Shown in pieces: positions 1 through 64,000 of a stretch of 64,000 bases of DNA. Under the pieces are notes generated by a model, which was not told the origin of the DNA, made no database searches, and saw nothing but the letters and a program-made list of their open reading frames with translations. Made by a program: the position numbers and the translations under genes. Where the stretch lies: contig NC_068571.1 of assembly GCF_025698545.1 (NCBI RefSeq), positions 40,705,733 to 40,769,732 of the forward strand, in the 5' to 3' direction. Positions within the stretch are counted from its first letter, which is position 1. Every line of letters starts with the position of its first letter. The stretch is from Gossypium raimondii (Eukaryota; Streptophyta; Magnoliopsida; Malvales; Malvaceae).

Positions 1-199
1 TAGCATATCCAGTTTCCAGTGCAGGAATCCTAAGCCTAAAATCAAAAGCATTCCTTCCAATGTATTGCAATGGGACCCATGTGAAAACATGCACTGCAGC
101 TTTCTGTTCTATTGGAAAATATGTGGGGGAAACAAAAAAGGCCTTGAATTTATTAAATACCATACCTGGATCTGGGTCTCTATGCTTTTGCAGTATCAT
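1..199 (-). CDS. Possible N-terminal coding segment, open at the window edge
   Basis: On the minus strand an ATG at 199-197 opens a reading frame of 66 codons with no stop before the window edge, preceded by an in-frame TGA. I do not recognise the product; it contains the stretch YIGRNAFDFRLRIPALETGY near its visible end. A 57-nt GT-AG segment (165-109) inside it keeps the frame whether spliced or not, but is short for a plant intron. Sixty-six open codons are only modest evidence in AT-rich DNA, so this may be a 5' exon of a gene lying to the left or a chance ORF. Confidence 0.3.
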   Translation of the reverse strand, partial: MILQKHRDPDPGMVFNKFKAFFVSPTYFPIEQKAAVHVFTWVPLQYIGRNAFDFRLRIPALETGYA

Positions 200-399
200 T
201 TCACATTCTTGAATATTGTTTCACTTCTCTACCATATTTTACCATATCTAGTCCTCTTTGGAGAGGCGATGCTAAAACTCTGGTTTGTATGTGACCCTAA
301 CTTATATCCTCATAATATCCCATATATATGTGTGTGCGTGTGTTTGACTTTGGGTTTCTCCATTTGTATCTCTGATCTATATATAATATTGTGAAACAG

Positions 400-1055
400 A
401 TTTATGTTGTAATTGGGATCTCCTACATATGTACATAGTATCATGCTCTTGCTGTATCTTATAATTATGAGCTTCAATAGTTCAATTATGAATCGTGATA
501 TGAGGCCAGGCCATTAAGAAAGCAAAGTAAAAAAAAAAAAAATGAATGGCAATGATATTGCTCGAGAAATATATATATATATTTTCCAGGTTTGCTTTGA
601 CAATCATTTAGAACCCCCATTGATCCCTGGCAACCCTTCTTGTAAGAGATCCAAAAAACCAGCAACCAATGTCCAAGGAGTGGAGCACAACATGGGGTAC
701 ATGGCTTAAAACCAGACACCCCAACAATGTCTCCTTTCGGACATGAAAAATTATTATTATAACATTTTCTTTTACTTATAAAACAAACAACAACGAAAAT
801 TCATGGAAATATAATAATAAAAACACATTTGGATACTGATATCAAATGGCATATCCCTCCTTTGAGTCCATGTAGTAAACCACGTGGTTTGATGCATCAA
901 AGAGGAAAAAAGCGATCGAGTAAACGAGATTTGTTTTGTATATAGTTAGTTAATGGGTGACGCTAGCTTTTAGTAAGAGTAAAAGTGACTTCACCCTCTC
1001 AAGAAAAATAAATAATAATACTAACAGGTAAGCTAGAAAGAGACTTTTTATTTAT
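400..1055. other. Intergenic region, no gene seen
   Basis: AT-rich sequence between the left edge and the SMR promoter. It holds short homopolymer and AT runs. I see no coding or RNA gene here. Confidence 0.5.
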
Positions 1056-1063
1056 TATATATA
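1056..1063 (+). promoter_or_regulatory. Putative TATA box of the SMR gene
   Basis: TATATATA lies about 420 bp upstream of the SMR start codon, followed by a CT/GA-rich stretch (around 1190-1220) typical of plant 5' leaders. The implied leader is long and contains several upstream ATGs (1241, 1247, 1252, 1306, 1353, 1461). Confidence 0.4.
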
Positions 1064-1479
1064 GAGATATAGAGATAGGATGTGAAAGAGAAAGATTTGT
1101 GTGGGTGTGATTATATGGTGCTGCATTGGATCCTTCACCAAAGAGTGTTTTCAAAGCCTATATCTGTTTTGCTTTCTTCATCACAAACATCTTGAGAGAG
1201 AGAGAGAAAGAGCTAAATTCCAAAGAAACAATCAAGAAAGATGGTGATGTGATGAAGTAGCGCCCCTTCCCATCTTTTCTTTCTTCCTTCTCTTCCAGGC
1301 TTTTCATGCCTTGGGTTTTAGGGTAACTACCAAGTACTTCTTGTCTTTTTCAATGCAGATGATCATCTCTCTTTCTGATCTCGATCCTAGAGCTCATTTT
1401 TCTTGATTAGACTTGAAGATTTTTTTTTTTTGGGAGAGGGGGGGGGGGCTTGGTTTCTTCATGTACGGGAGCTAAATTC

Positions 1480-1989
1480 ATGGGTGTGTCGAATTCAGAG
1501 ATGTTTCTCACTGAGAAAGATCTAAGCAGTAGCATGGAAATCGGTTTCTTGGTTAGACGACGCCCTCCTTTAGTGTTACAACAAGGAGATGAATGTCAAA
1601 TTACGACTTTCCAAGACGATGACGATAAGCCTCAGCAGCAAAAAGAAGAAAGACTAGGACAAGATCAACAACAAGACAAATGCAAGACGTTGAAGATGGC
1701 TCCTTTGGAGTTAAAATTGCCATCTCCAAAGGTTGATGATGAGGAAGATGGAAACAACAATGGGTTCAAGACTCCAACTTCTTCGGACCATAAAATTCCT
1801 GTCATCCTCAAGTGCCCACCTGCACCAAGAAAACCAAAATCTCTCCCCATTTTACCCAAACGAAAAGCCTTTGGCCGTCGAATCCTGCTTGATTTTACTA
1901 AAGAGATGGAGTCTTTATTTCCTCCGGCTCTTCTTGCAGATCTAGGGAACAAGATTAAGAAAGTCAGACAAGGAAGTGACTTCAACTGA
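1480..1989 (+). CDS. SIAMESE-RELATED (SMR) cyclin-dependent kinase inhibitor
   Basis: Single-exon 169-residue protein. SMR proteins are small plant-specific nuclear inhibitors of CDK-cyclin complexes that restrain mitosis and promote endoreduplication, often under stress or developmental control. The diagnostic core is visible: TPTSSDHKIP (about residues 98-107) followed by CPPAPRKPK (112-120), then a basic stretch and a hydrophobic FTKEMESLFPP segment (139-149) near the C-terminus. The N-terminal half is acidic and Gln-rich, as expected for a largely disordered protein. I chose the ATG at 1480; the frame is open upstream to 1450 but contains no ATG, and the ATG at 1461 is in another frame and stops after four codons. 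The family paralogue (SMR3/SMR9/others) cannot be decided by eye. Absence of introns fits the family. Confidence 0.85.
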   Translation: MGVSNSEMFLTEKDLSSSMEIGFLVRRRPPLVLQQGDECQITTFQDDDDKPQQQKEERLGQDQQQDKCKTLKMAPLELKLPSPKVDDEEDGNNNGFKTPTSSDHKIPVILKCPPAPRKPKSLPILPKRKAFGRRILLDFTKEMESLFPPALLADLGNKIKKVRQGSDFN

Positions 1990-4329
1990 TGTTATAATAT
2001 ATATATAGATATCATGTATTTCTGTGAAGAATTTAGAATCATGTTTCTTTTTCTCTCTTCATCAATGCTATATTCAGCTTCAATATTTCAACGAATTAGC
2101 TTCTGTTAATTTATGTTCCTCCCCCCCCCCCCATGTTTTTGGGTGTTTTTAACAGAACCCTGATCTAAAAAACATAAAGATTCATCAAGTTGAAGTAGAA
2201 AATCATCATGGGTTTGAGCTTTGGATTCTTGGGGGTTCCTTTTTTGTCTGCTTTCCCCATAGACTTTGGGTTCTCTATGTCAAAGCTTTTGAATGGAGTG
2301 AAAATGGAGTCTTCTTTTGTGATAGAATGTGGCATTGACTTTATTTTGAGTTGAGAAAATGGGGTTGCCATTGACTTTCCCAAGAGAAGCAAACATACTC
2401 TTGTTTTTACCAGTTGGGTGAGCAAACCCAAGTGGGATATTCTCTCTGATCACAAATTATCCTGGCAGTAAATAATAGATGCTTTCCCTAAATTCAAGGA
2501 AGTTTTTTTCCCTTCTAAGTATAAAAATAAATAAAACACAGTATACATTGTGATCCAAAGAATAATATAAATATATTTAAATAATAAAGAAAATATTAAA
2601 ATTGATATAAATATATGTTCGCTCTTAGTTAATAAAGAACTGAAAATGATAGTTCATGTTTTGCTTTATGACAATACATGATCACCATCTCGTTTTCAAC
2701 AATAAAAGGTACATTCCCGAAAGGAAGTAATTTCTTGGAATTGCAACAGATCTACTTTCATGTTAATTTTATTGAGCTTAATGATTCATGCTATATTATT
2801 ACTATATATTTGACATTTTGGACTTCATATATACATGTTGGTATTCGATACACATAAGAATTTATAAAATGGGGCATTTGGGTTTTCTTTAGTTTTTCAA
2901 AATGTATCAGTACTACATTCTTCAGAAAAAAAAAAGGAAAAGATGAAGAGGGTACCGTTCTGTGAGATTTGGTACAAGCAAAGCCTGCAAGCTAAGGTGT
3001 TGTTAATACAATAACATTCTTACAGGACATACGAAGCTATGTATATTACCCCACTGGAGTATTAGAAAAATGAATACAAAGTAAAAAATAGCCAGCCATA
3101 CTCATCACCTTCCTGGAAACAACCTGATAATAATGATTAAAAGGGATAGTATATTACTGCGTGCTACTGCTAGCTTTTTTGTCGTAGGGTTTTCAATTCC
3201 TGACAGATAATCTGTCAGAAATTGTGTCCCCTGCAAGCTATGAATGGATGGACCTTGGAATATTGTCTAATTAGCTCAAAACTTAGCCCAAAACAGAAGG
3301 ACAATAGCTAACCAAAGCAAGATCATCAGCTAAATACTTCATGGCTAGCCCATGTAACCCATCCCTAGTTGATTCTCACAATGGTTAGCCAACTTGTGGG
3401 TTTGCCCCAATGATAAAAGCCGAAATTGAGTTTGGGACCCTTGCATATTAATGATATGGTCTGATGACATTGCAGATACAATGAAAACAGCACTTAATTG
3501 GGTTCCTTGAGACCCATATATTGTGGGGTCTTAAAACTTGAAAACTTGGGCTGACACTACTGTTTTTGTGGACCAAGGGGAAAAAGGTACATACCTGATT
3601 GAGATTTGGACGATCAAAGACTTTAAGTATGTGCTTTGTTATTGCCATCCACCAAGGCAAAAGTTGACCACTTGGCCCCTTACCCTTCCACTTCCTTGGA
3701 TCCTCCTTTGTATGAATTCCTTGTATGACCAAATTAGTCTTAATATTTTTGCACCCAATTGACAAATAAAACTTATGTGAATTCGTGATTTTAACGTATA
3801 CCGATAAATTTTGCTCTGTTTGCTGGTCACAAAGTTTCAAGTTTACAACATTTATAATCAATGGCAAGCATCTTACAGTGATGAAGAACATAGTTAAATG
3901 CAAGTTGGGTATATTAAGTAAAATTTCAAGGACAAACATCTGAACTGCCCGTGGAGCCTTTATCTTCTGATTACAATTTTTATTTTATTCAAAGTACATA
4001 ATGATTTTGTTTTTGTTTTCTTTTGCAAAGCAAAGTGAAAGAATGCTTCCAAATGACAAGACTCTTTTACTCATTTTATTTCCTTTCTTTGACTATCTTC
4101 AGCTTGTTTTTACTCTTGTCCTTTCACCCTATCTCTCTCTCTGACATGTAACGAATGTTGTTTTTCAAAGTCCATATATATGAACATCTATAACCAGTTC
4201 ACTTTACTTGCTTTAATTTGGTTATTAATCTATAGTTTTTAGGGTTTTTCTTTTCTTGGTTCAGTTATCTCATATCTACTTTTAGTAAAGATCAATCAAG
4301 TCACACTCACAAAGTACTTCAGCAGAGAC
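1990..4329. other. Intergenic region, 3' flank of SMR and promoter of the next gene
   Basis: About 2.3 kb with the SMR 3' UTR at its left end and a poly-C run near 2120. No recognisable gene, RNA or transposon was seen. A 163-codon minus-strand ORF at 3448-3939 resembles nothing I know and was not accepted. Confidence 0.5.
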
Positions 4330-6075
4330 ATGGCTCATCAGGTAATGCTTGTCTTCTCTCTGGTTATTCTCTCATGGGTTGTCTCTTATAGTTGTGGGGT
4401 GTCTATTTTTCTTCTTTAAATTCCTCTATCATATTAATGTGTGTGTGTCTACTTGCTGTTTGTCATATTGTTGATGTTAGTACAGTTATATGATAAGTTG
4501 GTTTTTTATTTGATAGCAGGAAGAAGGTTGGCCCCTGGGATTGCAGCCCCTGAATGTGAGAGTTGGGTTGCCTGGAAGAAACCATGATTACTCAGGATCA
4601 ATATCATTCAACACTATACTCACTGGTTCCCCAACTTCCTCCACAGCTTCCTCTTCAGATTTAGACACAGAGGTCAGTGAGTGACTCAGTCTCACTGGAA
4701 AAACTAGACATATTTTGGTTGTAATTTTGCTTAGATTGGTACAATTTCAGTGGTCTTGTCTTGGGTTTTTGTTTTTGCTTTACCACTGTAGCCTTTTTGG
4801 TTTTTTCTTGCACAAACATGCTTGCTAGTTTTACCGGAGAAATGCATTTCTTTTTGTTGATTTTTCTTGTCTTCTGTTGTAGGGTAGTAAACTAATACCC
4901 AATTTGCAACAACATTGAGTAGTGCTATTAGATGATTTCTTTATTTGGTAGGGCAGTAAAATCTCCCCTTTCTCTTGCTTCATTGAACAAACTGTTTTTG
5001 ACAAATTTGCTAAAAGTAAACGGAGTGGGTTCTTAAGAGGTAGCATCAAACAAGTTTGGGATTCAAGTCCTAGCATTGGTAGTACCCCTTTTCTCTATCC
5101 GAGCTCTGCGGTTGGGGTTGTCATGTGGAGCCTGATTTGGTGCTTTCTGTCATAGTTTTAAGATTGAAGTGCTGCTATTAGGTGTTTTTGTTTCATAGGT
5201 GAGGTCTTAAGCTACCGGCACTTAATAATTGCAATCAGCAGTAGCCGGCATTGACTTTATCTGTAATGTGCTGGTGCTGGTGATTACACATTAATCATGT
5301 CAACTCACTCATTTATACTGCTGCTGCTGGTGATTACACATTAATCATTTATCTGATGAAGCACATAATTTGACCAAAATGTGATGAGATTTTATGTAAA
5401 GAAGTGAAAATTTATGGTAATGATACATTTGGCTAGTTGTTTATTTCATGATATTTGGTGTAATTATTTGAAGAAGGGTCCTAAGAATACCGCGTATAAA
5501 GCAACTTGCTTCTAGTGATTTCTGCAGGTGGATTTGTAAGTTGATTTGTACATTGTTTTACCAATATCTCTTGTTTGCTTGATTGTCAGTCAACTGGTTC
5601 CTTTTTCCATGATAAGAGCATTACGCTTGGGAGCCTAATCGGGGTTTCTAGCATCTGGGAACTCTCGAAAAGATCCATAAGAGGAAGGAAAGCTGAAGCA
5701 ACAAGAGAAAAACGAAACAACAGATCAAAAGTTTGGCTGTTTTCACTATGTTCAAGGGATAATACCGATGCTGAGAATGTTAATAATGCAAACAATGCTC
5801 CATCACTCGGCCACTTCCTCGCGGTGGAAAGAAGAGCAGCCAGTGGATATAGAAGGAACCACGGTCCTACAGTCAATGGACCTGACGAACTTGCCCTGCA
5901 GGCTCAACCCAATATAGAATCAAACTCCCTATTCATTAATGGCTGCATCGCTCCTCCTCGAACAAGTTCATGCCATGTTGCAGATGCTGAGACTCAAAAG
6001 AAGGGCCGACTAGATAATGATGGTAACAGTAATGGAGTTCCAATTCTGCTTTCATGCATGTGTGGACAACCCTGA
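4330..6075 (+). CDS. Plant-specific protein of unknown function, three exons
   Basis: Coding exons 4330-4341, 4520-4672 and 5590-6075 join in frame through GT-AG introns to a 216-residue protein. The first exon encodes only four residues (MAHQ). The N-terminal third has the conserved signature EEGWPLGLQPLNVRVGLPGR, then a serine-rich SGSISF...TGSPTSS...SDLDTESTGSFFHDKSITLGSLIG block, and the protein ends in LLSCMCGQP. I recognise this as an uncharacterised land-plant family with several Arabidopsis members (I believe At3g03170/At5g17350 types). There is no signal peptide or membrane helix, and no biochemical function is known to me. The basic segment after residue 80 (RSIRGRKAEATREKRNNR) could be a nuclear signal, which is inference. 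Confidence 0.8.
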
Positions 6076-6945
6076 ACCCTTCCCTCTATTTATGCATTTG
6101 CATCTCATTATTTCTGATGATTCAATTTGGTATGCTTTAGGGGTTAGGGAGGACTAAGCTTTATTCTCTTTGTCATATATTACTGTTTGTTTTTCCTTTT
6201 TCTTCGGTTTTTAAAGCTAAACTGAATCAATCTTTTCATGAAGCTCCTTTTCCTACAAACTCTTTAGGTTTTTTATATAGTAATATTAAATACTTTTTCG
6301 ATGCTTGAATGTAACCATGGGCCATCACCATCAAGCATAACAAACAAGTAGGTACATGGTTCGTGTCCTATATATTAAAAAGAACAAAACAAAAAACAAA
6401 AGCATTTGTTATTATATAAAAAGCTAAAAAGGCAAAGGCCAGCTAAAAATGGAGCCTTTGGCCCTTGCTCTAAGTTTTGATGTCCCGCCCCCCCTCCCCC
6501 CATTGATTTGCCTTTCCTTTCACTCATTGGCCCTACTATACTCCAACTATCTACTTCAAATCTTCTTCCACGTCATTCTCACCTTTTTTCCCCCTTTTCT
6601 TAAGTATACTTTTCACACTAATTAATCATTTGTAAATTAAAACATTCAAGTATAAAAATTGAATCTTTAGTAGCATTGTTCATCTCAGTCTCAAGTAAAC
6701 AAAGATTACAACAAAATAAACCAAACTTACAAACCCTAACAAAATAACCCTAAGCAAACTCACTTCTTTGCTTATGTAGCAGATGGACCTCACCTATTTC
6801 ACATGTACATAGACCAAATGAGTCCAGTCCTAACCATGATTGCTTGATTTTTTCTCTCTGCCCTTTTTTATTTTCCTTCGTTGTGTGAAAAGGAATGTGA
6901 CAATCTGAAACTTTCAATAAGCAATGGCTGACAAAGTGCCAAGTT
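6076..6945. other. Intergenic region between two convergent 3' ends
   Basis: This holds the 3' UTRs of the unknown-function gene (+) and of XBAT31 (-). A GC-rich cytosine run near 6485-6500 and AT-rich DNA are seen, but no further gene. Confidence 0.5.
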
Positions 6946-9349
6946 TCAAGTCTTATCAATCCATTCATTTTCTGCAGCAATCCTTCCTGAGCTACGGCCA
7001 CCAATCTTGCTGAATGAACCTATTGCGGATAAACTTTTAAAGCTGCTGCTTCCCTCACTGAAATTCCTTGGCTTTCTTGATTTTCTTGGCTTTGAAGTAC
7101 TATCTTCTCCAGTAAAGCGATTGGTATTGTCATAACATTTCATCTTGGCTACCACCAGTCGGACAATGGTGCACCGGCAAAAGGGGCATACCAGGGTTGT
7201 TAGGCTTGCAGTCACAGGGTTTGGCTTGTTGTGACAGCACAAGGCAACTGTGCATTGTGCACACATCTGGTGGCCACAGTCTTGAACTTCAATAGTGCAG
7301 AGCTGCTCAAAGCATATACAGCATACTTCAGTATCGCTAGCCTGCACCAAATAATTCCACAGTGAATATATCAACTCCATTATTGCCAAATGGAAACTAT
7401 GTTCAAATTTTACTAGCATAACAGAAACCTAGCAGTCGATTGCTAAAGAGTAGGGTCAATGCAAAAACGGATATCCTAAAGTATGAAGTTTATGCTGTAA
7501 ATTGGTATAGCCTCAAGACTTTGTATTACATCTCAATTTCGTAATGGACTGAACTAATATGATGCCAAGAGGAGCACCATTGAAAACCTAGCTTGAAGGG
7601 CTAGTCTATACATTTTAAGGAATACCTCAGAAACACTGTCATCTAACCCTGAGTCAGAATGTGAGGGTGATGGAAGTGAGTAAGCTGTTCCCTTTAAGAT
7701 GTTCTTTTCCCTTTCCCGGTTTGCCTCCATTAAGGCCTGTTCTAATAGTGATTTTGCCTCTTCATTAAGCTCGGTAATGAACTTTAAAGTTGCTGGCCAG
7801 ACAAGAGGTTCTGCTGATGAAGGATTTAGAAGAGCTGCACAAGCTCCATGTTTGTGTTTTAGCGCAACGACAAATGATATTCTCCTGTAAAGATATGAAC
7901 ATAGCAAAAACGATTATACACCAAAAGATAGATACAAGAACAAGATCAAAATCTATAGCCGAAATAATTATCTTGGTAAGAGAAAATGAATGAAACAAAG
8001 GATCAAGGCCTGGGAATAAAAAAGCATGTAGATATCCATACATGTAAATAATAAAATTAAACTGTACCCAGATGCATCTCTTTGAAGACGATCTGCACCC
8101 CAAGCCAACAACATACGAATGCAATCAAGAGAGCCCCCTCTAGCAGCCAAATGAAGAGGAGTGCTTCCTGGGAAACTGAAAAAAGCAACAAATTTTCAGT
8201 CATTTTTCCAAGCAATCATTCTATCCATCTGACCAAAAAAAAAAAAAACAAAATAAATACAGATACTCATGAATTATCAACTTAACATGAATTATTATTA
8301 CCCATATCGACCAGTTGATGCACAAACAAGAGCACCATTGTATAACAGGATATGTACGCATTCAGGCTGCTTCCGGCGTGCTGCTAAGTGCAAGGGAGTG
8401 GCTCCCCTACCATCTCTTATATTCACAAACCGTGCATATCCCCTGATATCAAATCCAACAAAAGATATACATATAAGATCAAATGAAAACAGAGATTTCT
8501 ATCCACATGAATCAAAAAAAAGTCAAGCAATCTTGAAAGAAACAAAAGACCACCATGAAACAGCAACAGGGCTAGATTGAGCAGCAGAGAGGATGGCTTG
8601 AAGGCAGTCAGAGTGACCATAATAGGCTGCATAGTGTAAGCAAGTTCTTCCATGAAGGGAATCAAACATTAATATCTGAAAATCAAACATAGTATCATTG
8701 TAATCAAAAGAATTTCAAACACATATAAATGGATTATTTTGCAAAATTCAGGGAAAAGACAAAGAAGAAAAATCACTTACATTTGCCCTAGCTTCAATGA
8801 GCCTCTTCACACAGGAGGTCTTCCCATGCATTGCAGCCAACATAAGTGGAGTCTATAAACATTGAAAAGGAAACAAAATAGAAAACTAATTATAGAGAAT
8901 AGATAGATAACCAAAAAAAAAGAAAGAAAAGTAAGTAAGCACTTTCCAAAAATAAAACTACCTGCTTGTGACGATTCACTACATCCGGATTCACGGATTT
9001 CTCCAAAAACATGGCCAAAATCTACCAAAAAAAACCATCTTTACATCAAGGGAATGAAACCATATATGGATTCAACAAACCAAAAAGCCAAAACCATGGT
9101 AAAAGAAGTTAGAATAAAACTTAACCAAAAAAAAGTTTATCTTCAAAAACCTCCAAAGGGACAACCCACCTCGATCTGACCATTAGCAGCTGCTATATGA
9201 AGAGCAGAGTGGCGATCATAAACAGTTGTGTGATGCGAAAGATTGGGTTCTCTCTCTAACAAAGTTTCCACAGTTTCAAAGTCTCCAACTTGAACTGCAG
9301 TAAACAATTCATTCTCTTGACTCGCTACACAACTCAGCCCCTGACCCAT
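6946..9349 (-). CDS. XBAT31: Ankyrin-repeat RING E3 ubiquitin ligase, XBAT31-like
   Basis: Eight coding exons on the minus strand: 9349-9170, 9021-8962, 8852-8781, 8675-8554, 8442-8302, 8175-8068, 7884-7626 and 7341-6946. All have GT-AG junctions with continuous phase and give 445 residues. The N-terminus MGQGLSC could be N-myristoylated or palmitoylated (inference). Ankyrin repeats run from about residue 15 to 270, with typical TPLHLAA motifs. A C3HC4 RING finger lies at 321-369 (C321, C324, C336, H338, C341, C344, C366, C369), followed by a Ser-rich tail ending in SGRIAAENEWIDKT. This order and the tail match Arabidopsis XBAT31 rather than XBAT32/33. The family transfers ubiquitin to targets; Arabidopsis XBAT31 is reported to act on ELF3 in thermoresponsive growth. 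All RING ligands are present, so the gene looks functional. Confidence 0.92.
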
Positions 9350-9387
9350 CTTTCAAAAGAGCAAAAGGTTTTCACTTTCCCCACCGG

Positions 9388-9680
9388 ACGTCAGCTAGGC
9401 CTCCCGGTGGTGGCAATTGTATGGTGGCCTGGCCTTTGTCTTAATTTGGCAAAAAAAAAAGAGTTCACATTTATTAAGTAGTTGCCTTCTGAAAGCGACT
9501 GATGGGATATAGAGAGCCTTATTTTATAGATTTTGGTGACGGAGTGCTTTTACAATATTAAATGCTATAATTGGAGTTGAAGTTTTTTTTGTAAAGAGAT
9601 AAACGATATGTTTGGGACCATGAACCTTTTTTCTTTTTTCATTTTGGTACAGAGGACGATGAATTTCTAGATCTCTGCAA
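9388..9680 (+). repeat. Left arm of a 0.3 kb inverted repeat at the XBAT31 5' flank
   Basis: This segment covers the 5' UTR and promoter of XBAT31 and is about 80% similar by eye to the reverse complement of 10431-10712. Shared landmarks include CTTATTTTATAGATTT, TTCATTTTGGTACA and GAATTTCTAGATCTCTGCAA. The homology continues up to about 40 bp from the start codon. Confidence 0.85.
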
Positions 9681-10430
9681 ACGGCTAATTACCGTGACTA
9701 TGGGTCATCCCACAAGGGAATAAGAATATGCAAAGGTAGGAGTAGCTTAATATCTACAAAGAATGAATGCTGTGCTATGCTATGCTATATAGATAGATAA
9801 CTCATGGTTCACAAAGGATCGCTGCTCTGCATACCAAACACTCCTTTTCTTTATTAATGTTTAATTTACCTATAATTTCTGAGAAAAACATATATCATCC
9901 TAATTATTACAATAATAAAAATGTGTTGAATTCTCACTTTTATTCTCTTTTAATTTATGCACATGGATATCATAAAATCATCAATAGGATTCCAAATTTT
10001 GAAGGGTAATTTGTTAGTTGATTAGCCATCTTTTCATAAATTTGTTTCACTAAAGATTAAGCATCCTTAGGCTGAATTTTATGATTTTCACATTACTGTT
10101 AGGCTTTATGACTTCTGCCAACTTATGCACGTTTTTCTTCATCTTATGACTCAAGTAGTAATGATATTGGGCTAAGTTTTCCATAATTCACTCTAGTTCT
10201 AACCAATTACACCCATTCTTTCTTTTCTCTTTGGACCAAAAATAACAACAACAATATGAATTCTTAATTAAAATGGTAAAGTAAAAGTAGTGTTAAATTC
10301 AAATATCATCCACAAGATATTATTAATATGATAAATTAATTTAATATTTCTAAAATTAAAATTAAAATGATTTCATTACATTATATTAATATAAATTTAA
10401 AATTTAAATAAAATAACAAAATATTTTTGC
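9681..10430. other. Spacer of the inverted repeat, no gene seen
   Basis: 750 bp of very AT-rich DNA between the two arms. It contains CTATG repeats near 9770-9790 and no recognisable coding potential. Confidence 0.5.
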
Positions 10431-10712
10431 AGAGATCTAGAAATTCATGGTCCTTGTACCAAAATGAAAAAAAAAAAAGCTCATGATCCCAAAAATATCG
10501 TTTATCTTTAAATTAAAACACTCCAATTAATGAATTTAATATTGGAAAAATGCTCAGTCATCCAAATCTATAAAATAAGGCTCTTTGTATCCCATTACTC
10601 GCTTTTGGAAGACAACTAATTAATAAATGTGAACCCCCCCTTTTTTTTTTTTTCAAATTAAGAGAATCACCAAGCCAGCATCCAACTGCCACCAGTAGAG
10701 GCTTAGTTCACG
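10431..10712 (-). repeat. Right arm of the inverted repeat (second copy of the XBAT31 5' flank)
   Basis: Reverse-complement homologue of 9388-9680. Numerous substitutions and a few small indels show it is not a recent duplication. It would place a copy of the XBAT31 promoter region facing right, toward 10.7 kb, where no gene remains. Confidence 0.85.
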
Positions 10713-10759
10713 TTGGTAAACCATCTTAGCATTGAAACCTTAGCATTCTAGAGTCAAAC

Positions 10760-10803
10760 CGGTATAAAGTACAAAGGATGAAGGTATAAAGTACAAAGGA
10801 TGA
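10760..10803 (+). repeat. Short tandem duplication, two 22-bp copies
   Basis: The unit GGTATAAAGTACAAAGGATG plus two bases occurs twice head-to-tail. No function is evident; it sits in otherwise unannotated DNA (10713-11190). Confidence 0.7.
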
Positions 10804-11189
10804 AGAACTGGAAAGAATTGAAAAAAAAATTTAGCCATGACATATGCCGATGTTGAAATTGAAGATCCACATATCGTAACACGTCGTAACCGTATGGTAA
10901 GACTCAAACCTTTGCCATTTTAATTAAGATTTTCCCATTAAATGCTTAGTTACAGAATGAATAACAAGAACAATTTGCTCACAACAAATTTGCATTAAAA
11001 TAAGTTCTCGCCGAATAAGGAATGTGCTCCGTTAATCTCATTCCTAGAACTAAAACAAGTCTTCTTTTTAAATAAGCGTATAATGGCTTGCTTTAATTAC
11101 AACCAATGTGAATCTCTAACTCCCTGAATTTAGATCTGATTAAATGCTAAAGTTACATATTTTATGTAATTAAATTGGTTAATTTATGA

Positions 11190-12550
11190 GAGTGCACCAC
11201 TAATTTTCCCATGTTTATATTGAATTTTGTGCAGGAATGCAATTTGAGGCTAAATAGAAGAAAAATGAAACAATTGGGCCAAATTGAAGAAAGAAGCAAA
11301 GAAGGAGGGCCAAAGTAGAATTTTTCCAATATTAATTAGCTGAAAATTTTGTTGACTTAGTGGGAGATTATTTTGGGATTTATTTTATATCATGGAATAT
11401 TTTTTCCTTAATTTTCTATGACTAGTTGGCTCCTAATTTAGTAAAGCCACTAGTATAAATAGAGGCTACATTGTTCATTTATTCATCAATCAAAATATTA
11501 AGCTTTCACCTTTCAATACATTTTCTCTCTTCTTGTCACGAATTCATTTGCTGCCTTTAGTTTCTTTTCCTTCAATTTATAAATTCTTAGTAGCCACCAA
11601 ATTAAGCCATTTGCAATTCCTTTTTAAATTCCCTTTTTATTTTCAGTAGCTTTCCACCCATTTTACCTTATTTAATTATTCCAATACCAATATGCCCCAA
11701 ACCTTAGCCAACTAAACTCATTTTCAGCTTTAGGCTGGAATTAGTCTCGTCAAAACCCGTGAGTTACGAACCCGAGCAATTTAACTCATAAAGTTCCAGT
11801 ACTTATTACTTCTCCGAATTAAGAGTATGATTTTGTCAACTCACAAAGTCAGATCAACATTAAGTCAAAAAAGACGTCGTTTGATTTAGTGTGGTTAGAC
11901 GTACAGTTGGAATTCCGAAAGAAATGTTTCTAATCGGTTTTCTGTGAACACATTGGCGTGCCAAGTGGAGATTGCTGTTTGGTTCTGTCAAGGGAAGTAG
12001 TAACTGGATTTAAATGTCCCACGCGGTTGAAGGCATTGGTTCGAGATAGGCTCTTCTAGAACGCAAAGCTGCCGGAGTTCTAAATCATGAACGTTTCGTG
12101 GTTGTTCGATCGGTAAGGGTTAGTTATTGGACGTTCCATAACTAATTTACACAAGGAAGAGTTGGTGTCCGATGCGTCCTTGGTAGCTATAACTAGCTTA
12201 TTGGAGAAGAGGAGTTCATCTAATTTCGAGGATCGGTTTAAAGACGAGGAAAAATCCGTGCCTAAAGCTGAGCTTATTCTAATTAATTTTTCTTCAAATT
12301 TATTTAACTGCTTTTTATTATTTCATTTTCAACTTTTACTTTTTTACGCGTTTTATTTATTTATTTCAGGTTTTTGATTTTATCCTCCCCCCTAATATCT
12401 TGGGCACGACAACTGCCCCGACATAAATCTGGTCAATAGAGCAACAATTTCAGTAAACCCAGTCTCTGAGGGATCGACCCTACTCCCTATACTGCTTAAA
12501 TTTGCAAAATTAGGTGTAGGTTTATATTGGTGGATTTGACACCCATCAAG
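11190..12550 (+). mobile_element. Retrotransposon-derived block, probably an LTR or leader remnant
   Basis: This stretch looks like the non-coding part of a plant LTR retrotransposon. It starts near GAGAGTGCACCAC, has a TATA-like TATAAATAGAGG at about 11454, and ends with a segment (about 12430-12550) containing a GGGATCGACCCTACT-type motif and TTGACACCCATCA that I associate with plant retroelement ends. Clear terminal repeats, primer site and target duplication were not identified, so the boundaries are approximate and the family is undetermined. No intact coding region lies inside. Confidence 0.5.
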
Positions 12551-12963
12551 ATCGATAACATCTTTAACATATAATGAATCAACAAAGACTTTTTGGTGCA
12601 ATCTTCTTTGCAAATCAAATCTCTTCAAACAAGGAAACTCAATCACATTGAAAGACTTCAAAACTCCTTGCTTGACTTGATTTTCTCCATATATTAACTT
12701 CATTAGAGTATTGCTAAAAATCCTCAAAAATGTTCTTTTAAAAAGTCAAACAATTTTGGTCAAAAAATGCCAACCAAATATGACAAGCTACATTGACTTG
12801 CCAACTAGGATTGCATCTGGTCTATGTAACTAGCAATAACAATTTCCCCTTTTTGCATTTTGATAAAAAAAAACAGCAACACATTTAAAAAAGATAAATG
12901 ATCATCTTCAACATAATACTCCCCATTAATTCAACTATCAAACTATATAAAACAACTACAAAA
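12551..12963. other. Unassigned AT-rich sequence left of element A
   Basis: A minus-strand ORF overlaps this region (12392-12727) but has no family resemblance I recognise. It may be further transposon debris. Element A inserted at its right end. Confidence 0.4.
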
Positions 12964-12968
12964 CGAAC
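12964..12968 (+). repeat. Target-site duplication CGAAC, left of element A
   Basis: CGAAC immediately precedes the TG of the 5' LTR and recurs at 24383-24387 right after the terminal CA of the 3' LTR. This is the 5-bp duplication expected of LTR retrotransposon integration. Confidence 0.9.
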
Positions 12969-15858
12969 TGTAATAGCCCATTTTTGCCCGGGGCCCAACA
13001 AATAAAACAAACCAAATAAATAAAACAAGCCCAAATCAGACCAGCCCAAAACTAAACATAACCCTAACCCACAAACTTAAAAAAAAATTTTAGCCAAAAG
13101 AAAGACAGAAACCCTAGGTGCGCCGCACGCCTCTGCCACCTCTGACACTGTCGCTGCACGCCAGCCACCGCCACCTCCACGCGCATTGCACCCCTCTGAC
13201 ACTTGCAGAGAAAAATCAATTACAAGACCACAGAAGAAACAAATAGCAAAAAGAAAAAAAAATAGAAATTACCAGTTTTGTAAATCGGCTATAAAAGCCA
13301 TGAAATATCAATGTATCTCTTCTTATTCTTTTTCGGACACAAAAAATTGAATACAAAACAACAAATAGTTGACAGATTCAAAAATGTGTTTTTTATGCTT
13401 TTATTTTTCTGCCTTTTTTATTATTTATTTTTTACTTGCGTTTCAAAAAGAAAATAAATACAAAATCAAAAAAGGAGAAGCAGATCTTACCTTTCCTGGT
13501 GTTTACGCCGTCGTGGGGGGGGGGGCCGACGTCGTCGTAGCTGATGAAAGACGACATTTTTGGGATCGGGAGTCGAAAAGGCCAAAAATGACCAATTTTT
13601 ATAATCTCCGGCCACCGTAGACGGCGACGCCGTCGCCGGCGACCGGCGGTCGTCACGGTGGTCAGACGACCCCAACGGCCGGATTCTGGGTCTATTCCAA
13701 AGAGAGAACAGAGAAAAAAGGAAGATTTTTTTTAAAAAGCTATTCAAATGATTTTTTTGTTATGTTTTTATTATTTACAATAGGACCAATACGACGTCGA
13801 TTTGGGCCTAAGCTTCAGGCGCCAAAACGGCGTCGTTTTAATAAACCCGCGCACGACTCGACCCGTTCCAAGGGGGATCCGCGCGTTTACGTTGAATGGG
13901 TTATTTGCAACCATGGTCATTTCGTGTTTATGCTTCTTTTAACTTACTCCCATTTTGTTCATTTTTTTTTAAATTTGGCCACAGAATTTTGTTTGGTTCT
14001 CGATCAAGTCCCTGACCCACCAATGCGCTAAAAAATAGACACGTGTCCGGATTTATTTTTTTGTCCATTTGGTCCTCGAGCTTTTGGCGTTTTTTACCTT
14101 TAGTCCTTATTTATTTATTTTATTATAATTTCACTTTTAAATTTTATTTTATCACTATTTAATCCCTAATCTGCCTAATTTTAATCCTTTTTCTTCTTCA
14201 TATATTCTCATTTTTCTTACTTATTTTAAATTTTATATATTATTTATCTTAAACTGTTTTTATATTATTTTGGGAATTATTTAATTTATTTGATATATTA
14301 TTTATTATGAAGTGCTATATATATATATATATATATATATAACATTTTATCTTAAAATGTCTTATAAATTATTTATATTAGATTTTTCATATATTATTCT
14401 TTTAAATTGTTTTATGTATTGTTTATTTTAAATTGCTTTAAATTATTTATTTCAAACTTTTTTATATTTTATTTATGTCAAAATTTTTGTTTATTTTGAA
14501 ACTTTTTTTATATAGGATTTATTTTAAACTTTTTATTTTATTTTATGTACTTTAAACTATTCTTGTATATTATTTTATACCGTTTGTCCTTGATTGTTAA
14601 TTTGTATTAAAATGATGTACATTGTGTGATTATTGCTATCATGTGAACTATAACTAGCTTGTTCATATTTCCATATTATTGTCATTCATTAACGTATCAT
14701 TTTATTTATAAATTGTTATTTAATGTTCTATTATCATTCCATTTCATTTTATCACTTCAAAAGTTGCGTTCGATTTGTATATATATCCACAATAAACCTT
14801 CCTATTTTATCACTAATAAAACAAATGCACATTGTTTAAGTGTTGTACTCGTCATTATTCAAAAAAGAAAATTTTAAAATAAGACAATATTTCGCGTTTT
14901 GGAAATTCGAGAAATCGTACCTAACTTACGGGGTTTCAATTTTCTCGTTAAACCTAAATAGCAAGATACCCTTTTAAATTATGACTTTTGAATAAGCAAA
15001 ATTTCGTGTTTAGATTCGAGAAGGTCGTACCCTAACTTACGGGGTTTCAATTTTCGCAATAAATCTAAATACACGAAATTTTTTCAAACTTTAATTTTTT
15101 AAACGATCTCGGGAATCAACAAAAGATCGTGTTCTAACTTACGGGACATGATCCCTTTTCTAAACCCGAGATAGTTCAATATCTTTTTAAATAAATAATT
15201 TTTTGACATTTATTCACATATCGGGAATTCGATATGTTGTGTTCAACGCATTGGATATGACATGTTGTTTTCTTGATATGAGGATTTTTCTAAAAAATAA
15301 TAAATGCAATATTCAATGTTTGGAATTTTGAGAAATTGTGCCCTAATGTATTGGACTACGATTTCTTCATCTGACTTAAACAATTGAATATCCTTTTGAA
15401 TTTTATTGCATGAGTTTTTTAAGGACAAGCTCACTTTATAGGATGTGAAATATCATGTCCTAACTCATGGGATATGACATTTTCTCTCTCTGAAATGAGA
15501 GGGTCTTAACATGTAATTTGATTTATACAAGTTTTTTTTTAAAACAAAGGATTGTATTTTAAAACTCTTCAAAGTTTTCAATCTTCAACTCTAAGACACT
15601 AACTAATTAACTAGGTACCAATTTTGGGCGTTACGAGGGTGCTAATCCTTCCTCGTACGTAACCGACTCCCGAACCCGTTTTCTAAATTTTGTGGGCCAA
15701 AATCGTTGTTTTGGTAAAATCAAATCGTTTATTAAAAACAATCATTTTTCGAGGTGGCCCGATCACACCTCATCAAAAAGGATTGGTAGCGGCTCCCATA
15801 TTCGTTTTCATTTTCAAAATCCAAGTTGACCCCGTTTTTGAAAAAAATGGTGTCAACA
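12969..15858 (+). repeat. 5' LTR of element A
   Basis: 2890 bp, beginning TGTAATAGCCC and ending GGTGTCAACA. The left third is GC-rich with several ACGNCGT dyads (13785-13840). The middle is extremely AT-rich with a (TA)n tract at 14322-14341. The right third (14885-15500) is an array of about 100-bp stem-loop modules. ORFs inside are open by chance only. Confidence 0.93.
14885..15500 (+). repeat. Array of stem-loop modules in the 5' LTR of element A
   Basis: About six degenerate modules of 90-110 bp. Each has a central CTAACTTACGGG-like motif (14927, 15030, 15137 and weaker copies at about 15250, 15340, 15455) flanked by inverted arms. One example is TTTCGTGTTTAGATT pairing with AATCTAAATACACGAAA around the second module; another is GATCTCGGG with CCCGAGATA around the third. 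The same array occurs at 23405-24010 and, in opposite orientation, in the LTRs of element B. Confidence 0.75.
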
Positions 15859-15880
15859 ACTTGGCGACTCCGTTGCGGAC
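15859..15880 (+). other. Primer-binding site of element A
   Basis: ACTTGGCGACTCCGTTGCGG starts directly after the 5' LTR. TGGCGACTCC is complementary to a tRNA 3' end of the form GGAGTCGCCA. I recall Ogre elements being primed by tRNA-Arg; I did not verify which tRNA fits here. Confidence 0.75.
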
Positions 15881-16489
15881 CAAAATAAGAGAGTTAAGCC
15901 ACAAGTTGATTATTTTTTGTCTTTTTGTAAAAAAATGAAAACTTGATTTAAATATACGATCCTTTCGTTGCATTTCATCCGTCTTTATTATGGAATTCAT
16001 CATTGTGGTTTATAATTGCTATGTTAGTTTAAGTTGTGGTATCTTTCTGCACATTGCATTGCATGACCGTTGGTCACACCCTTTTAAGTGAGAGCGAGAA
16101 ACTAGTCCTTCGTGAGGTTTTCACCTCCGTGCAGGATAGTGGATCGCTTTCAGGATACATTCGTACCTATGTCTTCGTGAGATTTTCATCTCCGTGCAGC
16201 CATAGAGAAATGTATTCCCCTGAATCAAACTCGGTTCGTATGAGTCTATAATGAGTGAGGATCGAGGAATCTGTCTATTCGGGTACTTCAACTTTAGAAC
16301 CAAACCACATGTAGAAGACCTTAGGAGCCTACCCTAGGTAAAACCACGCCAAACCCTAGTAATCACCCGAATAGGTGCTTTATTTGTTTCTTTCTTACTT
16401 ACTTTTGTTTTGTACTAACCCGTTTCGTTTTGTTTCGGTTATGATTGCATTGTATTACATTGCATTTTTCATCAAATAGAAAAGATATG

Positions 16490-16861
16490 TTGATTCACGT
16501 TCAAGTATCTAAATAGAGAGCTTGTCATAAGAAAATGAGTTTCTTGATAAAATAGAAGACAATGCGGTTGTTCGAATATGGTCCGAGAAAACATAACGAG
16601 GGAAGGGTGATAGTCTGGTGAATGAGTACACAACTTTACCTCATTGCCCGAAGACTCAAGCTAACGAAGACTATTCGAGAGTCGCTAACGCCAACTTTCT
16701 TAAAGAAGCCAATGAGCATTACGAGGATGAGTGAACAATTGGTCGCGACTTGGATCAAGCAAAAAGGAGATAGAGGAGGTGCCCCTTTGAAGAGTTTTCG
16801 AGATTCAATTTTAACATATGGATTTGAGGAAAAGGATCGATGTCTTTACTTCGAGTATTAG
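16490..16861 (+). pseudogene. ORF1 remnant of element A
   Basis: Fragments in more than one frame match the extra ORF found upstream of gag in element B: a segment around 16525-16620 corresponds to the B region at 56613-56470, and 16690-16830 (SEQLVATWIKQKGDRGGAPL) corresponds to the B sequence around 56080-56030. Most of the middle and the coiled-coil part are deleted. Upstream (15881-16489) is the untranslated leader with two related repeats of a GTGAGGTTTTCACCTCCG type. Confidence 0.75.
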
Positions 16862-17039
16862 GATAAGGTCGTATATGTAAATATCTGTTTTATGTAAAGA
16901 GATTTGTTTTCTAGAAAAGTTGTTCTAATAGAATTGAATCAAGATCAACGCCTCTTTTTGCATTCATGCATCAACATTACATTTCATTGCATACAATAAA
17001 TTTCCTAAAATCCAAAAGTACGTCGAGTTTAGAACTCTA

Positions 17040-17228
17040 GTATAGAGCCTGATGGATGATAAAGAATTAGAATTCTTTGAATGTATCGATGGTTCAGAAG
17101 GTAAAGATGTTTGTGCCTTTGAAGAAGGAACTAAAAAAACTATCAGGAATTTGTTTCTACATCCCTAGAGGCGTTCTAAACAACTGGACTGTGGAGGAAA
17201 TTCTTGTGTTTTTTAGGACCAGTTCAGA
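17040..17228 (+). pseudogene. gag and protease C-terminal remnants of element A
   Basis: MDDKELEFFE-like coding at about 17048 corresponds to the C-terminal part of B gag. A few codons later the sequence jumps to GVLNNWTVEEI, the end of the B protease region (about 50880). Everything between, more than 1 kb, is deleted. Coding ends at the predicted donor GTAATATTC at 17229. Confidence 0.7.
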
Positions 17229-17449
17229 GTAATATTCAGAACACTCTTATTGCTCTAAGCTTGGGAGCAATAGAAAACCCTTTTGTGAAAAAGACACATG
17301 TCCACTATTTTTATTTCAACGAAATGCATCTTTGTGTCTTATTTTGGCAAATGTTCTCTTGTTCCTTCCATTTCATTCATACCCATACCACACAAATAAT
17401 TATCCTTTGATTCATTGGTTCTTTGAGTCTTCTTTCGTTCCTATAACAG
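17229..17449 (+). other. Predicted intron of element A
   Basis: GTAATATTC donor and CCTATAACAG acceptor, identical in type and position to those of element B (50831-50565). The intron separates the protease end from the start of the reverse transcriptase part. Prediction from sequence only. Confidence 0.6.
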
Positions 17450-17760
17450 GTTTCTAGATATCAATGATATGAGCGACACTACTATTGACTCTGAACTTTC
17501 TTTTGAGTAAGATATGTGTCTAGAGGAACCTCAAGACTTCGAAGATGATCGAGACTGTAGCTGATCTCTTGATTTGTTAAGGATGGTAGAGCAAGTCGAA
17601 AAACATATCCTACCTTAAAAAAATCAGTTGGAAATCGTGAGTTTAGGAGAAGAGAAAGAGGTGAAAATCGGAGCCTGTGTCACTATAGAGATAAAGCGAG
17701 ATGTCATTGAGTTACTTCAAGAATTCAAAGATGTTTTTGTATGATCGTACCAAGATATGC
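17450..17760 (+). pseudogene. Pre-reverse-transcriptase remnant of element A
   Basis: This aligns with the B region 50564-50250, including the FEDDRDC, LLRMVEQVEK and LLQEFKDVF segments. There are at least four in-frame stops. The reverse transcriptase fingers/palm and the whole RNase H are missing; the sequence passes directly into integrase. Confidence 0.75.
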
Positions 17761-18900
17761 TTGAGCTACTAAGACGTGGGGACACTTTTGAGGCTAAGAA
17801 GATCTTGAAAGAGGTCAATAAGGGTGTCTGAGGAACACATGCTAATAATTTTGCAATGGCCAAGCAAATCATGAGATTCGGGTACTGTTGGTCTACCATG
17901 AGAGAGGATTGCATCAGTTATACCAAGAAATGTCATAAGTACCAAATTTATGGAGACAAGATTCATGTGCCTCATTCATCTCTTCATGTTATGACTTTTT
18001 CATAGACTTTCTCTATGAGAGGCATGAATGTCATTGGGCCGACCTCGCCAAAAGCTTCTGGCGGTCATCGATTCATCTTTGTGGTCGTCGATTACTTCAT
18101 CAAATGGGTAGAGGTTGTTTCATATGCCAATATCACAAAGTTAACAGTCAGTAAATTCTTGAAAAAAGAAATCATATGTCGGTATGAAATGCCAAAAAGG
18201 ATCATATCTGACAATGCACTAAATTTGAACAACAGCACGATATCAGAAGTTTACAGTCTGTTCAAGATTAACACCATATCACCCCAAAATGAACAGTACA
18301 GTGAAAAGAGAGAGAGAGCAAAAAAGAAAAAAAGTAAAAAAGTAAAACAAAAAAACAAGAAAATAAAAAACAAAAAAAACTCTACCGGGGCAACTCATTT
18401 CTCATTGTCATATGGAATAGAGGCAGTTTTACCCATCGAAGTTGATATTCCTTCCTTTCGAGTCTTGTCAGAGCTGAAGTTGGATGAAGCAGAATGGATC
18501 CAGGCCCGATATGATCAGTTAAATTTGATTAAAGAGAAAAGGTTGAAAGCTATCCATCATGGTCAAATGTACCAAAAGCGAATGATGCGAGCTCACCAAA
18601 AAAGTTTGCCCTAGAGAATTCGATGAGGGGGACCTGATATCGAAGAATATCATTCCCTTTACAAAAGGACTTTAGAAGAAAGTGGATGCCAAACTGGAAA
18701 GGACATTATGTGGAAAGCCTTATCTGAAGAAGCGGTGATTTTGATCGGAAGGGATAACAAGGACTGGCCTAATCCTATGGGTTCAGATTCAATCAAAGAA
18801 TGTTTCATGAAAAGAAAAGAAAAAAAGAAAAGAAAAAAAGAAAGAAGAACGAAAAAAGAAAAAAGAAAAAGGAGAGGCCAAGGTGAAAACCCGTAAAGGG
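17761..18900 (+). pseudogene. Integrase remnant of element A
   Basis: Recognisable integrase: the N-terminal zinc-binding part (about 17810-17960, stops inside) and a catalytic core from 18021 (GMNVIGPTSPKASGGHRFIF, IISDNALNLNN) lead to a C-terminal part (18390-18610, SYGIEAVLPIEVDIPSF). The two catalytic aspartate regions are visible, but the stretch that would hold the catalytic glutamate is replaced by an A/G-rich run (18300-18380). Stops and a frameshift near 18600 break the C-terminus, and a second A/G-rich run lies at 18805-18880. Confidence 0.85.
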
Positions 18901-19789
18901 TGCCTTAAGACCAAATGGGTTTTAAATTGAAAACTCAGGAATGAGCAATTCAAATTTTTTGATCAAAGGTGGGGCATGTGGTAGTCTTGTCCTCTCCGAA
19001 TTAATAATAAGGAGAGATGCTACATCTTGGGGCATCAACAAAGTCTTCTAGGACTTCTAAACACATATCAAGTTCAAAAGGGTCCTCAAGATGTTGGGGG
19101 CAGAAAAGCTCATGCTGTGCTATTTGGGGCACCTATTTCCATTTTATTCATTTTTGTATTTTGGCAAAATACGCCATTTTGATTAATTTATTCTCATTTT
19201 GTATTCTAGTAAAATTTTCTATCTTAATTAATTCATTCATTTCGAGCTTTACTCTCAATAAACTTTATCTTATTCGTTTTGATAATCTTTTTCAAGCATT
19301 TTTCATTGAAGTAACGATTAATGGACTGACAAAATTCAAGCAGAAGGAGTTCTGTATATTACTCTGAAAGCTTCTAAATAGTACGAGGACTTGAAATAGG
19401 GCTATTGTTTAGAACTAACCAACTTAAGGGTTAGAAGCATTGGAGAAAGAATAGTCTAAATTACGTCTATTTCTTTGGTTTTTCTGTTAAAGATACTAGC
19501 TGAACAAGAAGGCATCGGTTATAGAACCTTAATAAATTTCGAGCAATGACAACCTAAGCGATAAAGAGGGATCATTCACGAAAAATGACATTCTGCATTT
19601 ATGCAAATATGTATTCATTCAAATCTAGTTAGGAGAATTTGATTCATTATGATCATGACATCCTAATCACTAGGCATAAATAGGTCCATAAAATGGATTC
19701 TACAGGTCATGTTCCCTAGAGAACAGATCAGCGAAACCACAAATCCTATACCACTAAAGTTACAGTAGAATAGATTAAAGAAGATAGAA
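18901..19789 (+). other. 3' untranslated part of element A
   Basis: Non-coding region downstream of integrase, matching the corresponding region of element B (45850-47110), for instance around the TGCTGTG/GGCACC segment near 19110-19130. No ORF of note. Confidence 0.6.
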
Positions 19790-21330
19790 GATCTTGTCTT
19801 CCTGTACCGGCAGCGAAGCAGATCGAAGACACCAGCCTAACCTCCCTAAGTTTGCAGTGGTGCAGATTGAAGATAGCAGATCTTATCTTCCTGTATTGGC
19901 AGCGAAGTGGATCGAAGATAGCAGATCTTATCTTCCTATATTGACAGCGAAGTAGATCGAAGATAGCAAGTCTTGTCTTCTTGTATTGGCAGTGAAGTAG
20001 GTCGAAGATAGTAGATATTGTCTTCCTGTATTGGCAGCAAAGTAGATCAAAGATTGTAGATCTTGTCTTCCTGTATTGGCAGCGAAGTAGATCGAAGATT
20101 GTAGATTTCGTCTTCCTATATTGGCAGCAAAGTAGATCGAAGATAGCAAGTCTTGTCTTCCTGTATTGGCAGCGAAATAGACTGAAGATAGTAGATCTTG
20201 TCTTCCTGTATTGGCAGCGAAGTAGGTCTAAGATAGCAGATCTTGTCTTCCTGTATTGACAGCGAAGTAGATCGAAGATTGTAGACCTTATCTTCCTGTA
20301 TTGGCAGCAAAGTAGATCGAAGATAACAAGTCTTGTCTTCCTGTATTGGCAGCGAAGTAGACTAAAGATAGCAGATCTTGTCTTCCTGTATTGGTAGCGA
20401 AACAGGTTAAAGATAGCAGATCTTGTCTTCCTGTATTGACAGAGAAGTAGATCGAAGATTGTAGATCTTGTTTTCCTATATTGGTAGCGAAGTAGATCGA
20501 AGATAGCAAGTCTTGTCTTCTTGTATTGGCAGCAAAGTAGACTAAAGATAACATATCTTGTTTTCCTGTATTGGCAGCAAAGTAGGTCGAAGATAGCAGA
20601 TCTTATCTTCTTGTATTGGCAGTGAAGTAGGTCGAAGATTGTAGATCTTGTCTTCCTGTATTGGTAGCGAAGTAGGTCAAAGATAGCAGATCTTGTCTTC
20701 CTGTATTGGCAGCGAAGTAGATCGAAGATTGTAGATCTTGTCTTCTTGTATTAGCAGCAAAGTAGATCGAAGATAGCATATCTTGTCTTCCTGTACTAGC
20801 AGTGAAGCAGATCGAAAACTAGTCCTATCTCCCTGAGCAGCAGTGGAGTAGGTTGAAGATTGTATATATTGTCTTCCTGTATTGGCAGTGAAACAGATCG
20901 AAAGCTGGTCCTGTCTCTTTAAGCAGTAGTGGAGCAGATCGAAGACGACGAATCTTATCTTCCCAAGGTAGTAAGGAATCAGATTTAAGCCACTGGTCCT
21001 ATCTCCCTGAGCAGCAGTGGAGTAGGTTAAAGATTGTAGATATTGTCTTCCTGTATTGGCAGTGAAACAGATAAAAAGTTGGTCCTGTCTCCCTAAGCAG
21101 TAGTGGAGCAGATCGAAGACTACAAATCTTATCTTCCCAAGTTAGTAGGGAAGCAGATTTAAGCCACCAGTCTTATCCCCCTGAAGTAACAGTGGGGCAG
21201 ATTGAAGATACAAGTCTTATCTCCCTGAAGTTGCAGTGGAGCAGACTAAAAACACAAATCTCATCCCCTGAAGTTGCAGCAGAGTAGATTGAAGTCATAT
21301 CTCTCTAAAGATGCAGTGGAGTGGATCAAA
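19790..21330 (+). repeat. Tandem array of 45-bp units in element A
   Basis: About 23 head-to-tail copies (19790-20820) of a 45-bp unit containing TCTTGTCTTCCTGTATTGGC, AGCGAAGTAG and ATCGAAGATAGCAGA. A further 0.5 kb holds longer diverged units with TCTCCCTGAGCAGCAGTGG. Neighbours four units apart are often more alike than adjacent ones, suggesting amplification in 180-bp blocks. Because 45 is a multiple of three, long minus-strand ORFs of a 15-residue repeat appear; I regard these as a by-product. Confidence 0.92.
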
Positions 21331-21431
21331 GCAACAAGATGTAATAGACTGGAGCAGTACCAAGAAGTTAAGACTCGGCAAGACCGGGCAAAACTTGTCT
21401 TTCTTAAAAGTCTTTGCTCTGTTCTCGTTAC

Positions 21432-21456
21432 ACAACAACGAGCAAAGAGGGGCAAC
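21432..21456 (+). other. Polypurine tract of element A
   Basis: GAGCAAAGAGGGGCAAC directly precedes the 3' LTR. Element B has the same tract (GAGCAAAGAGGGGCAGC on its strand) before its own 3' LTR. This is the plus-strand primer for reverse transcription. Confidence 0.75.
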
Positions 21457-24382
21457 TGCAATAACCCAATTTTGCCCGGGGCCCAATAAATAAAACAAAC
21501 CAAATAAATAAAACAAGCCCAAATCAGACCAGCCCAAAACTAAACATAACCCTAACCCACAAACTTAAAATAAATTTTAGGCAAAAGAAAGACAGAAACC
21601 CTAGGTGCGCCGCAAGCCTCTGCCACCTTTGACACTGCAACCGCACGCCAGCCACCGCCACCTCCACGCGCATCGCACGCCTCTGACACCTGCAGAGAGA
21701 AATCAATTACAAGACCACAGAAGAAATAAATAGCAAAAAGAAAAAAAATAGAAATTAACAGTTTTGTAAATCGGCTATAAAAGCCATGAAATATCAATGT
21801 ATCTCTTCTTCTTCTTCTTTTTCGGACACAAAAAATCAAATACAAAACAAAAAATAGTTGACAGATTCAAAAATGTGTATTTTATGCTTTTATTTTTCTG
21901 CCTTATTTATTATTTATTTTTTACTTGCATTTCAAAAAGAAAATAAATAAAAAATTGAAAAAGGAGAAGCAGATATTACCTTTCCCAGTGTTTACGCCGT
22001 CGTGGGGGGGCCGAGGTTGTCGTCTCCGATGAAATACGGCATTTTTGGGATCGAGAGTCGAAAAGGCCAAAAATGGCCAATTTTTATGATCTCCGGCCAC
22101 CGTGGACGGCGACGCTGTCGTCAGCAACCGGCGGCCGTCACGGTGGTCAGACGACCCCAACGGCCGAATTCTGGGTCTATTCCAGAGAGAGAACAGAGAA
22201 AAAAGGAAGATTTTTTTTAAAAAAAAAGCTATTCAAATGATTTTTTTGTTATGTTTTTATTATTTATAATAGGACCAATACGACGTCGTTTTGGGCCTAA
22301 GCTTCAGGCGCCAAAACGGTGTCGTTTTAATACAACCCGCGCGCGACTCGACCCGTTCCAAGGAGGATCTGCGCGTTTTCGTTGAATGGGTTATTTGCAA
22401 CCATGGTCTTTTCGTGTTTATACTTCTTTTAGCTTACTCCATTTTTGTTCATTTTTTTTAAAATTTGGCCCCAAAATTTTGTTTGGTTCTCGATCAGGTC
22501 CCTGACCCACCAATGCACTGAAAAATGGACATGTGTCCGGATTTGTTTTTTTGCCCATTTGGTCCTCGGGCTTTTGGTTTTTTTTACCTTTAGTTCTTAT
22601 TTATTTATTTTATTATAATTTCACTTTTAAATTTCATTTTATCACGATTTAATCCCTAATCTGCCTAATTTTAATCCTTATTTTTCTTCATATATTCTCA
22701 TTTTTAGCAGCTTTTATTTTTCTTTCTTATTTTAAATTTTATATATTATTTATCTTAAACTGTTTTTATATTATTTATCTTAAACTGTTTTTATATTATT
22801 TTGGGAATTATTTAATTTATTTGATATATTATTTATTATGAATTGCTATATATATATATATATATAACATTTTATCTTAAAATGTCTTATAAATTATTTA
22901 TATTAGATTTTTCATATATTATTCTTTTAAATTGTTTTATGTATTGTTTATTTTAAATTGCTTTAAATTATTTATTTCAAACTGTTTTATATTTTATTTA
23001 TGTCAAATTTTTGTTTATTTTGAAACCTTTTTTTATATAGGATTTATTTTAAACTTTTTATTTTATTTTATGTACTTTAAATTGTTCTTGTATATTATTT
23101 TATATCGTTTGTCCTTGATTGTTAATTTGTATTAAAATGATGTACATTGTGTGATTATTGCCATCATGTGAACTATAACTAGCTTGTTCGTATTTCCATA
23201 TTATTGTCATTCAAGAACGTATCATTTTATTTATAAATTGTTATTTAATGTTCTATTATCATTCCATTTCATTTTATCACTTCAAAAGTTGCGTTCGATT
23301 TGTATATATATCCACAATAAACCTTCCTATTTTATCACTAATAAAACAAATGCACATCGTTTAAGTGTTGTACTCATCATTATTCAAAAAAGAAAATTTT
23401 AAAATAAGGCAATATTTCACGTTTTGGAAATTCGAGAAATCGTACCTAACTTACGGGGTTTCAATTTTCTCGTTAAACCTAAATAGCAAGATACCCTTTT
23501 AAATTATGACTTTTGAATAAGCAAAATTTCGTGTTTAGATTCGAGAAGGTCGTACCCTAACTTACGGGGTTTCGATTTTCGTAATAAATCTAAATACACG
23601 AAATTTTTTCAAACTTAAGTTTTTTAAACGATCTCGGGAATCAACAAAAGATCGTGTTCTAACTTACGGGACATGATCCCTTTTCTAAACCCGAGATAGT
23701 TCAATATCTTTTTAAATAAATAATTTTTTGACATTTATTCACATATCGGGAATTCGATATGTTGTGTTCAACGCATTGGATATGACATGTTGTTTTCTTG
23801 ATATGAGGATTTTTCTAAAAAATAATAAATGCAATATTCAATGTTTGGAATTTTGAGAAATTGTGCCCTAATGTATTGGACTACGATTTCTTTATTCGAC
23901 TTAAACAATTGAATATCCTTTTGAATTTTATTGCATGAGTTTTTTAAAGACAAGCTCACGTTTGAGGATGTGAAATATCATGTCCTAACTCACGGGGTAT
24001 GACATTTTCTCTCTCCGAAATGAGAGGGTTTTAACATGTAATTTGATTTATACAAGTTTTTTTTAAAACAAAGGATTGTATTTTAAAACTCTTCAAAGTT
24101 TTCAATCTTCGACTCTAAGACACTAACTAATCAACTAGGTACCAATTTTGGGCGTTACGAGGGTGCTAATCCTTCCTCGTACGTAACCGACTCCCGAACC
24201 CGTTTTCTAAATTTCGTGGACCAAAATCGTTGTTTTGATAAAATCAAATCGTTTATTAAAAACAGTCATTTTTCGAGGTGGCCCGATCACACCTCTTCAA
24301 AAAGGATTGGTGGCGACTCCAATATTCGTTTTCATTTTCAAAATCCAAGTTGACCCCACTCTTGAAAAAAATGGTGTCAACA
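21457..24382 (+). repeat. 3' LTR of element A
   Basis: 2926 bp, TGCAATAACCC to GGTGTCAACA, collinear with the 5' LTR. Differences include many C/T changes in the GC-rich part and a duplication of a TATCTTAAACTGTTTTTATA block at about 22750-22800 that is single in the 5' LTR. Confidence 0.93.
23405..24010 (+). repeat. Array of stem-loop modules in the 3' LTR of element A
   Basis: Copy of the array at 14885-15500, with the CTAACTTACGGG cores and their inverted flanks preserved. Confidence 0.75.
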
Positions 24383-24387
24383 CGAAC
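24383..24387 (+). repeat. Target-site duplication CGAAC, right of element A
   Basis: Matches 12964-12968 and marks the empty site of element A. Confidence 0.9.
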
Positions 24388-24721
24388 TATTAATGCAAAA
24401 GAGTTAAGAAGTACTAACAATAGACGACAATCATAGTAATATAGCAATATTCAAAGACAATTTTAGGTACATGCCAAAAAAAAAGTACTAAGCTATAAGT
24501 CTCAAAACATCATCAAACCAATTATATCACAAAAAAATCACTCTCACCAAAAATAGTATATCAAAACATTATTATTTTTGCTAAAATAGAGTGAATGAAT
24601 ACATAAATGGAGAAAATCCCTGAAACTACCAGAAAACTCTTTCCACTATACTAAGCTACTATTATTTTCACTCGAATACATCAGAACTAGAACCCTCTTT
24701 CACTTTGTATCAGTTCACTTC
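24388..24721. other. Residual upstream region of the small heat shock gene
   Basis: AT-rich DNA between the retrotransposon end and the putative TATA boxes. I looked for paired GAA/TTC heat shock elements and saw only imperfect, mis-phased GAA and TTC triplets (for example near 24630 and 24695). Confidence 0.4.
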
Positions 24722-24774
24722 TATATAATGCATTCAAATCACACACCAAATCCCACCGTGGATATATATATAAT
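24722..24774 (+). promoter_or_regulatory. Putative TATA elements of the small heat shock gene
   Basis: TATATAA at 24722-24728 and TATATATATAAT at 24763-24774. The second is about 77 bp before the start codon, a usual distance for a short-leader heat shock gene. Confidence 0.45.
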
Positions 24775-24850
24775 AGAAGCTTGGAATCTTTCTTTTCAGA
24801 TTTTGTGGTGTTAAAATCTTATTTGTTCATAGTTTTTTGCAGCAGGCAAC

Positions 24851-25333
24851 ATGTCGCTCACAATTCCTAGCCTTCTCGGTGGCCCAAGAACCGACGTCTT
24901 CGATCCATTTTCAGTATGGGATCTTTCAGATGAATTCTTCAACTCTGCATTGGCAAACACTATGTCATCATCATCTTCAGTACGCGAAGCTTCAGCCATT
25001 GCCAACGCAAGGGTAGATTGGAAGGAAACACCGGAAGCTCACGTGTTCAAAGCAGACCTTCCAGGGCTGAAGAAAGAGGAGGTTAAAGTGGAGGTTGAAG
25101 AAGGGAGGGTTCTTCAGATAAGTGGGGAGAGAAGCAAAGAGCAAGAAGAGAAGAACGATAAGTGGCACCGCGTTGAGAGGAGCAGTGGGAAGTTCTTGAG
25201 GAGGTTTACGTTGCCTGAGACTGCTAAGATGGATCAAGTTAAGGCTAGCATGGAAAATGGTGTCCTCACTGTGACTGTCCCCAAGGTTGAAGACAAGAAA
25301 CCTGAGGTTAAGGCCATTGAGATTTCAGGCTAA
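24851..25333 (+). CDS. Class I cytosolic small heat shock protein (about 18 kDa)
   Basis: Intronless 160-residue protein. The N-terminal arm ([11 protein letters not shown]...VFDPFSVWD) is typical of plant class I sHSPs. The alpha-crystallin domain spans about residues 54-145, from [20 protein letters not shown] through the RRFTLPE segment to [11 protein letters not shown]. The C-terminus carries the IXI motif (I156-E-I158) that docks between dimers. These proteins form oligomers that hold unfolding proteins for HSP70/HSP100 refolding in the cytosol. No introns and a short leader fit heat-inducible genes. Element A ends only 468 bp upstream of the start codon, so the distal promoter has been displaced. 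Confidence 0.93.
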
Positions 25334-25885
25334 ACTACATGGACCTCAATTATGAAAAAACAATAAGTCCATAGTGTTGGTTTATTTCTGTTTGTGTGTG
25401 CCAAGATCTTTTCCAATAATGTTTTGCTTATTAGTTTTCGAAGTTGAAGCAGATGAAAATTGGCTTCAAAATCTTTTTTTTTTTCCTGTCAAAAAAAAGA
25501 ATCAAACATGAATCTTGACAAAGAAATGTGACGTCTCTGCAATAAATAAATACTATATGGTACAATAATTCAATTGCTTTTTTGACAAGTAACAAAGAGA
25601 AGCCAACAAAAGATCCAACTTTTGTCTACTTTGAGTTGGTTTTCCTAGCAGCATACCAGTAACCACTCCTCTTGCGACGTGGAAGAATTATGTATTTACA
25701 AAGAAAGCAATCGCACTTCCAAGGCAAATTGCAGCTTTTATTTTTTTACCAGAAAAAAGAAAAGAAGTAAAATGGACGGTGGGGAATGATTTATTTACCA
25801 GGCACCATGTGAAAATTTCCTCAGGATATGCAATTTTCTCTCTTACACTCCTAGTCCAAACCCTCTTTCTCCACATAATAATTGC
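25334..25885. other. 3' UTR of the heat shock gene and intergenic DNA
   Basis: No coding region recognised. Confidence 0.5.
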
Positions 25886-25900
25886 TTGCTTGAGGCTGAA

Positions 25901-26424
25901 ATGGCTACAACAAACAAATATATTATTATTGTGAATCTTGATGTGGAAACAACCACTAGGAAGGTTGGGTTGGGTGAGGATGGAATGGATTTGGTTGATT
26001 TCCTCTATGGGGTCTTTGAGCTACCGCTGGGTTCGATCATGGGGCTTCTTCGGGGAAAATGGTGTGGCTGGTTCAGAATGCTTTGGCAGTGTAGATTAAT
26101 GTGTAATTATACCTTGATCCGCACTATCTGCAACCAACTTAGCACAACAACTCTCTCTTGAGGACTAAGATATCTGCTCCAAAATGGCTCCCTTGCTACA
26201 ACGTGTATCAAAAAGCTTTGCTAGTGTATCAAGAAGAGAAAGCTGGAAAACCAGAATCAGAAAAGCTGAATATTTCAATTTTACAGCTTCAGACAGATTC
26301 TCAAGGGTGTCCTGGATTCTCCAGTTACACCTTGTTTGGTTCACCCTCTAAAATTATAAATATCACACGCCAAGTCCAAGCAAGCAAGTGGGGTATATAT
26401 GTTAAAGCTACACAGACTTTATAA
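25901..26424 (+). pseudogene. Decayed DUF674-family gene
   Basis: The ATG at 25901 opens MATTNKYIIIVNLDVETTTR followed by KVGLGEDGMDLVDFLYGVFE and LPLGSIMGLL, which resembles the start of plant DUF674 proteins (pattern: lysine-valine, acidic, DFVDFLF...LPLGTI..LL). The frame stops at 26159-26161. A second open frame, shifted by a few bases (26158-26424), continues with SAPKWLPCYNVYQ and may be a divergent remainder. DUF674 proteins are normally several hundred residues with repeated units, so this is a truncated, frameshifted copy. Function of the family is unknown to me. Confidence 0.55.
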
Positions 26425-28489
26425 TCTGATGGTGAAACCAATGTCTACCATCTCTTTTGTTGTGGTATTAATAATAGAAGTGAGTTTCTCTGTTGATAAC
26501 TGAAAGCCACATTTGAATCAGAAACAGTCCTCACAAATGTTTTCTTAAGGAATTATATTAAAGTATGAACAGAGTTGCAGAGACCAAGTTTTACTCCACC
26601 AGCTAATTAATTGAGTAGTTAAAGTGGGTTGTTTTCTTCATAATGATGTATCCAAATAAACTGTTAGGATTCACTTCGGTTCTGCGAATATTGTGCTTGT
26701 TTGATGTTCATACATTTTCGTCTGCCAACTAAAAGAGAAGTAAAATAATTTGCTTTTCTTCTTCTTTAGCACAAAAAAGTAACGAAGTTTAGTTTTCTCT
26801 TTAACTTGAGTTCAACCACTCTCAAATTCTCTTTAATTTTCTCAATACACCGTAACGAAGGAAAGCACCTATGAAAACACCAACATCATGAACACAAATT
26901 TCTTCAGCAGGATTCAGCCATCAGATCAAAACTTCGGGAATTAGCGTATTTTATCGACTTACAATAGTCTTATTCTTTCCACCGGAATCTGGACCTCTTA
27001 GATCAATAAAAATCGTCAGATCATGCGTAAACAAAAACGATCATCACGAACTTGACAAAACGGGTCACCACTGACTTGAGAAAAAATTTATTATTCCCAA
27101 AGTGAGGACCTCCTCATTCCAAAAAGATACGGTGGAAGGCCAACAAAAGAGGGAGCAGACCCCAAGAAAAGGAGATGGGGTGGTTGGAGGGGTAAGTAAG
27201 AAGAAGAGACGGTGAGTGAAAGAGGAATGAGGGGGGCTAGCAATCAACTCTAAATCTGATATTGGCTGACTGAAAGAAACATATGTTTCATTGTTGACTT
27301 GAAGGTTATCGACAGAGCAAGCTTTTCTCACAATATGACGGAGAAAACTAACCAACAGTAAAATATAGAATATCCGGTAAGCATCAGCCAACCAAAGAGG
27401 GGAAAGGTCCGATGGTGGCACATTACCAATGCACAAAAGATCATGTTCGGAGTTTACATCCAACAAACAACATAAGGAAATGCAAACAGCATTTGCACAT
27501 CTATTCTTCTCTCGAAAATGTACTTAAAACGTTTTCTCTCCCAATCTCGATGGTAGTGTCCTGCAATAGAAGATAACATTATTATGAATTGATACATAAT
27601 GGACTGATAACAATAGTAGCATCAATCTCATCTTCAAAATTTATCAAGTTCATTCTCTAAATCGCCAAAGTTCCGGTTTTAAGCATGAGGGATATGTTGG
27701 TAAGACTCTTAACCCTATGAGCCATCAACCATTTTTATATCTAATGAGAGCACCGGCTCCGCCGTTGGTTAAGGCTGAGCCATCCTTTCATTGGGGCTTC
27801 CTAGCGTAATTTCAGCAAGATTCATGCAGAGGTTTTTCTTGTCTCAGCCAAAAACGCATGGAACAGGAACACGCTAGCATCTTCGAAATTCGAATGTGCG
27901 TGGATAATATCTGGTGTGAAAAATAATGTTATTTTGAACAACCCGTAATTCCCATAAAAAATGTGCAAGCACAAGACTCCATGGGAGTGATGGCTTAGGA
28001 AACCATGCTCGAGTGGAGATTTCTAGGAGCCAATGTGTCCAATCTCCATTTCCCACTATGTTAATGTTCCCCAACCTCCATTGGATTGTTGTGTACCGTA
28101 ACATTGGATATCAATACCAGTTTTAAAAGCATAAGCAACTTGACAATAAACACTAAAAATCACGAATACGCATTAGACGTAAATTGAGTATACAAATATT
28201 CGCACTATTTTCAACCCGTCAAATTTCTTTTACAGACTCTAGAAGTCAGTACCAATGGATCGAAGTGAAACAAAAATTGCAAGATAGCATGAGCTATGAC
28301 AGAGGATACTGATTAGGCAGGAAGTGGGAATGAAGCAGTCAGCTGATTAGACTATTTAAATCAGAAATCCATATCACATTTTTAAGTTGACTGAACAGTG
28401 ATAAGAATCTTTGTAAAGTTTGCCACAAGCAATTTCAAAAGTTTTAACACAATGGTCAAATCTTCGATTGCAATTTTAGCAGGCCTGCA
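26425..28489. other. Intergenic region, no gene recognised
   Basis: About 2 kb up to the 3' end of the SEC12-like gene. Minus-strand ORFs at 27065-27466 and 27874-28104 have no family resemblance and were not accepted; part of this may be 3' UTR. Confidence 0.45.
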
Positions 28490-31400
28490 TTAGGGTATAA
28501 TTCCTTTCTCCTTCATAAAATACACAGCAATAGCAAGTAGTACCATTAATATGATCATCCATGTCATCCCGCCTGTAAAATTAAATAAAATATAAAGCAA
28601 TTAGAGCTTTTTATGCGGGAAATGAATTTCCCAAGTCTAAAATATAGTATAACAAAATTGGCTAAGCCAGCACTGCACATCTAAGCTTGGACAGGAAATT
28701 ATTCTCTTTGATAGTTTATTTAGATCATATTTTGGTTGTTTTCCTGCCATGTATGAGAAACAGACATTGTGTTTTCTTGTTTCCCACAACCAACCAAATT
28801 TTACATCCTATATTAAACAAGATTTTTATTTATCTAAACAAAACAATAACTAGTTTAAAAAATAAACAAAAATGTATACTAGATTTATGTCATTCCAAGC
28901 TAGATCAGGGCCTTTTTTCAGTTGGAAAATAGGTATATAGATAGTCATGTCAATGTCACAACCCTTTGGCGACATGGCAGAGAGAAACAGGTTTAGCCTC
29001 AAGCATCCATGGTGCTGCTTGCTTGAAACCCAAATCTCATAAGCAGGAGACATAAGTGCATTTACCACTGAATCAATTGCATCGGTGGTTAGGTCAGGAC
29101 ATTACCTAAGGCAGTAGTTTGACTTGCCTTCTTGATTATATCAAAGTTTGCATTATATTTCATTTCATTTCATTCATATGAACTGAGTCATCCATGGGTC
29201 TCAAAGAATGTTTGAAACTGGGAGAATAACGAGCACAAAGTTCAATGGTTTTCAAATGTCCCTTTGAGTTAATAGAAGTCAAACTTAAATTAGGATGCTC
29301 ATATGATATGGATTTGGAAAAGATAGGTCCCCCAAGAGGGCAAATCAGTTTATAGATGGTATGGGCATGAGGCTGCAGTGTGGCAGCCACTTTCAGTCCA
29401 ACAAAGTGAATATGCATCTTTTGAGTCAACAAAACCAGAAAATCAGGAAAAGGCACGTACCACTACTCGTCTTGTCCTTGATTAGGGTCAACCTAGCACT
29501 TGAGTCCAGTGATGCAGAAACCAAAGCCCTATATTCAAAATTGCATTCCTCAATATCATTCTTATTCTAACAAGGGGTACTGCAGAGAATAAATTATAAA
29601 ACAGATATATTGTGTACAACCTTGAATCAGGGGAGAACGTCAATGCTGTAACCAAACCAAGGTGAGCTTTTTTAACCATCATCTGAACCCGCATATTGGC
29701 AGAATTTATGATAAAAAGGTCTCCTCCGACTGTTCCACTGCATGTAAACCAGATAAAGAAAAATTATTAATTTTCCGAAATGCAAAGGCTTGCGGAGTTT
29801 CAAGACTGCAATAGAGGTATTTATTGACAATACGGATATAGAAGTCTAAAGTTGAAACCCCATGCAATAAGCCATAAGGCCATAAACAATCTAGAACAAA
29901 ATAGAAAAGTTGGAAGGGGAAACAGGCAGGATAATCATCTAAAACAGTCAGCACCAGAGAGGTCTTAGGAGGAGAGCTCATAATGGGTCTTACTAATACT
30001 TGTACTTAGAACTTTTTGAGTATGTTATAACTAGAAGATAAGAGAGTAATAATTCTTACACTGCAAGGAACTTCCCATCAGACGAGACATTGAACGCAGA
30101 GATAGCTTCCCGGACTACTCGGCTTGTGCGAATTCTTTTCCATGTGGTTGTGTTATATGTTAAAATACTTCCACCATAGTCTGACAAGATGAAGTAATGA
30201 TGTTAAAATTTTAAACTAAAAGCAGGGTTTCTTTTACGACACAGAAAAGCAGAGTCAAATGCTAAATATTTACCTGTGACTGCAGCAATATACAGATGTG
30301 GATTCTTATCATTAATTTGAGAAAATCTGCAGAAGGCAAAAACCTCATCCTGTAGTTCATGTGAACAAAATAAACCAGTTGTAACCCAATACAGAGAAGA
30401 ATCATCAACTTTAATCATCAGAAAATATTGAAAATTCCCTTATCATTTAATGTCTGCAAGAAATCTGACAAAAGGCTTCAGCTATTTCACTAAATTATTA
30501 GATGGTTGCATAACGCTTCTTTTTACAACATCAAAGGCAGAGAGGTATGCACATAAAGCTAATAATATGGACAATAGCGAGAAAAGCTAGTGCTAACAGC
30601 GACAAAACTCGTAATAACTAAAGAAAAGCTTCACTTATTAAAAAACTTTGATTCATTCACTCACATTTCCCTTTGCCAGAGAAGCAACAACTTTTGACGA
30701 AGTTACATCCCAAATCCTACAAAGGCCACTTCCCAGTGAGACAAGAAATTTTCCATCACAGCTGCAATACAAACAGTCAAGATGTCAGCAACAAGTTGAT
30801 TACTAAGGAGATGAAGTTTCCTCTGCTTTGACAACCCTTCCCTTTAAAGCTTAAGCATGGCAAACAAAGTTTGCAGGTTCAGAAATATATATATATATAT
30901 ATATATTTGTTAATATAACAGGCACAAACCTAAAATCCAAGTTCTTAACAGAAGAATGAGCCTGGGCTTCATTGAGAACTATTTTCATGCTAGGCCACTT
31001 GAAAACCCTTAAACTGCCATCCTGTACTGCAGCAAAATCAGAGCATCATATGGCATATTGCTGCACAATTTTAATTTCCTTTTAAAAGAAAGGTATAATG
31101 CATTAGGCACAAAATGGTGAATTGAGAAAGTGAAACTAAGACACAGATATGGAAACAGTTGGCCCTTCAATCCAATAGTTGACCAAAAAGTAAGATCCTA
31201 TAACTTGCTATTATCTGCCTTTTAATGGGTAGGCAAGTCTGAAGTATGAAATCCCCAGTATAACCTATCACTTCCACCATGGCACCAAAAAGAAAAACAA
31301 GGACGCTACTGGAAAAGGTACAAAATAAAGGTCAATAAATTGTCATACATTCTGGTGCCGTTAATATCTTTGTTTCTCTCACTATTCCCCTCGCCCCTAA

Positions 31401-33844
31401 TTGTCAAGTTAAACTTATTTTGATATTCCATCATCATAATGGTGTGGTTTAGGAAGAAAAGAACAGCAAACCAATAGAACTAAAGGATGAAAATGAGTAA
31501 GGTAGAAGTCAGAACTCTAGAAAAATGTAGGGTTATAAAAAAAAACTCTAGTTTATAAAGTCTATTAATTAAAGAAAATCATAAGGTGGCCATAAGTCTA
31601 CTTTACAGCTTATTTATAAGAGGGTTTATAAAAAATAATTTAATCATAGCCTAGATTAAAGCTCTAGAGATAACTTATAATCCTAGCTATCCACTCATAT
31701 GCCTAATAATTAGTAAATAAAACTGAAATAAAAAAATACCATAAAGTAATAGCTCTGGTGTCAATATATCTTTTCAAAACCCAAGCCTAACCATGAAGAT
31801 AACCTTGCTGCCTGTTGCCGAATGTGATTCATCATATGCCAATATGCATATGCTCTTTAAATTTATAGGAAAATGTGCAGCTCGACTTTTGCATCATTTT
31901 CAGATGATTTGTGCAATAGCAAGTGCAACAGGTTTCCCCCTTTGGTTAGTGATGTATAATGCAACAAACTTAATCCAACAAATTGAAAAATGGGAGGGAC
32001 ACTCTACCTCGCCACCAACAGCCAGTACGGAACCCTCACTATTAAATGTCAGTGCCAACTGTTGCCCAACATCCTCTAACTGGATCAGAACTTTCTCTGA
32101 TACCTTGACACCCAGTTTGTGGACTTCATTTCCCTCAGATTCTTTCCACTCAAACAACCTGAAGACAAAAAAAAATGATGCGTGATATTCCTTAAACTAC
32201 TAGCAATGACAAAACTAACTATAGAACACAATAATAACAAGGATATATATTAGAAGTCAGTCAATAAAAAAGGAGCACACAAATAACCACAACCAAGGTT
32301 TTGCAGCACAATTCACACAAGAAATTCCTATCTGATCATCAAAACTAACTATAAACTCCTTGATTATAAGCTAGCATAACTTCAGGTACACCTTTATAAT
32401 ATGGTTCCACTTCTATGTTACTAGTCTTCCTTCTCCGTTTCTAGTATGCAATAAAGGCAGAGTAATAATGTTACCTCCGAGACAGTCGTATTCTGAGAGC
32501 AATCTGCTTCCACCTCTTAACAAAGAGGTGATTCCATTCCCTCACGTGTCAAAATTGTTAATAAACATAACTAAAAGATTTGAGGTTTCTCTCAAGAACT
32601 ATGTACCAGAGTTAAATATAATAACATTAGAACTTTATAGAAAAAGAGATGAGAAGTTGTGCATTAAATAGAATGGTTGGAAATATGATGAGGAAACTGA
32701 TTTTAATCTTTTATTTTTTTTTGGCTCATTCTGAAGAACAAACTATTTCAGGCAATATATAATGGTTGAAAATATGATGAAGAAACTGATTTGAAAATAA
32801 AAAACAAAACTTTTTTGGGCACATTCTGAAGAACAAACTATTTCAGGCATTTTTTCCTGCTTAGAACAAGAAAAATTCATTCTCTTCTTCCAAAATCCCC
32901 GATATTTAGAAACACTTGTGACGCTCCGGCTTTGAGGTAATTTAGACAAAGCAACGTGAAGAAAGAATAGCACCTCTTGTCAATAGGGAAAAATATTTGG
33001 TTAAAATGTAGGAGAATGCTTTACGTCTATCAATCATTCAGAAAACTAAAGCACGACGCTTTAAAATCCTCCAAGGATTCTCAAGTTCATATTTTCCTTA
33101 ACAAACTAAGTGACCTGAGCTATATTATGTCATAGATGCCTAATTTGAAAAGCAAATTAACAGAAAGAAGAAAAAATGAGTCAACAAAGAAAAGAATAAA
33201 AGAAAAAACCTGCAGCTCTGTTGAAAGGCACAGATAATGCCATCTCCATGCGGATGAACAGTCATTCGATAAGGCAAATCAGAACCAGTTTCATGCTTAA
33301 CCACCTTAACAAAAAAAAAAAAAAACAAGAAAACACACAGACACACCTATTAAAAAATTTATCTAAAAATATATTACATTAGTATAATCCTTGTGCGAAA
33401 GAAGAAAAAAGAAATAGTTGCTTACAATCAGAATTTAAGGACATTTCCTTAATTCAAAATAAATGAACTACAAGATCTAGATTTCATACTTCTAGAATCG
33501 TCAACCAAAGATCTAAAAATATTCCAATAATTTCTAAATTGAAATCCTCGAAATCTACTTACAGGTTGATCGGAGAGAGAATTGGAGGTGAAATTAACGT
33601 GGGAAACAACGATTGCATTGGGAATGCCACTACGGCCTTCACCGCCACCGCCAGCGAGAACGACGTAGTTTAGGGGTGTAGTGATCTCGTCATCGTTGGA
33701 TGGAGTTGGATCTTTTTCTTCTTTCTTATCCTCTTCAATCTTTTCTTGTGAGGCGAGCTTGGATTTGATGTGGTTGTAAGGAATCCATCCGGCTCCGTAA
33801 AACGGCACGCCGTATTTTTGGAGATCGGAGGAGGTGTCTGTCAT
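28490..33844 (-). CDS. SEC12-like / PHF1-like WD40 protein of the ER
   Basis: Ten coding exons on the minus strand: 33844-33563, 33304-33210, 32158-32008, 31021-30930, 30761-30665, 30349-30274, 30180-30060, 29737-29621, 29528-29461 and 28572-28490. All junctions are GT-AG and phases agree, giving 393 residues. The N-terminus has YGVPFYGAGWIP and VVLAGGGGEGRSGIPNAIVV, followed by WD40-type blades (DGSLRVFKWPSM, GLCRIWDVTSS, AHLGLVTALTFSPDS). A C-terminal membrane helix of about 17 residues (371-387) precedes a short tail KEKGIIP. This matches plant SEC12-like proteins and PHF1. SEC12 is the ER-anchored exchange factor for SAR1 in COPII budding; PHF1 helps PHT1 phosphate transporters leave the ER. 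I cannot say which of the two subfamilies this is. Confidence 0.92.
32670..32848 (+). repeat. Tandem duplication of about 90 bp in an intron
   Basis: Two copies, each starting near AATGGTTG(G/A)AAATATGATG and ending CAAACTATTTCAGGCA, lie in the intron between exons 2 and 3 of the SEC12-like gene. They differ by substitutions and an A-rich stretch. No effect on splicing is evident. Confidence 0.75.
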
Positions 33845-34815
33845 GATTCAAATTTGCGTTAGAACAAAGGAGGATTTAGGCTTTTACTTGCTACCGCTGT
33901 TACCTGTGTATACTGTCTTTTTTTAAATATTGACCAATGTATCCGAACGCACGAATGGCAGCCGTTCCTTTTTTAATTAGGGTTAAACTACAAAATAATC
34001 CTTAGATTATATATTATTTTCAAGTGGATACCTAAACTTCGTGGTATTTAAATTATAATCCATTATTTCAAATTACTTCGTTTCTTAAAATAAAATTTTT
34101 TAGTCGATCATTTTAATTTGACATTTTTAAATTAATTAAGAATTAAATTAAATTATAAATATCAAATTAAATTAAATTGCATTTTTATTTTCTTTTACAT
34201 TCTCTCTATCACCACTATTCTTTTCTTCTTTTAATGATTTTCTAATTGACCTAATTTTTCTTTGCAATACTTTCTCATTTTTCTTCCATTAAGCTTTTTC
34301 GTCGGTATCTAGATTTTATGCTTTATCTGCTTTTTTTTTATCGTAGAAGTTTATCCAATATTAATTATTCTATGCAAAGTCACATTTAAAATAACTTTGA
34401 ATAATCATTTGTCTAAATTCATAATAATATAAATAACTTGATGTTTTATTAAAAATAAAATATATAAAATTACTAAAAAAACATATATCAAATGAATTTG
34501 GATAAATACTTGTCTAGATTCAAATGAACTTAGACAACCATTTGTCCAGGTTTATTACTTATGGGAAAAATTATATTTTTATTAATTTATGTATTTTAAT
34601 ATTTTTATTTATGTCCACCCTTTTATAATAAGACCTTCTCAGGTGCCACCGTATGATTATTCAGAGTGCCACGCAAGTATAAACTAACAGTATTAGTGAT
34701 AAAATACAAGCTCCATAGTAATTAGATAAAAAAATATTTTAGATAATCAAGTACTTTTAAATAAACTCAAGGCAATCTACTTAACCCCAAATTTAGATAA
34801 AGAATTAGGAATTGG
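33845..34815. other. Divergent intergenic region, no gene seen
   Basis: AT-rich DNA upstream of the SEC12-like gene (-) and of complex I 51 kDa (+). Confidence 0.5.
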
Positions 34816-35143
34816 GGAGGGATCCACATATAAAACTAAAGTCATTTTACACCCAGTTTATATATTTTTATATGATTAATATTTTAACAATTTAACTATT
34901 AAATTTATCGGTATAATTGTACTTGATATGTATATAAATTTTGAATGAATTTAATATCTCTATCATATACTATATATATATTTATTAACCCAAACTCTCT
35001 TTCTCATAACATAATGCTTTTGTCAAGAGAATATCGGTAATTTAACATGCATGATTGGAATATTAAATATGATTATTAAATTGTTAAAATATTCATAGTA
35101 TAAAAATATACAAAATGATTTAGTTTTACATCCGGGTCCTCCT
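34816..35143. mobile_element. Palindromic MITE upstream of the complex I gene
   Basis: About 0.33 kb with long imperfect inverted arms (34816-34915 and 35040-35143). Outer ends read GGAGGGATCCACATATAAAA on the left and, reverse-complemented, GGAGGACCCGGATGTAAAAC on the right. Inner parts share CATTTT, TATATTTTTATA and AATATTTTAACAATTTAA. No coding capacity. Family and target duplication were not determined. Confidence 0.7.
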
Positions 35144-35176
35144 TTGGAATTTCCATTTGCTAATTTTTATATCCAA

Positions 35177-35204
35177 ATCCGAATCCGAATCCGAATCCGG
35201 GATT
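35177..35204 (+). repeat. Hexanucleotide microsatellite (AATCCG)n
   Basis: About four copies of AATCCG just upstream of the complex I 5' exon. Confidence 0.8.
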
Positions 35205-35375
35205 TAAATTGCCAGTCCCTTGATAAAATAAACATTTTGATTTCTCCGTTACTGAATACCATACCCAACTATTGAACTCCCTATTTGTTCCTTTTTTTTC
35301 CCTCCCCCATTGTTTCTGATTTTGCAGTCGAGTCGAATCGCGCAGTGTCAACGAACATCTGCAACATTTTACGCT

Positions 35376-37621
35376 ATGGTACGCTTCATTTCCAAACTCT
35401 CTCTTTTCGGTTTTCACTTGTGTCGCCTTTATCGTCTATTCATCTATTTTTCGATCGTGAAATGATGGTTCGCGTTTACTTCTAGATCCAATCTGTTTTT
35501 TTTCCTTTCTTCATCTTCTGTTTGGATGCGATTATGCTGGTGGAAAATGAATGCACATAAGAGAAAATTTTAGTCCTGATTTGCTAGAAACTAAGCTTAA
35601 TGAAGCTGGATTGTTGTTGTAAGGTTATGAAATTAATTTTGGTTGGTCTAGATTTTATTATCTCATTGTTCATTTACATGCCTCAGTGAAACGCAGTTGA
35701 GGCGATTATCGAGGAAATAGGAATTTTTTTAATTGCTTCAAAATTGGATGTGGCTCGTATTTTGGCATCAAGGAAGTAATTTTTCAGAGAGTTCTGTCAA
35801 GATTTCATGGTCTTATTAATTTGTATCGAAGTTGATGGGTCTTATGTTATTTTCTTTCCTTTATTTTTGGTTGCACTAGCTGCACCGAGTGCATTATTAG
35901 CATCCGATTGTCCCTTCATTATTCCTCTAGGACCGTTTTCATAGGCGTTTCCAGTTTCAGGTGTTTCATTCAAACATGTTTCTTACTTCAAATTTGCTAT
36001 TGTTTTCTTCTCGAGTGTTTTTGAGTATTTGTTAGATTTATTTCTGATAATTGTATCAGTTCATGGAAGCTAAGAAATTGATTTCTTATGTCCTAAAGTC
36101 TTTGGGAAAACGTTTAATGAAAAGAACGAAGACGTTATTATTGGTTGTTTTTTCTTTGCATAGGCACCCATAAAGGGCATCCTTTCGTTGCAAAGGGCAG
36201 CAATGTTCAGAGCCAGCAGTGAGAGGTGGAAACTAGGCATTAGATCATTTAGTACTCAAGGAGCAACAACTGCTGGTGCTCCACAGGCACCCCCTCCTCC
36301 ACCACCACCTGAAAAAACCCATTTTGGTGGTTTAAAAGATGAAGATCGTATTTTCACCAACTTATATGGGTTGCATGATCCTTTTCTCAAAGGTGCCATG
36401 AAACGTGGTGACTGGTATAGAACCAAGGATTTAGTACTCAAGGGTGCTGATTGGATTGTCAATGAAATGAAGAAATCTGGACTCCGAGGACGTGGTGGTG
36501 CTGGATTTCCATCAGGCCTCAAATGGTCTTTTATGCCAAAAGTATCTGATGGCCGTCCTTCTTATCTTGTTGTCAATGCTGATGAAAGTGAACCCGGAAC
36601 CTGTAAAGACAGGGAAATCATGCGGCATGATCCACACAAACTATTGGAGGGCTGCTTGATTGCTGGGGTTGGGATGAGAGCTACAGCTGCTTATATCTAC
36701 ATTAGGGGTGAATATGTGAATGAACGTAAAAACCTTGAAAGAGCTAGAAAAGAAGCATATGAAGCTGGACTGTTGGGCAAAAATGCATGTGGTTCTGGTT
36801 ATGATTTTGACGTTCACATACATTTTGGTGCTGGTGCTTATATTTGTGGTGAAGAAACAGCACTTCTAGAGAGCCTTGAAGGAAAACAAGGAAAACCTAG
36901 ATTGAAGCCTCCTTTCCCTGCTAATGCTGGGTTATATGGCTGTCCCACCACTGTCACAAATGTGGAGACGGTGGCTGTTTCTCCCACAATATTGAGACGT
37001 GGTCCTGAGTGGTTTGCCAGTTTTGGCAGGAAGAACAATTCTGGGACAAAATTGTTTTGTGTCTCAGGTCACGTCAACAAGCCTTGCACAGTTGAGGAGG
37101 AGATGAGTATACCACTTAAGGAGTTGATAGAGAGGCACTGCGGAGGCATCAGAGGTGGATGGGACAATTTACTTGCAGTAATACCAGGAGGTTCATCTGT
37201 TCCACTTTTACCCAAGCACATATGTGATGATGTCCTGATGGATTATGATGCACTCAAGGCTGTCCAGTCAGGACTGGGAACCGCTGCAGTAATTGTGATG
37301 GATAAATCAACTGATGTTGTAGATGCAATTGCGAGGCTTTCGTACTTCTACAAGCACGAGAGTTGTGGACAGTGCACGCCCTGCAGAGAAGGGACTGGAT
37401 GGCTATGGATGATCATGGAAAGATTGAAAGTTGGAAATGCAAAGTTGGAAGAGATTGACATGCTTCAGGAGGTGACCAAGCAGATTGAAGGGCACACAAT
37501 TTGCGCTTTAGGTGATGCAGCAGCTTGGCCTGTGCAGGGTCTAATACGGCATTTTAGGCCAGAGCTCGAGAGAAGGATTAGGGAGCGTGCAGAAAGGGAG
37601 TTGCTCGAGGCTTCTGCGTAA
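35376..37621 (+). CDS. NDUFV1: Mitochondrial complex I 51-kDa subunit (NDUFV1), FMN/NADH-binding
   Basis: Exon 1 contributes only the ATG (35376-35378). A 785-nt GT-AG intron follows, and exon 2 (36164-37621) encodes the rest, giving 486 residues, the length I recall for the Arabidopsis protein. The start MAPIKGILS...LQRA and the RSFSTQ motif form a mitochondrial presequence. A proline run (about 41-50) precedes the mature [30 protein letters not shown] (about 110-119) is the FMN site, [14 protein letters not shown] is the NADH/FMN glycine-rich region, and SCGQCTPC (C402, C405, C408) with C448 binds the N3 4Fe-4S cluster. The subunit oxidises NADH at the tip of the complex I matrix arm and passes electrons to the iron-sulfur chain. 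All key residues are present. Confidence 0.97.
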
Positions 37622-38787
37622 TTTCTGCTCAGGTTGCTTCTGGCATCTTTTTGACTTTCAGTTTTTGGTGCATCTTTTTCTTCCAATATATGAAGTACTC
37701 TCAACTTGCTTGATTTGGCATTTTAGTTATCAATTTCCTTTTCGTTATGTGAAAATGCTCGTTTTTATGGGTGCATGCTTTCACAACAAACTGTACCCTG
37801 GTACACTCATGAATAATTTCATGAGAAGAAAAAATAAGGTGCTGGTTTGTACAACGCCTGTAGATGAATTAACTTATTTCTTTTAATGTCCTTAAGGATT
37901 TCATTTTAGTTTTTCCTTATCATCTGGCAGTGGCAACCTAACAATGGTTGCCTGGTCACTTAAAAAAGGTCAAAAGAACTGTACATATTCTCTTTATTAA
38001 TTAGTATCTGTTTTTCTGGTTGCTAGACAATGATTTTGTTAGAAGAATTTGAAAGAATAAGTAGGAAGAAAAGCAACGGAAGGAGGCATAAGATATATCC
38101 ATATCAAGTTTAGTTATTTCCAAGTGGAAAATGGCATATAGGAAACAATTTTAATTAGGCAGTGCATCCTTAGTCCTATGTGCATAACATTTAGCTCCCC
38201 TTTTTAAGCCATGGAAATGAGTAGGATAGCGTACCTATTACCTGTTTTCCTATCCTATGCATGTTCTTACAGCGCATATAAATCAGTTCTAGCAGGCTAC
38301 CATCTGAAGTTTTCTCCTTGACAAGTTGTGTCATGCAATGTGGGGGAATTACACATGCAAAAGTGGATATTATGGAGTAAAATTGGAAGTACTCGAAACT
38401 TGGAGGATAGGTTACTCAGGAACCTGGTGGTCTGGTAGTGTTCTATTTGGTTTCTGCTAAGCTGTTGTGTTAACAACATTTCACTGTTTTAGAAAATAAT
38501 GAACGTCTCTAATGTCTGGCCGGGGGGGGTACTTGTTTTGTTTCTCATAGCATCCACAACATTTTCTTTTTGGCCCATTATCTGTAATTTTTCTGTTCGC
38601 AACATATTATGATATATGTATTTTGCTATATCATAGATGTTGCAAAAGGATAAAAATAAATGTTTCCTAAGATATAAAATTGAAGTTGTATTATGTGCTG
38701 AAATGAATAGAATAAAAATATGCATCAGCAAAATAGCTTGGGTGCTTGTGCTGGAGCTACGGGTGTAATCCCGACGAGTTTAAGCAG
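37622..38787. other. 3' UTR of the complex I gene and intergenic DNA
   Basis: No further gene recognised. A short G-run lies near 38522. Confidence 0.5.
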
Positions 38788-39365
38788 TAACAGCGCGTTT
38801 GGTTGGAGGGAATTGCTATTCCACTCCCTCCTTATTCTTTAATGAACAGTGTTAACTGAATGAGCCATTCCATGGAATGCCATTCCTTGTTTATTCAACA
38901 AATTTGCTGAATCCATATTTGGTGGTTAGTGGTAAGAATAGACAATTCAGCAGTAATAGCGATTTTTTTTATTCCCAATCATGTCCGTTTTTTTTACTGT
39001 TATTCTTCTTCATCAATTTTGTGTCATGCAGATGATCTCCAATGGTTCCAAGAACAATGTGGTTAGATTTTTTTTTTACAAGAAAAAAGAGGAAAAACCT
39101 CAAAATTTGCAACAACAGCTTAAAAAAATATTTATTATATATTAATAATATATTTTATTTAAATACTTTTATTATCTATTTATAATTTAAATAAATTTTT
39201 ATTTTTATTTTTAAAGATTAAAGTTGTTTTTTTTTTATCTATTCCTACCTATTCTATTCAACCAAACAATGTAATATTTGAATCCTATTTCATTCAATTA
39301 CAACTCTATTACAACCTTATTTCATTATAGTCTTATTCCGTTATAATGAACCAAATGTGTTGTAA
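38788..39365. mobile_element. PIF/Harbinger (Tourist)-type MITE with TAA duplication
   Basis: The element 38791-39362 (572 bp) starts CAGCGCGTTTGGTT and ends, reverse-complemented, CAACACATTTGGTT. It is flanked by TAA on both sides (38788-38790 and 39363-39365), the 3-bp duplication typical of PIF/Harbinger MITEs. The ends also share ATTCCA/GGAAT-rich subterminal sequence. No transposase coding. Confidence 0.75.
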
Positions 39366-41307
39366 GAATTTTGGAATTAATTTGACACGAAAGATGTCCC
39401 ATTTTAAGTTTTAACCTTGATGAAATACACCAAAATGATGTAAAATATTTTAATAGTAATAGAAACTATCTTTTTAGCTCTCAATGTTTGTAATATTTCT
39501 TTAATTTGACTTTACTATTTGCATTAAAAATAAAATTGAAATTAAAAATTTATATCTTCAAAAAGGGACAAAGAACATTTAATTCCTAAATTTGAATATT
39601 TTTTTAATTTACTCTAAAACTTCTTTTTGGTCCATATTAATCCTCAAATTGGATTTTATCTTAATAATTTAGTCTTTTTTAAACATCATGACAATTTACG
39701 ATTTTGCTATATCATCACTTAAATTTTGTTAAAAATATATAAAAATCTAAAAAATAGAATATGTTAATGCTTATAAAAGATTATAGAAAATTTGCAAAGA
39801 ATTATAAAAATTATAGAAAAAATATAAAAGCTATAAAAATTTATGGGTTATTTGATCTCATCTAATCACTTTTACTATTAGTAATATAAATATTTTTATG
39901 TATATATTTTCCAAACCAGCATTGTATGTCAATATTAAAAGTACAAGTATACCAAATTGTATTTAAAGTCTGAACAAATAAAACCCACACAGAAAACACA
40001 GAGCAATTATAAATTTCAAACTTAAATTATTTCAAAATTTAAATATAATGAAAAAATTCTTATATATTCTGTTTAAGTTTGATACTTTTACATCATGCTA
40101 AAGTGATTACTTATTAATGTTATTATTAAGAGATCATCAATGGAGAATTAGGGAGGAAAAGATGGTGCGGTTTAGATCCTTATAGGACGGAGAGTTGTTA
40201 GTGATACCGAGAAATGCATGTAAAGGGACTTTGGTATGGATTCCCGTTGTGGTTATGATATTTATGTAAAACAATTGTCTCCCGATTGAAAGAAAGGTTA
40301 TAAAATGACATTTACCTGAAACGAAAATTTACTTGTATTTTTTTCTACAAAAAATTACAGTAATTCGCAAGCTTTTGAACTTATACCGACATTTTGGACA
40401 TTGCACGCGATCATAAGGATATCAAATTGAGATAAAGTGCAACTATGAACGTACCTACAAATAAATAAGTTGGTTGATAATAATAAATTGTAGGATAACT
40501 CCGTCACATGATGTTAGCTTGATAATTATAATAATCGGGTTTACATCTAGTTCTATCTCTTACGATGAAATTAGTTATCTCATTAATAGTTGAGTACACT
40601 GCTTATGATTACCGTAATGCAGATTAAATTTTCAGTAATATATGTTAAACTTTTAAACAATGGGGAATGCTTAAACCTTCCATGCGTCTTTGCTGATAAT
40701 AATTGTATCTCAAAGTGTCATTCAGGTACTTGGACAACAAATGTTTTAACAGCTAAAGCAATAATTACTACTTTTTTATGGAATGACGATTGTTGATGCC
40801 TTTAGAGGTGAGCAATATGCCCTTTGAAGAAGTTTATTTTAACATTTAAGTGGGATTTTCCTTCCTTTTCCGCACACTGTTTTTATTTTATTTTATAATA
40901 TTCTGTTGTATAATAAATAAGAAATCAAAATCGTAACCTTTCGTAGTTTGCTAGAACGGAGTAATGCGTTTCAGTAGGAGATGAGAGTTTGTATGCTGCC
41001 TAAAGCTAAAATCTAACTTCTTAGCATAGTGTTCTTTAAACAATTATAGTATGAGGTTGTATCCAAGTTTAGTCTTGAATGTCCACAACCTCACCACACA
41101 CTAATTGTTTCATGACCTCCATGCTGCCTGCCATTCTCAACAACTGATTAAACAGAAAATAAGAAACATGTAGGGTAAAAGGAAAATTAAAAGAAGAAAA
41201 AGAAAAAGAACAGAAACAATACCCATGAGTTGTTATTATTATAAGATCTGAAAGCTTGTTGCAAAGACAAAGGATCAGAGTGATTTATTGCTGAGAAGTA
41301 AATGAGA
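39366..41307. other. AT-rich intergenic region
   Basis: No gene recognised. A 68-codon plus-strand ORF at 40590-40796 has a few cysteines but no recognisable family or signal peptide. Confidence 0.45.
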
Positions 41308-41592
41308 TTATGATAATGGCCATGGAGGGTCGGTAGGGCAAGTACAAAGGTGAAAGAGGCAAGTGCAGGTGGGGCATTTGGCGCAGACACTTCCACAGTC
41401 TTCACTTCTATGGCATCTAAACGAAATGATAGGTCCCCTTGCCTCCGCCACCATCTCTGTATCTGCAACCACACATCTACTTTTATCACATTAAACAAAC
41501 ATATGAGTTAAGGTTCAGGCACAACACTGAGTTAGAAACTAACGAGTTGTAAACATTAAGATTACTGCAAATATAACCAAATTCCATGACAT
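41308..41592 (-). CDS. Small secreted eight-cysteine peptide, two exons
   Basis: Exon 1 (41592-41544) and exon 2 (41462-41308) on the minus strand join through a GT-AG intron with continuous phase to a 67-residue protein. Exon 1 encodes a hydrophobic signal peptide (MSWNLVIFAVILMFTT). Exon 2 encodes EMVAEARGPIISFR and then a compact cysteine core, C33, C39, C43, C46, C49, C51, C56 and C58 (C-x5-C-x3-C-x2-C-x2-C-x-C-x4-C-x-C), ending PPWPLS. A signal-peptide exon followed by one mature-peptide exon is the usual layout of plant cysteine-rich secreted peptides (defensin-like, nodule-specific-like). The dense cysteine spacing does not match the gamma-core defensin pattern (GXC), so I give no subfamily. 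Function (defence, reproduction or signalling) is unknown. Confidence 0.72.
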
Positions 41593-41660
41593 CTCTTATA
41601 TCTAATTAATTGAAATTAAGCTGGTGGAAATATGTAGAGCTTATTTATACCTCTATTGTA

Positions 41661-41668
41661 TATATATA
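41661..41668 (-). promoter_or_regulatory. Putative TATA box of the cysteine-rich peptide gene
   Basis: TATATATA on the minus strand, about 70 nt upstream of the ATG; an alternative TATAAATA lies at 41649-41642. The spacing supports the chosen start codon. Confidence 0.45.
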
Positions 41669-41669
41669 G

Positions 41670-42427
41670 CAATGTATTAATTTTAGTAGCTGAGGAAAAA
41701 TAAGGTGATTTATTGGAATTTTCTTTTACCTAATGAATCATATTTTTGCTGTTTGTCTAGTCATGGAAATAATGTGTTATCTAAGCTAGAAATGCATGAT
41801 GTGGATAAGCTAATTATTCGTCCAACAGATTGGAAATATATTTGGATTACATTCGTTTGTAATAAAAATTAATTGAATTTACAAATTCAAGTTGTATTGG
41901 AGCTGCTGAATTATGTTTGTTTAAATTCAACAACTAAACCGAAATTTTACATAAAATGAGATTCGAACAAGGGATCTTAAAGATCTCATATCCTCAAACA
42001 TCATTAATAAAACTCAAACTTAATCATAATTGGAAATAATATATATTAATTTATAATTTTATACATTAAATACCATTCAAACACAATATATCTTAACAAA
42101 TATACAAAATATTAAATCAACACAATTAATTTATAATTATACCAACAACCCAAATAAGGAAGTGATTAAGAGCTAAAATCTAGAGCACAAATTCTAATAT
42201 CTCCTCCCCAATTTGCAACCCATGTAATACCAAATCAAGCTCTTGTTCTTCAATCAAATCAGAAATTATCACAACCTTTCACCACAGCAGTAAAATTACC
42301 TTTTCTTCTGGCAAATAACAAAAGCACACTACTTTTGTCACACACACACAAGTTACAATTCCAAATGAAATATCTTAGCTCTGCCATTAAAATCTTATGT
42401 AATCAATCCAACATCCTCAAATCAACA
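41670..42427. other. Intergenic DNA left of element B
   Basis: AT-rich with no recognised gene. The five bases before element B (42423-42427) are CAACA; the matching right-hand duplication cannot be tested because the right end is lost. Confidence 0.5.
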
Positions 42428-43596
42428 TGTTGACACCATTTTTTTGGATGAAAAACGGGGTCCAATTGGGTTTTGAAAACGAAAAAGGGAGTCGCCACCA
42501 ATCCTATTTTGAGGTGTGATTGGGTCACCTTGGAAAGAGGTTGTTTCTAATAAATAATTTGATTTTATTAAAACAACGGTTTTGGTCAACGGAATCTAGA
42601 AAACGGGTTCGGGAGTCGGTTACGTTCGAGGAAGGGTTAGCACCCTCGTAACGCCCAGAAATTTCGTAACGCCCAGAAATTGGTACCTAGTTAATTATCT
42701 AATGTCTTGATGTCGAGAATTGAAAACTTGAAAAATTTTAAAAAATACGATCCCTTGTATTAAACATTAAAAATTTGGGAAAAGAAGCATATTTTATGTT
42801 AATCGAGAAAGAGAATCGTATCCAGTAAGTTAGGACACAATATCTCGAATTCCCAATATACAAAAAAATGCTTATTTAAAAAGTATTTTTAGCTATCTCG
42901 GATTTGAAAGTGAGGTCACAACCAGTAAGTTAGGATGCGATTCTTTTTAAATCCCGAGATCATTTAAAACTTGAGTTTGAAAGATTCGTTTATTTAGATT
43001 TATTGTGAAAATCGAAACCCAGTAAGTTAGGGTACGACATTCTCAAATCTAAACACGAGATTTTGCTTATTCAAAAATTGTAATTTATGTATTGAAATGA
43101 ATTAATCTAACATGAAATAATAAAACACGATGTTAATACTCATAACAAGACGATATTGAATACAATAGTGCAAAATAATACGAACAATTGCAACGTAAAT
43201 AAGATAAATACAAAGTATGAATCAATAACATACGAAATAGCAATGTCTACAAGCAAATAAAATTAAAGCATTCATTCAGATCAATAACATAAATGAAATA
43301 AATAACTAAATGAATACGAATATAAAAAGTAAAAAGATATATGTGTGTGCATAAAATTATGAGAATGTAAAAATCTATGTACGTAAAAATATGTGTAAAT
43401 ATGTATGTGTACATTTATGTGTATGTACAAAGTTATGAAATATATAAAATATAAAGGTAGGTATATGTATATATTTTTATAAAAATAAAAACGTATATAT
43501 ATTATGTGCATGTATGCATTATAAAATATATGAAAGTATATATATACAAGGATATATAAATAAATAAGATATAAAGTATATAGGTATGTATTTATG

Positions 43597-43638
<42 letters not shown>

Positions 43639-45039
43639 TGCGGCTATATACATAAAATAATAAAAGATAAATATGTATAGGTATTCATAAAAATAAAATA
43701 TGTGTATTCGTATATTAAAGTATAAAGTATAAATAATATATATCTAAGTAGATATACATATGTAAGTAAACTTGGAAAGTTATGCGTACACATACTATGA
43801 CAATATGAATGTATATGTATAAATTATAGAATGTATTAAAGTGTAAGTATGTATATAGGTATGTACACATATATCATAATCAAAAACAGTATAAATGGGT
43901 AAACAATAAAGGCAAATAATAAAATAAAAGCAATAATGATAATAATAATAATGGTAATAAAACTAATTACTTTTAAAAAAAACAATAAAAAATGGGACTA
44001 AATAAAAAAAATGCAAAATCCCAGGGGAGAAAAGTAAAAAAGAAAAAAAAACTAAAATAGGGACCAGATTGGAGGGAAGCCCAGAAGCAGAAGGACTGAA
44101 AGGGTAAATAGACCCTCAGTCCAAAACACGCGGATCCTTGGGATCCATCGGGTCAACGAGCGGGTCGCGCTCAATACGGCGCCGTTTTGGAGCCATTGAT
44201 TAGACTCCAAACGGCGTCGTTTCAGACAACACATAAGGCCCAAGAAATACCTTAATCTGATAGCCTCCATTCATTTTTTAAACAAACAAAGAAAAAGAAA
44301 ATAAAAAAACAAAAAAGGAAAACTGAGAGCCCGAATGCTCTCCTCCCCACGCCTCTCTCGGCCCTTAAGCTCAGGCCGCCATCTCCGCCTCCATGGCCAA
44401 TGGCCGGAGTTGCGCGAGAACGGCCCCTAGGCCTCCCCCCTTTGCGGCGTCCCCGAAGGCTAAGCCTTCTCAACCGTGAGATCAAAAGGAAAAGGGATGA
44501 AACGCCCCTTTTGGCTCGACTCCGACGACGGCAAGGGTGGGGTTCCGACACCAGCCCGTCGAAGCGGTAAGGTATTTACTCCTTTCCCTTTCAGTTCCTT
44601 TTTCTTTGTTGAACGATTGCGGAAAAAAATAAACAATAACTAAAGAGTAAAGTAAATAAGAAACAAGAACAGAGAAGAATAAACTGAGTCAACCTTTTGA
44701 TCTGTTTTCCTTTTTGAATTCAAAGCGCTGTGTAAAAAAAAATGTACAGAGATATTGTTTGGCTTTTATAGCCTTTTCCCATGTATTTTGATTGTATTTT
44801 TTTGTCTTGCACTATCATTGCGTGCTCGCTTTTTTCTATCATTTTTTGCGGCGTTGATGAAGCTAGTAGCGGCGGTGGCGATGGGACAAAACGAATGATG
44901 ATGGCAGAGGGAGGGGCGCGGTGCTAGGCTTGGCTAGGGTTTCCGTTTTCTGAAACCCTTAACTGGGTTCTGGGCCTATTGGGCTTATTGGGCCGTTTGG
45001 GCTCTGTTAATTGGGCCTGGGCAATAATTGGGCTGTACA
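42428..45039 (-). repeat. 3' LTR of element B
   Basis: 2612 bp; on the plus strand it begins TGTTGACACC and ends GGGCTGTACA. It includes the reversed stem-loop array (about 42760-43080), a very AT-rich centre with (TA)n at 43606-43634, a GC-rich part with ACGGCGCCGTTTTGG dyads (44175-44225), and a 15-17 bp tandem duplication (GTAACGCCCAGAAATT, 42650-42682) not present in the right LTR. Confidence 0.92.
42760..43080 (-). repeat. Stem-loop modules in the left LTR of element B
   Basis: At least three modules with the core CCAGTAAGTTAGG (reverse of CTAACTTACGGG type) at about 42820, 42923 and 43020. They are flanked by arms such as ATCTCGGATTT / AAATCCCGAGAT and TTTAGATTTATTG / CAAATCTAAACACGAG. 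Homologous to the arrays in element A. Confidence 0.7.
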
Positions 45040-45062
45040 GCTGCCCCTCTTTGCTCGTTGTC
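45040..45062 (-). other. Polypurine tract of element B
   Basis: On the minus strand GAGCAAAGAGGGGCAGC abuts the 3' LTR. It matches the tract of element A. Confidence 0.75.
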
Positions 45063-45124
45063 GTGTAACGATAACAGAGCAAAGACTAAGAAAGACCAAT
45101 TTTTGCCCAGTCTTGCTGAGGAAA

Positions 45125-45800
45125 AGATTCTCCGTTGCGGCTTCAATCTGTTCTGCTGCGTCGCCTGGAAGTAAGATTCGCCGTTGTGGCTTCGATCCTT
45201 TAAATTGCAATGTCGGGGAAGTGAGATTCGCTGTTGTAGCTTCAATCTGCTCCGCTGCATCGCCAGAAGTAAGATTCGCCATTGTGGCTTCGATATTTTA
45301 AATTGCAATGTCAGGGAAGTGAGATTCGCTGTTGTAGCTTCAATCTGCTCCGCTGCACCGCCAGAAGTAAGATTCGCCACTGTGGCTTCGATCCTTTAAA
45401 TTGCAATGTCGGGGAAGTGAGACTCGCTGTTGTAGCTTCAATCTGCTCCGCTGCATTGCTAGAAGTAAGATTTGCCGCTGTGGCTTCGATCTTTTAAATT
45501 GCAATGTCAGGGAAGTGAGATTCGCTGTTGTAGCTTCAATCTACTCCGCTGCACCGCCAGAAGTAAGATTCACCGCTGTGGCTTCGACCTTTTAAATTGC
45601 AATGTCGGGGAAGTGAGATTCGCTGTTGTAGCTTCAATCTGCTCCACTGCATCGCCAGAAGTAAGATTCGCCGCTGTGGCTTCGATATTTTAAATTGCAA
45701 TGTCGGGGAAGTGAGATTATTGTTGTAGCTTCAATCGCTCATTGATCGCTGTAAGTAAGATTCGCCTCTGTGGCTTCGATCTTTTAAATTGCAAACTATG
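45125..45800 (-). repeat. Tandem array of about 98-bp units in element B
   Basis: Between six and seven head-to-tail copies. Each is made of two related halves of about 49 bp, one containing TTGTAGCTTCAATCTGCTCC and the other GCTTCGATC(C/T)TTTAAATTGC. The first half is recognisably related to the reverse complement of the 45-bp unit of element A (CTTCGATCTACTTCGCTGCC versus CTTCAATCTGCTCCGCTGCA). Confidence 0.9.
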
Positions 45801-47121
45801 GTTTCTTCGATCTGCTTCGCTGTCAGTGCAGGAAGGCAAGATTTACTATCTTTATTGATCTGTTCTCTGGGGAACATGACCTGTATATTCTATTTTATGA
45901 ACCTATTTGTGCCTAGTGATTAGGATGACCAGAATGAATCAAATGCTCCTAACTAGACGTGTATGAATGACATTTGAATGAATGCCGAATGTCATGAAAG
46001 TGATTCCTTAATGCTAAGGTTATCATCACGCAAAAGCTTATTAAGGTTTATCGCTGACGTGCTACAACGCCTTCTTGCTCGACTGGCAAATCCAAAGAAA
46101 CACTTAATCAGATTGCCCCCACTGTAAACCTCCAAGTTCAATCCACTGGATGCAAAATTTGAACCATCTTTCTCCCATCTGTAACCCAAAGGTAGAAAGA
46201 TCTGGCCTTTTCTCGATCCTCTGCTATCACAATTCAATGATACAGAATGTGAAGCTCTTTGGTCCTTTACTCCGTTCCCAAGGTGTTATACCAAATGTTT
46301 ATGCTTAATGAAGAGTTTTCTTCTCCCAGAAGATCTTTTCTTATTGCTTGGTGAACATCGCTTGTTTGTTCATTGAAGCTTTGCCACCAACACGACATCT
46401 TGTCATTTTGTTCAATGTTTGGACAACAGAATTTGAAAGGATAGTCCTGACTTGGACTTTTCCCTTTTAGACACTTTGAATTTGGTGTGCTCTAAACAAC
46501 AGTCCTGTTTCAAGTTCCTTCATTATTTAGAAATTTCTAGAGTAATATGCAAAACTCCATTTGCTTGAACATTCAGTTCATTAATAGTTATTCTAAATGT
46601 TTTTCGAAAAGATTACCACAACGAACAAACAAGTGTTATTAAGAACAAATCTCAAAATGAATGAGTTAATCGAGATAGCAAATTTTGCTAAGATAAAATG
46701 AAATAAGACAATAGATAAAATGAAAATTTATTGGGGAGCAAAGCTTGAAATGAATACATTAATCAAGACAACAAATTTTGCCAAGATTCAAAATATAAGA
46801 TGACAACAGGTGCCCCAGATATCGCAGCACGAGCTTCCCTGTATAAGTTTTCTAAAGACCATTTAATATGTGTTTAGGGAATCTACAGTATTTTGTCGAT
46901 ACCCTAAGATGTCACCTACTCCTTGTGATTCAGGTATAGTAAGACCACCACATGCCTCAGATCCTGATTAAAATTTGAGCTGTTCCGTTCACCTCACGCT
47001 TCTTCAAAATTTGAGCCGCCTTTTTCAGGTTTTCAACTCAAATCCCCTTTGGTCTCAAGGCGCCCTTTGCGGGTTTTCACCTTGGCCTCTCCCCCCCTTT
47101 TTTTTTGAATGTCCCTTTTTT
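45801..47121 (-). other. 3' non-coding part of element B
   Basis: Corresponds to 18901-19789 of element A. It contains no recognisable protein; short ORFs here (such as 45992-46237) are not supported. Confidence 0.6.
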
Positions 47122-48200
47122 TCAAGTGAAATATTTCTTGACTGAGTTTGAATTTATAGGATTTGGCAGGCTTTTACCATCCATCTCGCTCAGGATTAAA
47201 GCTCCTCCTGAAAAGGCCTTTTTTACCACATAAGGACCTTCCCAATTTGGCATCCATTTTCCTCTAAAATCCTTTTGTAGAGGAAGAATCTTTTTCAAAA
47301 CCAGGTCCCCCTCGTAAAATTCTCTGGGACGAACTTTTTTGTTATAGGCTCGCATCATTCGTTTCTGATACATCTGACCATGACGAATAGCTTTTAACCT
47401 CTTTTCTTCTACCAAGTTTAGCTGGTCATATCGAGATTGAATCCATTCAGCCTCATCCAACTTTAGTTCAGCTAATACTCGGAGGGAAGGAATTTCAACT
47501 TCTATGGGTAAAACTGCTTCCATCCCATAGACTAAAGAAAATGGTGTTGCCCCACTAGAGGTCTTAACAGAAGTACGATATGCCAGGAGAGCAAAAGGTA
47601 ATTTTTCGTGCCAGTCTTTGTAGGTTTCAGTCATTTTTCCTACAATTTTCTAGATGTTTTTGTTAGCTGCTTCCACGACACCATTCATTTTTGGACGATA
47701 CGGTGACGAATTGTGGTGTCTGATCTTGAACTGACTACAAACTTCCGCTATTAAGTTGTTGTTTAAGTTCATCGCATTATCAGATATGATCCTTTCAGGC
47801 ATCCCATATCGACATATGATCTCTTTTTTCAGAAACTTGCTAACTGCCGACTTCATGACATTTGCATATGAAGCAGCCTCCACCCATTTAGTGAAGTAAT
47901 CAATAACCACAAAGATAAAACGATGCCCATTAGAAGATTTTAGAGATATTGGCCCGATAACGTCCATTCCCCACATGGAGAAAGGCCATGGAGAAACCAT
48001 AACATGAAGGGGTGAAGGTGGTGCGTGCATTTTGTCACTATAAATTTGACATGTATGGCACCTTTTGGCATAAGTAATGCAATCCCCTTCCATGGTGGAC
48101 TAATAGTACCCAAATCTCATAATTTGTCTGGCCATCGTGAAGCCGTTGGCATGCGTTCCGCAGATACCTTCATGCACTTCTTCCAAAATTTCCTTTGCCT
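47122..48200 (-). pseudogene. Integrase domain of element B, interrupted
   Basis: In element order: the HHCC zinc-binding part (about 48190-48030, ending CHTCQIYSDK), a core with WGMDVIGPIS (about 47975), IISDNAMNLNN (about 47780) and VVEAANKNI (about 47660) covering the DDE residues, and a C-terminal part to 47122 with SGATPFSLVYGMEAVLP and the GPYVVKKAFSGGALIL segment. Two in-frame TAG stops interrupt it: one near 48102 where a tryptophan is expected, one at 47652-47650. Integrase inserts the element cDNA into the genome. Confidence 0.9.
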
Positions 48201-49198
48201 CGGACATCCACACACCTCAACAATACTTGATCTTTTCCCTTTTTATACAAAATTTCCCCATCTAGGACATAGTCAATGGCTAATCTCCTTAATGTCTTCT
48301 TATCATTTTCTGTCGCATGGTCAGGATACTCACGACTCTTCACATATCGTAATATGTCATGGTACCAAGGGTGATCATCTTTTCCCTCTTCATTGTCAAT
48401 GTTGCAACAATGGGCTGGAGCCTCATAGATGCTGATCTGGATAGGCTTCATATCTTCTAATTTGTTCACTTTAAACATGGAGGCTAAAGTGGCCAAAGCA
48501 TCTGCCATCTGGTTTTCATCTCGCGGGAGGTAACTAAAGGTGACACTATCAAATTCCTCAATCAATTCCATAACCAATTTTCGATAGCGGACCAACTTGG
48601 TCTCTTGTTTCCCATTCCCTTTGGTGATAAATTACTAATGCAGAATCCCAGTATACCTCTAGCACCTTAATTTTCCGCTCTATGGTGCCGGATGCCCATA
48701 ATGCAAGCTTCATACTCAGCCATATTATTTGTGCAGTCAAAGTCCAATTTGCTAGTGAAAGGATAATAATCTCCACTAGGAGACACGAGTACTGCCCCAA
48801 TTCCGTTGCCTATAGCATTTGAAGCTTCGTCAAATTTCAACTTCCAAGGACCACCTTCTTGGAAATCTTTCTCTATAGTTGCGATATACATCAAATCTTC
48901 ATTTGGGAAATCGAAGTTCAATGGCTCATAATCATCCAGAGCCCTACTTGCTAGGAATTCCGCTATTGCACTCCCTTTGACCGCCTTCTGGTTTACATAG
49001 ACTATGTCAAATTCAGATAGAAGAATTTGCCATCGGGCCATTCTTCCATTCAGAGCGATTGACTCTATTAAGTATTTCAGAGGGTCCAATTTGGAGATTA
49101 ACCAGGTCGTATAGTACAACATGTCTTGTCTCGATCTCCGAGTTGTCCAGATTAGGGCACAACATAATTTCTCGATTAGCGAATATCTTGTTTCGCAT
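48201..49198 (-). pseudogene. RNase H domain of element B, frameshifted
   Basis: The region around 48840-48690 (LKFDEASNAIGNGIGAVLVS, then NNMAEYEACIMGIR) is RNase H, with tether-like sequence before it (ARWQILLSEFDIVYVNQKAV, about 49030) and PRDENQMADALATLASMF after it (about 48520). It is spread over at least three overlapping frames, so frameshifts lie near 48600-48690 and 48200. Confidence 0.85.
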
Positions 49199-50564
49199 TC
49201 AGTGAACTTCTTCTCGAGATAGTAGATTGCTCTTTCCTTTCGTCCGATTCATCATGTTGACCAAGCACGCATCCCATGGAATTTTCAAATCGCCAAATAC
49301 TGATGATGAGCGGTTTGTGCAGGCGGTGGCATCAAGACCTTTGGGCGTTGGATAAGTAATGTTTGACTTTTCAAAAGTTTTTGACATTCCTCATCCCATA
49401 CACCAGATTATGTTTCTTGAGGAGGCGAAATATGGGGTCGCATTTCTCGATTAGTCGTGAGATGAACCGAGCAATATAGTTCAGCCTTCCTAGAAAACCT
49501 CGAACCTCCTTTTGAGTACGCGGCGGTGGTAATTCTTGTATTGCTCTTACTTTGTCAGGATCAATCTCAATTCCTCTCTCACTGACCACGAACCCAAGCA
49601 ATTTTCCTGATCTGACCCCAAATGTGTATTTTGCTGGATTTAGCTTTAGCTGAAATTTTCTCAACCTCATAAATAATTTCTTAAGGACCTGCACATGTTC
49701 CTTTTTTGTTTTAGATTTTGCAATCATGTCATCAACATAGACTTCTAACTCATTATGCATCACATCATGGAACAATGTTACCATGGCCCTCTGATACGTT
49801 GCCCCTGCATTTTTCAACCCAAATGGCATCACCTTATAACAAAAGGTTCCCCATAGGGTTATGAATGTAGTTTTCTTCATATCCTCAGGATGCATCTTAA
49901 TTTGGTTGTATCCAGAGAAATCATCCATGAAAGAAAACAGCGAATGCCCTGCTGTGTTGACCACCAAGGCGTCGATGTGCGGCAAGGGAAAGTTATCTTT
50001 TGGGCTAGCCTTATTTAAATCTCTATAATCTACACACAGTCGTACCTTTCCATCTTTTTAGGGATAGGAACGATATTAGCTACCCACTCGGAGTATTTGA
50101 CCACTTGCAGAAATCCAGCATCGAATTGTTTTTGTACCTCCTCTTTTGTTTTTAACACAACATCAGGCCTCATTCTTCGGAGTTTTTGCTGAACTGGTTT
50201 GCAATCTTCCTTTGTAGGAAGTCGGTGAACTACGATGTCAATAATTAACCCCGGCATATCTTGATATGACCATGCGAAGACATCTTTAAACTTTTGAAGC
50301 AATTTAACGAGGTCTTGTTTCACTTCTTCAGCTATGCACGTGCCAATCTTTACCACCTTTCCCTCTTCCAGGATCACTGTCTCTATCATCTCCTCGTGAG
50401 GTAGAATCTGTTTCTCTTCCTGCTCTACCATCCTCAACAAGTCCGGAGATAGGTTGCAATCTGTGTTATCTTCAAAATCTTGAGATTCCTCTAAACACAT
50501 ATCTCGTTCAAAAGGATTTCCTAAGTCCATAGTAGAGTCACTCATATCATTGATATCTTGGGAC
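49199..50564 (-). pseudogene. Reverse transcriptase of element B, frameshifted
   Basis: Starts after the predicted intron with acidic sequence (LEESQDFEDNTDC, LLRMVEQEEKQILP). The fingers segment KQFDAGFLQVVKYSEWVANI (about 50110) precedes a one-base deletion near 50040 that breaks the frame. The palm continues at 49985 with FSFMDDFSGYNQIKMHPED and keeps the catalytic YVDD (about 49738-49727). A further shift at about 49390 separates the connection part (49199-49387). The enzyme would copy element RNA into DNA. Confidence 0.9.
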
Positions 50565-50831
50565 CTGTTATAGGTATCAAAGAATGTACAGGGAATGTAT
50601 GAATTTAAGGATTCTTATTTAGTATGACCATGAATAAAAGAATGATTCGGAATAAAAGCATTCAAGATGACTATTCGTATGAAAGAATGAAAAGAATTTT
50701 AAAAGAATATATACTCAAAATGCGAAGATATATTTCATTGAAATCACAATGTCCACATATAAGCCCATTTCAGTTCACAAAAGTTTTCATTTTCTCTAGG
50801 CTTAGAATAATTAATATGTTTTGAATATTAC
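50565..50831 (-). other. Predicted intron of element B (pro / reverse transcriptase)
   Basis: On the minus strand a GTAATA donor at 50831 and an ATAACAG acceptor ending at 50565 bound a 267-nt intron. Removing it joins the protease frame to the reverse transcriptase frame in phase and bypasses the TAA right after the donor. Element A has the same two sites. An intron at this position is a known hallmark of Ogre elements. Confidence 0.65.
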
Positions 50832-51997
50832 TCTAGAAAAGCTCTAAAAACTTCAGGCATTTCTTCTGCAGTCCAATTGTTTAAAACACTCCCAGGTTCA
50901 ACGGGATAGATGCCTGATGTACTTCCTTCTTCAGATTCTTCTTCAAATATGGCATTGATGCTCAAGTTTCCTAACATTTCCTCTGCGGTCTTCTTTCTTG
51001 GAGTCCTCAGTCCAGAATACATGGTTCCTCCCGATATGAATGTCCTGGATATGTGGGGGAAAGCCATAGGTTCCCAATCAACTTCTTTTCCGTTCAAACG
51101 CGTCTTCCTTCTGTCTTGTCTTTTCTCTAACTATTTCCTTCTCTGCTTGGCATTTGGTTTAAATCCTAAACCAAAACGGTCTTGTTTGTCTTTCACCACT
51201 GGTGCCTCTATCCTTCCTTGAAGGCATCTTCCCAGTCCTCTTCCATGCACAGCTCCTTTCCCAACTGTCATTTGTAGTCCCATCCTTGTGGCTCTAGATA
51301 TGCTGGGCATTGGGATTTTCTTTCCCTTAGTGACAAAAGTTACATTTACGAACTCTAAGGATCGAAAAGAACATTCGACCGCATCATCATCCACTCCCAA
51401 ATATGGTGCGTCACTGGTTATCGATGCAATGATGTCTTCCTCAGCGTCAACCATAATTAACCGGCCTTCTGTCACTAATTTCAACTTCTGGTGCAATGAT
51501 GAAGGCACCGCCCCTGCTGAATGAATCCATGGTCTCCCGAGTAAGCAATTATATGAAGGCTTGATATCCATCACTAAGAAATCCACTTCGTACGTATTTG
51601 GGCCAATCAAGAGAGGTGCTTCTATTCTTCCAATCACCTTTCTTTCGGTACCATCAAATGCTCTCACTATGTTCTGGCATGATTTCATGTGAGAGCTGTC
51701 CACCGGTAACCTATTTAAGGTGGATTGGGGTAAAACATTCAAGGCTGATCCATTATCAATTAACACTCTTGATAACATATATTTCCCGCAGTAAGTAGAA
51801 ATATGTAAGGCTTTGATGGCTCCTCTTCCCCCGGGCGGTATTTCATCATCATTAAAGAAAATAAAATTGTCGGCACTGATATTATTAACCAAATGGTCCA
51901 ACTTATTCACTGAGATATCATCAGCGACGTAAGTTTCATTTAGCACCTTAATCAGCGCATTACGATGTATCTCTGAACTTAGAAGCAATTCAAGCAT
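50832..51997 (-). pseudogene. Aspartic protease region of element B
   Basis: The retropepsin active site reads VLIDNGSALNV (D81-N-G in the open segment 51997-51131), followed by SYNCLLGRPWIHSAGAVPSS, typical of Tat/Ogre proteases. The region is in the gag frame but separated from gag by one TAA, and one TAG near 51128 splits off the C-terminal segment (51097-50832). The enzyme would cleave the polyprotein. Confidence 0.88.
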
Positions 51998-52024
51998 CGA
52001 GATACGAGCCGGTTGCTTATGTAA

Positions 52025-54265
52025 TTACTCTACCACGCTGTACTCGCTATGTTTTAAGAATTTTAGAAATTCATTAGCCTCATTTTTAGTTACCGGCTGA
52101 TTGATACGCGGCTCAATTTTGTCTGTCTTTGCTTTTCCCAATTCAACCGCTAAGGCTTTTCCTTTTCCAGACTCCACTCTTGCGTTTGCCGGATCATAGC
52201 GTTTTCCACTTCGTGTATAGAATCCTTTATCCTCTCCTAAAGCATTTACCAAGCTCTCTTCTCCTGGGATTGTTACATTGCAGTTGTAATTCCAAGGAAC
52301 CTTTTTGCTATCCTTGTAGGGAAAGGATACAGGTTTTTGGATTATGACCTTTGGTGCTATTTGTATTCCAGATTCTCTGCTCCTTGGTTTTGAAATAATT
52401 ACCACCGGGTAATTAGCCTTTTGGGCTTTCCCCGTAGATCCTTCTTCTGTAGCATAGACCTCTCCTTCTGCTAGTTCATTAATCTCTTCATAAAACTCTA
52501 ACTCTTTGCTATCCATTAAGCTTTGCACCATGGTTCTGAACTCGGTACACTTTTGGATGTCATGGCCTTCTTCTGCGTGGAACTCACAAAACTTCATTGC
52601 TCCTTCAGGCCTTTTTATTGAATTTTGCCTGATGAGACATTTTTTCACCATTTGTTTCCAAACCCATTCAAGGGGGGTCCTTATCTCGGCTATGTTGACT
52701 TTGACTCTCTTTCTTCCGTTCTCAATTATCGCGTTCACCCCTTTATTGTCATGATTGGGCAACGGATTCTCTGCTACATTTGGTCCTGATGAGTCACCAA
52801 TCTTTACGATCCCCAAATTGATAAGTTTTTCAACTAACTTCTTGAATGCAGTGCAGTTTTCAATCGAATGGCCCTTGGTCCCCACGTGATACTCGCATTG
52901 GGCGTTTGCGTCATACCACTTAGGGTATGGGGGTTGCATTGGTTTCAGGTAATATGGAGATACCATATGTGCATCGAATAAGTTCTGGTACAATTCCCTA
53001 TACGTCATTGGGATGGGTGTGAATTGAAGTCTCTCTACATTTGGCCTTGGATTAGATTCCTGTTTCGAAGAACCTTGCCGATTAGCGGTTACTGCTCTGG
53101 CTTGTCCGACCGTGATTGTTTTAGAATGGTCCTTGTTAAACATGCTTGTATTGTTTATCTTGTGCTCCTTCTTCCTTGGAGCCGACCTTTTAGTACTTTC
53201 TCCTGCTTCTATCTTGCCACATCTTATGGCGTTCTCTATCATTTCTCCAGACATCACTATGTCTGAAAAGCTTTTAGTGGCACTGCCCAACATGTGATTG
53301 AGAAATGGAGCTTTCAAGGTATTGATAAAAAGCATGGTTATCTTATTCTCTAAAAGTGGTGGTTGAACTTGTGCTGCTACCTCTCTCCATCTCCGAGCAT
53401 ACTGGCGAAAGCTCTCATTAGTTTTCTTTTCCATGTTTTGTAATACAATTCGATCGGGTGCTATATCCATCACATGTCTGTATTGCTTTATAAAGGCCTG
53501 CGCCAAATCTTTCCAGGAGTGGATTTCGGTTCGACTCAATTGATTGTACCATCTAACCGCTGACCCGATCAAACTGTCCTGAAAATAGTGAACCAATAGT
53601 TGCTCATTGTTGATGTACCTGGTCATCCTTCGGCAAAACATAGTGATATGAGCTTCGGGACAACTTGTCCCGTCATATTTTTCAAACTCCGGCATCTTAA
53701 ATTTAGGAGGGAGGACCAAATCTGGTACCAAGCTTAGATCTTTGGCGTCCATCCCATGATAATTCTCGCTAGTTTCCATGGCTTTGAATTTCTCTTCGAG
53801 CCATTTACATCTTTCCTCCAATCGGCTCGGCAGTTCTTCCTTTGTTTTCTCTTTTCCTATCATTTCGTCAAAATCGGGTACTATGGGATTAGTAGGGGCT
53901 TCTCCGAGATAAGAACCTATTCCAGTTTGGAAATTTACTGGCATTGAGGCACTAGTTTGAAACTGCTGAGGCCTGATAGTAACAGATGATCTGCGTGGTT
54001 GCACCTCAGCTTGGGTTTGCGCATGAGGAGGAGTGAAACCTGGAGGATAGAAAGGGCTATCATTATTTTCTTCTTTTGTATTAACAACGGGGTCTTTTCC
54101 TTTGTCGCTTCCCCCTTTGAACAACTGCGTTAATTCAGCTATCATGCTTTTTTGAGACTCTATCATTTCGTTCTTCATATCTTGTTGAATCTTCTCTAAC
54201 CGCTCTTGCATTTGTTCTTGCATCTCCTTTTGGAGTTGTTCGAGTCTTTCGAGTCTTTGATCCAT
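52025..54265 (-). CDS. gag protein of element B
   Basis: An uninterrupted frame (open from 54328; first ATG at 54265, about 746 residues) encodes the capsid/nucleocapsid protein. An N-terminal Gln/Glu-rich coiled coil (MDQRLERLEQLQKEMQEQMQ) is followed by the gag domain (TRYINNEQLLVHYFQDSLIG...AVRWYNQLSRTEIHSWKDLA). Two modified zinc knuckles come next, CEYHVGTKGHSIENC and CEFHAEEGHDIQKC, in which histidine replaces the second cysteine of the usual CCHC box. The frame ends in YSVVE then TAA, 10 codons before the protease ATG in the same frame, so gag and pro were probably once continuous. It would package element RNA. Confidence 0.9.
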   Translation of the reverse strand: MDQRLERLEQLQKEMQEQMQERLEKIQQDMKNEMIESQKSMIAELTQLFKGGSDKGKDPVVNTKEENNDSPFYPPGFTPPHAQTQAEVQPRRSSVTIRPQQFQTSASMPVNFQTGIGSYLGEAPTNPIVPDFDEMIGKEKTKEELPSRLEERCKWLEEKFKAMETSENYHGMDAKDLSLVPDLVLPPKFKMPEFEKYDGTSCPEAHITMFCRRMTRYINNEQLLVHYFQDSLIGSAVRWYNQLSRTEIHSWKDLAQAFIKQYRHVMDIAPDRIVLQNMEKKTNESFRQYARRWREVAAQVQPPLLENKITMLFINTLKAPFLNHMLGSATKSFSDIVMSGEMIENAIRCGKIEAGESTKRSAPRKKEHKINNTSMFNKDHSKTITVGQARAVTANRQGSSKQESNPRPNVERLQFTPIPMTYRELYQNLFDAHMVSPYYLKPMQPPYPKWYDANAQCEYHVGTKGHSIENCTAFKKLVEKLINLGIVKIGDSSGPNVAENPLPNHDNKGVNAIIENGRKRVKVNIAEIRTPLEWVWKQMVKKCLIRQNSIKRPEGAMKFCEFHAEEGHDIQKCTEFRTMVQSLMDSKELEFYEEINELAEGEVYATEEGSTGKAQKANYPVVIISKPRSRESGIQIAPKVIIQKPVSFPYKDSKKVPWNYNCNVTIPGEESLVNALGEDKGFYTRSGKRYDPANARVESGKGKALAVELGKAKTDKIEPRINQPVTKNEANEFLKFLKHSEYSVVE

Positions 54266-54485
54266 GGCTTTTGTTTTGCGACGGGTACCGTAGTGATAAA
54301 CGGTTGGCGAAATTTTGTTAGTTTCCAAGGTAGTTGTGTCATAATTTTAAATTAATTAGGCTCCCTTTTTAAAACTTGATGCATATGATGATATGTTGAT
54401 GCATGAATGCAAAAAGAGGCACTGATTCGAATTCAACTTCATTAGAAAACTTTACTAGAGAAGAAATTTCTTTACATAAAATAGA

Positions 54486-56613
54486 TTACATATACGGCTT
54501 TGCCCTTATACCCAAAGCCTTAACCTTTTTAAGAAGCCAAGCTAATTCTCGGCCCCGGTACGATTCCAACTCATACTTCAAACTTAATAGATCAGCTTGA
54601 ACCGCTAGGGTTTGCAGGTGATCAGCTACCTCGCGTACTTGAACCACTGCCTCACCCATAACATAATCTCTGTCTCTAATCTGATCTTGAGACCGCTGGA
54701 ATTGCCCTTGCCACTGCTCACTACTTCTTTCCAGAAGCTCTATTCGGAATTCGCTGTTTTGCAATGCGTCCTCGAGCTCTCTTACTTGTCCCTTTAATTC
54801 TTCAATTTTGTCCAAGCTTGCCTTTAATTCAACCACAGAATGACGACAACAGTATTGGTGAAGTAGCCTTTCCAGTTCAGTTACTCGGGCATTCAACTTC
54901 GTCTTCTCGTTTTGGCAGACTAGTAAACTCTCTCCCAAAGTAACTTCTCGAGTTTGAGTATCCTGAAATTTCTTTTCCCACTGATTAGCTTTCGTTTTTT
55001 CCTCCTGAATTTCCTGTCGCCATTGTTCTGGCGTTTTACCCAAGCCAGCAGTTCTTATCGACCTACGCAACTTCTTGTAATCCGTCTTCAGGCTGTCTAA
55101 ATCTTCTTCTGCCTTGTTCTTTCCTTTTCTTAATTTGTCGGCCTCTAATCTTTGAATGTCCAAATCCAGTCCTAACTGCATTTTCTCTTCCTCTAACTGC
55201 TCTACTTTCTTCCCTATCTCCAAACTCCTCTTTTCAAATTCTTGCTTGATAATTTCTATCTCAGAGGGCAATACTTGTAGGTGTTCCTCTAAAGATCGAG
55301 CAGTTTCTGGATTTGACGCCGGGATATTATCGTTGACCCTTTGATCACGCCACTGGCTATACTCGGGGGTCATTGTCGGACCCACGGCTAAAATCTTCAT
55401 TCGGCGAGTTTGGTTCCAGGCATTAGACACTTCTCGAACCTTTTTATTGTAATTGTCCTCCCTATAGGAAAAATCACAATAGGCCAACCCCGCATTCTTT
55501 GATGCAATTGTCGTGATCTATCTTTGTCGGATACGGTAGGGAGCATATCCGATAGCTCCCTATATCCCGAAGCAGAGGAACCCGGTCGAAATCTCCACAT
55601 CGGTACAATATCTCATCAGGAATTAACCAAGGAGCCCTCCATTCAATATCTTCATCCTGGAGATTCTGGAGTATCTCCATCCATCTTTCTTCTGAAATAT
55701 CATCCCGTCTTGGCGTGGCCACCAATTTCTCTAGAGGGGAGTAGCTGTTAGAGAATACTCGATAAGAGACCTTTTCCACTTTCCAGAAATGGCTATGAAA
55801 CCATGCCAATAAAAGCTGTGCGCATCCAATAAACCTTCCCTCACCTGTTTTCTGACATGCACACATGGATCTGAAAGTTTCAGCCAGTATTGCCGGAACC
55901 GGTGTAACCCCTTTACTAAGCCGATCAAACAAATCAGATACAGCCTCGTCTATGTGCCCTAAAGCTTTAGGGAAGACCACTAGCCCGTAGATACCTAAAG
56001 CGAAGACATCGACCCTTTTCTTTACGTCAGGATGTACAAGCACCAAATCTCGTAAGCTTTTCCAAGGGACACATTTACTGTCGCCCTTCTGTTGGATTCG
56101 GGCAGCGACCCACTGCTCGCTCAACCCAGTGATGTTCATTAATTTCCTTAACAACGGAGGGACACAAGCAGCTCTAGAATAAACCCTGTCGACTTGAAAC
56201 TTTGGGCACCGAAGCAAGGTCGTATACTCCTCCACAGTAGGCGTCAAATCTACTTTCCCAAAAGTGAAACAACTGTAAGCAGGATTCCAAAACTGAGCAA
56301 GGGCTCGGAATAAATACTAGTCCACTTTGACACTGAGCAGATAAGGTAGGTCACCGTAGTTACAATAGAACAGCTGCTTGGTCTCGACATCCCACTGATT
56401 CCAGACTTCTTTCATTTCTCGAAGGTCATTATGGATTACACTGATACGGGTGAAATCCCACAATTTTGACATGCGCCCCTCAATAAGACTATCGCCTTTC
56501 TCCCGTTGTGTCGTCTCAGCCCATACTCGCACAGCCGCATTATCTTCTACTTTATCAAGAAATCCCTTTTCCATGATAAGCTTTCGTTTTAGACACTGAA
56601 CATGAATCGACAC
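54486..56613 (-). pseudogene. Extra ORF1 upstream of gag in element B (DUF7745-like)
   Basis: Three segments: 56613-56317, 56247-55474 and 55487-54486. The first two share a frame and are separated by one TAG (about 56317) in place of a tryptophan; the third is shifted by one base near 55480. The N-terminal part (FLDKVEDNAAVRVWAETTQR ... LVVFPKALGHIDEAVSDLFD ... LLLAWFHSHFWK) is the plant retroelement domain I believe Pfam calls DUF7745. The C-terminal part is a long coiled coil rich in Glu/Lys/Gln. An ORF before gag is characteristic of Ogre/TatV elements; its function is unknown. Confidence 0.85.
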
Positions 56614-57181
56614 CTATTTTAGAATGACAATGCCATACAATCACAAATAAAGCAAAAATAGTATTACGCAGAACAATATTTAACGTAAATGACGATAAAC
56701 ATAACATCCATTTAGGTGAGCACTAAGGTTTGGCGTAGCTCTACCTAGGTCGGTTCTTATGGCTCATTACATGTGGTTTGGTTCTAAGTAGGGTACCTGA
56801 ACCAGCAGATTCCTCAATCATCACCCATTATAGGCTCATACGGACTGAGTTCAGTTCAGGGGAATACATTTCCCTATGGCCATGCGGAGATGAAAATCTC
56901 ACGAAGACATAGGTACGGATGTATCCCGGAAGCGATTCACTATCCCATGCGGAGGTGAAAACCTCACGAAGGCGTAGCTTCTCACTCCCACTTAAGAGGT
57001 GTGACCAACGGTCATGCAATGCAATGTGCAGAGGTATATAAAAAATTTAAAATACAAAACATGATAAACTATAACTCAAAATAAAATGCAATGAGAGGAT
57101 CGTATATTTAAATCAAATTTTCAACTTTCGACAAAAAGACAAGAGATAATCAACTCGTGGCTTGACTCTCTTATTTATATT
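56614..57181 (-). other. Leader of element B
   Basis: Untranslated leader between primer site and ORF1. It contains two related repeats (on the minus strand GTGAGGTTTTCACCTCCGC and GTGAGATTTTCATCTCCGC, about 56970-56885), also present in element A at 16112-16200. They may form stem-loops for packaging (inference). Confidence 0.6.
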
Positions 57182-57200
57182 CCCCAGTGGAGTCGCCAAG
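57182..57200 (-). other. Primer-binding site of element B
   Basis: Minus strand CTTGGCGACTCCACTGGGG next to the 5' LTR; complementary to a tRNA 3' end reading CCCCAGTGGAGTCGCCA. Better preserved than in element A. Confidence 0.8.
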
Positions 57201-57201
57201 C

Positions 57202-59168
57202 TGTTGACACCATTTTTTTAGATGAAAAACGGGGTCCAATTGGGTTTTGAAAACGAAAAAGGGAGTCGCCACCAATCCTTTTTTGAGGTGTGATTGGGTC
57301 ACCTTGGAAAGAGGTTGTTTCTAATAAATAATTTGATTTTATTAAAATAACAGTTTTGGTCAACGGAATCTAGAAAACGGGTTCGGGAGTCGGTTACGTA
57401 CGAGGAAGGGTTAGCACCCTCGTAACGCCCAGAAATTGGTACCTAGTTAATTATCTAATGTCTTGATGTCGAGAATTGAAAACTTGAAAAATTTTAAAAA
57501 ATATGATCCCTTGTATTAAACATTAAAAATTTGGCAAAAGAAGCATATTTTATGTTAATCGAGAAAGAGAATCATATCCAGTAAGTTAGGACACAATATC
57601 TCGAATTCCCAATATACAAAAAATGCTTATTTAAAAGTATTTTAGCTATCTCGATTTGAAAGTGAGGTCACAACCAAGAAGTTAGGATGCGATTCTTTTT
57701 AAATCCCGAGATCATTTAAAACTTGAGTTTGAAAGATTCGTGTATTTAGATTTATTGTGAAAATCGAAACCCAGTAAGTTAGGGTACGACATTCTCAAAT
57801 CTAAACACGAGATTTTGCTTATTCAAAATTGTAATTTATGTATTGAAATGAATTAATCTAACATGAAATAATAAAACACGATGTTAATACTCATAACAAG
57901 ACGATATTGAATACAATAGTGCAAAATAATAAGAACAATTGCAACGTAAATAAGATAAATACAAAGTATGAATCAATAACATACTGAAATAGCAATGTCT
58001 ACAAGCAAATAAAATTAAAGCATTCATTAGGATCAATAACGCAAATGAAATAAATAACTAAATGAATACTGAATATAAAAAGTAAAAAGATATATGTGTG
58101 CATAAAATTATGAGAATGTAAAAATCATGCACGTAAAAATATGTGTAAATATGTATGTGTACATTTATGTGTATGTACAAAGTTATGAAATATATAAAAT
58201 ATAAAGGTAGGTATATGTATATATTTTTATAAAAATAAAACATATATATATTATGTGCATGTATGCATTATAAAATATATGAAAGTATATATATACAAGG
58301 ATATATAAATAAATAAGATATAAAGTATATAGGTATGTATTTATGAAAATTAAAAATATATATATATAGACATGCTATATACATAAAATAATAAAAGATA
58401 AATATGTATAGGTATTCATAAAAATAAAATATGTGTATTCAGTATATTAAAGTATAAAGTATAAATAATATATATCTAAGCGAGATATACATATGTAAGT
58501 AAACTTGGAAAGTTATGCGTACACATACTATGACAATATGAATGTATATGTATAAATTATAGAATGTATTAAAGTGTAAGTATGTATATAGGTATGTACA
58601 CATATATCATAATCAAAAAACAGTATAAATGGGTAAACAATAAAGGCAAATAATAAAAATAAAAGCAATAATGATAATAATAATAATAATAATGGTAATA
58701 AAACTAATTACTTTAAAAAAAACAATAAAAAACGGGACTAAATAAAAAAAATGCAAAATTCCAGGGGAGAAAAGTAAAAAAGAAAAAAAACTAAAACAAG
58801 GACCAGATTGGAGGGAAGCCCAGAAGCAGAAGGACTGAAAGGGTAAATAGACCCTAAGTCCAAAACACGCGGATCCTTGGGATCCATCGGGTCAACGAGC
58901 GGGTCGCGCTCAATACGGCGCCGTTTTGGAGCCATTGATCGACTCAAGCAGGCGTGCGTTTGCACAACACATAAGACCCAATAAATACCTTAATCTGATA
59001 GCCTCCATTCATTTTTTAAACAAACAAAGAAAAAGAAAATAAAAAAACAAAAAAGGAAAACTGAGAGCCCGAATGCTCTCCTCCCCACGCCTCTCTCTGC
59101 CCTTAAGCTCAGGCCGCCATCTCCGCCTCCATGGCCAATGGCCGGAGTTGCGTGAGAACGGCCCCTAG
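57202..59168 (-). repeat. 5' LTR of element B, inner part
   Basis: Collinear with 42428-44424 of the left LTR, including the stem-loop modules (about 57530-57830) and the GC-rich promoter-like part. It is interrupted at 59168 by solo LTR C. Confidence 0.9.
59164..59168 (+). repeat. Target-site duplication CCTAG, left of element C
   Basis: CCTAG at 59164-59168 and again at 62741-62745. The uninterrupted left LTR has a single CCTAG here (before GCCTCCCCC), giving the empty site. Confidence 0.92.
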
Positions 59169-61487
59169 TGTAACACCCCCTAACCCGTATCCGTCACCGG
59201 ACTAGGGTTACGAGGCATTATTGAACAAAACACACCTTGATACAAATGTTCAATAGAATTCAAGAATTTAACATTGATATGCAATTCGTTTGAATACAGG
59301 TTTAAATCAACTATTTCTAATTCAAAATATAAGCATTGTATATATATATAAATTGAAATATATTAAGCTTAGCCAAATTTTAAGTAAGTATAATTATAAA
59401 TTCTACTTTAACCTTTTTAAAACAAAACATAACATTTTGATCCCGTTAAACCATAAGAAAATAAGCTATTTTCGTATGGCTATTAATTTCATATACAATA
59501 TATCAAAGTACGACTTTCCAAAACATTTATCTAGCTTTGTACATGCCAAAGTTAAAATTTAAAGCAGGTTTAATACCGAGACAAGAGATAGAGTGATGAA
59601 CTTGTCGACGATCCACGAGCTTGAAGCTTGATCTTAAGTCTAAAAATCGAAAGACATAAACAAACAAAGTAAGCTTTTATAGCTTAGTAAGTCTATAGCA
59701 TAACATAAATTATAAAAATAATTATGTAATTTCTTGATACACTTAATGAATTCATAAATACTATATATGGTAACTATTACATATAGTCAAAAGCATATTA
59801 AATTATCAACTCTTAAAACCGAATGTAAATTCACCATAAACATGAATAGCCGAATGCTTATATACATATATGCTTAACAAATATTAGCTCCAAATGTATA
59901 TACAGTTATTATAACTAAATGTATATATGTATTTATCACTGCATATATCTAAATGCATATATGTGCTTATCGCTTGCACTTCATCGAATGCATATATATA
60001 TTGTTCAAATACATATGCCAAAAGCATATACTTATACTTATCAACCACATGTCTGAATGCACATATATATTTACTATAATCCACATATGTCGAGTGCATA
60101 CACATATATGTATCCAACAATTTCATGATAACCAACATATATATATACTCACTAAACACAAAGATTGAACGTTTATATGCTTATCAAATACTTAGAAACA
60201 AATGTTCATATATTTATCCATTACATATAACCAAAATCATATATATACCCAATGCAAATAATCACTTAATTTACAGATTCACGGCACTTAGCCTGCTAGG
60301 CTTAAAGCTTGATTCGGATCACCGACACTTAGCACGCTAGGCTTATAACCTGATTCAGATCACGGCACTTAGCACTGCTAGGCTTATAGCCTCGATTCAG
60401 TTCACCAAGCACTTAGCACTGCTAGGCTTATAGCCCGATTCAGATCACCAACACTTAGCACTGCTAGGCTTATAGCCTTATTCAGATCAAGCACTTAGCA
60501 CGCTAGGCTTATAGCCGATTCAGGTTGACCAAGCACTTAGCACGCTAGGTTTTAAAACACGAAAATTTCAATTTCTCATATCTGAATAATTCCTCAAATA
60601 TTTATTAACAAACAAACACATATTCACCGTAGTCCATGCTCAAACATAAATGAGTTTGCAAATCATATTTTCAATCCAATTCAAGTACTAATAACTTATA
60701 ATCATATAAATATATTCCAACCTCATTTATAAAAACATAAACTTTTATGCTTTAATTCAATCTAAAACTTGTACACAAATGTACATATAGATATATTCAA
60801 ACTCCGTATACATATTTAACATTTATACCTTTTAAATAAAATTAAAAGCCCATACAAGTATGTTTATTTATATTCGAACCTATATGAATTTATATATATA
60901 CACATTCTTGCCTTTACCTAAGTTCACAACTTATTCATGTATATATAAATATACTTAAATAAATTTAATACAAATAATTTACATGTACTTATGTATACAC
61001 ACCTATTCGAGCATAACATATATATATGTATCTAAGCTCAATATGAAAACATATTTATGTACATCCATACATATTCAAAACTATACATACATGCTTAACA
61101 TTCATATCTTATAATATAATCAATACTTAATTATATATATAAATGTTCCATCTCACATATAATCACCTTATTTAACAAAATTACCTATACAATTACAATA
61201 TACATATTACTAATCAAACCCAAAGCTTTTACATATATATATATGTATATTCGAAAACCCATGTATATATGAGTATAATACATACCTTTAATCAAAGCAA
61301 GAATTTATACATGTATTTATTTTCTCATATTGAATCTTATGTGTATATATATATATATAACCTTCATACAATCAATTAAATTCAGAACATATTCATATAG
61401 ATACATATATAAATATTAATACATTATATATTTATATATATATGCTTTATAGCATTCCCACTTTAACTTAATTCAAAATTTATATAA

Positions 61488-61533
<46 letters not shown>

Positions 61534-62740
61534 AACACTTTATACACATATATATACCATTTATAATTCTAATTTATTCAATCAAATTACTTCAAATTAA
61601 AGCTCAACAACAACTACAATCGATATACATACATATATACTAATTTAATATCATTAAATAGCTAATAGACTTACCTCGGATATAAGCGAAGGCGTTCGAC
61701 TATTCGACTACTTTTGTTTTTCCCCAATCCAATTTCATTTTCTTCGTTTCTTGATCTAAACATATTCAAATTTAGCCTTTTTATCCATCAAATCATTCAA
61801 TTAAATCCAAAAATACATAAATAGGAAAATTACCATTTTGCCCCTAACATTTTACACTTTTTTTTAAAGTCCTTTTTGCACAAAACACAAAATACACAAA
61901 ATTTAATCACACCGTACTAGGGCCAAATGTTCCTAGTGTTCATACAAGTCCAAAAATTTCATTTATTTCACATTTTAGTCTCTCAAAAATTTATTTTCAC
62001 AATTTAGCCCTAATTACTCAATTTCACCAAAATTTCAAAGACAAAACATGTTAATCTTTCACATATCTTTCATTTTTCATCTTCAACTATCACAAAACTC
62101 AAGCATTCATCAATGGCACATTTCAAAATCATCAACAATTCACAAAATTAATGGCACATTTCAAAATCATCAACAATTCACAAAATTAAGACATGGGTTT
62201 TGAAGAATTCAAAGCAACGATATAAAAAACATAAAAATTATCAAAAACCGAACAAAAACTAACCTTGAATTAAGCTTCAAAAGATGGCCGAACCTAGCTT
62301 AGGTTTCTTTCTTTCCCTTTTCTCTAGTTTCGGTCAAAATAAGATGAAAATGTGGCTTTTAATTTGTTTGTCTTTTAATATATATTAACTTTATAATATA
62401 ATATATTATTATAACCTTTATACATAATAAAAACTATAAATTATAAGCATAATGCCGTCCACTATCATGATTAATGGCCAAATTTCCTATTAAGGACTTC
62501 ACATTATAAAGACATTAGCAAGTTAGCACTTTACACATTAATTAGTCAATTTTACATTTTACGCGATTAAGTCCTTTTATTAAATTAAGCACACAAACAA
62601 TAAAATTAATTCACGAAACTTTCACACATGTAAATTAACACATAATAAACACAAAAAAATAATATTAAAATATTTTTTAGACTCGGATTCGTGGTCCCGA
62701 AACCACTATGTCCGATTAGGGTCGAAATCAGGCTGTGACA
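59169..62740. mobile_element. Element C: probable solo LTR nested in the 5' LTR of element B
   Basis: 3572 bp, TGTAACACCCC ... GGCTGTGACA, flanked by a 5-bp duplication. TG...CA ends with no coding region, primer site or polypurine tract seen inside suggest a solo LTR left by recombination between two LTRs; a non-autonomous LARD-like element is the alternative. The interior is very AT-rich with ATATGCATATA-like repeats (59850-60260) and a (TA)n tract at about 61490-61530. Confidence 0.8.
60277..60560 (+). repeat. Tandem repeat of about 40 bp inside element C
   Basis: Seven degenerate copies of a unit of the form CACTTAGCAC(T)GCTAGGCTTATAGCC, GATTCAGATCAC. Copies differ mainly at GCACGCTAGG versus GCACTGCTAGG and at GCC(T/C)CGATT. 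Confidence 0.85.
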
Positions 62741-62745
62741 CCTAG

Positions 62746-63148
62746 GCCTCCCCCTTTTGCGGCGTCCCCGAAGGCTAAGCCTTCTCAACCGCGAGATCAA
62801 AAGGAAAAGGGATGAAACGCCCCTTTTGGCTCGACTCCGACGACGGCAAGGGTGGGGTTCCGACACCAGCCCGTCGAAGCGGTAAGGTATTTACTCATTT
62901 CCCTTTCAGTTCCTTTTTCTTTGTTGAACGATTGCGGAAAAAAATAAACAATAAATAAAGAGTAAAGTAAATAAGAAACAAGAACAGAGAAGAATAAACT
63001 GGAGTCAACCTTTTTGATCTGTTTTTCCTTTTTTGAATTCAAAACGCTGTGTAAAAAAAATGTACAGAGATATTGTTTGGCTTTTATAGCCTTTTCCATT
63101 GTATTGTATTTTGCTGTCTTGCACTATCTGTTGCGTGCTCCTGCTTTT
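62746..63148 (-). repeat. 5' LTR of element B, outer part (truncated)
   Basis: Resumes the LTR after element C (GCCTCCCCCTTTTGCGGCGT) and matches the left LTR up to about 44825. The last roughly 220 bp, which would end in the TGTACA terminus, are absent. Confidence 0.88.
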
Positions 63149-63405
63149 TTTCTGAATATGGGCGTGTGGCTCACATGGGTGTATGGCCAGCCCGTGTGGA
63201 AATGCCAGACCATGTGGATCCTGAAAATAGCTCTTTTTGCCCGATTTTGGCTCGTTTTTTGCTCTTTTCACTCCCTAGTGCTCTTCTAAGTATAAAAACA
63301 TGAATTTAAATGATTAGGAGCATCAAATTCACTAATTTATACAATTAATCATCCAAAAACGCATTAAGAATGGGATTAAAATATGTTACTTTTATAGCTT
63401 ATCAA
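63149..63405. mobile_element. Fragment of another retroelement (LTR-like)
   Basis: Begins GAATATGGGCGTGTGGCTCA, then GGCCAGCCCGTGTGG and GATTAGGAGCATCAAATTCA, motifs I associate with LTRs of other cotton retrotransposons. It abuts the truncated LTR of element B. Boundaries and target duplication were not found. Confidence 0.5.
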
Positions 63406-63828
63406 AAATCTGTTTACGAGGTCTTCTAAAGATATACCTAAGGGTTGTGGTTGTCGCATGGGTAAACTAGATTTATAATATGGATTGGACTGGTGTCTCA
63501 TTCTATAGCCTGAACCGGGGTAATCTCTCCACCCATGATTGTATGTGTCGAAGAATGAATCGTATCGTCTTTGAGGTGGTCTATAGAAACCTCCAACATT
63601 GCTAAATTGTATTGGATAGTCGTCTTCCCAGACAGGAGTCACAGCTGTTGCATGACTCGGTGCAATACATGTACCACACACTATGACTAGTGTTGTATTT
63701 CCTATGCCAATACGATAAAAAATATTAGCATTATCATTAAGTTTATTTTCCATGGATGATACATTTACCTGTTGTGCAATCATTGGGTAACCCGACGTAA
63801 ACCTATACAGATAATAATTCATAGCCAT
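63376..63828 (-). pseudogene. gag fragment of another LTR retrotransposon
   Basis: A 150-codon minus-strand frame contains SNVGGFYRPPQRRYDSFFDT, then YNHGWRDYPGSGY and QPLGISLEDLVNRFL. The YD.F.NTYN.GWRDHP pattern is common in gag proteins of Athila-type and related plant retroelements. It is a fragment ending near 63376, on the same strand as element B but not part of it. Confidence 0.65.
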
Positions 63829-64000
63829 AGTGGAATATATTCAACTGTTCATTTTTTTGTTATACATATATTCATAGCTAAACTCATTTATTAAACCTAA
63901 AGAAATGTACAAGTAATAAATGTCTGACACAAACAGATGGCTCCTTGGAAAGCCAAACCGTTCAGCCTAAAGAATGAGTTTTCATCCCCATTTTGCAAAG
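63829..64000. other. Right edge, nothing recognised
   Basis: AT-rich; possibly continues the retroelement fragment. Confidence 0.3.

Follow-up and report, generated by a model that had tools for sequence, protein, structure and literature searches.

Genes of the DEFL/CRP kind are, as described in PMC3924332, easily missed by annotation and hard to detect by similarity search. According to PMC3601123, most of the Arabidopsis DEFLs on a custom array showed expression in reproductive tissues; Medicago DEFLs were expressed chiefly in nodules, and many of them in seeds. NCR peptides are defined in PMC7230169 by four or six cysteines, and the pea NCR genes described in PMC9515463 have a first exon of 45-138 bp, a second exon of 63-396 bp and an intron of 29-4,672 bp. 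Outside the legumes, PMC3924332 describes three NCR-like genes of Arabidopsis, and PMC9387825 describes defensins of actinorhizal nodules.

The gene examined here lies on the minus strand of a window from Gossypium raimondii, by which we mean the whole stretch of 64,000 nucleotides that was analysed; its genomic position is C7:40747040-40747324. Like the DEFL/CRP genes of PMC3924332, it has two short exons, a putative signal peptide and conserved cysteines; it shares the two-exon layout with the pea NCR genes of PMC9515463, and the division into signal exon and mature exon, together with small size, with NCR and late-nodulin genes. We put at about 85% the probability that the gene works in the plant and that its product is a small, secreted, cysteine-rich peptide of the defensin-like kind.

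Gene model and predicted product

The original prediction was of a secreted peptide with eight cysteines, encoded by a two-exon gene, and the exons, in-phase GT-AG intron, frame and cysteine spacing that it gave were reproduced letter for letter (Table 1). The spliced product is a 67-residue precursor with cysteines at residues 33, 39, 43, 46, 49, 51, 56 and 58, corresponding to the spacing C-x5-C-x3-C-x2-C-x2-C-x1-C-x4-C-x1-C, and the second codon 5' of the ATG is an in-frame TAA. As in DEFL/CRP peptides, the precursor is short and combines an N-terminal hydrophobic signal with a cysteine-rich mature part; hydropathy in the signal-peptide region, by a hydropathy count, reaches a maximum of 3.5 over 9 residues, and the candidate cleavage site, AEA|RG, probably lies within exon 2. 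An alternative acceptor, ATACAG, situated 6 nt downstream of TTGCAG, is usable, and its use would swap three residues for one ahead of the likely cleavage site. Exon 2 is GC-rich for the window (GC = 0.503, reached by 50 of 2060 sliding 155-nt pieces), and the mature peptide has a computed pI of 7.7 with the cysteines counted as free, i.e., it is neutral. The TATA box that had been named in favour of the gene is present as TATAAATA at the expected place; nevertheless, its support for the gene is weak because the window has many loose TATA motifs (3.2 per kb on its minus strand).

Table 1. Positions and state of the peptide gene in the window and of its copies in the C12 cluster
Feature	Position	Strand	Description
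Exon 1	41544..41592	-	49 nt; start codon and hydrophobic core of putative signal peptide (MSWNLVIFAVILMFTT)
Intron	41463..41543	-	81 nt, phase 1, GTTAGT...TTGCAG, GT-AG
Exon 2	41308..41462	-	155 nt including TAA stop; signal peptide end, mature part, eight cysteines
Predicted mature peptide RGPIISFRC...PLS	41311..41439	-	43 residues; cleavage predicted from A-x-A
Candidate TATA box TATAAATA	41642..41649	-	starts 57 nt before ATG
Candidate poly(A) signal AATAAA	41284..41289	-	19 nt past stop
Tandem cluster, loci L009-L027 and L029-L040	C12:43646412-43746945	all but one copy in same direction	~100 kb
L009, L010, L011, L012, L015, L017, L023, L026			intact copies, eight cysteines, usual splice positions
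L021			open frame, seven cysteines
L013			open frame, six cysteines
L016, L024			AG gone from usual acceptor
L014, L018, L019, L020, L022			frames broken

Elsewhere in the window, an LTR pair at 42428-44430 and 57202-59168 (95.2% identical), with its near edge ~0.8 kb upstream of the peptide gene, encloses minus-strand frames that look gypsy-like by eye. Between the members of a second repeat pair, at 12966-15858 and 21454-24382 (93.8% identical), lie a tandem array with a 45-bp unit (19780-20902) and a frame at 18015 whose appearance by eye is integrase-like. Further tandem arrays lie at 45125-45794 (98-bp unit, ~7 copies) and 60284-60549 (42-bp unit, ~6 copies), and a nearly complete coding sequence for the complex I 51-kDa subunit (NDUFV1) occupies 36188-37621 as a single 477-residue open frame. 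Neither the Rfam nor the tRNA scan of the window gave a hit.

A paralogous family on C12 and its displaced cysteine

A search of the cotton genome (750.8 Mb) with the 285-nt window gene as query returned 21 matches, namely the window gene itself, 19 copies in a tandem cluster on C12 and one copy at C12:23.479 Mb; the family may exceed the matches found with this query. Within the window no convincing further paralogue was found, and the peptide gene is a single copy there. The cluster copies sit within a repeated unit of several kb; 17 of them are full length and two consist of exon 1 and a partial intron only. Eight of the 17 full-length copies are intact: they share the start, the frame and the splice-site positions of the window gene and encode eight cysteines, so that the DEFL/CRP layout of a signal exon and a mature exon separated by one intron is kept in relatives. 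Exon 1 measures 58 nt in 16 of the full-length copies and 56 nt in the remaining one. At 49 nt, that of the window gene is 9 nt shorter in frame than the 58-nt form, a difference that appears to fall directly after the ATG. The intron of the intact cluster copies, at the same position, is 89-90 nt long, compared with 81 nt in the window gene. When the window protein was aligned with the seven distinct cluster proteins (L012, identical to L011, was omitted), invariance fell on signal-peptide and cysteine positions.

The other nine full-length copies are damaged or altered, and parts of the family are therefore decaying or badly assembled. In six of them (L013, L014, L018, L019, L020 and L022), differing small indels and substitutions are concentrated in ~45 nt of exon 2, in its cysteine-coding part, and there is little variation in exon 1 or towards the end of exon 2. 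Across 13 copies compared with L011, mismatches per 100 amount to 6.1 for the cysteine part, against 2.4 for the intron, 1.06 for exon 1 and 0.59 for the end of exon 2, with the flanks outside the cluster genes at 4.6-10. The bunching of changes in the cysteine part may reflect decay or diversification of the genes, or errors in the assembly.

In the seven distinct proteins of the intact cluster copies, the spacing is C-x1-C-x5-C-x3-C-x2-C-x4-C-x4-C-x1-C. Seven cysteine positions are common to the window gene and the cluster, whereas the position of the eighth differs: the cluster proteins carry it at residue 31, which is Phe in the window gene, and the window gene carries it at residue 49, which is Tyr in the cluster. 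The isolated copy at C12:23.479 Mb is a frameshifted relic; read in its own frames without repair, it agrees with the window gene at residues 31 (Phe) and 49 (Cys), but its last cysteine position is occupied by Phe. In a nucleotide tree the relic groups with the window gene with a support of 0.946, and the window branch is long (0.38); the nucleotide identity of the relic is 0.835-0.846 with the cluster and 0.694 with the window gene, and that of the window gene with four cluster copies is 0.67-0.69. One shared origin of the cysteine shift in the relic and the window gene thus appears likely but is not proven, because the tree groups the two, yet the window branch is long and the relic is nearer the cluster by identity. 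The moved cysteine offers a clean test of a fourth-disulfide shift inside one small family.

Selection and competing readings

When the window gene is compared with nine cluster copies whose frame is open (the eight intact copies and L021, with L013 left out), dN/dS is 0.35-0.47 with Fisher p values of 0.003-0.033, in comparisons that are non-independent since all share the window gene, and dS is 0.62-0.79. None of the nine pairs gave a significant dN/dS for the signal part alone; p values for the mature part alone were 0.006-0.069, three of them at 0.06-0.07. In neutral simulations based on five cluster copies, equally few amino-acid changes arose in 35-93 of 4000 runs, seven of the eight cysteines were retained in 37-55 of 4000, and no more than 714-918 of 4000 runs ended free of stops. 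In the comparison of the window gene with L011, seven of nine cysteine columns are conserved versus 13 of 33 other mature columns (p = 0.06). Because the paralogues keep the layout and dN/dS is below 1, as purifying selection would produce, the window gene is most likely a selected protein-coding gene rather than a chance frame. The proposal of a two-exon eight-cysteine peptide gene is borne out in the intact paralogues by conservation of the start, the splice positions, the frame and seven cysteines.

It could be argued that the gene is a recently silenced stray copy, moved to or left alone on C7, whose frame is intact because its decay is recent. The single occurrence of the peptide gene in the window, the damage in many relatives, the frameshift in the relic that groups with it and the LTR element now ~0.8 kb upstream are all compatible with such a history, but we regard it as unlikely given the long divergence from the cluster, in both identity (0.67-0.69) and dS, without a stop or frameshift, and the low frequency of stop-free outcomes under neutrality.

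A selected gene is also to be weighed against a chance arrangement, in which GC-rich DNA would read as cysteine-rich after an imagined splice. An open stretch with eight cysteines on either strand occurred in 46 of 400 order-2 random windows, but a complete model of signal exon, intron and eight-cysteine part in just two of the 400; the real window contains two eight-cysteine stretches, the peptide gene and a RING finger, and the full model arises from the peptide gene only. With exon 2 held fixed, some compatible hydrophobic exon 1 was present in 385 of 4000 shuffled upstream sequences, and is therefore not rare alone, and one as hydrophobic as the real exon 1 was present in 12 of 4000. Both the random-window and the shuffled-upstream tests are post hoc, having been designed once the feature was known, and conservation among the paralogues is much stronger evidence: the existence of relatives that keep this exon layout, with dN/dS below 1, already contradicts chance, leaving this reading highly improbable. 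Codon usage does not separate the frames, with a value of 16.4 for the true frame and 16.6 for an opposite-strand frame with two stops.

That the 103-codon unspliced frame at 41498-41187, the longest open frame listed there, is translated in place of the peptide is scarcely credible, since this frame is without an ATG and has a TTG start only, and the intact paralogues keep the cysteine frame open instead.

Fold, family and likeness to known systems

A search of the window protein against Pfam and NCBIfam gave no match, and all seven cluster members scanned matched PF07127 (Nodulin_late), with a best E value of 5.2e-5. Scored singly, five cluster members reached 16.1-23.9 bits (E 5.2e-5 to 0.014), all below the curated PF07127 cut-off of 30.4 bits. 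A six-frame PF07127 search of the genome, which reads exon by exon and puts split genes at a handicap, gave six weak matches, none over the cut-off and none in the cluster. Weak matches to Pfam Toxin_2 were obtained for three of eight members (best E 0.55). Against the PDB, the eight-member profile gave 21 matches up to E 10, the best of which were scorpion CS-alpha-beta potassium-channel toxins (E 0.023, cysteines in register), with knottin trypsin inhibitors appearing in the same list from E 0.5; the best E values of single-sequence PDB searches were 0.42 and 0.19.

With the CS-alpha-beta fold taken as defined in PMC5234102, the pattern C...C-x3-C...C...C-x1-C is present in the window peptide, and is also produced by 52 of 1260 gap permutations and 586 of 20000 random placements; a spacing like that of NCR13 is produced by 31 of 1260 and 87 of 20000, respectively. 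The Gly that stands two residues before Cys4 in the majority, not all, of the CS-alpha-beta peptides considered in PMC5234102 is absent, its place being taken by Cys49 in the window peptide and by Tyr in the seven cluster members. We conclude that the product is a defensin-like peptide with a probable CS-alpha-beta fold, nearest the late-nodulin/NCR branch. It would be NCR-like rather than an NCR, because the Pfam cut-off is not reached and the rule of four or six cysteines at set positions is broken by the presence of eight, among which an NCR-like spacing is contained. The window gene is a further member of a known defensin-like kind, with one cysteine unusually placed.

There was no match to the peptide gene among plasmids, and 4 and 31 pattern matches in viral and prokaryote contigs, none of them confirmed, come from non-plant collections and are little informative. 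Phage matches comprised 92 records; among the matches listed (20), E values were ~1 over tRNA-Leu genes, and these were taken as chance. Bowman-Birk inhibitors carry the reactive loop core C-x2-C-x-C-x7-C-x-C, which the peptide lacks, and this assignment was rejected. A plain plant defensin was likewise set aside: plant defensins keep their eight cysteines within defined spacing limits and include an outer pair, and this full pattern is missing here, in agreement with the earlier view that the spacing does not fit a standard plant defensin. A literature search on the cysteine spacing gave a partial spacing match at most, and one on peptide families of cotton and the Malvaceae turned up no description recognised as this family, although absence is not proven.

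On the proposed explanation, exon 1 would encode most of the signal peptide, splicing would be followed by removal of the signal, probably after Ala-Glu-Ala, and a 43-residue peptide with four disulfides would be exported. In the predicted CS-alpha-beta fold the core pairs would be C33-C51, C39-C56 and C43-C58, and the partner of C46 would be C49 in the window peptide and, in the cluster paralogues, the cysteine at residue 31. The peptide may act extracellularly in defence or recognition, and binding of a specific target would be likelier than a strongly cationic membrane-killing mode because the computed pI is 7.7. By analogy with related peptides, our best guess is a role in reproductive tissue or defence. 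More tentatively, and with doubt prevailing, the family may represent a late-nodulin/NCR-related branch that was tandem-amplified in a non-nodulating plant and whose seven-cysteine core is closed in two ways by a moved disulfide half.

Compared with known systems, the window peptide has eight cysteines instead of the four or six of NCR peptides (PMC7230169), and resembles those described in PMC10673856 in its C-x5-C ... C-x4-C spacing. Its cysteines 33, 39, 43, 51, 56 and 58 are spaced like those of chickpea NCR13 as given in PMC11637438, with x3 in place of x4. The inner C-x5-C-x3-C-x7-C is like that of the pine defensin PsDef5.1 described in PMC12583093, and BLAST against a pine defensin from that source gave no alignment. 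The C-x-C near the end is shared with plant defensins, whereas the lack of the outer cysteine pair and a beta-loop of 4 residues are unlike them. The scorpion short-chain potassium-channel toxins match weakly, with cysteines in register and all scores below the cut-offs, which may be read as a resemblance of fold at most; neither descent nor channel block is claimed from it. The case illustrates that a short two-exon peptide gene, easily missed by annotation, can be confirmed via paralogues in its own genome. NCR and late-nodulin genes are characterised by nodule-specific expression in nodulating legumes, whereas the host here is cotton; the link to late nodulins, if true, adds a tandem family outside the legumes to the question of NCR origin.
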